DNA of 64,000 nucleotides, taken from contig CP141145.1 in assembly GCA_035235625.1 (NCBI GenBank), forward strand, positions 9,610,001 to 9,674,000, in the 5' to 3' direction. Under the pieces are notes generated by a model. The model made no database searches. It worked only from the letters and a program-made list of their open reading frames with translations, and had not been told where the DNA came from. The stretch comes from Saururus chinensis. Lineage: Eukaryota; Streptophyta; Magnoliopsida; Piperales; Saururaceae. This document shows, piece after piece, positions 1 to 64,000 of this stretch (the first letter of the stretch is position 1; each line of letters opens with the position of its first letter). The translations under genes and the position numbers were made by a program.

Positions 1-263
1 AACTTTAATTTTGCCAGTGGGGCCCACAAGGGGTCCCGCCAAACCCTAATTTTCGGAAAATTAGTGAAAAATTATAAAAATCCCAAAAATTCAAGTTTGA
101 CCCAAACCACTTAAAACCAATAATTGTAAAGTTGGTTTTGATTGAAACCATAAGAAATCCCATTTATTTTTTAAACCACCGAATAAATTAGAAAACGCTT
201 TAACCACGCAACCACCGATAAATAATCATTAAAATAAACCGGTTTAGGATTAGGGATCTTATA
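1..263 (-). mobile_element. Ty3/gypsy-type LTR, terminal fragment
   Basis: On the minus strand this matches the first ~260 bp of the solo LTR at 35390 (about 78% by eye), including the GGGTTTGGCGGGACCCC stretch. The LTR terminus falls at about 263, where copia gag sequence resumes without a gap in sense. I infer a reverse-oriented gypsy element whose 5' LTR end is seen here, inserted into the copia element; the rest lies left of the window. It is a fossil fragment. Confidence 0.75.
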
Positions 264-3200
264 GCCATGTCCATCATTGCTGATGATCTGAACACACTGG
301 AGAACCCAATCTCTGAGGGAGTCCAAGTGTCTACAGTATTGAACAACCTTCCCAAATCTTGGGAGAGTGTGGTGGTCTATCTAAATATGAGTGATCGGAA
401 GATCACAATAGAGGCTCTGACTGCCGCGCTAAGGCTTGAGTAAGAAAGGAGGAACCATGTGAAGGCTTCTGGGGGTGCTGCTACTGCCAATCTGGCACAG
501 AACTCTGGTGGAGGCAAGAAGGGTGGACAGGGACCTAGTCTCTCTAACAAGAAAGCTTTCAAGAAGAAGGGGAAGAAGCTTCATAACAAGGGCACTGAAA
601 AAGGGAATGACAAACCTAAAGGTGCTTGCTTCAAGTGTGGCCAGATGGGTCACTTCAAGGTTAACTGTCCCCAAAAAGATGACCATTCAAGCAACTACAA
701 CAAGGGCAAGAGCAAGGAGATTGTGTGTGTTGTCTCTGAAGTGATGATTGTTGACATCAAGGAAAAGACTTGGTGGTTGGACTCAGGAGTTACAGTGCAT
801 GTATCTCACTCCAGGGGAACCAAGGGAGAGATGATCAACCTGATGCAGAATAAAGTCTTCATGGGCAACAACACATACTGCAAGGTGGAGGCCATGGGGA
901 ACTACAAGATTCCCCTGAAGGATGGGTCTACTTAGTCTTGACTGATGTACTCTTTGCTCCCTCCATCAGGAGGAACCTAATTTCATACCTGTTCTGACGA
1001 AGAAGGGGTTTAAGATTAGGTTCAAGAGGAGTAAGGCTACTGTGGGCAAGGGTAGGACTATGTTATTTACTGCTTCTTTAGTTGATGGCTTATATTGCGT
1101 ATATGTAATGAACTCTTCTGAATCTAATGAAATAAGTGCTTCTGAGTATATTATAATGTATGTGGATGATACCCTGCTGTGGCATATGTGTTTGTGTCAC
1201 ATGAATGTAGATAAGCTACATAAGATGTCGAACGCTAGGTTGTTACCCAAAATATCGAAAGGCCTTCGTGTGTGTGAGGATTGCTTATCGGGAAAGATGA
1301 GCAGGCAATCCTTCCAAAAGGGACAAAGGGCAAATGAACTCTTAGGGGTGGTGCATTCTGATATTTGTGGACCCCTGAATGTTCATACCCACAGAGGGAT
1401 GAAGTATTTCATTACATTCATAGATGACTATTCAAAATATGGGTACATGTATTTAATAAATAAGAAGTCTGATGCCTTAGATAAATTCAAGGAATTTAAA
1501 GCTGAGGTAAAGACTCAGTTAGGCAGGAAAGCAAAAATCCTGAAGACTGACAGGGGTTGCGAGTACACCTCTAACCTATTTAAAGACTATTGTACTGATT
1601 AGGAAATAGTTCATCAATGCACCCTACCGTACACTCGACATCAAAATGGAGTGGTAGAAAGGCATAATAGGATGCTTATAGACATGGTTAGGTCCATGTT
1701 GAATCACTCTGAGTTAGGAACCAACTTCTGGGGTAAGGCTTTAGACACCACCGTGTACATCCTAAATCATGTACAAAGTTAGTTCAACGGACACCTTATG
1801 AGTTATGGACGGGTTGATGTTCAACTTAGGGCACCTTAGAGTGTGGGGATTTAGGGTACACATAAAGGTGCCATACCAGCATAGGTCAAAGCTAGGCCCC
1901 AAGACCATAAAGTGCAACTTTATTGGTTATTGTGACCACTCTAAAGGGTACCGATTCATCGTCCACCACACGGATGGGATAGTGGGGGTAATAGAGTCTA
2001 GAGACACTTATTTCTTAGAGAAGAATTAAACCCTAGAATACCTAACAAAAGAGTTAATTTATTCGAGGTGGTTAAAGAGGCCAGTCCTAACACTTCCCCA
2101 GAGGAAGTAATTAGATCAAATCAAAACCAAACCGAACTTGAACCTAGGGCATTGAGGGAAAGAAGACCTTCAACAATGTTGAGGGACTTTTATACAATGC
2201 TAGGTGAGAATAACGTCATATTAGATGAACCCATTCTAGATGACCTGATTACCCTTGAGCAAGCTTTAAGTCTTCCAAACTCTCAAGAATGGCAGGTTGC
2301 TATTCAGGAAAAGATGAACTCTATCCTAAAGAACAATATCTGGGAGATAGTGGATTCACCTAAAGGGTGGAAGCCTATTGAGAGTAAATGGATCTTCAAA
2401 AAGAAGCTTAAGGCTGATGGGTATATAGATAAGTATAAGGCGAGATTAGTGGCCAAGGGGTTCACCCAAGTGTATGCAATGGACTTTAAAGAAACATACT
2501 CACCGGTGTCAAGATTTGACTTGATTAGATGTCTCTTAGCGTATGTTGCTTACTATGATTTAGAGCTACACCAGATGGACGTAAAGACTGGCTTCCTAAA
2601 TGGAGATTTAGAAGAGGAAATTTACATGGAACAACCTGAGGGTTTCATAGTTCCTGGAGAGGAACACAAGGTGTGCAAGCTCATAAAATCATTGTACGGC
2701 CTAAAACAATTTCCAAAACAATGACACTTCAATTTTCAGAAGGTAATTAGTGAGTATGGGTTCATAATGAACGAACACGATCATTGTGTTTATACCTTCC
2801 AGGATGAGGCTAGGTATATGATGTTGTCATTATATGTAGACGACATACTCTTGATGGGGAATGACCTAAGTATGATAGTCAGTTTAAAGGAATGGCTCAA
2901 AACCCAGTTTGAGATGAAAAAAATGGGGGAGGCATCCTACATCCTCAGGATGAAAATTGACAGAGATAGAAAGGCTAGGAAGCTTAGTATATCTCAAGAG
3001 TATACATAGAGAGCATTCTTAAATGCTTCAATGTCATTGGTTGGAAAACCATTGAGTCCCCTATTTACAAGGGTACGGTGTTGTCTAAGAGTATGGATCC
3101 TCTGACTGAGGTAGACCGACTCCGGATGGAGTCAGTTCTATATGCATAGGCTATTGGCAGCTTGATGTATGTCATGACCTATACATAGCTTGATATGAGT

Positions 3201-3841
3201 TTTGTGGTAATCTTATTAAGCTGTTACCAAGCAGACCTTCGTCTTCAGCACTAACAAGCGGTGAAGAGGGTATTTCGGTACCTATTAGGGTCTAAGAGTT
3301 TAAAACTCACCTAAGCGAAAAGTCTGTCATTGGCTAGATATAGTGCTTCAGACTATGCGGGGGATCTAGATGACAGGAAATTCACTGCCAGATTTGTTTT
3401 CATGTTTGGAGGCAGGGCTATATCGTGGGCTAGCAAGAAACAGAAGAGTGTTTCTAAGTCTACGATGGAAGCTGAGTTTTATGCATGCAGTATTGCAACT
3501 TCCCATGCAGTATGGATAAAGGAGTTTCTCGCAAAATTGAGGCTAGAAGGCTAGACTGATGCTCTTGTCCAGATGTATTGTGATAATCTGGCTAAAGTGT
3601 TGATACTTAAGAATGGGGAGATCAGAGTCAAGGGTAAGCACATTGAGGTGCATTACTATTACATCTTCGACATGCTACAGAGGGGAAAAATGATTGTGAG
3701 TAATCTACCTATTACTGAGATGTTGGCAGATCCGTTCACTATGGCCTTAACAACGGATCTATTTTCTAAGCACGCTCATAGCATTGGTCTTCTACAGGAC
3801 TAGCGCAAGTCGCTATTGGACCATATGAGCCCTTCACCCAT

Positions 3842-3850
3842 AGTGGGGGA
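3842..3850 (+). other. Polypurine tract of the copia element
   Basis: AGTGGGGGA directly abuts the TG start of the 3' LTR at 3851, as expected for the plus-strand primer site of reverse transcription. Confidence 0.7.
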
Positions 3851-4831
3851 TGTTGGACCATGGTATGGGCTCAAGCCCTGTTTAGTCCAACATTGTCGTG
3901 GTGCGGGTGAGGCAGTACGGGCCACGGGGTCCAAGGGTGGTGGGGGCAGTCGCGCCAACCCCACATGTGCCTTCGTTACACTAATTCGATTGGGACCCGC
4001 TGACGTCACACACACACTAGGCATTCGACTAGGTTGTGCATTAACACGTTATGGGGCCCATACGCACGAATTATGTGTTGAGGGTGAGACCCGTAGTTAG
4101 CGAGGGGTCAACCCTGTCGCAGGTTTGGCTGTGTGCATGGGGTCCAGGTCTCTACGGGCTCTGAGAGACAGAGCCCACTCCTATTGTGTATGAACCTCAA
4201 TAGAAACCGGAAGAAATGAGCAAGGAAGCTCATTTAGGATTGACCACTTATAGGCCCGCCTAAAGGAGGAAAGGAGAGAGTATTTAAGGGAGAGAAAGAG
4301 AGGAGGAAGCCCTTAGATTGGGCCGCCCCACTCCTCTCCTCCTCTCTTCCCAATTGCCCCCCCCCCCTATTTCGTTTGGCTTGCACAAAGAAGGGAGAAT
4401 CCCTGCTGCTGGCCGCCCCTCATCTCCCCTCTCCTTGGTCTCTTTGGCGGGCTGAAAGAAGGAGAAAACTCTCCTCCTTTGTTGGAACGTGGAGGCTGAT
4501 TCAAGGGCGGGTTCTTGTTGTGATTTTCTTCAAGCCAAGCATTGGTTTGTGAGGGATCTGCACATATAGGTAATCTCCTTTCCATTGGCTTGTTTTTCTT
4601 GAGATTGGTATGTGCGGGCTGATCTCTTGGAGGGTGTGCAAGGGCTGGACAACCCAGGTCAGTACACTATTGATCCGATTTGGTGTTCTTAATTATATGA
4701 TCTATTTGATTGGATATGTTTATTGCACATTGATTTGGGTTTTATGCATGATTATTGTAGTTTAATCATAAAGATCGGTTTTTTGATTGGTGTGCCACCC
4801 CCATCCCACCGTGCTTCCGCTGGTCCAACCA
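3851..4831 (+). repeat. 3' LTR of the copia element
   Basis: The LTR begins TGTTGGACCA and ends TGGTCCAACCA, so its ends are short inverted repeats, and it follows a polypurine tract. It is about 981 bp. A TATA-like TATTTAA lies near 4281, consistent with the LTR promoter. The target-site duplication cannot be checked because the 5' end is missing. Confidence 0.75.
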
Positions 4832-5429
4832 CTGTTCATAACTTACAATTGCAACTAGTGAATTATAAGAAAATGTATTACAAGAAAATTTAACAACCCG
4901 TGTTACTGAACATAATAAAAAATAGTGCTATATTGGTATGATACTTGCCCTGGGAATGTTTTTATGTTGATCCAATATGTTGAGTGTTTTGCTTATACAA
5001 CAAAATAAAAGAATCATGTTTTGGGAAGATTGAATGAGTGATTTTAGAGAGTTATGGCAATTCATTTTATGACTAGCGTACAACATTAAGCTCGTATTTT
5101 CAAGAGGATGCTATCAAATTATGTTTTTAAGTTTTCCAAGAACCCTGGTTGTTTTAAAAATCAGTATCCAATGGTTTTGGGAAATGAGGTCACATTTCAC
5201 AATTTACCATAAGTAAAACTACAAAACTATGAGTCTCCATGTTTGAACCATTAATTGTGTATTTTAGAGTTCAAAAAATCATAATTCAAAGGAAACTTAG
5301 CCGTTATGCTCTCTCTTTATGAGATTATATCCAGAACATCAGTTAAACCCAAGGTTGCCAATCTCTCATGCACCGTCCCAGTTTACAACCCCAGAGACAA
5401 CACTTAACTGATGAAAACATAATTAAAGA
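4832..5429. other. Intergenic DNA, nothing recognised
   Basis: AT-rich sequence between the copia LTR end and the putative PHO2 poly(A) region. I see no long open frame, repeat or RNA gene. Confidence 0.5.
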
Positions 5430-5997
5430 GAGAATTCCCACTTACATATTTATTGCCTTCGTAAATTTACAAGTTATTGAATGTTACATCATGTAACCGT
5501 CCACAATATCATCCTGTGTACAACTCAGTGTTGTGCACCTCTATCTGACGAGGACGATACAGAGCTCTTTGGTGAACTGTCTTTCATTTCACTGCCACCT
5601 GAGCACTGAAGTTACGAGGGATTGAAGGATGCACGCTCCCCCTTGCAACAACAATTTCTATATTTACCACGCATGCCAACAAATGCGCAAACAGCATATC
5701 AGCATGCTTAATCACAACATAGAAATAATTAATTTGTAATCCAATACACGTATACAAACTACTACAATTCCAAGCAAGTACCATATACACACACAATACA
5801 GATTAAATGTTGATAAGTCTTCCTGAGACATTCACAAAAACCACACAAGCCAGTTCTTTTGAAATTACATTTAGAAACAAAATGAACATCATAAGAACCA
5901 CACCCAGTACACGTCCGGACATTTTGGCAATGAAAGTGTCAATCTTCATTTACATGTTACTAACCCAGCTCAAATATTCTTCGTCAATTTAATCAAC
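5430..5997 (-). other. PHO2: Putative PHO2 3' UTR
   Basis: This follows the TAA stop at 5998-6000. The first minus-strand AATAAA hexamer after the stop is at 5454-5449, so cleavage is expected about 20 nt beyond, near 5430. The extent is inferred from the hexamer only; a 3' UTR intron or alternative poly(A) site cannot be excluded. Confidence 0.5.
5449..5454 (-). terminator. Candidate PHO2 polyadenylation signal
   Basis: A canonical AATAAA on the minus strand about 545 nt after the PHO2 stop codon, in AT-rich sequence. Plant poly(A) signals are loose, so this is a candidate only. Confidence 0.4.
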
Positions 5998-8900
5998 TTA
6001 ACCAGTAAACTGATGGCAGTCAATTCCTTTCAAAGTGAAAGCTGATACAAGCCTAGGGAAAAGCTTAGCAAGCATGATCTTGAAACCAGTGGAACTGTTC
6101 AGGGCATCCCCTTTCACTTGATTTCCATTTAAAGCACAACCAACAGGGGCCCCGTTCATGTACGCCTTGCAAGCCGAAAGAAATGAGTGCGAGCAATGAG
6201 CAAAATGTTCCTCCACAAGTGCCTCAAAATGCTGTCTCATTCAGAAACGCATAACAGAATAAGTGACATAAGTATCATCATAAAGTTGTTCATAGAAGTT
6301 TTATAGGTAAGCATAAGGAGCTACAACCAAGATGGAAAGTTAATCCCAGATCATCATGAAACACAATCACTAACTTCGAGAGTTGACTACAAAATCAACA
6401 AAAAACGAAGGCAAAGTTCAAAAAAGAATTCCGTCCGCGATGACAAAAAGAAGAAAATAACTGATAAGTAAAGTTTAAGTTTAATAGTAGTAAATGGAAA
6501 ACAACGATGGTTATGCTCAAAGTATTATGGAGGCCTAGATTATATAATTTTGACAGAATTGTACAGGCAATACATTTTGAAACTAACATCCTTGTACGTC
6601 ACAGGGCATCTCGCACTTTTCTACTGATTGCTATTAAAATAGAGGTCAATTCTTCCCAAACTGACATGCAATCAGAGTCAAAGGTTTTAAATTGAATAGC
6701 AGAAGCAGCGATCCATATAGTGTATGTGCCTTCCCCAAGTGTGTTCATGTGCAAATGGTGCACTGCACATGTGGTGCAGAGTTCGTGTTATAGATATAAA
6801 TGTTAGCTCCTTCACTAACAGCTTAAGCTTATACGAGAAGCAGTTAACTTACATTTTCAAGGTCATTTGGATTCTCAAGAAATTAGTAGCATACCTTTGG
6901 TGGCTTCTGAAGCAGGTACAACATAGATTTGCAAGAAAGAAGAAAAGCATTCTCATTATAAGCAGTTGAATTCCTATCCCCTTCCACTCCTCCAATATGT
7001 TTATCATACCCAGCCTCATTAAAGTAGGGCTTTTCATTCAGCACAAGTGCCTGGAGAGAAAGCAGAACTTGAAGAACAGTGGAATTCTCTGGATTCCACA
7101 CCTCGCTGCCAGAGCCTGTCCAAGTGTTGAGAAGGCTGAGACAAACCTTTCCTGACTCATACAAATTTGGATTTAACCGAAGCCCACCAGAGTAATAATG
7201 CACCATCTGCAGAGAGTTTAAACCAAAATCTGGATTACTTCACTATATCCAATCTATCTCTACTAAAAAGAATCCCTATCCAATTATATGACAAACTTGA
7301 AAATAAATTTAAACTTTCACAATGATCACAAAACTGAAACACTCATTTGACATATTTTTCAACACAAAAATTTCGGTTTTAACAAGTGCCAATTTTATTA
7401 GATTTGGTGCATGGTTTGTCCATCTATTTTTGCAGGTTCTTGGATAAGCAAAACAGAGAAGTCCTTTATACGAAAAGACATGCAAAAATGTACCATAAAT
7501 TTGTACGAAAACCACTGTAGTTTAATCACTAGTAACTTCAGTAACCAAAGAGCACACAGTCAGAAATCAATGCAACTTTTCAAGGTGAGTTAACTCTAGG
7601 AAAGGTGAAGCCTTTCCTGAGACCATAAAATGCAACTTTTAGGTAAACCCCCAAGCAAAAGCCCTTGTTCCAAGATCGACTGAAATGCACCATGGAGGGT
7701 AAATTTATAAACATAAGTATACTTACAGGAGGCTCATTTGGATAGTCTGGAGGAAAGGTGATATCAAAGAAAAAGAGCCCATCATGATAAGGGGTTCCAG
7801 GAGCACCAACTATAGCTGCCCTCATTAGATCCATCCTTTCCTCAGAAACTCTTACAAAAATACTATCTGTAACATTTGGATGATAAATACCGAGTTTAGA
7901 ACTAGATAAAATTTTTATTTAAAAATACTGCTCAGCACCCATACTAGAATAACTAGAAAATGCAAAGAGACTACAAATATGAATTATCAAAAATGAAAAA
8001 TAAGATAAAGCCATTATGCGAACTACTTGGATGTACACGATTGCTTTTAATGAATTTGTGTTGTAGACAGTCTCTCCAAATGGTGCATGGCTTAACGCAA
8101 AGACAACATAAAGACCATGTTGAAGAGATTTGAATAACAATTGGAAGATCCTAGGAAGCATGGACATGCCAAAAGTATCCATATCATACCCGTGTCCGCA
8201 TTGGATTCAGCTGCATGTGTCCTACTCCTACCTTTCATATCAAACACCAACTATAAATTACTTCATCAAATATTCTCTAAGGTAAACATAACTTGAAGTG
8301 TGCTCAAATGATCAAGTAGAACTGTTACAAACGTATATAACACACTTTGTGGAATAACTCTGCCTGAAAAAATGGGGCATTTGTAACTACATTTCAGAAA
8401 TATAGCTACATATTTCATTCTAATTAAGATTTTAATACAAGAACTAACCTAAAATATATAAAAATAATATTTTTAATATATGTGCCCCCCAGTACAAAAT
8501 TGCCATATTGCTGTACCCATGTCCTGTATCCGCATTCGTGCTTCCTTGAGAAGATCTCAATATGGAGAAATCTTAGGTGTAAAATTTTTCTGAATGATCC
8601 CGGTCCTTCCTTCATATTCATATTCTGATCTAAAAGTTCACTTCAACCAACCAGATCAAAACAAAAGCATCCGCACAAACAAGGACAAAACCAGGATCTC
8701 ATCCCATGGGGGGGCAATCGGCATTTGGTTACTGGTTCGGGAAGAAGATGGAGGGTGAAGGAAATTGGAGAAGTAGGGCATATAATAAAAAAAATGAAGA
8801 AAATCGGTAGGCCATGCGCCCCCCCCCCCCAGTTTCACAATGTAGTTCCGTCCATGCACACAAAAGCATTTCGCATTCCAGGCTTCCACTATATTCACAT

Positions 8901-11900
8901 CCCCCATGTTGGGCTTAGTATAAACGAAAGAGACTTTAAAGATGTCAACTTACAAACAACCAACTAGAAAATGTGTATTAACTAAAGATGTTATGACTGG
9001 ACATCTCCTTGTTTGGCAACCGAATTGAGAACAATAACATTATCACAGATAAAGCTACAATAGCTAATGTAGTAAGCAATTAAATGATAATAGAAGAAAT
9101 GAAGAACAACTCAAGAATTCATTACAACAGAAAACAAAACATATACAGAAAAAGAGAGAACAAACTAACCAGGAAGATTTTCCTCCAGGATGCTCCACTC
9201 GTGGCGCACCTTCCTCAGCCAAACTCTCTTCACCTGCAAATCAAAAAAGCAAATATAGCCCTTTTTTTACAGAAGTGCAAGTCATCAACCCTAAGACAAG
9301 GAAATCCTTCTTACCTGGGACATTACCAACTCCTTGCACTTATTCTTAGCAAAATGATGATCAGAGAAATCAAAAATTGTATCAAATTGCTTGAATTTTC
9401 CTGATTTCATAATACCATCTTCAGTGCCAAGCTCCAACTTTTCTCTACTATCATCCTCTGGCGGATTCGAATTTGATAGTTTCACCAGCTCTAAGTCATC
9501 TCCGACAAATGATATTTGATCATAGGGAAGAGAGCTTTTACTAGGATTACTTAAACGAGTGGTCTTAGTAAAGCCTTGTGTCAGCGTGGAACTACAGGAG
9601 CCAAACAGACTGGAAGCGATGCTCCTAAAATATCCAAAAGCTACTCGAGGAAGAGATAGTGCAGTAGTTTCCCACAGATCTTTATGACAGTAAGCACCAA
9701 AACCGCTGACCTCTTCCTCCTGCACATCTTAATGAAGAAAAAATTAACACTTAACACACATGCGCGCGCGCGCGCACACACACACACAAAAGAGAGGGGA
9801 GTCTTCACATTTTCCATCTTAGGACATGTCTGCTTAGGTTGGTTAAGCATTTCTCCAGATGCAAAGTCCTCAATATTTTCTGCATCAACTTCGGAAGCTG
9901 AAACCTGATCTTCAAATCTATCAATACCAACTATCTCGGATGGGTTAACCTGGTACAAAAAACAAAAATATGACAAAGATATAGCATATTTTCTTCCATC
10001 TTTTGAGGTGATAACCCAGCTTCCAAATATGGGTGGTGCATGGGTACTACAAAATAAGTATGTCTTACTGTACAAATTTAACATCTGTTAACAAAGTGAA
10101 TATTAGGCTCAAAAAGTTTAGACTATTTTACTCTTATTATACCAGACCACTAAACAATTAGACAAAACAAATAAAAGATATGCAAATAGTGTGAACAACT
10201 TCAAAAATTAGGTTCTGACCTAAAAAGGTTCTAGCCAATTGGCCAAATGTTTGGAACCTTATGCAAGAAATGGCATGGATTGAGATAGCATAAAACTATG
10301 ACAAATATATATATATATAGATAAATAGATATATATATAATGAAAAGTTTGTACGGTCCAGGGTCACACACATCAGCCTGTCTGGGCATGATGAGTAGTC
10401 GGATCAAGATTCGACCACAGTGGAGGCAGAAAACCAATCAGCCTTATGAGTAATGTCTGTCTGCCGATGATGCCCTGGCTAATGCTGACGCGCATGAACC
10501 CGGACTCATCCAAATGGGAATATATATATATATATAACAAAGTAACATTTTAGAAAAACATGACAGTATGCTAAGTTAAGCCTACAGTTAGTAATCATTT
10601 AAATAACCAAAGAGCAAGAAGATAATCTAATGAACAGATAATGAAATAAAGAATACAGCCATCAAGTATTAGATTACACACCTTGGAACTGAAGCCACTT
10701 GCCCATTTGACCTGAACCCCTCCATCAGGACGACCAGTGACAATGCCAATACAAGACAAATAGGCACTGGAATATTTCTCTGAATCAGTTCCCTTATGCA
10801 TGTTTTTCTCTCCCACTAGAAAACATGAACCAATATTCGTGTTGGATAACTTTGTATCTCCGTCAAGTTGTGTTTCCCCAAGAACAACATCACCAACAGA
10901 AAATGAATACTCTGGATGCTCAACCAATTCATAAGCACTCAGAGTCTCCTCCTCTGTATGTTCTTTGAAATTGGCTTCCATCCATTTAACTCGCACAGTT
11001 TGTTCCTTTGCATCCGCACCTCTCACAAACCCCACACGTTGGAACATTACATCATTTGAATCATCAGATGTTCCTTTCTGTATTACAAACTGTCCAGGCC
11101 AAAAGTCATTGTCACCAACATTCTTTACTGGAGTCAGTGCTTGGGAATCTAAGTGAAAAGAAAAGCTACCATCCTGCCAAATGACATCAACTTCTGTCTT
11201 TACCTTTGAGATTACATATATCTTATCACTTATAGAATTCTTCCAGTGCAGCATTGCAGTTGGTCCCTGTGGAAGGGCATTCACTAACATGTTATCTTCA
11301 GCAAGCACCTGATCATGCTGAGGACCATTAGCAGGAAAAAAGCACCAATCTCCGAGCTGCCAATTAGAATAAGAAAAGCATGACAACAATGTCAAATTTG
11401 TTGGACTTTGTAAAGTAGGGGGAGTAGGCATTTTGTGGTCGTAACCACCAAGTGCAGAAGTAATCCAATTCACGTACACAGATCCAACTTTAACATGACA
11501 GACAACTCCTTCACGAGTTTCCTTCCATGGTCCACAGGCAAACAAATTTGAACGCTTAAGAGAGACCCGCTGACCTGGATAAAATGGATATTGTGCATCT
11601 TCAAGCACGCTTGAAAATACAGGCTCAAGTAGAATGGGATCGTCTGCTTTTATCTCACACTTGATGCCATCATCAAAGAGCACCGTGATATGATCTATTA
11701 CATTAACCACTTTTCCAAGCCATGGCCCATAAACCACATAGTCACCCAATGCAAAAGATCTGATCCTCATAAGCTTCTTACTACTCACATCCTTCACTTG
11801 TTCACCAGAGAGTGACTCTAAGTCTACAGTTATATCCACATCAACAATTTGACCCCTTTGCCCATAGGGATCCACTGAGGAGCACACAATGTCACCATGA

Positions 11901-12076
11901 GCAAACCCTCTTTCAAATGCAAGAAAATCATCGATCTTCCCAATACTCTCCTCTAAACTGGAAAGGATGCTTTGAGCATGGCCCCCGTATGTAGATTCCA
12001 GTTCATATTGATCCCCCGCACTGTTGCTTGTGTCACTGTAGCTATCCCAATCAGAGTCACTTAATATGTTTGTCAT
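5998..12076 (-). CDS. PHO2: PHO2 / UBC24, ubiquitin-conjugating E2 enzyme (7 coding exons)
   Basis: Coding exons (minus): 12076-10682, 9949-9809, 9719-9315, 9233-9170, 7866-7727, 7206-6895 and 6231-5998. All introns are GT-AG and the joined frame is open for about 896 residues, close to the 907 of Arabidopsis PHO2. The N-terminus (MTNILSDSDWDS, then SLEESIGKIDDFLAFERGF) and the KOW/SH3-like repeats of exon 12076-10682 are typical of this large E2 family. The UBC core spans about residues 650-820: GAPGTPYHDGLFFFD, then ESGKVCLSLLNTW, whose Cys (about 737) is the thioester site. In known plants PHO2 acts at endomembranes to ubiquitinate PHO1 and PHT1-pathway phosphate transporters. The start is the first Met of the conserved N-terminus, 10 nt after a 3' splice site. 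The miR399 sites upstream separate it from UBC23. No damage is visible, so the gene looks functional. Confidence 0.95.
8200..9160. other. Body of PHO2 intron 6, nothing recognised
   Basis: Most of the 1303-bp intron 9169-7867. It contains a poly-C run at 8819-8830 and AT-rich patches. No element with clear ends or a coding domain was recognised. Confidence 0.4.
9761..9788. repeat. (GC)n(AC)n microsatellite in an 89-nt PHO2 intron
   Basis: An alternating purine-pyrimidine run, a GC block followed by an AC block, fills about a third of the intron 9808-9720. It lies on the 5' splice side when read on the minus strand. Confidence 0.9.
10306..10344. repeat. AT/TAGA-rich microsatellite
   Basis: Tandem AT dinucleotides with interspersed TAGATA units inside PHO2 intron 10681-9950. 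Confidence 0.7.
10345..10516. repeat. Unclassified insertion-like segment in a PHO2 intron
   Basis: A more GC-rich block bounded on both sides by (AT)n runs inside intron 10681-9950. It shares the 14-mer CATGAACCCGGACT with 14990-15003. It could be a SINE-like insertion, but I could not define A and B boxes or a target duplication. Confidence 0.3.
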
Positions 12077-12217
12077 TTGAAATACCTATGTGAAATCATT
12101 ATTCAGTAATAAAATTCATTAACTAAACTCTAAGAAAATAAATAAAAATATCAGAAACAATTGTCTTCTCATCTTACGATTGAAGCGTGTGAGTCCACCA
12201 CAACAGTATATAGTATG

Positions 12218-12262
12218 TCAAATAGAAACCTCCAGAATAAAGCCACAAGTTGCAATATACAT
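12218..12262 (-). CDS. uORF, 14 codons, in the PHO2 5' UTR
   Basis: ATG at 12262, TGA at 12220-12218, in the same exon as the miR399 sites but downstream of the array. Short and with no recognised conserved peptide. Whether it is translated is unknown. Confidence 0.3.
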   Translation of the reverse strand: MYIATCGFILEVSI

Positions 12263-12373
12263 ATATTGTATCTGGAATCAAGAGAAGTGCTCAAGACTAA
12301 GCCTTCCACCAGCAGAAAATGGAGATGTGATTCGAATTAAGTGATGTCCAGCAGACGTGCTCTTTATAGAACT

Positions 12374-12394
12374 TCACAAGGGAGATTTTGCCAG
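12374..12394 (-). promoter_or_regulatory. Decayed miR399 target site (unit 1)
   Basis: Read on the plus strand this matches the miR399 sequence at about 16 of 21 positions, with the core GGAGATTT kept. It is in phase with the ~50-nt array. Function is doubtful. Confidence 0.4.
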
Positions 12395-12419
12395 TAAATG
12401 CAAGGAACTTCGATGCTTC

Positions 12420-12440
12420 TTCCAACAGATATTTCAAGTA
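12420..12440 (-). promoter_or_regulatory. Relic of a miR399 target site (unit 2)
   Basis: Only about half the positions match miR399, but it sits 46 nt from unit 1 and 44 nt from unit 3, which is where the array predicts a unit. Probably non-functional. Confidence 0.2.
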
Positions 12441-12463
12441 GAAGCAATTGTTTCAGATAAATT

Positions 12464-12484
12464 TGCCAAAGGAGATTTGCCCTA
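12464..12484 (-). promoter_or_regulatory. miR399 target site (unit 3, near perfect)
   Basis: The plus strand reads TGCCAAAGGAGATTTGCCC followed by TA, identical to the miR399 core, so the minus-strand PHO2 transcript is complementary to miR399. In known plants such sites drive miR399-guided cleavage and repression of PHO2 under phosphate starvation. Confidence 0.93.
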
Positions 12485-12520
12485 ATAAAGCCAAAGTTCA
12501 ATTTTTTATTTTTATTTTTT

Positions 12521-12541
12521 TGCCAAAGGAGAATTGCCCTT
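12521..12541 (-). promoter_or_regulatory. miR399 target site (unit 4, near perfect)
   Basis: TGCCAAAGGAGAATTGCCC on the plus strand: one central difference from the ATTTG form, matching the variation among miR399 isoforms (ATTTG or AGTTG). It is 57 nt from unit 3. Confidence 0.9.
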
Positions 12542-12573
12542 AATACAACAAAATTCTTGGTGTATTGTGGGTT

Positions 12574-12594
12574 TGCCAAAGGAGATTTGCCCTT
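12574..12594 (-). promoter_or_regulatory. miR399 target site (unit 5, near perfect)
   Basis: TGCCAAAGGAGATTTGCCC, then TT. The 3' flank CTTAATACAACAAAATTC is shared exactly with unit 4, showing that these two units arose by a 53-bp tandem duplication. Confidence 0.93.
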
Positions 12595-12607
12595 AATACA
12601 ACAAAAT

Positions 12608-12673
12608 TCAAACAAGTAGTCTATTGCCAAAGGAGATTTGCCCAGAAGAAGCAAGAGTAGGAAATATATGCAT
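12608..12673 (-). CDS. uORF, 21 codons, spanning miR399 site 6
   Basis: ATG at 12673, TGA at 12610-12608. Its frame passes through the perfect miR399 site (12645-12625), so ribosomes on it would run through the RISC target. No family was recognised. Confidence 0.35.
   Translation of the reverse strand: MHIFPTLASSGQISFGNRLLV
12625..12645 (-). promoter_or_regulatory. miR399 target site (unit 6, perfect match)
   Basis: TGCCAAAGGAGATTTGCCC followed by AG, a full-length match to the common plant miR399 form. It lies inside the 21-codon uORF at 12673-12608. Confidence 0.94.
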
Positions 12674-12679
12674 ATTGTT

Positions 12680-12700
12680 GTATCCAGGAGACTTGTCAGA
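12680..12700 (-). promoter_or_regulatory. Relic of a miR399 target site (unit 7)
   Basis: Only the GGAGA core and a few flanking positions survive, but it is 55 nt after unit 6 and 49 nt before unit 8. Probably inactive. Confidence 0.2.
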
Positions 12701-12715
12701 AAAAGACTGTTTTAA

Positions 12716-12862
12716 CTATAAATTAAACTGCCAAAGGTGATGTTCCCGGAGAGCTAAACATTTTGACAGCCAAAAGAGATATGCCTCCTCACAACCATAT
12801 ATATGGTGTTGCAGAACCAAGGATGTCAGAGAGGTCAATGATGAAGACAATTGTGTTGTCAT
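12716..12862 (-). CDS. uORF, 48 codons, spanning miR399 sites 8 and 9
   Basis: The first ATG of the 5' UTR exon, 3 nt after the predicted splice junction. It begins MTTQLSSSLTSL and ends at TAG 12718-12716. It covers two weaker miR399 sites. The peptide has no recognised motif. As the 5'-most ATG in this exon it would be the first met by scanning ribosomes unless exon 1 holds others. Confidence 0.4.
   Translation of the reverse strand: MTTQLSSSLTSLTSLVLQHHIYGCEEAYLFWLSKCLALREHHLWQFNL
12729..12749 (-). promoter_or_regulatory. miR399 target site (unit 8, intermediate)
   Basis: TGCCAAAGGTGATGTTCCCGG keeps the 5' seed-pairing half of miR399 but differs in the middle and 3' half, so it may bind weakly or without cleavage. 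It lies inside the 48-codon uORF. Confidence 0.6.
12768..12788 (-). promoter_or_regulatory. miR399 target site (unit 9, intermediate)
   Basis: AGCCAAAAGAGATATGCCT is miR399-like with several mismatches. It is the unit closest to the 5' end of the exon and also lies inside the 48-codon uORF. Confidence 0.45.
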
Positions 12863-12865
12863 TCC

Positions 12866-14928
12866 CTGTTAAATACATAAAGAAACATAACATCAGTATC
12901 AACAACAGGTTTTACCTTTAAGATGGTACTGACTAGGAAGCACTGCAACTTCTGTACTTTTAACTTATTTAAGACAATCTACACCTTTTTACCAAAACCA
13001 AAGTAAATTTTGAAAGCCTAATTTAAGGTTTTCATCTATAATGAGGTCGATAAGTGTGAAGGATACTAAAAATCACAATAGAAAACCCACATAAGAAAAT
13101 TTAGAGGTAGCTCCTGTAGATGGTAAACTGAAAGGCCACAAGAGAAAATTTGGTAAGTGGCAAATGAGACAAGCAACAGCTTCCCTTACGAAATGTGGCA
13201 GTGGCTTGTACATGCTCATAGACAAAGGAGACAAGATACAAGGAAGAATACTAAGTGGAGATAGTGAAAGAGAGTAAAAGATGTATAAACTGGGAGTTGA
13301 AATGGTCAATATTAGAGCTGAAGAGGTTAATACAACGACCATGATTATAAGTTCCAACACCATGCAATACATACAGGTACAACTGTCACCAGTTGGGACC
13401 AGGAAAAAACTATGATGGCAATTGAATCTTAGTTTCTGCAAAAAAACAAAATCGATTCTGTTGATAAGGAATTACACTTAACATCAGTCCAATTAGTATA
13501 GCTTCAGTTCCAGAGAAAAAATTGCCTTCTTCAGCAAGAAAGGGTCCACGAAATGTGATTCTGTGCAAGGGAAAAGAAACAAACTTCCATATTTTCTATT
13601 CTTTCTTTGTTTTCTTGAAACAGAAAATGAGTATCTTAAAAATTTTAAAAGGCTTAAAATATGATCTAGATTTGTTTTCTGGAGAAAATAAGACGTCCCA
13701 TTAAATAATTCTAAAACAAGTCAACATCATGAACTTTTCCATCTTAACAAATAAAGAGCATATAACTTTTCCTTTGTAAGTACATAACCAATATGGCAAA
13801 CATATTATATCTTTACTCATGTTTGTGTTGTTCACATGGTAAGCCATGAACATATAGCAGAACATTGTGCTAAACCAAATTTAATAAAAAAATTATCCTA
13901 TATATCCACTTCTGCAATTGGATCATCATCATTTCTGCCAAAAGGCACTTTGAGTTATCCAGCACAAACTAATATTGTTACAAATAAATCAGAGGTAGTT
14001 AAACAAAAACCACAAACCTATACTAAATCCCATCACACAGATTATTCAGAATTTACTTGAGCAGAATGCATAACAACTAAACAAGGCCAAGCATAGACTC
14101 AGGAAAAAGTCCCCTCGATATTTATATCTGCTAAATGAAAAAACAATAAAGTTTAGAAGAAAAACTGCCAAACAATTCCTATGTAAGGAAAAAAAAAACG
14201 AACTGTCCTCATTTCTATGCTTTTTTCAGTTTTATTACCAAAAATTATTCATATATTCAATAGTTCAAAAAGGTGTTTGAGCTTTGTTTTCTGCAGAAAA
14301 TAAGATCTATCTTATTAAGTAACTCCAAAAGAAGTCACTATCATGAACTTGTCCATCTTAACAGATAAGAGAAATATAAGCATTTCCTTTGTAACTTTTT
14401 TTTTATTTTTTTATTTAGATTGGCAAGACTCACACAACCTCCACTATTGGCCACGGGGATTAGACCCTGGGATTATCCCTTAACTCAGAGAAATCCAACC
14501 AGCACAACCAAACGCTTAATTAGCTCTTCGAAAGTATATTACTTATGCACCAAAGAAATTGTAAGATTGCAATTCACATGAGACTATATAAACCCTAAGA
14601 AAATGAATAAAAGTAAGTTAGAATATCAATTTTCATGTTCCTGTTAAACAAGGAATACTCGAAAACTTTTATCAAACCAAATTAATGAAGAAAATCCTCC
14701 TATATAACCCACTTCATTCAAGCGCAGTATTTTTGTCAAAGGGCAGTTTGAGTTATTCAGCAGCTGACAAAGATGTTGCAATCAAATACACCCAAGAAAA
14801 GCAAAGAACTGAAAAAAAAAAACATACACCCATGAAAAAGTCTCCTCAAAACGTAGTATCCATCTCAGATTCGTATCTCCTGAATAGCAATATACAAAAA
14901 CGAAATCTAAAAAGACCAGTGAACTCAC
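12866..14928 (-). other. PHO2 5' UTR intron 1 (inferred)
   Basis: Inferred between a strong GTGAGT donor at 14928 and the CAG acceptor at 12866. It contains internally duplicated sequence: 13683-14060 resembles 14285-14400 together with 14640-14860. No coding domain or defined transposon ends were seen. Confidence 0.45.
14705..14860. repeat. Direct repeat, copy in intron 1
   Basis: About 150 bp nearly identical to 15364-15515 (shared landmarks AAGCGCAGTATTTTTGTCAA and CATACACCC). The two copies bracket the likely first exon. A more diverged copy is at about 13880-13960. Confidence 0.9.
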
Positions 14929-15235
14929 CCCTCCCTCTCCTCATTAGATGAACGATGGAATTAAAAACTCATGCGAATTTGGCCACGCCCATGAACCCGG
15001 ACTAATTCTCTCTAGCTCTGCTCGTCTTTCTCCGCCTCTCTGACAACTGTAAGGGAAGACACCTCTGCATCTAGAGAGGGAAGTTCCCTCCCTATACACC
15101 ATCCGTCAACGCTCCCCTCTCCCCTTTCCCCATACCATCTTCTCAGTTATTCCAATTCGCCTCTGTCTATTCTCAGTGGGCGAACTTGGATAGCAATGGG
15201 ATGAAAGGAAGCAAAGTTGCAGGCGGTGGTGGAGA

Positions 15236-15269
<34 letters not shown>

Positions 15270-15300
15270 GTTCAATCCACATATGACTGTTGAAACAACT
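14929..15300 (-). other. PHO2: Probable PHO2 first exon and transcription start region
   Basis: On the minus strand this has the CT-rich leader typical of plant 5' UTRs and ends at a GTGAGT donor. The start is not resolved: no clear TATA box was found, and an alternative donor lies near 15064. The call rests on position, composition and splice consensus. Confidence 0.4.
15239..15267. repeat. (GA)n microsatellite near the PHO2 start
   Basis: About 14 GA units, reading CT on the PHO2 sense strand. CT/GA tracts are common around plant transcription starts and can bind GAGA-binding BPC proteins; any role here is inference. Confidence 0.85.
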
Positions 15301-15363
15301 GTGACGCAACAGTACTCGAATTCCGTAAACACCCCTCATTAACCTTTACGCTGTATTCAAGTT

Positions 15364-15515
15364 TTAAACCCACTTCAGTCAAGCGCAGTATTTTTGTCAA
15401 AAGGCAGTTTGAGTTATTCAGCACCTGAAAAAGATGTTGCAATCAAATACACCCAAGAAAAGCGAAGAACTGAAAAAAAAAACATACACCCGTGAAAAAG
15501 TCTCCTCAAAACTTG
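15364..15515. repeat. Direct repeat, copy upstream of PHO2 exon 1
   Basis: Partner of 14705-14860, differing at only a few positions. It lies on the other side of the probable first exon, so one duplication event may have copied or bracketed promoter sequence. Confidence 0.9.
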
Positions 15516-15573
15516 TCGTGTTTATCGATACGAACTGGACGCCAAGTGCGCTTTTATTAGTGCTAATTTGTTA

Positions 15574-15740
15574 CTCCTTTGTTTCAAATTAATAGTTATA
15601 ATTAATTTTTAAAATAAATAAATTTTAATTTATTTTAAAAAATTAAATATAATTATTAATATAAGAAAGAGTACATTAAATAGATTAAATTTAGCTCATT
15701 TTAAAAAATTAAATAAAATTATTATTGTGGACGAAAGGAG
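15574..15740. mobile_element. Stowaway-like MITE (Tc1/mariner)
   Basis: 167 bp with terminal inverted repeats (CTCCTTTGTTTCAAATTAAT; reverse complement of the right end CTCCTTTCGTCCACAATAAT), flanked by TA on both sides, AT-rich inside and able to fold on itself. It sits a few hundred bp upstream of PHO2. Confidence 0.8.
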
Positions 15741-15742
15741 TA

Positions 15743-18700
15743 GTAATGTGCTCATGACTGAGAGAGCGGATCAAGCGGATCAATTGCTTAAGGATGATCA
15801 AGAAACAACAAAAAGATGGTAAGGATTATACCGTGTTGATAAACTATACATCTGATTTGTATATTAAACTTTTAAGTTCGTGATGTAGTATATTTGTATT
15901 AGACAAATACTCGTGAGGTAGCATGTTTCACATAGCTAATATTTTGTTAGGTGTATATATTTGTTGTGAAGATTTGTATCGAATTATTATTTATCTTTAA
16001 AAAAATGGTACATAATTTTGCCACAAGGCCTCCAATGGGATCTGCCCTCCTGGGTTGTAGACCTTCCTCTTTTCAATCCCCCGAGTCCCATCCCAGATTG
16101 CATGTTGGGTAGCGTAGCGGAAGTTTGATGGTGAGTCCGGCTTGTAGATTAGTGGAAGTGCAAAAAATTAACCTTTATGTCTCTCTTAAGTAATTTACAT
16201 GTATTTATAACAATATATATATATATATATAAGTAGTAGAATAAATTTAGATAACTTTAAATTTGTACTAATTAAAGTATGAATTAAGAACTACTGACCT
16301 TTAGGGGCTGAGCCCCCAGGACATGGCCAATCATCCAAAAGCAAACATGACCTATTATTTATTTCAAGTATAAATAAGGGGAATTAAAATTACCTATTTT
16401 GATGAAATCTTTTTCTTAAATATAAGAGAAAACCCTTATTTCCCTTGCCAATTTGCTATGAACAATTTGCTTGAGAGGGCTTGAAAGAAGTATAATAGAG
16501 AAAAGAGAGAGAGTCTTCCTTCGGTCTGCAAAAACTTGAAGAAGATCCAGCCCTTCCTTGGTTCGTCAAACACACAAAGAGGAGAAGAGGCTTCTGTATC
16601 ATTTTTGCTTTTTCACAAGTCATATCACACACCTCTCTAATTTTTCTCACATAAAGGGAGAGTTATTTTGTTTAGGATGCAGGGTTTACCACACCAAATT
16701 TTATCTGGCCCACCCCCTTGAGTTGCCCACCCCAAACTAATACAAAATATGAGCCGCACACCCCACTCCCCATTTCATTTTCCCCCCTCACCTACCCGAC
16801 AGAAAGAGGAGTGCCCACCCCACCGCAGAGATGCCTCTCCATCTCCTCTGCCTCTAACACCCACCTCCGCCACCAAACTTCTGCCACTAAGCCCCTCCTG
16901 TTAATTGTTTCTTTCTTCCCCTAAGCTTCTCCTGTCAAGCCCTAAATTGCTACAGACCAACACGGTGTGCCTTAAATCATTGGAGGCGAAGTTGATCATT
17001 GACAAAGAGGAGTGTCGTGGTCACCCACCGCCGCCAATCTGACCTTCCACAAGTTGTACCCTCTGTTCTACTCTCCCTTGCTCTCTTTTTTATCCTGTGT
17101 TTGCCTCATATTTGGCCAGTGGATGGCTGGTCGGGCCAACCCCTCTACCAAATGTTCCCTTTTTCTCTCTCTCTGGAGTCTATAATCTAATTCCAATTAA
17201 AAGGTTTCACATTGTAATATTATTCTACATAAGGTTAGTCAGTTCTACTTCAAATTATTCGTTACTACAGAGAAGAAAATTAGGGTTTCTGATGTTTATG
17301 TTGATTTCTTGATCAAGAATGGTGATAACGGTGCCATTGCTTTTCAATTTCCATCAAATTGATTGGCGATATTTTTTATTTTCTCTGAGTTGGGCCTCTA
17401 GCTAAAAATTATAATTGAAGTAGGCAAATTTGCAATTAATCAACACAAGTTTAGTAGTCCCAAAAAATCAAAAGTTACAAAAAATTTATGCATGATTTCC
17501 ATCTTTGTTGGGTTTTTTTTCTCACAAAGAGTGCAATCTCAGGATCAGCAATGAATAAAAAACAACTAAATGGTATTTTCTCTTTTTGTAAATGTTTCGA
17601 CATTTGGGTTGTGCAATTGTAGACTTCCTTGCATAACTTGAGATGGTAACAATTGATGATTGACTAAGTGGAACAAATTGGTGGGCATACAAGGATTCCA
17701 CATCCGAACTTAGCGGTGATAACAATTCAAATAACTTCAAACTCTCTAGTGACTTGCATTACTCATTAAGCTTAACTATCTGGAGAAGTATTTTTTTTAT
17801 TAGGAGTACTTTAATCTTCATTGCTGATGTTTACATTGTGTTATTGTTTTGTGTCTTCTGTTTAAATTTATAAATATGCATTCTTAATGTTTAATTGAGA
17901 TATAGTTTTTATGCTCATGTAATGACATGCTAATAGGAGTTCACATTTACACATCAGACTCGAGTCTTGGAACCCACAAAAATGTGAGAACAAATGAATG
18001 GATCAGATTTACTGAAACTTTTTACGAGAGAACATTGCTCTCTCATAAAAAAAATAATATTTTGACAACTAAGGTAAATTTGCAAAACTATGACTAAAAT
18101 TCATTTATTTCTTTGTTCTAATGATTTTCACGATTTACATTTCAATTTTTGCTACTTTATCCTCCAACAATTAAAATTCTCAGTTGCTTATAAGTTGCAG
18201 TTTTATTCTCAACAGCTTATAAATTCTCACAGTTAGTTTAAATCACTATGGCTGCTCTTCTCAGTTGCTAATTGTAGAAATGTTATATAATATGTAGGCA
18301 TTCTCAAGATGAAGAGGAAACAATAAACGGCTTCATATAGGAGATCAAAAAGCACCGCCAATGAAGTTGCAAAGATAAATTTATGGAGATCAATGGAAGG
18401 AGACATTGATGAAGAAATTGACCAAATAGGAGAAATAAATGTACAAGAACATGGGGAAAAAGCTGAATAATTTCTAGGAGGACCAATTGACTTAAGTGAG
18501 TTAGAGAGAATTAGCAAGTTGTATTGGCTACACTTCTTGACGGCTATGTTATTGTAGTGGGGAATGCAAAAGTGGAAGTGAATGTGAGGAGAAAGGCAAG
18601 AGTAACCTTGAAGTCACAAACAAAAGGGAAGGCAAAAACGAAGAGACTAAGGTAAATGTGATATGTAATTGTGCTTTGAACTCTACTATTTTTGGAGCAA

Positions 18701-18950
18701 TTACGTTTTCTAAGCAGCAAGGAAGGGAATGTTTTAACCACTAATACATAGTTTTTTTTGTACACTGATATGTAACCACATCAGTTTCATTTTTTGAGCA
18801 ATGAAATTTAACAATCATGTCCTTCTTTTGAGCAGTAAACTATCAGTTTATGTTGAACGATGTTATGGTTCTTTATGTAGTGTTGTCTTTAATCATATGT
18901 GAGAATGTCTTGTGAATGTAATTTTTATCATGGATGGTCTATGTCTTTAG
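15743..18950. other. Intergenic DNA, no gene recognised
   Basis: AT-rich with an (AT)n tract near 16206-16230 and a pyrimidine-rich stretch at about 16690-16930. A short plus-strand stretch near 18470 (GGPIDLSELERISKLYWLHF) faintly recalls the plant mobile domain seen in transposon proteins, but it is too short to call. Confidence 0.4.
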
Positions 18951-19204
18951 CAGCAGGTCTACTATTTCTCATAGGGCTACTATTTCTCACAGAGGACGAT
19001 CATGCGTTTTGCATGATAGCAGGTTCAAATCCGTAAGCACTAGGTATATTATTTTTGGTCGTGACCCTAGACAAAAATTATATGAAATTTCAATAACTTA
19101 ATTCGGTATACCAAAAAGTAGGTTCAACAAATCTGTAAGAGACTAGCAGTTTTTTATTCACATAATAAAGAAGGCTCAAATTATGCCAGAAAGTAGGTTC
19201 AACA
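18951..19204. repeat. Transposon-like repeat segment, left of the solo LTR
   Basis: Carries TACTATTTCTCAC units followed by GATGATCA-like sequence, also found at 24014 and 24180 on the other side of the LTR. It also holds a doubled AGTAGGTTCAACA motif at about 19117 and 19192. It is the left half of a repeat unit split by the solo LTR. Confidence 0.6.
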
Positions 19205-21070
19205 TGTAATGTCCATGATTTTTCTACGATTTTTTGTGATTTTCTTGCTATTTTTCTGGTCATTTTCGGCGAGAAAATATGATGCTTCGGCGTATTCATA
19301 TTTATATACTTACCCCATATTTATACCCGTAGAGTCGGGTGTGGAGCTTAGTCACAGGCCGCAGGCCTCGCTACGCACTTACGGCACGAATTTTGGAGGT
19401 ACAACGCGTGAACAGTAAGTGAACGCATATTAGGGACATAGATGTAAAAATTTAAAAGAGTATATAAATATCAAAATGAAGATCGAATTCCACATAAGCA
19501 ACTTCCAGAAGTTTTTTTCATGTCCAGTAACATTTTGTGAGAACCCGAGCTTGATTCCGGTCACTCCGTTCTCCCTCCTCCGTCGTCGGATTCCGCCAAT
19601 TCTTATCAGGATCCTCTTTGCCTCACCGCCATGAGTCTGTAGGTACTGGCTATGAGCACCGCCATGGCCTCTTCACTCCTCCATGAGGTACCAAACTTTT
19701 CTTCGGGTTTTTCCTCCTTCAAATCCCATTTTTGATCTATGGGGGTGCAATTTTGATGTCGTTTGCGGCCACCCTTAACTAGACTTATGTTTGTTTGGCC
19801 GCTAGGAAGCCATAGGCGCTGGCTAGAGCCATTGCCATGCTTCTTCGCTCTGCGGTGAGCTACTGGCACTTTGGTTGGGTTTTGTTTACATTTTCCATCT
19901 CACTGTCCATGGGATTTTTTTGGAAGCTGGTGTGTTTCCGGTCATCGTCCGGCCACCGGTAGGACTCCGTCCAGCCTACCTCAACCCAGTGTTGGTAGGG
20001 GGTTGCCGTTTTCGACCCCGCCTCGCCCCTATGGTCTTGATCCGCCCAATTAGATGCTTTGGGTGCGTCTCAAGTCGTTGCCATTGGCGAGCCGTGGGCC
20101 ATTTGGCCATCGTGGGCCTTGTCCCAGCTCGGCGACAGTGAGGGCCAGCCCCGCTTGGCCCATTTTACACTCCGCTCGGAACGGGCTGCTTGCCATTGCC
20201 CTATACCGTGCGAGATGCACAGACGTTTGCACCATGGCGTTGGTTGTGGGTGGCAATTGGTGATGTCGCCATTTCGATCGGCCACCACTTCCTGGCCCTA
20301 GCACCATTGCCCCTTTGTGGGCCTTGGGCCGCCACTATCCTACCCATCTCCCCCTAGAGTGACACTTTTTGGCCGCGTGTGCATGTGGCCACACGTGCGT
20401 TTCTAGGTTTAGGCGCCATATTTGTGCCGCCTGACTAGCGGATGGCTCCGTCACAATTTGAGTTGACCACTAGAGCCTCCTCCACCTCTCCTCTGTCCTC
20501 GAGTGTCGCCCCATGCCCTCCGCCCTTATGTGGGCCCTTGTGATGCGAAATCGCCGCCGTTGGGTGCTGTCCACGACCGATTTCAATGTCTTACGGCCGG
20601 TCGTGTACTTCACAGCCATCGGCCGACCTTCAGTGAGTGCACCCTCTACTTATGGTCGCACCGCCATTCTTGTTAGCACGACATTTCTCCCGGCTGCCCC
20701 TAGTGTGCCGCCGTGGATTGCGGACTTTGCCGCTTTGAAATCTGACACCCCATTTGGCCGTTAGCACGACATTTCTAACTCTCTCAACTTGGAAAAGGTT
20801 TTGGTCGCCAACTCCGCCACCGACGCCGCCACCGTCGTGTACTCGCCATCAAATGTCATGATTACGAGGTAGGGGAGCTTTGAACTCGTAATTTCATGAT
20901 AGCATGCTTTGAATTGGTAGCAACATGCTAGGACTATATGATTGAATGATATGGATGTTGAATCAAATCTGTTTGCATGATGTAAAAGGATAAATTATGC
21001 CATGCTGAAATGCTATGACGTGCATATGGGCTGTAAGCATATTTGAAGTATGTATGGAATGTGTATGTGC

Positions 21071-21350
21071 TAGTGATGGCTAGCGCGTATGTTTGAAGTA
21101 TGTATGTATGTGCTAGTGATGGCTAGCGTGTATGTTTGAAGTATGTATGTATGTGCTAGTGATGGCTAGCGTGTATGTTTGAAGTATGTATGTATGTGCT
21201 AGTGATGGCTAGCGTGCATGTTTGAAGCATGTATATATGTGCTAGTGATGGCTAGCATGTATGTTTGAAGCATGTGTATATGTGCTAGTGATGGTTAGCG
21301 TGTATGTTAAACGTATGTGTATGTATGTGCACTAGTGATGGCTAGCGAGT
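21071..21350 (+). repeat. 43-bp minisatellite, about 6.5 units, inside the LTR
   Basis: Units carrying TAGTGATGGCTAGCGTGTAT recur at 21071, 21114, 21157, 21200, 21243 and 21286, exactly 43 bp apart. The first units are nearly identical and later ones drift. Confidence 0.95.
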
Positions 21351-22129
21351 ATGATAGTAAGCTATGTATAAAAGTACGTGTATGTTATATGTATGTGTGA
21401 TAGACATACGTATGTATGATGGCTATTGGCCTATGCTATGGATCTGTGTAAGTGTATGCAGGCAAAAGTATGGGCGATGGACAGTAAGAGGTGATAGTGT
21501 TTTCGTCTAGATTTGGATATGGATGTGGATGCTTAAGCGTATGATGAAAGACGACGGATATGAGTTTGACGAGCGAGGATGGGATCAAATTGTTTGATTT
21601 GGATCAGAACGTATGATTGGGGGATTGTCAGACAGTAAGAGTATGCATAATTGTACAAGCATAACATACAGATTATGAAATGAAAATTAAGCTCAATATG
21701 TGAGGTATAAGTAAAAGGGTGACAACTGGGTTTGGCTATGAGGAGCTTCATTTGATGATGTCAGTGTAAGATGATTTGGCCATAAGGGGATGGCGGAGTA
21801 TGTAAGACTATAAGATTTTGGTGTACGGTGAGTTTTGTTGTGATTTAGATGGATAAAGGAAGTCTGCTACCCTGACAAACTAGGGTTTCGGATCGGGCTC
21901 AGCTTCGGTTTGATTAGTGGAGCACAGTATGTTTGAGAGTTTGTGTGGCATAATTGTATTACATAACTTACTTAATTCAAACTTAAATTATAAGCACAGC
22001 TAATGATAGCGTTGTGAGTTTGAGACCTAAGGGTTCGACGGATTAAGTTTCATGTTTGAGCTAGCCGATAATGAGTCGGCCGAGCATTTCTCATGTCTTG
22101 CCATGGTGTTTATCCTGCGGGATTTTGTC

Positions 22130-22345
22130 TGTGTGCTGTATAGAGCACCAGACATCTGTTGCTCTGTTGAGAGCGATGTTTGCTTTCAATTTGGTCTGTG
22201 TGCTGTATAAGCCCAGACGTTTGATGCTCTGTTGAGAGCGATATATGCTTTCGATTTGGTCTATGTGTTGTTTTAAGCCCAGACGTTTGATGCTCTATTG
22301 AGAGCGTTGTATGATTTCCACCCAAGAATGGCACTGTATGTTTCT
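22130..22345 (+). repeat. ~63-bp minisatellite, 3 units, inside the LTR
   Basis: Three units with GATGCTCTGTTGAGAGCG and the preceding GTGTGCTGTATAAGCCCAGA. The reverse complement of the same motif occurs at 30600-30690. Confidence 0.85.
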
Positions 22346-22659
22346 GCCCAAGTAGCATTGTATGATTCTGCCCAAGAGTGGCATTGGCACTATAAGACCC
22401 ATTATGGTGGGCAACTGTATGACCCCTTATGTGTGGGTGTTTATGTTTGCGCTCTCAGGTAAGTAGTATCATGGACCTACTCTAACCTGTTTGATCATGT
22501 GCCCCATGAGCACTAGTGTGCCTTACCTTCAAAAAAGTCCATGACATCTATTCACTCCCCGGAGGTTAAGGTGATGCCCCTGTGGCATTCTCTTCCATCT
22601 CGACACTAGAGCTTATTAGTTGTAATGAGCTTCGTCGGTCGATAGTATGTGTACGTCTA

Positions 22660-22960
22660 TGAGAGTATGAGCACGACTGTAAGAGTATGAGTATGAGCAC
22701 GACTGTAAGAGTATGAGTATGAGCACGACTGTAAGAGTATGAGTATGAGCACGACTATAAAAGTATGAGTATGAGCACGACTATAAGAGTATGAGTATGA
22801 GTATGAGCACGACTGTAAGTGTATGCTTCTGAGTAAGACCGTAAGTGTAAGATGTACGAGTAAGGTCGTACAAATATGTGTATGATTGTACGAGTAAGGT
22901 CGTACAAGTATGTGTAAGTTGTATGAGTATGCGTACAATGGTACGAGCAAGTTTGTAAGA
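22660..22960 (+). repeat. 27-bp and 37-bp minisatellites inside the LTR
   Basis: Units of GAGTATGAGCACGACTGTAA at 27-bp spacing (about 22668-22825), followed by about three units of ACGAGTAAGGTCGTACAA at about 37-bp spacing. Confidence 0.9.
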
Positions 22961-23734
22961 CCCTAAATAAGGGTGTTTGTGTAAGTTTAATTTGATGGTG
23001 CATATGGTATGATTTTGGCATGATGGTGCATTTGGTATGTTTTTGGCATGATGGTGCATTTGGCATTGATTGTATGCGTATTAGCATTGTTATGATATGC
23101 CTGTTTGCTTCATGATGAGTTGCATGAACGCATCTATGTATGGATTTACTGAGTTCACTGTTCAGAACTCCCCTACTGGGTATTTTCCTACTGAGTATGA
23201 AAATACTCATTACCCTACTTTTTTTAGCCCCGTTGTTCGGGAGGCTTTTGTAGGTTTGCGACGGAGAGCTCCTGGAGATGGATGCTCATTTCAGCGGTGG
23301 ATTGATTCCCGTTAACTCAGGTATATGCTTGACTCACTGCAAGTTTATTTGTGCCACAATCTGATGTATTGGGTTAGATGAACATTAAGATGATTATGTA
23401 TTCTGGACTTTAGTTTGGATTAGACTGTGGACTGTTATGGGACTTGCACTCAGGGATGCCTGGGAGGGATTTGTATTTAAAGTCTATGATCATAGCAGTT
23501 TATTTGTACGGTTGTTTTCGAGTAGCGCCTGAGGATATTTGCTTTGGCCGTACGATGGTTAATCAAATGAGTAAAAATTTGTATGGGAAAACCATGTGTG
23601 TGATGTTTTAAATTATTGAACTGTTTTATCAGGTTTCGTATTCGTCATTTTTCCCGATTTACAGCCGTTATATTGCAAAAAATTTTCGTGAATTTTGAGG
23701 AAAATGTATGAAAAATCTCGGGCGTTACGCAACA

Positions 23735-24420
23735 AATCCATAATTTTCCAACAATTTGCGTTCAAGTCAATTTTATACGTATGGTGGATATCACCCATTT
23801 TACAATTAACATTGTGTCAGTGGATAACCACCACCTAAATCGAAGTTCATATCACTATTGGTTTTTATATTGACGGTAGATATCCACCGACGTATATGTA
23901 ACAGAACCGGTGGATATCACCCATTTTAAAATTTGATGTGTTGGTCGAGAACCACCGTTATACTGGAAGTTGATATCACAGTCATTTTTAAACCATCGGT
24001 GGACGTCCGCCGGCATATTTTACTATTTCTCACGGGGGATGATCACAAGTCTATTTTTCACTTACGGTGGATATCCCCCATTTCGAAATTAGATGTGTGT
24101 CGGTCGAGAACCACCGTTATACTGGAAATTTATATCACATTAGTTTTTAAACCGTCAGTGGATGTATACCGTCATATTATACTATTTCTCACAGGGGATG
24201 ATCACAAGTCAATTTTACACTTACGGTGGATATCACCCATTTTACAATTAAAATTGTGTCGATGGATAAACACCATCTAAATCAAAGTTGATATCACAAT
24301 TAGTTTTTATATTGATGGTAGATATCCACTGACGTACTATTAATTGATACGGTAGATATCCACTGGCAAGGTGGGTAATTTTGGACAACTATCAACCACT
24401 GACAGTGAAATCGTAGCTTA
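23735..24420. repeat. Tandem GGTGGATATC subterminal-type repeats
   Basis: Units starting GGTGGATATCACCCATTTTA occur at 23783, 23909, 24066 and 24225 (spacing 126, 157 and 159 bp) in an A-B-B'-A' order, with further CGGTAGATATCCAC motifs to 24370. Dense short motifs in both orientations recall subterminal regions of CACTA or Mutator-like elements. No termini or transposase were identified. Confidence 0.6.
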
Positions 24421-26300
24421 TAGTCATCCTACTTTATGTGATACATATTATGGCAAATACATATTACGAAATCTTGTGAGGGTATTGATTCATTAGGAAA
24501 AAAACCATATTCTTCTAACTTTTCAATTGATAGTGTGTCCAATGCATCCATATTACATAGAAAATGGTTGCCCACTAACTCTTCATTGAAGGGGAGTTTC
24601 ACTAAGAAGAAGATCAATGTCCGACAAGGTCGCCGATGAGAACTCTGACAAGAGGGTACCAAAAGTGAAAAAACTTTAAGAAAAGGAAGAAGAGAGGAAG
24701 GGGGAAATGAGGAATGGACGGCGGCCACCCTCGTGGATGGTGGCCCCCGGTGAGGGTTTCGATGAGGGTTCTGGCAAGGTCTCTGGCAAGGTAGAGAGTT
24801 CAAGTGGGTTGTATTCTCATGGGGTGGGTAAGTCTATTGGGTGAGGGTGGGTAGTCAATTAGAGGGGTGTGTGTCTCAAGAGTTGTATTAGAAAGAAAAG
24901 AAGAATTTTAAGTTGTTTGACATAAGCAAAATGGGGTGGGCTGGATATTGCTTGGGGTGGGAAACTTGGGACCCTTTTTTTTAGGGTGAGAGTGGGAGAG
25001 TCTTTTTCCCACTCTCCCTCTAACTAATTATGTATTGGGATAGGATTGACCAAGTCCTATCCCATTCCAACTCATTAGTTGGCCCCACACATAACCAATC
25101 TCCCTCATGCTTCTCTCTTCCGTTTTGGGTTCAAACGTGGGTACAAACCCACTGACCCAACACCACGGAGGAACCTTGTTTGGCTATGGTGGACTATTAC
25201 ACCATTGTTGTCTACCGAAGCATTTGTCAATGGAATCGATGTTGGGAAAAAATTCTCATGCTCCATACTTACTATGAATTAAGTGTAAGGAAGGTTTATA
25301 GACCATTCATTTTTAAGATCAACGGTGGACATGCTAATGCATATTAAAGTAAGTGGTACTAACACTAGTGATATCACTAATGCTAACGTATGTGTCATAT
25401 GACAGCCCTCATATATTCTTTATATTAGGCTCATGTTGAGCAGTGAGCATTGAAAACCCTTCTCTGACAATAAACTTAGCGTGAGATATGCATGGAAACC
25501 CTTTAATAATGAGATCGATGGTGTATACTAGTGCACATTAGTATCAGTGTTATTGATGCTAATGTACACTTGCATGTGCGTTCTCAATCTCAAATATCAA
25601 AGACCCATACATGGCTTTACTAGGCTCATTCTAGAAGCATACAAAATGTGTCCCTTATCAAGATGCATGGGTTTCCACGTTAATAATGCAGAGTTTTTTG
25701 TTTTGTTTATTTTTTGTGGAAAACAAGTAATGCAACATGAGCAACCCTCCAGGCTTGCGTTCTTTTAAAAATTGTAATCATGAAAAAATTTAAATTTATT
25801 TTATTTGAAAAGTACAAACTCCCAAGCACACATATTATCTATATATTTAGAAATTCAGAATAGATCATACGATGTAATGCTTGTTATTCAACAGTTAACA
25901 TGCCTTCCATATTTGTGACGCCCTTATTTGAGGTCGTTTTTATTTGTTCAATGGTAACATTGCTTCAGGGCGTAGCTAGTCAATCAAATCAAGAATGTCG
26001 AACAGAGCAAGAGATGGGAAGAATATTTAGTATGTAAAAATGACAGTAATCCAACAAATCTACCCAATGGGTGTTGGTTATGGACCATTTGTGGGCCCAA
26101 GTGAGCTTTCTGTAAGGCATGCATCTATCTAACCAAAATCTAATTGAGAAGGTTTGTTGGATATATTCATTGCTATTAGGTGCCCTCAAACTCCAACTCT
26201 AAAAGTCCTACAATGAAAAGAAATGGATATCACCATAATGGGTTAGATTCTTAAAAATTTACCCAATAATTCAGTTAAAAATTAATAATGATTAAAAAAT
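24421..26300. other. Intergenic DNA, no gene recognised
   Basis: A faint, diverged direct repeat exists between about 25315-25440 and 25510-25630 (GATCAACGGTGGACAT versus GATCGATGGTGTATAC). Minus-strand open frames here have no recognisable domain. Confidence 0.4.
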
Positions 26301-26419
26301 ATTACCTATGTCTTATTTTTAAAAAATGTCCCAGGTTAATAGTCCTATTTCATGTTATCCTTCTTATAGTAATAGAGGAAGGAGTAAAAAGGTTAATTAA
26401 ATGGCTTCTTTAAATAATA

Positions 26420-28037
26420 CTCCCTCTGTCCTATAGTAATAGCTACATTTGGAAAAACAGTGGTTTTTATGGAATGGTTATTGTTACGTCCAAACCAAGA
26501 CTATGAATTAGTCTAGTTTAGATTTCTTTTTTTACTTGTTAACTATAGTAAACAAGGTCGGTCTACAGGGAAAGCCTTGTGCAACAAAGAAAATAGTTAC
26601 GAAGAAATAGAAGAAAGAAATAGTAGAAGAGTATTGAGGTAATAAAAAGTCAAGAAATTAAGATGAGAAAATACTAAGGCATTAAGGATCATTGTAACAT
26701 CTAATGATGTTCTTCATGTATCATGTTATCTCAGTTAGAATCGAATGAAAATTCTATCTAACCGGAAGATATGAACATTAAAATTGAAAATAAAAATAGA
26801 AATGCTTTGGATAAATGAAGGATAAAAATAATTGTCTCTTAAAGATTTCTATGTATCCAAATCACAAAAGATCAAAAAGGAGAGCCTTTAAGCATCTTAT
26901 GTATCCAAATCACAAAGAAACAAGAATAAGAACAATATTAAATAAACATCACTTCAAATAAACAATACTTACTTGAAACCATTGATGAAACATGAATTGA
27001 ACTCCATTAAATTGTTACAAATCACCTCTAGCCTTAGCTTGAGAGCTTAGAAAGCCATTACAATAAAACTAAAGTAAAAATACAATATGAGAGAAGAAAA
27101 TAAGAGAGGAGAGCTCCAAAGAGGAGGGTGTAAGTCATCTATCACGTCCACCCCTCTATTTATAGGAATAGAAGGGGTTGCTTTAAAGAGGAAAGTGAAA
27201 TCATATCTCTAGATTGCATCCTGATTGATTGCCTAATTGGTTGCTTCTTTGGCAATGATTAGATACTAAATAAATCAATGATTTATTTAGCAAATAAGTA
27301 TCTTTGAATCTTCTTTTAGTTAACCAATCAGCCTCTTTGTCTTTCTTTATGTGTATCAATCATAATCAATAAAAATATTCTTCATGTGCTGGCCTCGGGT
27401 TAGTTTACTAGCTGTCTCTTTGCATGCCGAATTCGACCCATTAATCTTTGAAATTTGGAATTTCTTCCTGAAATATCATTTGTAGCTATGGAAGTCTTCT
27501 TTCCAATGCCACTAGAATCGTATCCATCCGAATTATACACAAAAAGATATGATCAAAATACTAAGCCTCTGTCAATCTGTTCGAATTAGCTTCTTTCCTA
27601 ATTTAGTCATCTTCATACAAATCTCAAATCAAACGGCTCCACAAGGTTGTATTCGACCATTCCATGTATGTTTAGACCATTAGGGGCCCATTCTTGACTT
27701 TCAAATAGCTTTGGGTAGATGGGCTTTACTTCCTCTTCCACTTGGATCCTGTTAAAGCCTGTTTAAACATGTAAACTCAATTAAGGTTTAACTAATTTAT
27801 TCAAAACATAAATAGCCCAAATCAGCAATGAATTAACACAAAATAGGATTACAATTCAAAATATGAGAATATTTAATTAAACATTATTTCAGTGTATCAA
27901 TGGTGAAACCAAGAGAAGGAAAAATAAGCTTGTGATACTCTTTTTTAAATACCTAACTACTTAAATTGAACAAAATGGAACTATTAATATGAAACAAACT
28001 TTCTTGCCAAATGGAGCTATTAATTTAGGAAGGAGGG
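26420..28037. mobile_element. Stowaway-like MITE split by a solo LTR
   Basis: The left end (TA then CTCCCTCTGTCC, with TAATAGCTACATTTGG) and right end (CCAAATGGAGCTATTAAT, then GGAAGGAGGG) are inverted repeats of each other. The MITE proper is 26420-26478 plus 27900-28037; the middle is the LTR. A second decayed Stowaway-like end is at 26305-26385. Confidence 0.7.
26479..27899 (-). mobile_element. Solo LTR (TGATACACTG family), 1.4 kb
   Basis: On the minus strand it starts TGATACACTGAAATAATG and ends at 26479. ATGGT flanks both sides (26474-26478 and 27900-27904). No internal region. The same LTR start is seen at 51216 (minus) and 63802 (plus). The superfamily is not determined. Confidence 0.8.
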
Positions 28038-28344
28038 CATATTTTATAACACCTGAGGTTTTTATAAACATTTTCTGCATTAGTCATTTTGTATTTTAAA
28101 CTAATGTATTTCAGATTTTCGATTTCAAAATGCAGGCTAAAATCTTGTATTTCAAATGCTCGATTTCATACTACATACTAGAATCTTAAGTTTTTAGAAT
28201 GCATGATAAACTACAGGACATAATTCAACTTTTATTTAAACAAGAGATACAAATTATTAGTTCCTCAAATCTTAGTTTGATAAATAAAAAAAATGATTTG
28301 TCCATAATAAGATGATATTATGTGCACTTTGTCATTTGCATATG
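28038..28344. other. Intergenic DNA, nothing recognised
   Basis: AT-rich sequence with no repeat ends or open frame. Confidence 0.4.
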
Positions 28345-29080
28345 TGTAACATCCTCCATTTTTGTTTATTTTTTTTGTAAACTTTTTGCTATTTTTTGCT
28401 CGTATTTTTTATGAGGAAATTTGAAGCTTCAACATGTCTATTTTCATGATTGACCTTGGTATTCATAAGAGGAGAGTAGGAAGTGGTGTTTAGTCGTAGG
28501 TCATGCGCTTCGATGCACCACAGAAACTTTCAGCGCGAAAATGGGAGAGAAAAGGAAGAGATGCGAAGGAGAATAGAAAGAGAAAGAAAAGAAGAAATAA
28601 AAAAAAAAAATTGGAGCGCCCAACCCGCGGGTGGAACAGTGGAAGGGAACTAGCCCTTCCTTCTGTGAAGTCGGAGGCAATGCCACCACTAGCCGCCGGC
28701 TTCCGCCCACCAGGCCTCAGCCTGACGCCACCAGCCCGGCTTGGCCCCACCGACTGTCTGCCCTTCTCTCTCCTATTTTCTTGTTTTAGCCCAACAAAAC
28801 AACCCACCCTTCCTTCTCTTGATCTGCCACCGCCGCCAATCGATTGGCCTCCAGCCCGCCGCCCTGGCTTTACCTTTGCCAAGATGACATTTGAGCACCA
28901 CTGTCCCAGCCACCCTGCCCCTCCTTCGCTGGCGTGAGGTAAAACTCTGACAACCCCTCTTTTTCTCTTTGAATCTGTGCCTTGTGACCCGTGGCAGCGC
29001 CGCCAATCGTAAACCACCAGTGGTTGGACTTTGGCCCCCCTCGGCCCAACGATGGCATGGTCGTTGCTTCTGGCCTTTGA
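28345..29080 (+). mobile_element. Del/Tekay-like LTR, 5' part only
   Basis: Starts TGTAACATCC and aligns with the LTR at 61606 (shared GAGTGGTGTTTAGTCGTAGG-type stretch and CCACAGAAAC). Homology stops near 29080. The GC-rich section with apparent open frames on both strands is LTR sequence, not a gene. Confidence 0.75.
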
Positions 29081-29394
29081 TAAATTTGTCTTTGTAAGGG
29101 GTTACAAAGGAGAATGTGACAAAGGAGAAGCCCCTAGCCTAATGCGTGCATTTTCAAATCACATGAGTTGGGGTCAGAATTGAAAATCCACGAGTGAAGG
29201 CTATATCACGTTGTAAGTTGGGGTTGAAATGTACGAGTTTGGAAATCGCTTTTGCGTTGACTAACGGGGTAATCTAAAATGCACATGTGAAATCCCAAAC
29301 AAATAACACCTCATTCTAAAATGCGTGCTCTAAATCCCAAACAACTAACCCTATTTTCTGAAATTGATGAATTGTAATATGAAATATTGAATGA
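29081..29394. mobile_element. Possible MITE between two LTR pieces
   Basis: Contains AATGCGTGC and AATCCCAAACAA motifs repeated at 29276-29345, with a loosely inverted counterpart near 29140 (AATGCGTGCATTTTC). This resembles hAT or Harbinger MITE ends, but termini and duplication are not resolved. Confidence 0.3.
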
Positions 29395-31136
29395 CTAACG
29401 CCCTGGAAAAGATTTTTCAATATAACATTTGTAAATAGGGAAAATTGACAAAATCCGAAACCTATAAAATAATGTTTATAATTTTAAAACATCATACATC
29501 TATTTTCCTACATAAATTTCTTTTTGGTTTATCATATAGCCAAACCAAACATTCTTAGGCGTACATCAAAAGTTAAACATACTAAATAAATTGTCATGGA
29601 CATGGTCTTGATTATAAACCCATCCCAGGCATCTCTAAGTACAATCCCACAACAGTTCAATGTTATAATCTAGTATACAAGATCAAACAAATACAACATA
29701 ATTAACTCTCATCTTACCTAATACATCAAATCCACAATATAACCAACAAGTCGTGGCAAAATACTAAATACTTGAATAAGTTGAAATTGTACCTGAATCT
29801 ACAAAGATATGTCCACCAACAGAAACAAGACTCTAAATCCAGGAGCTGTTAATCAAATATCTGGAAAAGCCTCTCAAACAACGGGGCTAAAAAGAGGGGG
29901 GAAATAAGTATTTTTGCACTTCTTAAAAAATACTTAGTAGGGAGATTCTAATTAGTGAACTATGCAAATCCATATATAAATACGCTTATGCAATTTTCAC
30001 AAGAAGCAAGCATAACAAAGCATAATCTTACAATATATAATATCTTTGCTCTCACATAAGCCATCTTACCGCACATCTCCACATACTGATTTACTCATAC
30101 CATCGTACTCAAATCAGTACACTTACAATCTTGCTCAGAAGTAATACTCTAAAGTTACAATTACCATCTTGCTTAAAATCTTACAATTATAAATCTTACT
30201 CAGAAGCTTACTTTTACAGACTTACTCAGATTCTTACAAATGTACACAGAATCTAACAAACTCATACTCAGAATCTCAGAAAGGAATGCCACTAGGACGT
30301 CACCTTAACCTCTAGGGAGCAGTAAACACCATTGACTTTTCTAAAAGAAAAACACACCTATACTCATGGGGCATAGGATCAAACAGTAATAACACATTTA
30401 TGATACTACCTACCTAAGAGCAAAAACACCCACACTCTATTGGCCATACAGTGCCAACTAAGGGATATACAGTGTTAACTAAGGGCAAAAATCATGCAAT
30501 GCCTCTTTTGGGTAGAATCTTACAGTGCCACATATAGGCTGAAACATACAATGTCATCTATAAATAAAAAATCATACAATGCATACTAAAGGCAGAAACT
30601 TACAGTGTTTTCAATAGAGCATCAAATGTCTGGGCTTAAATACACCACTAAGACAACACTGACAAAACATACAATGCTCTCAACAGAGCATCAGAGGCAT
30701 CTTCAAGTCATGACTGCACCTCAAGTCCATCTTTAGACAATCATATCTCCTTTGTCCAAACTTTGATTCAAGCACTCTTAAAAGTGTTTCAAAGCTATGT
30801 ATGTCCAATTTTTATATTTAAAGTTTCACCATTAAATTCAAATCAAATGATAAGTTATTCTATTGAGAATGATCAAAGGTCAAATTCATTATTTTCCACA
30901 AGTACACCCAAAATTTGCTTGATGTTTTATCTATCATAACTTCCTCATCTGAGCTTTGATTGGCGCACTATTGGCAACTCTATGAAGCTCTTTATGTCCA
31001 CTATTCAATAATAAAGTTATATATCCAAGCTCCTTGTATAAATAAAATTATTATACCTAAGAAGGCCTAAAGATCAAACTCACTTATTTCCACGTGGGCT
31101 AAGTATAGAAAATTTAGAAAATTCTTAGATGTTACA
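29395..31136 (-). mobile_element. Del/Tekay-like LTR, minus strand, ~1.74 kb
   Basis: On the minus strand it starts TGTAACATCTAAG and ends GGGCGTTAG. The 3' part matches the end of the 19205 LTR, including the GTATTTTC...TAGCCCCGTTG region and the CTGTTGAGAGC units. No matching 5-bp flank was found, so a solo LTR is likely but not shown. Confidence 0.65.
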
Positions 31137-32369
31137 TAGATAACAGGTTTGTACAAGACAGATGGCTGATGTGCAGGCAAAAGAACTCTTGTTTGGTTGT
31201 TGATTCATTAGTAAGAGTCCTAGAATGATTAAAAGTATGCTCGGAGGCCTAGTGCAAATAGGAAACCCGTTGATAGAGATATATGCAATCAAGACTACTC
31301 AAGATGGAAAAATCCTAGTGGACAAGGTCTCCATGTGAGAGGTGGACACAAGCAGGGCTTTCCTAAGGAAAGAGTCATGCTAGCTGAGAACTTTGAGCTA
31401 GAGTAGGAGCTCCAAGGCCACTGGTCAAATCTTGAAAGAGAGTGCAAGCTGATTCTTAGCTACACTGGAACTCTTGATAGTTGTCTTGGGTAGGACTGTG
31501 TGTAGGTTTCCTAGTTGTAGTGGGCAAGGTCATTTGAGTAACGAACATATAATGGGGACCATGGAGTTTTAGTAGTATTAGGCTTCTGGGGGGTGTGTGG
31601 CTGGTTGAGAGGGCAACTAGACCATCATACAAATTAGTTCTCAGTGAGATAAGAGTTGTGGGCTAGTTGGGCAAGGCCGAACCTCGCAGGGTACAGTCCT
31701 GTGTGAATGCAGTGGTGTACCTTGGGTTTAAGTGCAAGGTAGAAGGCCTTGATGGTGTTAAATCAAAGCAAAGGGTGCTTGGTATGCCAAAAATTAGGTA
31801 AAATCAAGGCAGTTTGGATGCTATCGTGCGACTAGGCGATCATGAGGCATATTTGCGTATACTTGTTTGTCCCCATGAAAGCTTACAAGGTTAAAATTCC
31901 TTGAAAATCTTTAAAATATACAACCCCAACCCTATATCTAAGCTCAAAAATCTTTTTTTTTTATACTTGGGGATGGGCAAAATGGTCTTGTGGGATTTTT
32001 GCTCCCTAGTTGTGGCCAACCCTATTTAAAGTGGTGAAAATTTAGTCCACAACTCACATTTTTAAAAGTCGGGTAGGATTGGGCTGGTCAGCCATGAAAC
32101 ATTTCACCCCTAGCTGCAACACCCCCAAAATTTTCACTTTCTTTTCACAAGTTTTAAAGAAGTCTATTTTTTTTCTTCTACTAGGAACCCCTATACTCTC
32201 ATATTGTTTTTTTTAAGGCACACAATGTTTTGGGGCACATTACATTGTGCATCTCAAACAAAATGAAGAAATTATTATTCTCTGATTCCCCAACCTCCAT
32301 GCATAATCATAGATGTTAAAAAGGAAGAAAGTTTTTTTTTCTAGTAGCCGATTAAACCAAAATTGCTTA
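31137..32369. other. Intergenic DNA, no gene recognised
   Basis: 31140-31900 is relatively G-rich and without long open frames. It could be retroelement leader sequence, but no domain supports that. Confidence 0.35.
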
Positions 32370-32617
32370 CTCCTTCCATCCTAAAATAAGTGTCTTATTT
32401 TCAAAAAGTCAAATATCATGCTACATCGTATCATTAAATTTTTTTCAGAATTACTCTTTCTATTGACAAATAAAAAAAGCTAATAGAGGGCACTTTAAAA
32501 AAAAAAACGTAAAAACTGTATAGGAGAGGGGAAAGTGGTTGACAGTTAAACAAATGAGACACTTATTTCAAAGACATTTATTTTTCAAATAAGACACTTA
32601 TATCAAGACGGACAAAG
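32370..32617. mobile_element. Stowaway-like MITE, 248 bp
   Basis: Terminal inverted repeats (CTCCTTCCATCCTAAAATAA with AGTGTCTTATTTT, and its counterpart AAATAAGACACTTATATC then GACGGACAAAG), flanked by TA on both sides. Confidence 0.85.
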
Positions 32618-33549
32618 TATAATAAAATGTTGTTGAGAAACTTCTCCAAAGCCCAACTCCAAATTTTCTCACAAGAGAAATCCATGAGCTATAGCTCAAA
32701 GAATTGTAACAGAGATGACAAAGACGCGGCTCCATAGTGGTTTAGCACCAAGTGCAACATCCTCTGAACTTGGTTTCCTGTACCATTGGATGAAGATGAG
32801 CGTTAGTTGTTTTCTCAACCGCTGTTTACCATGAGCTCCCTTTGAGTCCACCATGTCTAAGCGTTGACCATAACCAATACTGATGAGACGTACTCGGCAT
32901 GACCAACAGTCTTGTTGCCAGCCACCGGATTGGCCGCTAACCTTCCCAAGCCATGAGGTGGAGTGTGCATAGTAACCCTTCCAATCCTAACCCTTCCCAA
33001 ACCTTTCTGGAATTACTATCATGGAAATGGATGATTTGTAAATGACATAAAAAGGAGATTGGGCGGTGTACTCTTAGATGAAGAGGCTTGAGAAATGGAG
33101 GTGCCCAAACATGTTCAAATATGTTTATGTTCTAAGAAAGTTTCATGCAGCCCAAAGTTTCTCCATCCCCACATGCTGATTATGGGACAAGAAGGGTGGT
33201 GGTTTGCACTCTGCCTATATATTTTTGGATGCTAATTACCCAACACTACTTTCTCCACCAAAAGCTTATACCAGGTTTTGAGTGGAGAAAAAAGATTGGG
33301 TCTCACATGAGAGTTGGACTCATTTTTCTTTGTCCAATCAAACCTAGATGTATGGTTTTGTTTGATAGAAAATATTGTAGGAAAATCAGTATTTTTTGTT
33401 TTCCCTCAATAAGATTTATCTACAGAAGGTTAATAAGATAACTGACGCCTCTGCAAATTTACTTGTTATCAAGATAGGTAGCCTATTATAAAAAGAAGCC
33501 CATTAATACGAGCCTAGCATGTTACTCAAGGGGCAGCCAGTCTTGAGTA
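32618..33549. other. Intergenic DNA, no gene recognised
   Basis: No repeat termini or coding domain recognised. A 98-codon plus-strand open frame at 33145-33441 has no recognisable family and is probably chance. Confidence 0.4.
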
Positions 33550-33886
33550 ATGTGTGATAGCAAGCCTCTTCCAAAGAACCCTTTCTTCAAAGATGCTTGC
33601 ACTAACAACCACATTCGAACAAGAAATGTAGCCAAATAAACAAGGGGGGAGCCGGAGCTCGAGCCAAGTGAGAGTTCTGTCGGAAGAATTCTTATTCAAT
33701 CATCAAAACTGAGAAATAGGATGCTTTATTGGCTTTATATACTGAAGCCTAGAACAAGTAAAAGACCAAAGTACCCTTATAAAAAAATAATAAAATAACT
33801 CCAAGTAAATAAAGTAACAACTATAAAACTCATGCCCTATTCCTACACCTATAGACTTGGAATCCATCGGGCATACATATGCATCA
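33550..33886 (-). repeat. 3' LTR of the chromovirus
   Basis: Begins TGATGCATATG just after the purine-rich AGCTAGGGAGGAT on the minus strand. The outer end is uncertain because the partner LTR is missing. Confidence 0.5.
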
Positions 33887-36477
33887 ATCCTCCCTAGCTG
33901 AAAAGGACTCGCCTCCGGAGAGTCAGAGGCAAGGTACTGCTCAAGAAGTTTTGGATTAAGGCGTCAAAACTCATCCTATGATAGCCATGTTGCGTCAGTG
34001 TATGACCTACCAACCCAACAAACAAGAAAGTGTTGACAACCACTATCAGTAGAAGTAGCAATCTCATGATCAAGGACGGTATCAATACGATCAAGAGGCA
34101 AATGCATAGGCGGGGGATAAGCAAGGCATGGGAGGCTGAATGGGTCGGAAGCGAATAGTGGAAGGAAATGGTGGAGGGGTAAAAGTGCCACGGTAAGGGA
34201 ATAGGTCCTCAATATTGAAGGTGGATCTGATCGGAAGGTCAGATGGCAAATCAAGGGAATAAGCATTGGGTCCACATGAACCATCATATAATAACCTTCA
34301 TTAAATTCAAGCTTCCTACAATGCATATCAGTAGCAAGTTTATAATTGGTATTAGTCATTGCAAGTTTACACCAGATATCAACATGCAATTCACGAATAT
34401 CATGAGCAAAAGAATCAGATAAGGCAAAAGGACAGCCATCAATGGGTAAAGGAATTTGGCCAAGAGGCTAGCGAGGAGGGATACCATAAACAATCTCAAA
34501 AGGACTTTTTCCAGTAGAGTGACTGACATAACTATTGTAAGCAAAATCAGCTGTAGGTAATACGAATCCCAAAGCCATCCAGAATGCTCCCCCACTATAC
34601 ATCTAAGTAAATTTTTCAGACTCTGATTGACCATTTTAGTTTGCCCATCCATTTGAAGATGAAAGGCTGAGGAGTATTTTAACTGGGTCCCAAACAATTT
34701 GCAAAGAGTTTTCCAAAAATAACTAACGGACTTAATATCTCTATCAGTCACAATAGAATTGGGTAACCCATGGAGGTGTACAACCTCACAAAAGACAAGC
34801 TTAGCCACATGGGACGCATCAACAATTTTGGTACAAGGAAGAAAGTGCACCATCTTGGAGAACCTATCAACAACCACTAAAATGGAATCATGTCTGCACG
34901 GGATTTTAGGTAAACCAAGGATAAAATCCATACTAAGGTCATGCCAAGGGGTGTGTGGGATAGGCAACGGGGTGTACAACCCAGTATTTTGTTTTCTAGC
35001 CTCAGCTAGTTGGCATGTACGACATTGGGAGACAATCCGGGCAACATCAGCCTTCAAGGAAGGCCAATAAAATCGATCCTCCACTAGAGCCGTTGTCTTG
35101 TCTTTTGCCAAAGTGACCTGCCAGACCCCCAACATGCAATTCCCAAAGAAAAAAGTTTCGAACTAAGGAACAGGGAATGCACAATTGAGAGCCACGAAAA
35201 AGGTAGCCACATGGATGATAAATTCCATATGGTCACGGTAGTTACCAACTAGAGTCTCCTCAAAGAGAGTACCAAAGTCGGGACAAGAGGGGTATATTCA
35301 TCTTTAAATCGTTCAAAGCCAACCACGTGCGTTTGCATAGATTGCAATACCACAACTATCTGACTCAAAGCATTGGTGGGTATGTTTTCTGTAAGGACTC
35401 TCATTTCTAAACCGGTTTTCGTTTCATTTTAATAGTTGGTTATTGCTTAGTTAACTCATTTTCTTATTAATTCGGTCGTTTCAAAAATAAATGATGTTTC
35501 TGATAGTTTTAATCAAAATAAACCTTACAATTATAGGTTTTAAGTGATTTTGAGTCAAATCTGAATTTTTGGGATTTTTTTGATTTTCACTAATTTTCCA
35601 AAAATTAGGGTTTGGCGGGACCCCCTATGGGCCCCACCATTGAAATTTGGGTTTTTGGACAAAATTAACCCAGACATCAACACAAGCCTTCACCAAAAAT
35701 TTTCATAATTTTCCCAGGTTTAATTAGTGCTCAAATAGCCAAATTACCCATTTTTAGCCTACTTTTCTATTCATACCCCACTAATTATCTACACACCCCA
35801 AACCCTACTATAAATAGAATGACTTGAACTATTTCCATTTTGGGAATAGGCTGAGAAAGGGAGATTAGACCTAATTCCCCAATTAGGCCCGGATTAGAAG
35901 GAGTTTAAGGTAAGTCTCTTCTAATTAAGCCCTAAGTTCTAGATTTTCTCTTAATCCCTTTTAGATCTATCATTTCTCCTTTATTTTAATTCGTTTTTAA
36001 ACATCAAAACTACTGATTTGCATCTTTACTTCAAACTCTAGATCTAAAAATCCGATTTTTATGTTCAACAAGCCCTAGATCTAAGTTTTTCATTAGGGTT
36101 TTCTCTGTTAAATCGGTTTTAATAGAGTTTAATTTAAACTTTATGTCTTTGTAAGGTTTTCAAGAAGGGTGACCATCAAATCCAAGCCTAATCAAGGGAA
36201 AAGGTAATGGACTTTCGAAATTTCAGTTTTCCTATGGTAAAGCTCTTGATTCATGGTTTATTTTGAGTGGATTTACTTGATTTAGTGCTTTAATGACATG
36301 ATTAGTAAATGGTAATCTTTAATCCCGATTTCATAGGGTTTTATCTTGTTATGATGTGAATTAGCTTTCTGGAAGTTATGGTGGAATTTTAATGGCATTT
36401 AGGTTGTTAGATGGTGATTTTAAGTTTTATTAATGGTGTCTCGGTTTGAAATTTTGAAATGGAGAAGAAAGTTGATC

Positions 36478-36660
36478 TGCCTTGTTGGCGTTCGAATGGC
36501 CCTCCTGGGCATTTGAACGGCAACACTGTCAGTTTGACAGATTTTCCGTTTAGCCGATCAAACTGCCCTTCTGGGCGTTCGAACGGCAACACTGTTAGTT
36601 CCACAGATTTCACGTTTAGCCGATCGAACGGCCCTACTGGTCGTTCGAACGGCACACAAT
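36478..36660 (+). repeat. 66-bp repeat with palindromic CGTTCGAACG cores
   Basis: GGGC..TTCGAACGGCAACACTG recurs at 36507 and 36573 (66 bp apart), with further GTTCGAACGGC and GATCGAACGGCC motifs to 36652. Confidence 0.85.
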
Positions 36661-37824
36661 AGATTTTTGTTATTATTTGCATGATGTTTATTTCGGCAAT
36701 TCTACTTTGATATATCATTTTCATATGAATGTGGAGTGTTTTGAGCTATAGTATGCCACTGGAATGGTATACCATTGAGATTATGAAGTTGTGGTATATA
36801 TTTAGTGTTATGTGGAATGACTTGAGGTTGGTTATATGATGTTGGAATTACCATCTTGAAGTTATGAATGGTTGATTCTTTATGGTTAGGTATATTTTCA
36901 ATTGAGCTACAACATACTAATGGGCTGACATGTCATGTTAGGATGTGGTTAATTGATGTGTGAATGTTAGTGAATGCCATAGCTCAAGGATGAAGTGAAT
37001 GATCTTATATGTGTTTAGCTTGTGGTTAAGCTTTGATTTGAGTTATGATTTTAATGATTCTTCACCCTACAAGCATGTTGATATGCATTGAGGGAAATGT
37101 TTCTATTATGAACACACACACACATGTGGGATTTAATGATGATGATGAGCATTGATATCATGATTATGAATGGTGCATAAGGGGCTGATGAGAACACTTA
37201 TCATGAAATAAGATTCATGTATGCCTTGCCCACGTATGAACCATGCTGCATACATCATGAAAATGGATTTCCAATTGAGGCTTTATCGAGATTAATCGAA
37301 TGTGATCAATTGGATGCAATGTGGTGAAATGGCGTGCCGGATTAATCGGTCGTGGCTTAATCAAAACTTGATTGGTCCGAAAGGACATGTTTTGATTTGA
37401 GTTCCTTCGTGGAACATGTGCACTCCCCGGGTTGAGTCTAGTTAAGTGGAATTATATGGGGGACGAGTTACGTACTTGTCTTTCGATTTGAGATTATTAT
37501 TGTCTTCTGGATCCTGAGAATCCAGCATGGTATGCTCTTTGCACCAGCTACTATGTGTTTGTGGGTTTCCTATTTAGGAACTTGGGCTCTTCCCCATCGC
37601 AGGAGCTGTCCCAAAACAAACACCCCTGCTCTAGGTTCTCTTCGTGAGAATGTGACATCCTTGGCCAGGATCGTCTGGGGCGAGCAGCAATTAGGGATTG
37701 ACAACCCCGAACTTCTTAAATTCTTACGTAGAATTTGGACCATGACACGCCTACGTGGCCTTATCTGTGTTCCCGTCTTCGTGACACTATTTGTGATTAC
37801 TCCTTGATGGAGGCATGACTTGAT

Positions 37825-38020
37825 ATGTATGTTGGAGATACATCATATGATGTGATGCATGACTTGATATGTATGTTAGAGATACATCTCATCCAGGTTG
37901 ATATGATGTGATGCATGATTAAATATGTATGTTAGAGATACATCTCATGCAGGTTGATATGATGTTGAAGCATGATGTGATATGTATGTTAGAGATACAT
38001 TTCATGCAGGTTGATATGAT
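37825..38020 (+). repeat. ~57-bp minisatellite, four units, in the solo LTR
   Basis: TATGTATGTTAGAGATACAT recurs near 37826, 37868, 37926 and 37981, most copies followed by CTCATGCAGGTTGATATGAT. Confidence 0.85.
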
Positions 38021-39014
38021 GTGAATGACACTATGTGGATTATACACTATGATGCAAGTTTAGGTGATGTTTATGTGAGATCAGGAAATGATACATCTTG
38101 TCAATTCTTGCTTTGATTAGTTATATTGCTATGCCATCGTATTTCCGATGATGATAGTATATTAGAAAACCATTGCTGAGTTTATTAAACTCACCACTCT
38201 TTATTGTGTTTTGCTTTGGGGCTGCGTGGCATGACACGCAGATGGACAGGATCTCCTCTTTGAGGAAAGATCGGAGACGACTTGGGAGTAATCGTGGAGT
38301 CCTCTTATGTGACTTATTTTCCTTAGTTTATGCTTTATGTTTAGAACCTTTGTGTATGGTTCTCATTTTGATTTATGCTACTTTATACACTTGTGTTGTT
38401 TAAGACCCATTTTGGAGCCTAGAGTGGGCTATGGTTAAACTAAGCATGTGGGTTTGAGACTTTTGTTTATCTTGAGTTAATGTAACTTTCTTTCTTTTCT
38501 ACTTATTTACTCTTGCTCAAAGTGGTGTGCATACTCCGTAATTCTGTTAGATCGCCCGTAATTAGGGTTAAGTCTTCCACTAAACCGTATTTCAATTTCC
38601 CTTGTCACCCCCGTGCGCTTGACCGGCCCCTGGACCGGGTTCAGCTCACGTCGGGCAGTGCCGGGGCGTGACATTTTCAATACCAGCATGATTATGGAGG
38701 ACAAGTTGTACTCCTAAAGGAATGACACCCACTGAGCATGTTTGTCACTCAGCTTACGTTGAAATTGGAGGTACCAGAGGGACTGATGGTTAGAATACAA
38801 GATGAACTGCCAGGGCAACAGGTAATACCTCCAATGGTGCAAAGCCTGCACAACAGCATATAATTCCTTTTCATATGTAAATAACTTTGTCTGACATAAT
38901 TGAGTTTTTTGTTGAAGTACGCAACAGGATGGCCTTTTTGACTCAAGACACCCATCACAAGCGACCTAAAAAACTTTTGATAAATCAGGATGACGTAACA
39001 TAGGAGCTTGAGTT

Positions 39015-39280
39015 TGATGTAGATCGATGGTCTACATAGGCTTAATTAAAAATAAAAAGATAACTAAAAATAACTGCAAATAAAATTAAAGCAAACTAAC
39101 TTTTTGATTTTCTCATTCTCCATCAAATGGGCTAAAACATATAATTTATAGAAAAATAAACTACTAATCCTACTAGCAAAAGGTAAACAAGACTAATCCT
39201 AACCAAAGTGGGAAATAGGCTAATCTAGGAAGATAAAATCAGTAAGGTACTAAAATCCTAGTCTAATTAGGAATATAACA
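39015..39280 (-). repeat. LTR of a second Ty3/gypsy element
   Basis: Minus strand: starts TGTTATATTCC and ends CGATCTACATCA (about 266 bp). It is preceded, at 39281-39345, by a short pol tail (CTTGAGGACAAGGC, the LEDKA end common in gypsy pol) and a purine-rich stretch. This gypsy fragment is then cut by CACTA-like sequence. Confidence 0.6.
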
Positions 39281-39355
39281 TTCCACCACAACTTCCGCAT
39301 CGCCTTGTCCTCAAGGCGAATACTTTTCCAAGGCTTGAAACATGGGATGAATAGT

Positions 39356-39404
39356 CACTAGCGACGCTTATAAGCGTCGCTAATAGTCTTTTTTGTTGTA
39401 GTTG
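39356..39404. mobile_element. CACTA-like terminal fragment with a 24-bp palindrome
   Basis: Begins CACTA, contains a perfect 24-bp palindrome at 39359-39382 (arm TAGCGACGCTTA), and ends TTTTTTGTTGTAG, which is the CTACAACAAAAAA form of plant CACTA ends. It is probably a deletion product or solo end. Confidence 0.5.
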
Positions 39405-39605
39405 TTCGTCCACTACCCCCATTACTGCATCCCCTATTTCTTCCTCTTCATCTCCCATGATTCCAATCAAGATGCTTACACAAGCTAAAATGGATGCCCG
39501 CCAAAAAAAGGGATTATGCTACAATTGTGATGAGAAATATACTCCTGGACATAAATGCAAGTCTCTTCATATGTACGTTGTTGATGCCCCAACTGGACCC
39601 ATAGC
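39405..39605 (+). mobile_element. Ty3/gypsy gag fragment (zinc knuckle)
   Basis: A plus-strand reading contains AKMDARQKKGLCYNCDEKY followed by TPGHKC, the CCHC knuckle of gypsy gag. It is flanked on both sides by GCGACGC-type repeats. A fossil piece. Confidence 0.75.
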
Positions 39606-40165
39606 CAATACAAAGCATCGCTAAATACGTCGCTAAAACATGAGTCGCTATTGCTCATTAGCAACGCTTACGTAAAGCATCGCTAATAGTGCACATTAAT
39701 GACATTTATCCATACGTCACTATTTATTTTAGTATTAGCGAAGCAAAATAAAGCGTCACTAAAAGTAAATTATTAACAACGCGTAAAGCTTAAGCGTCGC
39801 TAATAATAAATTATTAACGACGCTTTACTAAACGTCGCTGGTATAAAAAAATATTTTAAAAAAAATAACAACTTATTAGTGATGCATAGATATAGGTGTC
39901 GCTAATAATTGATTATTAGCGACCTTTTTTATGCGATGCTAATAAAAAAAAATTAAAAAATAATTTTGAAAGTGTTGTTAATGAAAAACATATTTTAAAA
40001 AAAATTTGTGTATTAGTGACGCTTTTTGAAGCGACACTAATACTTCATAATTTTTTTTAAAAAAATAAAAAAGCCTTTAGCAACGCTTTTATAAACAATA
40101 AAAAAGCCTTTAGCGACACTTTTATAAGTGTTGCTAAAAACTTTAGAAAAATTAAAAAAATAAAA
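39606..40165. repeat. GCGACGC/GCGTCGC subterminal repeat array (CACTA-like)
   Basis: At least fifteen degenerate copies of TTAGCGACGCTT and AAGCGTCGCTAA in both orientations in AT-rich spacer. This is the usual look of CACTA (En/Spm) subterminal regions, where the transposase binds. No transposase is present. Confidence 0.65.
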
Positions 40166-40690
40166 TCCTGCGGTAGGCGGGATGATTTGAGCGGCACCGA
40201 CGGAAGTGCTGAATCCGGCGCCAATGGGAGGTTGGGGCACGGGGGGGGTGTGGTGACCGGGGAGATGCAAGGGGGACCCGAGGAGAGAGAGGAGGTGGGG
40301 TGGGTGGCCAGATTTTGGTGGGGAGCCAGAATCCAAACCCCCCTCTCCCTGGGCCTCCGCTCCCTCCCACCCCCATCCTCCGTTGAGGGCAAGGGCGGGG
40401 GGTGAGCGGGAGGGAGAGAGAAGAAGAGGGGGGGGGGGGGGAGTGGGAGGGAGAGGGGTAGCGGGCTGCCCCCCTCCTTCCCCTCCTCTAGAAAACAGAG
40501 GAGGGGAAGGAGGTGGGCGGACCCGGGGAGAGAAGGCAGGATTTTGGGTCCTTGCCGAAATCACCCCCCCCTCTAAAACAGAGAAGGGGAAGCAGGGGGC
40601 AAGGGAGCGGACCTAGGGAGAGAGGGGGGGGGGAGGAGGGAGGCCGGGGAGAGGGGGCCCTCCGGTCGCTCTTCTCTTTCCCCCCCAGGT
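40166..40690. other. Very GC-rich, purine/pyrimidine-skewed block
   Basis: G-runs (for example about 40430-40441 and 40625-40634) and GGGGAGG-like units, unlike the AT-rich surroundings. Open frames here are low-complexity Pro/Gly/Arg and appear on both strands, so I do not call a gene. It may belong to the adjacent CACTA-like element. Confidence 0.5.
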
Positions 40691-41660
40691 TCACAGTCTA
40701 GATCGCGGCGTCTTCCTTCTTCGGACGACAAATGTTGTTCCTCTGGGCCAGTTCATCGTATTACAACACCGGGTTCTCATTATCTTCCGAACTGGGTTGA
40801 TTATATGGGTCCAACCATTCCTCCTATTGTACAGTCTGATCTATGTGCTCTTCCCTCTTCAGTTCCTTCAATTCAGGATGGATATTCTCATACCCTACCA
40901 GTTCGACCTAGGGCTAATATTATGGATAATCCTCTCTTTGAGCACCAGTATGCCCCGGTGGCCCCACATGCGCCTTCTCTCGTACACACGGATTAGCTAC
41001 CACATCCTCCCTTGTACACTCAGGGGCCCTCTCATCCAGCACTAATTCCTACTCCACTTATTGATCACCTCGACGATGGAGACACTTTTACTGAGGAGCC
41101 GGATTACTGTGACCATATAGGTTACCCTTGCGGTCGTAATTGTGGCTGCATCAAGTAGCCCATTGGAGCTGCTCGTCCTAACCAGAATCCTGCTATTCAG
41201 GCTCAGCCGATTCATGTCACTTTTCCAGTCTTCAAGGGTGACGATCCAGATGAATGGGTTTCTCGGGTGAAGCGTTTCTTTCACTTCCATCACACTCCGG
41301 TTCACGAACAATGCGAATTAGCCTCATTTCATATGGATGGTCATGCTATGCATTGGGTCGCGTTGGGTCGACCAGTTCCTTCCTCAACACCCGGATGCTA
41401 CTTGGCCTGAATTTGAGCATGCTCTTTTCCTCCGTTTTGGCCAGAATCCTTATTATAATTTTAACAGTTTGTTGCCTCAGGTTCGCCAACAAGGTTTTGT
41501 CCACCTGCTTCTTGACTTGATTCATTTACCCGTTGATGGCCGTCCTTCAACCTTAGCTGATTCTTTTGTTCATGATACCTTAGGTCATATGATCATGCAT
41601 AAACATGAGCTCATGTTAACTTCTTATAAAAATTGTAGCAGATTGAAAGTTAGAATTTAA
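40691..41660 (+). mobile_element. Ty3/gypsy gag fragment (N-terminal half)
   Basis: Plus-strand readings include VTFPVFKGDDPDEWVSRVKR, then FFHFHHTPVHEQCELASFHM near 41215-41340, the retrotransposon gag core. It is broken in a few places. The zinc-knuckle piece at 39484-39600 lies upstream rather than downstream, so the two are not in natural order. Confidence 0.8.
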
Positions 41661-43190
41661 GTGTAACTAAAGTGTAATAGGCTCTTGAAGTGCATCCGCT
41701 GGTTGTAACGATTGTGGGTATTTCAGTAACTAAAGAAGGATTTGTGTTCCCCTTCCATGTGGCTTGAGCCAACATGAGACAAACAGATTCATGCCAGATC
41801 TTAATATAACATAGAACTATTTGGTTATTTTTATTGGAACTATTTGGCTACTACGTTGACTGTACGGGCAACAGCGGGGGGTACTACTGTCAGAAGATTT
41901 CTTTCGCGAAAAGCCAAAAAGCAGTTTCGGCACTTTCTGAAATGAGAATCAGGAAATGGATATTCCTGATGATACGCAGCCAGCAGTGGGCCCCCTCACA
42001 AAGAGTGTATTCAAAATTGGAGCACGAACAATTTCGTATCCAAAGGAGAAGTTTTTCCTTCTTTTAAACCTATTTCTTTTAATTTTTCCAAAGATGCTAA
42101 TTCCCAGATTTTTGATTAATTAATTTTTATGTCAGATGGCGAGTTGCCGCAACAAACCACCTTAGAGTGTCTTTACACATTGAAATTATTTTCCTGAACG
42201 GCTCTACAACTAATATCCGTAACTTTATTACTTGAGATTCTTAACTTTGTACATACAAGTAAATTAAGAAGATGTTTATCTTTTACATAGTATACTAAGG
42301 TTGTGTTTGCGTTATGGCCCATGTAACATTGTCACAAGTACTTGTCTTGGACGGTGGACAGGCTAGCCGCCAATAAAAATGGGAGCTGAATATATTATTG
42401 TAAGTGTGGAGAAACATCTGTCCCACTAAGCAACTTTCATTTAATCTAGTCATAAAGTGCTTCATGAACACCATGATTGGTGACTGGAGAGAATAAAATG
42501 TTAGTAAAGTTTGGTTTTATCTTAACAACCGAATGTCCTACCAATGGAGCACATATGCGCTCCACTATCCAAGATTAAAATAAAGGAATCACGGATACAC
42601 TCACAATTTTTTTTATTCTACATAACTAAGACTTCAACTTAATGTCATCCACAGTCGTACTAAATTTCAATAACTAAAATATGTCTAAATTAAATAATTT
42701 TATAAAAATATAATAAAATAATAGTAAAATATGAGCTACGCTGAGGCCAAAGATGCCCACATATGTCGAAACTCCTTTGCCAGCACTAAGCTCCAACGTG
42801 TTGTAATATCTCGACTCAAAAACTTACCAGAATTAGGGGGTTCAAAAAATAAAATTAGATTAAATTATTTTTTTCTAATAAAAACTCATAACGAGGCCAA
42901 TTAGGAGCGGTAGATTTTGTGTACGAGAGTCGTAACATTCCTTTATGTACTATGTAGCTTTTATGCTTTGTTGTACATAGGTCAGAATAAACCTAATTTT
43001 ATAATTAATTTAGATTGGGATAATGTTGTTTTGCTGTTAGTTTTCTACGTACGTATTGAATAACATCTATGATATTATTCTAATACGATTGGATCTTAAC
43101 GTAGTTATGCCTAACGGCTAATACATGAATCTGACATTTTAAAATTATATACGTTAAAATATGCATATCCTTATATCTGAATAAATCCTT
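41661..43190. other. Intergenic DNA, no gene recognised
   Basis: AT-rich, with no domain or terminal repeats recognised. Confidence 0.4.
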
Positions 43191-43199
43191 CGGGGTTAG

Positions 43200-43445
43200 A
43201 TGGAAATCTCATAAATCATCAGAGTCAAACGGAAGCCAATAAATTAGCAGAATCACACATCCCACTCTATCACATAGCGGAGCAAAACACACAAAAGAGC
43301 AAATTAGATCATATCAGATCCCATTAGATCATATAAGATTTCCTCTGCCTATAACAGATCATATTGGAGCAGATCAGATCAAAATAAAACATATTAAAGC
43401 AAATCGAATCACAACATATCAAAATCCATCAAATCACATATATTA
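43200..43445. repeat. Degenerate AGATCATAT-type tandem repeat
   Basis: Irregular short units around AGATCATATCAGATC and AAATCACAT repeat across about 240 bp. Confidence 0.6.
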
Positions 43446-43589
43446 ATTAGTATATTAATATTACTAATTAAGATGTGCATGCATATAAGTCATATTAAAT
43501 CGAAAGTTTGGAAACACTTACTCCCATGTAGTTCCGGAAGTAGCGACATTCGAAGTTGCTCGTTTCCACAAGACACCCTTCCTTTTAGG

Positions 43590-44090
43590 TCTAGAGATGG
43601 CGGACATAACCTCGTCTAGCTCCGGAACATTTTTCTCATTGCATCTGAAGGCAGCAGACATCACCTGTCTTTAACCCAAGACGTTTCTCTTTTTGAAGCC
43701 AGAAAGAGCCAGACATAACCTCCCCTTAACTCATGCCACTTTACACTTCCTGCACTTGTAAATGGCGAGCATAATCTCCCCTACCCAGAGACACTTATCT
43801 TTCTACGCACCCGTGGTGACGGATAGACCTTCCCATTACCCAGAGACTCTTGCCTCTTTTTGTGCTCGTAAGCTGCGAAAAGAACCTTCCCTTAACCTGA
43901 AAATGTTCCTCTCACTGTGTGGCCCTTTGATGGAGGACAATGCCTCCCCTACTCTGCACCACTTCTCATGTTGTGGCTCGATGATGGAGGACGAAGCGTC
44001 CTCTTGCTCAGGGTCACTTCTCTCTCTTCAGGGCTCAAGGGCGACAGGGAAAGCCTCCTCTTTCCCTAAGATATTTCCCCCTTATGTAAT
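43590..44090 (+). repeat. ~57-bp degenerate minisatellite, about nine units
   Basis: Units of the type (GATGGCGGACATAACCTC)(CCCTTAACCC)(AGACACTTCTCTTT) recur roughly every 51-60 bp. Because the unit is close to 19 codons, a 127-codon plus-strand frame (43762-44145) stays open. I treat that frame as a by-product of the array, not a gene. Confidence 0.7.
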
Positions 44091-44145
44091 CACCAAATCA
44101 AGGAATGAAAATTTACATTGCGTAGAACACCCTTGCATTAGCTAA

Positions 44146-46080
44146 TAATGTCTATTGAACGGACCAAAACAGACTCATAACGAACCAAAAAACTCACTTG
44201 GAAGATTTGACAAAAATATGAATTTATAGGAGAAACCTGCGAGTGGATGGAGAGATGCATGCATGTGCACAATGTGGTACCGCAGCTGGCATGTGCATGA
44301 TGCGCATGTCAGCGCACCATGCATAGAGCACGCGGCAACACCCCGCATCGTGCGGGTCCACGCTAGTCTGCTGCGTGTCCCACCACATGTCGCGCAAACT
44401 CAGTTTTGTGTGACACATCGCAGCTCTTACGCCATGGCCCACGCGGCGGCGTGTCTCCGCCTTCTGGCATCATTGTGACGTCACTAGTTTTGTCCTTTTC
44501 TCAATTTTTTTATTGAAAAACTAACCCAACTTCAAAATGCGATATCCTCTTACCCTGAAGTCGGAATTGCGCGTTGTTGCTACTGATGGACTCATATCAA
44601 CAAGCCCTTCAAAACTAGATGACACATGGGTGGGTTCTCCTTCACTTTTTGCAGTGGATCCCGCCCATATGAAACGCTTCCTGAGGTCAAAATGTTCGTT
44701 CTTGACCTCTGGTACATTTGTTCTTCGATTCTTTACGCTCATTACTTGAAGCTCTAACTAAAATTGGGGATTCCATCACTTGAAACTCCTTAAAACTCAA
44801 CTATAAATTATATAATTACCACTAACCCCTCAGGTTAGGCGTAATTGGAAAACAGGTTACACAAGTGTTGCCATAGCTCTCTCGTTATGGAGATGTCATC
44901 ATTTTAGCTCCACCACTAGTTCTTCACATTTGCTTGCCACCTTTGAAACTCTACTGCAACTACCTACCATAGGCATTAGTTGCTACTGCTGTTTCTCTGC
45001 TGCCATTGGACCTCCGTTGTCGCCTGAGATCTACTGTAGCTTCACAACTGGAGCTCTACCATCACCATTGCCATCACCCATGAGAATTAAGTTCCAACAC
45101 AACATGACCATTCTTTACTGCATGATCATGTTTTACTAGTGTACAACATGATCAAGTTGTGTTCAATAGAGCATGATTTTTGAAAAATGGTGTCATCCAC
45201 TAGCTAGCACGATCACTAAGGCATGCTACCTATGGCGTGGCCAAATCTAGCTGTTCAAGGCCTAGCCACATTGGCCAAATCGAGTCGGGCATGTCCACAA
45301 TCTGATTGGATTTGGCTGGGCCATGGCCTATTCTGGATAGTTGTGGCCTAGATGGTTACAACCACAACTTCGCCTAATTTGGAGAGGTCGTGGCCTCGAT
45401 AGATCGGGCTTGGCAGTGTGGGCTAGGGCCTGGCCACAACTATAACCAATTTTGGCTAGGCTAGCTACTCCTACAAATGAGCCTAGGAAGACTTGGACTC
45501 TTAGGGTGTGGCCAAGTCGGGCATGGTGGGGCCTCACCTTGGCTATGTCTGACTCACCATGACCACGACCTTAGTGGAACTGGCATATTTGCCTAGTCGT
45601 GACTACATTGGCCACGGCCAGGTGATCCTACTAGTTGCCGAGAAGAAGAGAAAGTGGTGACCGGGAGGAGTTAGCATCCATAGTAGTCAAAGGGCCAAAC
45701 AACATTGAAGGGAACAATTTTAGTAGTGGCAACATCAGTTCTAGTGGTCAGAGGCAGCAAGCAACCATATGGAGGAGGTGGGGAAGGTGAAGGAAGGGAC
45801 ACAACTTTATATAGGTAGGATTAGTTTAGGGATTTTGAGAAAAAGGGTGATTCTATTTGAATTTTCAAAAATTATTAAAACAATGTTTTGAAAGGAAATT
45901 TTGACCTAGTTTTCTGCAATTGTTTTGCTAGACAATACTCTATATGCAATTTTCTCTAAAATAATACAACAACAAAGAGAGAGAGAGAGTGCACAACTAT
46001 ATGTGATACCAATGTAGTTCTCTTCCAACTGTTTTGTCATTGTACATGTATATATGTTTTAGTTATTTCTCAACTAAAAG
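44146..46080. other. Intergenic DNA with a CTAGGCCA-rich stretch
   Basis: 45220-45620 is made of irregular GGCCA/TGGCC/CTAGGC-type words, a degenerate short-repeat patch. A GA run lies at 45976-45988. No gene recognised. Confidence 0.4.
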
Positions 46081-48683
46081 TATTTATATTCAATAATTTG
46101 TTGGTTTGTAAACATGGAACAAGCTGAGAAAGATAAAGTACCTCGAATTCACAATTAAAATATAAGTTATATCTTCCTCCTCAAATAAAAAAAATCAAAA
46201 TCAGATTGTTTACCTATTCCCAAATACCTTTGTGTCCAATAAAACATGCACACCAAAGCAAATAACAACACAAGAGAATTTTTATGTGCTAATCCTTCTC
46301 AGGAAAAACCATAGGACCTTTTGTCTAGTCCAAATAGGCACTTTGTAAACACAAATAGAGAGTTACCAGTTTGTAGAGAAAAAGTTCCTTCTTTTCTTCC
46401 TTTGGCTGGCTTCAAAGCTACTCTATAATCTTGTATCACCACCCTTTGTTGTTTACTTACATCAGTTTGGTCTTCACCACCTTGATTTGCTTTGATAAAT
46501 CTAGATCTTCATTGCAAGTACTGTTAGCATGAAGAATCATTTCTGTTTGATCTTCTCAGCAACTCTACAAGCAACACATTTAGCCCTTCAAGTATTTTAT
46601 GCTCTTATTCTACCCAAATCAATCTTAATTCATTAGAGAAGTCTCATTCTCTTTCTCTAGGTTTCCAAGCCTTCCACTCTCACTTTCCCAAGTTTTAAAC
46701 CCTTTTTATAGATCCCTATGTCAGTTAAGGTGTTGTATCTTGAATAATATCGAAGCCCACTCAAAATAGCATATTTCAGGATTCAGGAAACTATGCTTTT
46801 AAGCGATTGATATACAAGGTGATCGATCATTCTCTGTTCTAGTTGATAGTAGCATAGTCATCGATTGATTCTTTGAGACAACAATCGATCAATCACTGAT
46901 ATGGAATCATACGAGACTAGCATTGATCAATCTCACCACCTGACAATCTATCTTTCAACTTACAAGAGAGCCTTGTGAACAATATTCAAGGCCGATCGAC
47001 TAATGGCGAATTAGTGTTTGGTTGTTGGTGAACAAAAACATAATTTTCATTCAAATTGTCTCCTACATTATAAAATGGAGTTCATATAACTCTCAAATAT
47101 GTGAGTGCAATGTGTGTGCCTATTTTTACTTGTGAAAACACATCTTCTGTATGTTGCTCTGGTTCATCGTCTTCATGTGATCTTTAACAATATTGTGACT
47201 CAAAATACACATCATTTGATATTGTTTGGATCACTAAAATTAACTAATATAACACATATGACCATATATGTTCAAGCACTACAACCCGTCAATATGAAAA
47301 AGAAAATTACAACTATATACTTCATAAATCAAACTAAATTAAATTATCCAAATTGACAATGAATGTCCTCCTTAATCTATGACTCACAAATATTAATGTG
47401 ATGTGATCTTCAACATGTACCTCACAAACAAGAGCATGCCTGCATAATACTGTTCAATACAATTAAACACAAAATTTAAATGTCTAAGTAAGTATGACTA
47501 TAAAAATCAAAACATAAATGCTAGTTATTTCTCCCCTCAAGTTTGCATAGTTCTCTAAAACTACTTCTCTCCCTTTTTGTCATGAATAGATAAAGGTGAA
47601 TTGCATACATGAAAACAAAAATATAAGAGAAAATATCGAATGTGTCAACCACATTAAAGATTCTCACATCAAGGAATGCCAAAGTTTTCCAAAAACCAAT
47701 TGTGTTCAAATGCTTAAGAGAAAAATTATGTGCTATGGAACATGAGAACTCTCAACTTATGCATAACTAATATGAGAGTTCAATATCCATCTAATTGGCC
47801 TAGCTGATCACTAGATTGCTCTTAAAACTAGTACTTTCAACAAATAAGAATTAAGAGTTCTAGTTTCTTAACATATAATTTTTTTATCAAGTAGACACGA
47901 TTAAAACCTAATATTCACTCAATTTCACTCCCGAAATATCAATCAATCTATACATAAATACAATAATTTGCGTGGAAAACCCCAACTAGGGTAAAAAATG
48001 ACAACTCCAAAGGAACCATATCAATGCACCAAATACCAAGACTTTACATGGACAAAAGTAAATCACCAACCTTGTTTAAACTCTAACACAAGCTCCTCTT
48101 GTTTAGAACATTGTTGTTGGCCTTCAAGTTCTCTCCTCTAGGTTTTTCTATCTCCAATTTTGTAATTTCTAAACCCTTATATATCTCATTAAGTCAGTTT
48201 AGGACTTGTACTTGAATATGGAATGAAGTGGAAATCAGAAGGTCTTTTAAATAAGGTAAACTATTCTTGAAATTATAGACCATTTTAAATAGTGATCTAT
48301 CAGTTACTATTTTTAATGTGTATGATTCTTTAATCGATCAATCGATAACTTTGGGTTTTGTATTGCACAGGGATGAATCAACATACGATCGATCATTTTC
48401 TCTTTCATTGTTTGCAGTGATAGTTCATTCTACCAATTTTTTGACATTTTTTCCTTTTTTACCCTAAATTCTTATCACATAGTGTATTGACTTTCAAATT
48501 GTATATAATAACTTGACACTACAAAGGCTCAGCATAGACTCAATTTACTCAAACTCATTAATTTGAAATTGAGCTTGAAAAGCCTTATAATAACTTGTTC
48601 TTATCATGCACATTTAAAAGCAAATTGATTTGTGTAGCATTGTCCAATCAATTAGAAAGATGAGCATTTTGATGTTCACTAAT
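46081..48683 (-). mobile_element. Two diverged copia-type LTR segments
   Basis: Around 46240-46990 and 47925-48430 both segments carry leader-like sequence and ATCGATCA-rich stretches. Minus-strand purine tracts (CTTGAGGGGAGA near 47535; GTCAAAAAGGGGGAT near 48686-48700) resemble the polypurine tracts before SIRE-type copia 3' LTRs. Boundaries are not resolved. Confidence 0.35.
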
Positions 48684-50560
48684 CATTGATCCCCCTTTTT
48701 GACATAATTAGACAAAAAGTTAAAGTCATAATTAATAAAAATACACAATTAAAACTCCATCAAGTTATAATCATCATATAAACACATGAAAGTAAAATAA
48801 ACCATTTGAATTAACACAAGTCCAACACATATTCCATTATTAGTTTCAACAATGCATTGCATCATCATAATGAAAAATAATCAAACTGAACAAGTTTTAA
48901 CCAAATGGAATACATGAAAAGTTATAAAAATATATAACCAAGCATATTAAATAGAAGCTGCATTGTCATCTCCACTCTACTCCCCCTCACCATCTGCTTG
49001 TGGAAAGCTAGACATTCAAGTGATCAAGGGTAGACGTCTATTGAAATACAACATCCTGACATTGTCTGAACTCCCCCATCGTCACTAAGCAATCATCATT
49101 AGTAGGTGGTGGTGGATCTAAAGTTGCATTTGCTCCTTCAACTACATCCTATTCTCCCTGGGGCTATGATCATCACTATGATGGTGAGATAGCATATGTC
49201 GAACAACTCCAAGGTCAATAGGTAAAATCCCAGTCATAGTAGGCCATGTCCTGGGCACTCTCACATGCATTACTGTAAAGATCTAGCATAAGATGGATGG
49301 ATATGGAAACATCTAATGAGTGTGGCCATGCAAAAAACTCCATGATCCTCCCAAAGATGACAGAAGGTAAATCAAGCTCCAAATGAGTTTGGGAAAAAAG
49401 GTGTTGTAATCTGGCCATTGTTCTGTAGGCCATGTCCTGGGCACTCTCACATGCACTGCTGTAAAGATCTGGCATAAGATGGATGGATATGGCAACATCT
49501 AATGAGTGTGGCCATGCAAAAAACTCCATGATCCTCCCAAAGATGACAGAAGGTAAATCAAGCTCCAAATGAGTTTGGGAAAAAAGGTGTTGTAATCTGG
49601 CCATCATTCTGTCTATTCGCTCCTTCTTCGCACTCCAAACATCATATTGACCAATCACATGCACTAGTCTAAAGTCCTTTGTCATTGAATGTGCAGCAAT
49701 GAAACCTCAAGCTCAGGATCTCGTGGCAAACCAAGCAAAGTGGCAGACAATTCATATCTTGTGGAAAGGCATGTCCAACAAATATAAATGTGAGCTCTCT
49801 CCTCTTATGCCAATAACAATGGCAATAACATCAGTTGTCACTCTCACTTGAACTTCTCTAGCAACTCCTACAAGTGCACCATCCTCCTCCAAGTGGAGCA
49901 TACCACTGTCTAACAAGCCTAGGGTAAACCCACTATCCCGAGGTGGAAATGGTAAAAAAATAGTCTATCCAATATGGTATAGCCTTTATCCATCCTATGG
50001 CAGTCTCTAATGGTATATCGATGAGACTCCTCTCACATCTAATATGTTTGACCTGATTTGAACCACTACTAGATGATCCATGATCGGAAGTGCCTGACTT
50101 TACTGCCTTTTGCTTCTTTGCTCTTCCATCTAGATTGATTGACACATAAATCAACGTAGAGCTAAGAATAGACTAGGAATAAAGATATAATAGGAATAAA
50201 TAGCCATAAGTTCAAACTACATTTAATATGTGCCAAAAATGCAAAATTTTAATTTAAAATAAACTCAAAAAAATTTTCATGTCAAAATGACTTCAAAATC
50301 GAGCCTAAGGTAGATCATAATGAGTAGTACCATTTTGTCAACTAGAACAAAAGTCAATTTTGACCCTAAATCCCCAATTTTAAAAAACCCTCAATTTGGT
50401 GAAAATTCTTTAAAGTCGATGAAATTTTTCATCATATCTTAAGTTTTAACAGATCAAAACCTGTGAAAATTTAACCAAAGCTAGATCATCCTATTGCTAA
50501 CAATCGTCATTTGAAATCACCTAAAAAATGAATTTGAGTTTGGAACATACCTTTGCCCAT
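48684..50560 (-). mobile_element. Remnant ORF region upstream of a copia-type polypurine tract
   Basis: A minus-strand 156-codon frame (49685-49215) and a 73-codon frame (50154-49933) sit just 5' of the purine tract, the place where SIRE-like elements carry an extra ORF. Motifs such as LELDLPSVIFGRIMEFF faintly recall the putative plant transposon protein family. A host gene is unlikely. Confidence 0.35.
49239..49610 (-). repeat. 186-bp tandem duplication, two units
   Basis: 49239-49424 and 49425-49610 differ at under ten positions. The unit is 62 codons, so the minus-strand frame reads through both copies. Confidence 0.95.
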
Positions 50561-51124
50561 GGTGAATACTTCGATTTTGATGTGAAAACCATTTGTTTTT
50601 CGCTAAAAAGACACAAATTAAGTGTATTCTCTCCCATGAATGTTTAGAGGAAGCTTGGAGAGGAATGAAGGTGAAATAGAATGAAACAAATATTAAAACT
50701 GAGCTTTGATGTGAAGATTTCGTCTAGCAATCGATCGTTTTGAATGATTGATTGATTGTTCTGGAATTTTTATTTTTATTTTCTAAAAATAACAAAAATC
50801 CCAAAATTTCAATTTTTTTTGAAAAAATCCAATGAATTTCTAAATTTATTTCAAGGCTTTTCTAATCAAAATAATTGTTTTTGTACATCCATAACTCAAA
50901 ATTAAAATAAAACATTCAAAATTAGCAAAGTTGACCTCTTTTTGACAAGTTTTTAATCAATTCTCTTTTGATCTAAGTGTATCTACATATTATGTTCATT
51001 AATACCTTGCCTTATATATATTAACTCCATTGGTATGTGATTGACAATTTTATTCTCTTCTTTTTAACACTTTAATCCTCTTTTATTAGTTTTTGAAAAA
51101 AACCACCAATGTAGTCAACTCTTT
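50561..51124. other. AT-rich DNA, nothing recognised
   Basis: No domain or repeat ends; some CAATCGATCG motifs as in the neighbouring LTR-like segments. Confidence 0.35.
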
Positions 51125-51216
51125 ATAAATAGCCCAAATAAATAATAGATTAACACAAAGTAGGATTGTAGTTTAAGATTTGTAAGTATTTAATTAAACA
51201 TTATTTCAGTGCATCA
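51125..51216 (-). repeat. Fragment of the TGATGCACTG-family LTR
   Basis: Minus strand starts TGATGCACTGAAATAATG, matching 27899 and 63802, but homology stops after about 90 bp. Confidence 0.75.
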
Positions 51217-52100
51217 GTTACCTTAGTTATTGTCAATTTTTGTGACACAATAGGTACGGGTCATTGGGTTAGTGCTAGATTAAGATGAAGATTTTAGGAG
51301 AAAAAATGCAACAGAGGCTGAAGACCATGAAGATAAATCAAGCTTCAAGAAGCCCATAAAGAAAATAAGAGACAAAGGCTCAAGCCCAACGTGGACATGG
51401 GACAAACTTCAAGACAAAAAACCCATCCTAACTCATGTAAGGAAAAGACATGTCCACCTAAACATAGACCCGACATGGAATCCCTCAACTATAAATACCT
51501 CCTCTTGAGTGAAGTTGAAATGACCTCTCCTTCCCTTGTCTCTTGACTTATCTTGAATCTCGCAAGACTTGTAAGCATTGAAGTATACATAGAATTTTCT
51601 TTTATTTGAATTCTAAATAGAAATCTAGCTAAAGATCCTCTAATTTGATCACCTAGACTCTACTAAAATCTAAACACCTAAGTCAACTAATGTTAAGAAT
51701 TCTCTCTTAATGTTCATATTTAAAAGTGACTTGAATTTCAACATGATGTGTGCAAGTTTTTAAAATCAGAGAATTGCAACAACAAGCAAAAGAAAATCAT
51801 ATTGATCTTCATTGTCCTTGGTATATCCTTATCTTAGTTAAGGTATATTTGACCATAAATAATGTTGCTTTTAAACTTAAAAGAAAAATAATCTTGAAGT
51901 ATCTCAAGAGTTGAACGTCATCAAAAACAAAAATAAAGCTAATAACAAAACCAAGCAAAAGCTACACTGATTTTTTTATGTATTTTTTATCATATTCCTT
52001 TTTTCATTTTTTTTAATTCAAAACCTATGAATTAAAAGCCATAAAACAAAGGAAAATGAGTTAAAAGCTAAAATATGTATGTCCATAAGATTAAAAGAGT
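51217..52100. other. Possible LTR promoter-like segment
   Basis: Plus strand has CTATAAATACC near 51490 followed by a CT-rich leader, an LTR-like layout, but no termini. No gene recognised. Confidence 0.25.
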
Positions 52101-52700
52101 TAAAACATGGAAAAAATTAAAACCTTACTTAGAGATGTAAGACTCCTTAGCCTTGCCTAGCCAATCAATTCAAATGCAAACTAAGGTAAACTTTCTTAAT
52201 TTACCCAATTGATCCTTTAAAGCTTGAAGATCAACTTTCTTCACCAACTATCTTTTCATCTTCTTCTAATACACTTGGTGGGCCAGCTTAGGGGTGAAGG
52301 AGGTATTGTGCTTCTTCTTCTCATTCTTCTTTGACCTATGTTTGAAAGGGTAGTTTTCTCTTCTAACATGGGTCTAATAGAAAATATCACACCCACCTAC
52401 TATGCTAGAACCAATCCTTCCTCATTTCATTCTGGACCTAGGTAGGTTGGGTACTATCTTAGGCTCTTTTGCACTCACTTTTTCTTTAACAAAGATAGTA
52501 GGTTTTGCTAAGGGGATAGACAAACAATTCCTAAAACCTTAGCCCATTTTGTTTGTTTGACCTATGCTATGCATAGTCTCTAACTTCTTCTTCCCACTCT
52601 TAAACTCCTCTAATTTCACTTTAGAGGACATGAGTTCTACATTGAGAGCACAATATTTTTCTTTTCACTCTCTATGTCTTGCTTAAGGTCATTCACTTCT
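52101..52700 (-). mobile_element. Copia (SIRE-like) gag remnant
   Basis: Minus-strand readings in several frames (EVNDLKQDIESEKKN, EEFKSGKKKLETMHSIGQTN, EPKIVPNLPRSRMK) resemble the coiled-coil part of SIRE-type copia gag. It is broken many times. It abuts the Athila LTR at 52702. Confidence 0.4.
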
Positions 52701-52701
52701 T

Positions 52702-54780
52702 TACTCTCAAGCGCACAAATGAAAGCTAGAAAAGCAGCTAAAAAAGGTCAATCCCATCATAGATACTTGAAACTAAAAAACTAAATTTTAATCTAATCGT
52801 GTCTAACCTTAATACAATTAACGAAATATCAAGTAATCACCTACTTTAAAAACCTTATAACAAGAAAGAATGAAAAGCGAAGTAAATATAAGAAGTAAGA
52901 TACCAAAACTACCAAAAATGAGTAATAGAATTCAAAGTTAAATATAAGAATGAACATGAATAAAAACTAGGAGAATCAATTTAATCTAAGAAAGCAATAT
53001 CAAACTATTTGAATATCTAGTTAACCAAACTACTAAAGCATGGGGATCTGCATGGATAAATTTGTAAAGAGTCATATCCATGGTTATTGATCCAATTTCC
53101 ATACCATCTCATAACCTATTAGAATTCAATCCCATGTATTATAGAAAATATTATCGTTAAGCACACTTTCAAGAGTAAAAATTATGTTCACTTTTGCTTA
53201 ATATGATTAAGTTTAAGTCTATAATTGTATCCACAAGATGCACATCACAATTAATGCCCAAACCTAATTCAAGAGTTAAAAGATCTAGGCAACAAATTAA
53301 TAAAATTCACCTCAAATCATAAGAAAAACATGATTAATCTTATATCTAAGATAGAGTTTATTAATTAAAAATAGGTAGAACAATCAAACATTGAAGCACA
53401 TGTAAAAGAAATTAAATCAACTCTCATGATCATTAATCTATATAGATTAACAATGATTCTTTCTAGCTTTAGATGAAAAACTTAGCTACTCATTAACTAA
53501 GAATTAAAACTAAAATCTCAATTAAATTAAGTTGAAAGAAACTTACAATTTTGGAAGAAAATCAAGAAAAACTCAAAAATTTTAAACTGCCATAGTACCA
53601 ATCAACAGTATCCATGAGTTACTATTCATTGTCTTCAACCTTTCACTCTGCTATAGTACCCATTATAAAAGTTTTTTCCTTGCTTGTTCTTCATTCTTCG
53701 GCTCTTGGCTTCAATTCTCTCACTTTCAAACTATGTCGTAGATGATTTTGGAGGATGGGGTTGAGTGGTTTTATCTCTGATTCGTTTTTCTCCTCTCTTC
53801 CATCTTTTGCGGTTCTATATTATACTTTTAAACTCGTTGGACATATATTTTTTTCCTAATTCAAGCTCTTGATTTCGTCCATGTTTAGGTTCTTTCTTCT
53901 TATCCTCCTCTTCTTTTCCTTCCTCTTTCTTGCTTCTCAATCATTTCCTCCTATTCTCCTCATTCCTTTCTTTGAATTTTCTTATTTGTGCTATGTTTTC
54001 TTTTTTTAACTGTTCATATGAACTGATCATGCTGGTTGTGATTAACTATTATATATTCAGACATTCCTTGTTGAGTCTCCTCTCCTTATTGCATTGGCTG
54101 CCTTCCTTTTATTAGCTCTAGCTTGAGTTTCTTTTCCTTCACCCTTCAAATTAGTATTCTTTCATTTTCTTAGTCCATCTTCACTTGCCTTCTATAACCT
54201 CACACAAAAAAGCTTATGTTATGCTAATTTTGGCTCAACAATCTTTATCTTAGTTACCAAGCTCCTTGTCCAATGGCATGGATTAGTGCACCTCTACTTC
54301 TCAACCTCTAAGCAAAATTGAATTCAACAATATCGTCAACACTTGGGGAAGACTCCAGCAACTAACTCTGCAACTATAATTCTCTCTTCCATAGGTTCAC
54401 TTTCACTAACACCTAATATAAGGAAAGTTCATTTTCCCTACTAAAAGCCCTACAATAAAAAAATTACCCGAATTCTGTTTAAGAAGAATAAGTTCATGTC
54501 CTTGTGAATGGTTTTGCACGTCGTTTAAATGCCTCGAGGAGTGTGCCTTTCCTACAAAATAAATAAAGTAACAATTTAGACGTAGTATATAAATAAAATC
54601 CCGACTTAATTTGAATACATGCCGAAATTACCGATATTTCCCGAATTGATTAATAATTAAATCAGACTACTAATATCTATATTGACATAAATAAATCCTA
54701 ATTAATCATAAATTAGCCTAATCCTATGCTAGCAAATAAAGTAAAATGGGTTATAAAATGTATAAAAACCACGTGTATCA
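52702..54780 (-). repeat. 3' LTR of the Athila/Tat element
   Basis: Minus strand starts TGATACACGTGG directly after the purine tract. The last ~90 bp match the 5' LTR remnant at 61150-61231 (CAAGCGCACAAAT, AGAAAAG..GCTAAA). Confidence 0.75.
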
Positions 54781-54783
54781 AAT

Positions 54784-54797
54784 AACCCCAAACCTAT
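54784..54797 (-). other. Polypurine tract of the Athila/Tat element
   Basis: ATAGGTTTGGGG on the minus strand, preceded by TTTTGCTCAAGGATGAGCAAAA. This is the conserved sequence before Athila 3' LTRs. Confidence 0.7.
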
Positions 54798-57700
54798 ATT
54801 TTGCTCATCCTTGAGCAAAACAAAATAAAAACAACAAAAAATAAAACTAACTGCACTTTTATAGGAAATTGCGATTGTATTTAGCATATGTAACAAGCCT
54901 TTAAGACCCTAGCTTACACTAATGGTTGAGTTATAGTTTCGTGACGGTTTGTAGTAAATGTACTCACAAAATTCAAAACTAAAAAATATAAAATTGAAAC
55001 AACATAAAATTTAAAAATCAACTCCTCCTAAACATGTGACTTCATTTAATAAAATCAATCATAAATGAGTGTAATGTATAATACAACTTATTTTCAAAAA
55101 TAATAATTTATTCTGACAACTTCATATTGGTGGCAAGTGCTCATATATACATAATAGTTTTAAAAACAGACATTGCCAAATGATAATACAATCTCATTCT
55201 CATGAATCAAAAAACTCAATATGTCCTATGTCTACTCAATAATTTGAATTTAGCACTAAAATAATGGACATTGACATCTATTAATCCTCAAGAGATCATA
55301 ATAGAGAAACATGCAAAATCTTCCCTAAAAAGTAAAGCAACCTAGATCACTTGACAAATCATTCAGGATACAACTTCATAATTTGCTACTAAACTTCTAT
55401 TCTTATCTCACATGACATATGTAAGGCTAAGCCTTCTTAAGATTTCTATAAGAGCTATGTAACAAGTGGTAGGCCAGTGACTCCTAATCTAGTTGGCTAA
55501 ATGCACTAGGTGTCGAAGCACACTCAGGCTTGATAACTTGAACCAAATAGGCTACAAGGCTATGCATGTCATAAATTACTCTTTGGACTAGAATACCCTA
55601 TGCTTAGTGAGGCATGCCAAGGCCTGGTCTAGTCAATAGAAAGACTTTAATTTTTTTTAACTCTTTACATAATTTTCATTTATTTATTTTTCGTTCAAAA
55701 TTTTCTCTTTTCTTTTTTTGTTCCTTTCTTTTCTTGAGCACATTATACACTCAACCTTCATTGCAATGACAGAAAGTCCTAGACTGATCTACAAAACAAG
55801 AATAGTCAAGCACAAAACTCTATTATGAAAACATGAGTAGTACTATATCATGCCAAAGTTTTTCTGTCGTAAGAAAAATATTTCTTATATTAAATGATAT
55901 CCATCAAGATGTAAGACCATAATCAAGGGCTCAAATTCTCACTCAGATAAATGTTTTTCTAATTTTTACAAATAGGAGCACATGAAACCAATATGATGAA
56001 AACCAAATTCAAAATCATTAAATCTGTCAAGTCATATAAGCATGTTCTAAAACAACTTATAACATTAAATATAGTCACATGTCTAAAAGAAGCATCGATA
56101 ACCAAAAACATAAAATATGAAAAATTTCACAATTGTTTTATTGATTTTCTCATTTTTTACTAAAACTAAGACACATACTTTATATATAAAATAAAAATCT
56201 CTTTCCACACCACCAAACCTAAACTAAACATTGTCCTCAATGTATCAAAAGAAAAATAAATATAATGCTTAAGATAAAAAAAGAGTAAAAATAAGAGATA
56301 TGACCTTCGTTGACGTGCTTATGTATATAGCTATCAAAGGAAAAATGATCAACAAAGCACATGCGTACTCACATAAGGGTAAATCAATGATGAATCATAT
56401 AAAGACACACATAATGATTAGAATAGTCAACAAAGGTCTAAAGTAAATGAAACACTAACTACTAAATCCAACAAAAATAACCCACAAAAACCTAGTTGAG
56501 TTGCCTCCTGGAGGGCTAAGTTTATTATCTTCATCTAGACAAACTTGAAGCTTAGTCCTGATAAACAGGATCTTCCACAAGTAATTTATTAACTTTTGGT
56601 CTCCTCAACTCTACAAATGGTTTGTGATAGGGACGATTAACTCTAAACACATCACCATTCCCAAGATTCTCAATCTCAATAACTCCATGTGAATAAACAG
56701 TACGAACTATGAAAGAACTTGTCCATCGAGATCTCAATTTTCCAAGAAATTAGCGCAAACAAGAACTATATAGAAGGACCATTTTATCAAATGTAAAAGA
56801 TTTCCTCAAAATGTTCAAATCATGAACCTTTTTCATTCGGTCCTTATAAGTTTTAGCACAATCATAAGCATTATTTCAAATTTCCTCCAACTCATTAATC
56901 TGCAACTTCCTATAAATACCTACCTTGTTAGGATCAAAATTCAATTGCTTTATAGCCTAAAATGCTCCATGTCCTAATTCAGCAAGAAGATGATAAGCCT
57001 TGCCAAAAACAATTATGTATGGAGACATTCCAATGGGAGTTTTAAATGCAGTAAGGTATGCCCACAATGCATTAGTAAATCATAAAGACCAATCTTTTGT
57101 ATTAGGGTTTACCATTTTCTCCAAAATGTGTTTAATCTCCATATTATAAATCTCAACTTGACCACTAGTCTGGGCGTGGTAAGGTTTAGTAATTTTGTGG
57201 GTTATACCCTACTTCTTCATTAACTGCTTAAAACCCCTATTACAGAAATGCTTTCCCCCATCACTAACAATGGCACGTGGAATACCAAAGTGTGCAAAAA
57301 ACATTCCCTATCAAAAATTGGACCACAACCTTGTGATCAATGGTTTTGTAGGTAATAGCACCTACCCACTTACACACATAATCTACCCTGACAAGGATAT
57401 AGATATTACAAAAAGAATTAGGAAAATGACCCATAAAATCAATGCCCCAAACATCAAATATCTTAGCTATCAAAATTGGGTTAGAGGGGTCATATTTCTA
57501 TGTGAAATACTCCCTCACATTTCACATCTTTCACAAGCTGAGCAACAAGTGTTAGAAACTCTAAAAATGGTGGGCTAGTAAAACCCTCATTGCAAAATCT
57601 TTGCAATAGTATTTCTAGAACTAAAATAGTCAACACAAGCATGATCATGACAAAAGGAGATGACACTTTGTTGATCATTTTTAGGAACACACCTCCTAAC

Positions 57701-60700
57701 TATTTGTTTGGGACAATATTTGACCAAGTGTCGTCCCAAAAGAAGTACTTAACCTTCGCTAAAAATTTGCATCTATCTTGTTTATTTGAATGAGAAGGAA
57801 TATTCTCATTATTCACTATATCAGCATACCAAGGAAACTGGGAGATATGAAGTAAATACTCATTTGGAAAATACTCAGTAATATGTACAAAATCATTAGT
57901 AAAATCAACTGTTAATCTAGATATATGGTCTGTTACTACATTTTTAGAACTCTTCTTACCCCAAAATTTAAGATCAAATTCCTATAGCAACAATGTCCAT
58001 CAGATAAGATGAAGTTTAGCATCCTTTTTAGACAAAAGGTACTTCAATACAGCATGATTTGAATAGACAAAGAACTTAGACCCTAATAAATAGGACTAGA
58101 ATTATCTCTCATGAAAACAACACCCAACAACTCCTTTTTAGTTTGGGAGAATTTGAGTTGAGCATCATTTAAGATTTAATGGCATCGTAGATCACATGGA
58201 GAAGTTTTTCAATGGGCAGCCCTAAAACAACACTAATGGCATAATCAGAGGCATCACACATAATCTCAAAGGGCATACTCCAATTTTTGGTGGTCAAATA
58301 ATAGGTACAGAGGTCAAATCAATTTTCGGCCTTTCAAAAGCATGATGTCACTCATCATCAAAGACAAATGGAGAATCCATGGCAAGTAAATTGCACAAAA
58401 CTGTAGGTATTTCACTAAAGTTTTTTATGAATCTCCTATAAAAGCCTTCAAGACATAAAAATAATTTAATTTCTTTTACAGTTCAGGGACGTGAAAGATG
58501 AGAAATTATATCAATTTTACCTTTATCAACCTCAATGCCCTAATATTACATGTGGAAGAACAATCCGCTTATGTACCATAAATGACATTTCTACTAATTA
58601 AGTCCAAGATTTTTCTCTTTATATCACACTAACACTAGGGATAGGTGGTGCAATCACTCATCAAATGTGGAGCCAAAGATGGAAAAATTATCCATAAGCA
58701 CATATAGGAAATGTTCTACCCTGTCAAAGAAAATGCTAATCATGCACCGTTGGAAAGTGACGGGTGCAATGCATAACTCGAAGGGCATGTGACGCTAGAC
58801 AAACATCCCAAAAGGACAAGTGAAGGTAGTCTTTTCTTGATCCTCAGGTGCTATGGGAATCTGGTTATAACTAGAATACCCATCAGCAAAACAATAATAA
58901 ACATGGTGGACTAACCTCTATATCATCTGATCTTTGAAAGGGAGAGGAAAGTGATCTTTCCTTGTCATAGCATTCAACATCCTATACTCAATACAAATAC
59001 ATACACCAACCCATTTGAACACGGGTTGGGACTAACTCATTAGAACCATTCTTGACTACTATTACACCAAAATTCTTTGGCACAACTAAACATGACTCAG
59101 CATCTACTATTAGAAATTGGGTAAATGACACCCACAACTAGAAGCTCCTCAACTGATTTATTAATGTCAAACCCACAACCAAAGTGTGCCAGACAAGCCT
59201 CTAAGGGATCTTGAGAATGTGATTGGATGAATGTATTGTGACGAAAACTATCAATTAGGTTAACACCGTTCACATCCTCCATGTCTGGTGGTTGTTTACT
59301 TATGTCAAAAATGTTGAGCTCAACCATCATGTTACCAAAAGATATTTTCATCATCCCATTTCTATAATTTATTTGAGCATTGGATGTGGGTAAGAAATGA
59401 TGATCCAAAATGACAAATTTTCCCATGGATATTCTGAACAGGCTGAGTATCAAGGACTACAAAGTCCACTAGAAAGTAAAATGTGTTAACTTTAATCAGG
59501 ACATCTTTAATAACACCTTGAGGAATTTATACGGATTATGGGAATAAATTCTTACTAGCCCCTCAATCTAATGAAGCCCCCTCAATATGATGATCCCCTA
59601 TCTTGCATGAAATTGTGGTCCTTATATTTGAGAGAGAATTTGCATTGAATGATAAAGCTTACTTGCTCTGTCAGGAATGCCATTTTAGAAACATTTGTTT
59701 TCATCTTGTCTAGAAATTTTCAATTCTAATATAACCTGGTTAGTAGAATGCATGAATGTTTTGAGAGACTCTTCAAAAGATGATTATTTACGTGGTGGTG
59801 CAACAACTTGAGGACCTAATTGAGGAACAAAGGTGGAGGGGTTGGCTGCTTAAATTGAGTGGACATCTCCTATGTTGGTGGCCCTCCTCCGTTCATGGAA
59901 GGCTAATTTTTCCTTCAATAGAAATTGGGATGATTTCGCCAATTTAGATTGTATATCTTAGATAAAGGACAACCAAAGAGTTTTCCATAATTGTTTGGTG
60001 CATTCGCTTGCTCAGCAAGGCACTCAAAATAACCTAGCATGGAAGGACACACTTGAGTAGTGTGCATTGGAATTGCACATGGAGAACACACTTCATTTTG
60101 ACTTTGGTTGGTGAAATTCATATTTCTAGCAAGGGTCATGGCTTCTACTTTTTTGGTCAACTGGTCTAACCTAGATTTCATGTTAGTATCTCCCCTTATT
60201 TCATATAAACCTCCTTTCCTAGGGTTTTGAGTTGGTTTTTTCCTGTCTCAAAAAATCACATTGCTGGGAACTCTCTGACAAACCCTCTAGGAACTTATAT
60301 GCTACATCATCATTCAAATTCAAGAAATAACCACCCTTTATGGATTCAATCACATTACAGTGTGTTTTAGTCAAACCATTGTAAAAATATTGCACAAGCT
60401 GCCATGTTTCAAAACTATAGTGGGGACACTTCAAAATCAAGTCCTTAAACCTTGCCCAACTCTCATAAAATTTTTCATGATCCTCTTGACAAAAGTCATC
60501 TATTTCTCTCCATATGGCATTAGTTTTGGATATTGAAATTTTTTTGGAAAGGAACTTGCTAACAAGTCCCTCCTTTGAATTAATAAACCCTTCAACCATG
60601 CCATTGCTTTGTCCTTCAATGAAAAAAGAAACAAGCGTGGATGGACTGACTCATCAGAAAAATTTTGAAACTAGAATGTACATCAAATTTCAAGAAATTT

Positions 60701-61104
60701 TTTACATGCATGTAAGGATCCTCTCTGTCAAGACCATGGAAGGTGGGGAGAAGTCGAATAACTTGAGCCTTCAACTCAAAGTGTGTGGCAGAGTTGGTGG
60801 GCAATGCTATGCACGATGGAAGATTGGTGAAAATGGCTCCCTAAGGAGTTTGGCTTTTGCATTGTTAACTCCCACTGTGAATGGAATATCATTTTCAATT
60901 TTACAATTCTCTAGGGGATTGAAATCAACTTGAACTAATTAGTGTGTTTGATCATGTAGCCATGTGGTCATACATGACTAACTACTTTCAAATGCACCCT
61001 TGTTTTCACCACTTTTCTCTCTTTTTTGTTTGTTTTTGAAACCCTAACCTAAAACTAGTAAAAGGGTAAACTTAGTTTATACTTAATATGTTTTCCTTTA
61101 CAAG

Positions 61105-61122
61105 TCCCCGATAATGATGCCA
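61105..61122 (-). other. Primer-binding site of the Athila/Tat element
   Basis: TGGCATCATTATCGGGGA on the minus strand, close to the tRNA-Asp-type Athila site TGGCGCCGTTGCCGGGGA, a few bases inside the 5' LTR end (61129). Confidence 0.8.
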
Positions 61123-61231
61123 AAAATTTGTTGTTAAATTTTAATTGATTACTCGCAAGCGCACAAATCAAAGGTAGAAAAGAAGCTAAACGAGGTCGAT
61201 CACACAGAGACTTGAATTTAGAAAATTAAGG

Positions 61232-61605
61232 CTTCGTTTGGATGACACTTTGTGTCATCTGGAAAGCTGCTTTTAGTTGAAATTGCTTTTTGAAAAACAA
61301 AGCAAAAGCGGGTTATGTTTGGATGTACATTATGGGAAATTAGCTTTTCAAAAAAAGTTCTACAAATCTTGTTTGGGTAGGCAATGTATTACATATAATC
61401 TTTGTTATGAAAAATATCTACATTGTCCTCAATTAGAGGAAAAAAGGCTACGTGGATGAAGGTGCTCTTCAATGGTGGACAATTAATGACGGATGAGGGT
61501 GGTCATGGTGGGACGAGAAGGGCAAGAATATTTTTCTAAAGAGGAGAAAAGGGAAGGGAGTTAGCATAGGAGAGAAGAAAAAAATTGTGTGAGGGCATGA
61601 TGGTA
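61232..61605. mobile_element. Possible MITE, start GGCTTCGTTTGGATGACA
   Basis: Begins with a GGCTTCGTTTGGATG-type terminus common in plant hAT/Harbinger MITEs and cuts the Athila 5' LTR. Its right end is hidden by the LTR inserted at 61606. Confidence 0.35.
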
Positions 61606-63801
61606 TGTAACATCCCTTATTTTTCTGTAAATTTTCCTTTTTTGCTATTTTTATGCAATGTTCTACTATTTTTTGCTCGTATTTCAATGAAGAAATTTGA
61701 TGCTTTGGCATATCCTTATTTGTAATTGATCTCAATATTCATAACTGTAAGAGTTGGGAGTGGTGTTTAGTCGTAGGTCATTGGCCTTGATGCTCCACAG
61801 AAACGTTTGGTGCGAAAACGAGAGAGAAAAGGGCGAGGCATGAAGGAGAATAGAAATGAAAAAAAATAAAAAAATAAAAAAGAAAGTGGATCGGGCGCGG
61901 AGCGGCCGACCGCGAGTGGAAAAGTGGAAGGGGAGTGGCCCTTCCTTCTATGAAGCTAGTGGCGGCGCAGCCACCAGCCACCCCCTTTCCCTCTCCCTTT
62001 CCATTTTAGCTTTCCAAAACCACCCCTTTGCCTGATCCATCGCTGGCACTGACTTCATGGCCACCAACTCGCCACCACAGCTCCGCCCTGGCCAGAGTAA
62101 CCTTCGACCACCGTCGTCTTGGCCTCAGTGCACCTCCTTTGCCGCCATTTAGTAAAACTTTGCCACCCCCATTTTCTTTTTTTTTCTTCTCTCTGTGTGT
62201 TGCGGCCGCCGGTGGCCGGCCGCCACTGACCGGACTTTGGCCCTACCTCAACTCTTTGATGACAAGGCTGCCACTACCGGCCCAAATTGTAGCCTTCCCC
62301 GGACCCTCCCATATTCTATTCGATCCAGATAGAATTCCCTCTGATTTTTCTGTTGTTTGTTTCCATTGCCATTCGCAAACCACCGATTGGTCTCTTGGCT
62401 GCCTCCTTGAGCTAGCGACAACGAGGGGATGAAGTCTGGCCTCCTTTGTCCTGATCAGTTCTGATCCAATCAATCGGCTGACCCATGGCGGAGTAAAGTT
62501 TGCCCCTTTTCTCTGGCGGTGTCTATTTTTTGCCGTCGAGTGTCAGAAGGCATCGGGTTGACGTCTACTCGACTTGCCACCAAACAGTGACTACCAGGTC
62601 ACCTCTGTCTCCCAAGGCTGGCCCCCAGCTCTGTCTGGCCATTTGTGGCTCTTCGATGCTTATCTGCCACCCCAACTTAGTATACTATCGCCCTCGACAA
62701 AATTGAGTTTATTTGTTTCTTCTAACGGCAGTTATGCTACCACCGACATCGGCTAACGAACAGTCGCGACGCCGGCTTGATGCAATGATGGTAAGGGGCC
62801 GCTTTTCCTAGCCTCCCTTGCATGCCTTTTGCCCAAACTAGATGCCCCAAGCTTCATGGTATGTCTCTGACCGTTGTTGAGTAACCCACCCCAGCCCAGG
62901 GCCAACCTGTTCCACCTAACATTGCGTGGAGTTGGGCTGCATGTTCAACCGACGTGGGCTTTGCCACGGCCCAATGACAATAAGGGCCAACACTTCTAGC
63001 CCGATTTTACCACTACACCCCTACTTTCCCTTATGCATGACCCAAAATTCTGGGAAAGAGTCCCGAATCCCGATTCTTCCAAAATGAACTAACATTGTCG
63101 GCCACTGGCCTTTGGCCAGTGAAGGCTTGTCCGATGCCATGCCATACCCTCTATCGTAAGTCGTGCTTGATGCACAACCGCCCATACAATAGTTTGAGTG
63201 TGGGCAGTGATTAGAAATGTCGCCGCCTTTTGTTGGCCACTTTCTCCGGCCCTTAGTGCCCTCAAGTTTTGTTAGGGTATTTCCTCTAGCAAACCCCACC
63301 TCTTTTGTGTTTGACCACTGACAACCTATCCTCCCTTATGGTTCCCCTTTTTACCGTGCACACTTATGTCGCATGTGCAGTTTAGGTTAAAGGCACCACC
63401 TTTTCAATGTATGACAATTGAACGGCACCACCACTAGGCAATATAGCCACTAAAGCCCTCCTCTGCCTCTCCTTTGTCCGTGAGTACACAATTAATTCCT
63501 CTGCCTTGTTGTGAGGCTTCGACAATACAAAACTGTTGCCGTTGGATGTGGTATGTGGTAGATTTTAACATCCTGTGGCCAACAAAGTGTTTTTAACTGT
63601 TGGCTGACCTCCAATCAGTAACCCCCCATTCTCTGGTCACTTTTTCCATTTCTAGTGGCACAACCTTGTGTCTGACCACCCTAGTGCTCTCAATCTTTTG
63701 CTTTGAGTGAAATTAGTCTAACCCTATTGAGATTAATTTCTAGCGTCTTTGAAAATCCTTGGGATAGCAACTCTCTTAGTGCGATGCTTTTGGCTGCCTA
63801 T
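61606..63801 (+). mobile_element. Del/Tekay-like LTR, cut by another LTR
   Basis: Starts TGTAACATCCC and aligns with 28345 and, more distantly, 19205 (GC-rich central part). Apparent long open frames on both strands are LTR sequence. It is interrupted at 63802. Confidence 0.75.
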
Positions 63802-64000
63802 TGATGCACTGAAATAATGTTTAATTAAATGTTCTCATATTTTGAATTGCAATCCTATTTTGTGTTAATTCATTGCTGATTTGGGCTATTTATGTTTTGA
63901 ATAAGTTAGTTGGACTTTAATTGAATTTACATGTCTAAACAGGCTTTAATAGGATCTAAGTAGAAGAGGAAGTAAAGCCCATCTACCCAAAGTTATTTGA
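63802..64000 (+). mobile_element. Start of a TGATGCACTG-family LTR, continues beyond the window
   Basis: The first 199 bp match the reverse complement of 27899-27690 closely (TGATGCACTGAAATAATG, then CAGGCTTTAATAGGAT). Inserted in the Del/Tekay-like LTR. Confidence 0.85.

What the first reader, a model, noticed from the sequence alone, without database searches (positions are those of the whole stretch)
12374..12788. Expanded periodic miR399 target array in PHO2
Nine positions at 44-57 nt spacing (39 nt for the last) match miR399: four near-perfect in the centre, two intermediate, three decayed at array-predicted places. Arabidopsis and rice PHO2 are described with five sites. Units 4 and 5 share an 18-nt flank at 53-bp offset, showing growth by tandem duplication, so the array behaves like a minisatellite under selection that keeps central sites and lets edge sites decay. 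Spacing near 50 nt might also let neighbouring RISCs act together (inference).
Basis: partly seen in the sequence, partly recalled or inferred. Interest (0 to 1): 0.85.

Follow-up and report, generated by a model that had tools for sequence, protein, structure and literature searches.

The report
Ordinary miR399 target array in PHO2
This is a plant's normal phosphate-control switch: a run of microRNA399 target sites in front of the PHO2 gene, of a kind already described in many plants, with about six recognisable sites rather than nine.

Summary
The array is real. It lies on the minus strand, upstream of the start codon of a PHO2/UBC24 gene in an unnamed 516-Mb plant genome. Four sites are near-perfect (12464, 12521, 12574, 12625), one is moderate (12729) and one weak (12768). 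The pairing rule used for common bean PHO2 gives six sites at a cutoff of 5; a weighted rule gives five. In the papers I saw, PHO2 genes have four to six sites, usually five. Of the three "decayed" sites, 12374 beats chance (p about 0.01), 12420 is borderline and 12680 is indistinguishable from background. "Nine sites" and "expanded" are therefore not supported. A 38-nt block (37 of 38 identical) shared by the 12521 and 12574 units shows one local duplication, but the other spacers resemble each other little, so "minisatellite under selection" is a weak inference. Steps of 54 nt already follow from published common bean coordinates. The genome also has seven MIR399-like hairpins (five pass Rfam's cutoff) and two exact IPS1-type decoy words. 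Most likely mechanism: ordinary AGO1-miR399 cleavage of PHO2 mRNA under phosphate starvation, inferred from other plants. A new but ordinary member of a well-known kind; interest is low.

The parts
12768..12788 (-). miR399 target site, weak (5.0 unweighted, 5.5 weighted); most 5' in the mRNA
   Evidence: gapped test p 0.003
12729..12749 (-). miR399 target site, moderate (3.5 unweighted, 4.5 weighted), A:A mismatch at miRNA position 10
12680..12700 (-). claimed decayed site; indistinguishable from background
   Evidence: p 0.14, 0.12 of segments, 0.17-0.37
12625..12645 (-). miR399 target site, near-perfect (score 1)
12574..12594 (-). miR399 target site, near-perfect (score 1); in the duplicated block
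12521..12541 (-). miR399 target site, near-perfect (score 1, to the AAU-type isoform); in the duplicated block
12464..12484 (-). miR399 target site, near-perfect (score 0.5)
12420..12440 (-). claimed decayed site; borderline at best
   Evidence: 0.12 of segments, p 0.30, 0.034-0.080 at its predicted place
12374..12394 (-). possible relic site, probably not functional (6 unweighted, 9 weighted)
   Evidence: p about 0.01
12519..12556 (-). copy 1 of the duplicated 38-nt block
   Evidence: 37 of 38 identical to 12572-12609
12572..12609 (-). copy 2 of the duplicated 38-nt block
12087..12865 (-). putative 5' UTR stretch holding the array; acceptor-like site at 12866, splicing nearer the start codon not settled
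   Evidence: splice matrices recalled; no transcript data
10679..12076 (-). PHO2/UBC24 N-terminal coding stretch (466 aa, no stop) with UBE2O-type SH3-B domains
7580..7918 (-). open stretch with the first part of the ubiquitin-conjugating (UQ_con) domain
   Evidence: PF00179, E 1.2e-10
6883..7239 (-). open stretch with the second part of the UQ_con domain
   Evidence: PF00179, E 5.5e-8

Best explanation
This is the conserved miR399 target-site array in the 5' leader of PHO2 (UBC24), a ubiquitin-conjugating E2 enzyme. Under phosphate starvation, miR399 from the genome's MIR399 genes guides AGO1 to cut PHO2 mRNA, mainly at the four near-perfect sites; less PHO2 means that phosphate transporters and PHO1 are spared. 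The sites at 12729 and 12768 probably add little: 12729 has a mismatch at position 10, by the expected cut, so it may bind without being cut. One local duplication made the 12521/12574 pair. Shown here: gene identity, sites, hairpins, duplicated block. Inferred from other plants: transcription of this stretch, cleavage, physiology.
For: The six sites lie on the minus strand 388-712 nt of genomic DNA upstream of the PHO2 start codon, and PHO2 domains follow on the same strand. A whole-genome search with at most 1 mismatch finds 11 places: 4 in this array and 7 elsewhere. All 7 of those fold as hairpins with 18-20 of 21 miR399 bases paired, and 5 of the 7 pass Rfam's MIR399 cutoff; the 4 array words do not fold so (8-16 of 21 paired, -0.16 to -0.19 kcal/mol per nt against -0.41 to -0.49), so they are targets and not microRNA genes. 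Two exact IPS1-type decoy words lie on C11. The one paralogue found has no site scoring below 7 on its own strand in the 8 kb read. PHO2 of other plants carries 4-6 such sites in the leader, with cuts shown in Arabidopsis, barley, N. benthamiana and bean (passages).
Against: No RNA, small-RNA or degradome data for this plant. The leader's exons are not settled. Two of the seven hairpins (C7 and C8:27.19 Mb) do not reach Rfam's cutoff. Predicted accessibility of the four strong sites is not clearly above random placement (0.48 unpaired, p 0.17). The exact IPS1-type words are 2 of 13 hits with at most 1 mismatch, control 2.
Confidence: 0.95

Rival explanations
1. One reading: a nine-unit periodic array, larger than in other plants, that grew like a minisatellite, with selection keeping the central sites while edge sites decay.
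For: Positions fit steps of 44-57 nt; a 38-nt block is duplicated; 12374 beats chance; 12420 sits at the midpoint of its gap (p 0.034 within 3 nt); some further flank similarity (u3/u5 p 0.02, u4/u9 0.03; u1/u4 0.009 ungapped).
Against: 12680 is background and 12420 is not significant unless its place is fixed in advance. Of 21 spacer pairs only u4/u5 is strongly alike; the few others below 0.05 are not far from what 21 tests give by chance. No array with a period near 53 by TRF. Usual scoring gives 5-6 sites.
Confidence: 0.12
2. The words on the plus strand are a cluster of MIR399 genes, not target sites.
For: Each of the four words is miR399 itself in 19 of 19 bases.
Against: None of the 4 folds into a hairpin when handled like the 7 MIR399 loci; Rfam finds no MIR399 in the window; PHO2 lies just downstream in the right orientation.
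Confidence: 0.01
3. The weak sites (12729, and perhaps 12768) act as built-in decoys that bind miR399 without being cut, so that the array tunes its own sensitivity.
For: 12729 has an A:A mismatch at position 10; binding with unequal sites has been suggested to tune PHO2 in N. benthamiana (PMC6296076).
Against: No binding or cleavage data; poor sites may simply be decaying. IPS1-type decoys differ in having a 3-nt central loop (recalled).
Confidence: 0.1

Closest known systems
PHO2/UBC24 leader arrays with five miR399 sites (Arabidopsis, rice, wheat, Medicago, poplar)
   Same: Same gene, same microRNA, several sites in the leader upstream of the start codon.
   Different: Six sites here by the unweighted rule, five by the weighted one; four consecutive near-perfect ones. 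I had no sequences of these genes to align.
Common bean PvPHO2 (PMC3645745; abstract, passages and section 18 seen)
   Same: Sites of unequal quality (scores 0-6) and steps of 54 nt between the last three.
   Different: Five sites at 1084-1453, with larger steps (91 and 170 nt) between the first three.
Barley HvPHO2 with six sites (PMC4919326; passages seen)
   Same: Six sites in one leader exon, some poor.
   Different: Another paper counts five in barley, with cuts found at sites 2 and 5 only (PMC3878733). Step lengths were not in the passages.

Membership tests
miR399-regulated PHO2/UBC24 | UBE2O-like N-terminal domains followed by an E2 (UQ_con) domain | tested here: met
   PF23046 and PF23043 above cutoff, PF23044 below it; PF00179 in two stretches
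miR399-regulated PHO2/UBC24 | Several miR399-complementary sites on the sense strand upstream of the start codon | tested here: met
   Six sites by the unweighted rule, five by the weighted rule
miR399-regulated PHO2/UBC24 | Matching MIR399 genes in the same genome | tested here: met
   7 of 7 places outside the array fold as hairpins; 5 of 7 pass Rfam
miR399-regulated PHO2/UBC24 | Sites lie in an untranslated exon of the mRNA | tested here: inconclusive
   Only splice-site scoring with recalled matrices
miR399-regulated PHO2/UBC24 | miR399-guided cleavage and lower PHO2 mRNA under phosphate starvation | not testable with these tools
   Needs degradome, 5' RACE or expression data
Minisatellite / tandem array | Head-to-tail units alike over their whole length | tested here: not met
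   No period near 53 by TRF; one strongly alike spacer pair of 21

The most novel reading that the evidence does not exclude
The leader descends from an array of seven to nine units of about 52 nt that turns over by short local duplications, so that the number of sites and the identity of the strong ones shift between lineages while total miR399 sensitivity is kept: turnover of binding sites inside a microRNA target array.
Probability: 0.15. Interest if true: 0.35.

Novelty: new member of a known kind. Interest (0 to 1): 0.12.

Why it matters
It shows the sequence parts of the standard phosphate-starvation module (MIR399, PHO2, IPS1-type words) in this genome. If site turnover by duplication were shown across relatives, PHO2 would be a useful case of how microRNA target arrays evolve.

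Tried and rejected
Tandem Repeats Finder for an array of about 53 nt: none. Rfam on the window: no match at gathering scores. Related plant loci in viral contigs: none by pattern and none by protein (2 stretches matched a pattern but encode no relative), so no orthologous leader could be aligned; the genome has no relatives held. Site accessibility by folding: no clear signal. Array words as MIR399 hairpins: no.

Literature: a search for phrases such as 'six miR399 binding' or 'seven/eight/nine miR399' gave 4 papers. Only PMC4919326 (six binding sites) was looked up for this; in the others the phrases were seen as counts in a listing and may mean MIR399 genes. PHO2 genes with more than six sites worded otherwise, or outside this open-access library, are not excluded. 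A search on cooperating plant miRNA sites held no paper with all six terms. A search on splice forms that escape miR399 listed 8 papers; I used only the passage of PMC10319397 already seen. Searches gave nothing further that I used.

Full report
What is there. The plus strand between 12374 and 12788 carries words nearly identical to miR399; the minus strand, which carries the PHO2 gene, therefore carries miR399 target sites. The PHO2 reading frame starts at 12076 on the minus strand. Its N-terminal stretch (466 aa, no stop) matches Pfam UBE2O domains, and further open stretches at 7580-7918 and 6883-7239 match the ubiquitin-conjugating domain. I did not build a full gene model. In the whole genome this protein stretch finds this gene and one paralogue on C11, in two pieces at 45% and 36% identity. 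In the 8 kb read around that paralogue, the best miR399-like word scores 7.0 on its own strand and 6.0 on the other, so it has no such array.

How many sites. With miR399 isoforms taken from the genome's own hairpins, pairing scores (mismatch 1, G:U 0.5, as in the common bean paper) are: 12464 0.5; 12521, 12574 and 12625 each 1; 12729 3.5; 12768 5.0; 12374 6; 12420 8; 12680 8 with a bulge and 9.5 without. With double weight at positions 2-13 they are, in the same order, 0.5, 1, 1, 1, 4.5, 5.5, 9, 11.5 and 13. A cutoff of 5 gives six sites unweighted and five weighted.

Chance. Against 45-nt segments elsewhere in the window, 0 of 399 reached 5 unweighted, 1.0% reached 6 and 12% reached 8; weighted, 0.8% of 397 reached 9, and the 5% and 10% quantiles were 11.5 and 12.5. 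The tested stretches were 33-53 nt long, so these figures are approximate. A gapped local alignment test with about 300 background segments gave p 0.003 for 12729 and 12768, 0.007 for 12374, 0.30 for 12420 and 0.14 for 12680. Fixing the place in advance as the midpoint of the gap gave p 0.034, 0.054 and 0.080 (within 3, 5 and 8 nt) for 12420 and 0.17, 0.27 and 0.37 for 12680 (9051 overlapping places). So 12374 may be a relic, 12420 is borderline and 12680 is background. None of these p-values is corrected for several tests.

Repeats. The blocks 12519-12556 and 12572-12609 are identical at 37 of 38 positions, 17 nt of it beyond the site; this is a real local duplication. Beyond it the 53-nt register is lost. 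Among 21 pairs of 34-nt flanks, u4/u5 is alike beyond all of 2000 shuffles, u3/u5 has p 0.021 and u4/u9 0.031, and the rest are 0.08 or more. An ungapped version with 30-nt flanks gave u4/u5 0.0035, u1/u4 0.009 and u3/u5 0.04 of 21 pairs on that side, and u1/u3 0.0375 of 21 on the other. TRF found no array of this period. A full minisatellite is not shown, though a worn one is not excluded.

The rest of the module. A genome search with at most one mismatch to the 19-nt word gave 11 places, 4 in this array and 7 elsewhere. All 7 fold as hairpins with the word in the 3' arm and 18-20 of 21 bases paired (best of five trial stretches each). Five of the 7 pass the Rfam MIR399 cutoff; those on C7 and at C8:27.19 Mb do not. 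The four array words, handled alike, do not form such hairpins (8-16 of 21 paired, -0.16 to -0.19 against -0.41 to -0.49 kcal/mol per nt). With up to three mismatches to the 21-nt pattern there are 98 places (20 for the reversed control); five of them are in this array, and I saw no other cluster in the listing apart from the two arms of one MIR399 hairpin on C5 (the tool calls such counts lower bounds). An IPS1-type decoy pattern gave 13 places with at most one mismatch (control 2), of which the 2 exact ones lie 5 kb apart on C11; neither matches an Rfam family.

Compared with what is known, from passages read. Five sites in Arabidopsis, their number and position said to be conserved in rice, poplar and Medicago (PMC2268993; PMC3645745). 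Five in rice (PMC9009289), in three Medicago genes (PMC10319397) and in three wheat genes (PMC4945926). Five or six in barley (PMC3878733; PMC4919326). Four in N. benthamiana (PMC6296076). Cuts: Arabidopsis mainly sites 2 and 3 in one study and 3, 4 and 5 in another (as cited); barley 2 and 5; N. benthamiana 2 and 4; bean tested at sites 1 and 3. In Arabidopsis ski2 mutants small RNAs appear 5' of the site array (PMC4678812). Common bean sites at 1084, 1175, 1345, 1399 and 1453 give steps of 91, 170, 54 and 54 nt, with scores from 0 to 6. Unequal sites, poor sites and steps near 54 nt are therefore known features. No cross-species alignment could be made.

Mechanism. Most likely ordinary AGO1-miR399 slicing at the four strong sites, lowering PHO2 in phosphate starvation; only the sequence side is shown here. 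The 12729 site has an A:A mismatch at position 10, which by the usual rule (recalled) hampers cutting. Predicted accessibility gives no clear support: 0.48 unpaired at the strong sites, 0.44 in the array spacers, 0.40 in the rest of the presumed exon, p 0.17. Splicing of the leader is not settled: an acceptor-like site lies at 12866 and weaker candidate sites lie between the array and the start codon. A Medicago paper reports that Arabidopsis also makes a shorter PHO2 transcript without the sites (PMC10319397, citing others); I could not test that here.

Verdict. It is ordinary biology, new only as an instance.

Noticed in passing
G000:C11:17860544-17860565 (-) and 17865530-17865551 (+), loci L046 and L047: Two exact IPS1/At4-type miR399 decoy words in opposite orientation, 5 kb apart; possible target-mimic genes (pattern recalled; no Rfam match).
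   Followed up: partly
G000:C5:30983661-31110265: Four MIR399 hairpins within 127 kb, a local gene cluster.
   Followed up: partly
window 13700-15512: Direct repeats at offsets of 614-731 bp upstream of the array (116 nt at 96%, 66 nt at 80%, 40 nt at 98% and 68%), in the PHO2 leader intron or promoter.
   Followed up: no
window 12862, 12798, 12761, 12673 (-): Upstream ATGs with short reading frames (12-48 codons) just before or inside the array; eight ATGs in all in the presumed leader.
   Followed up: no
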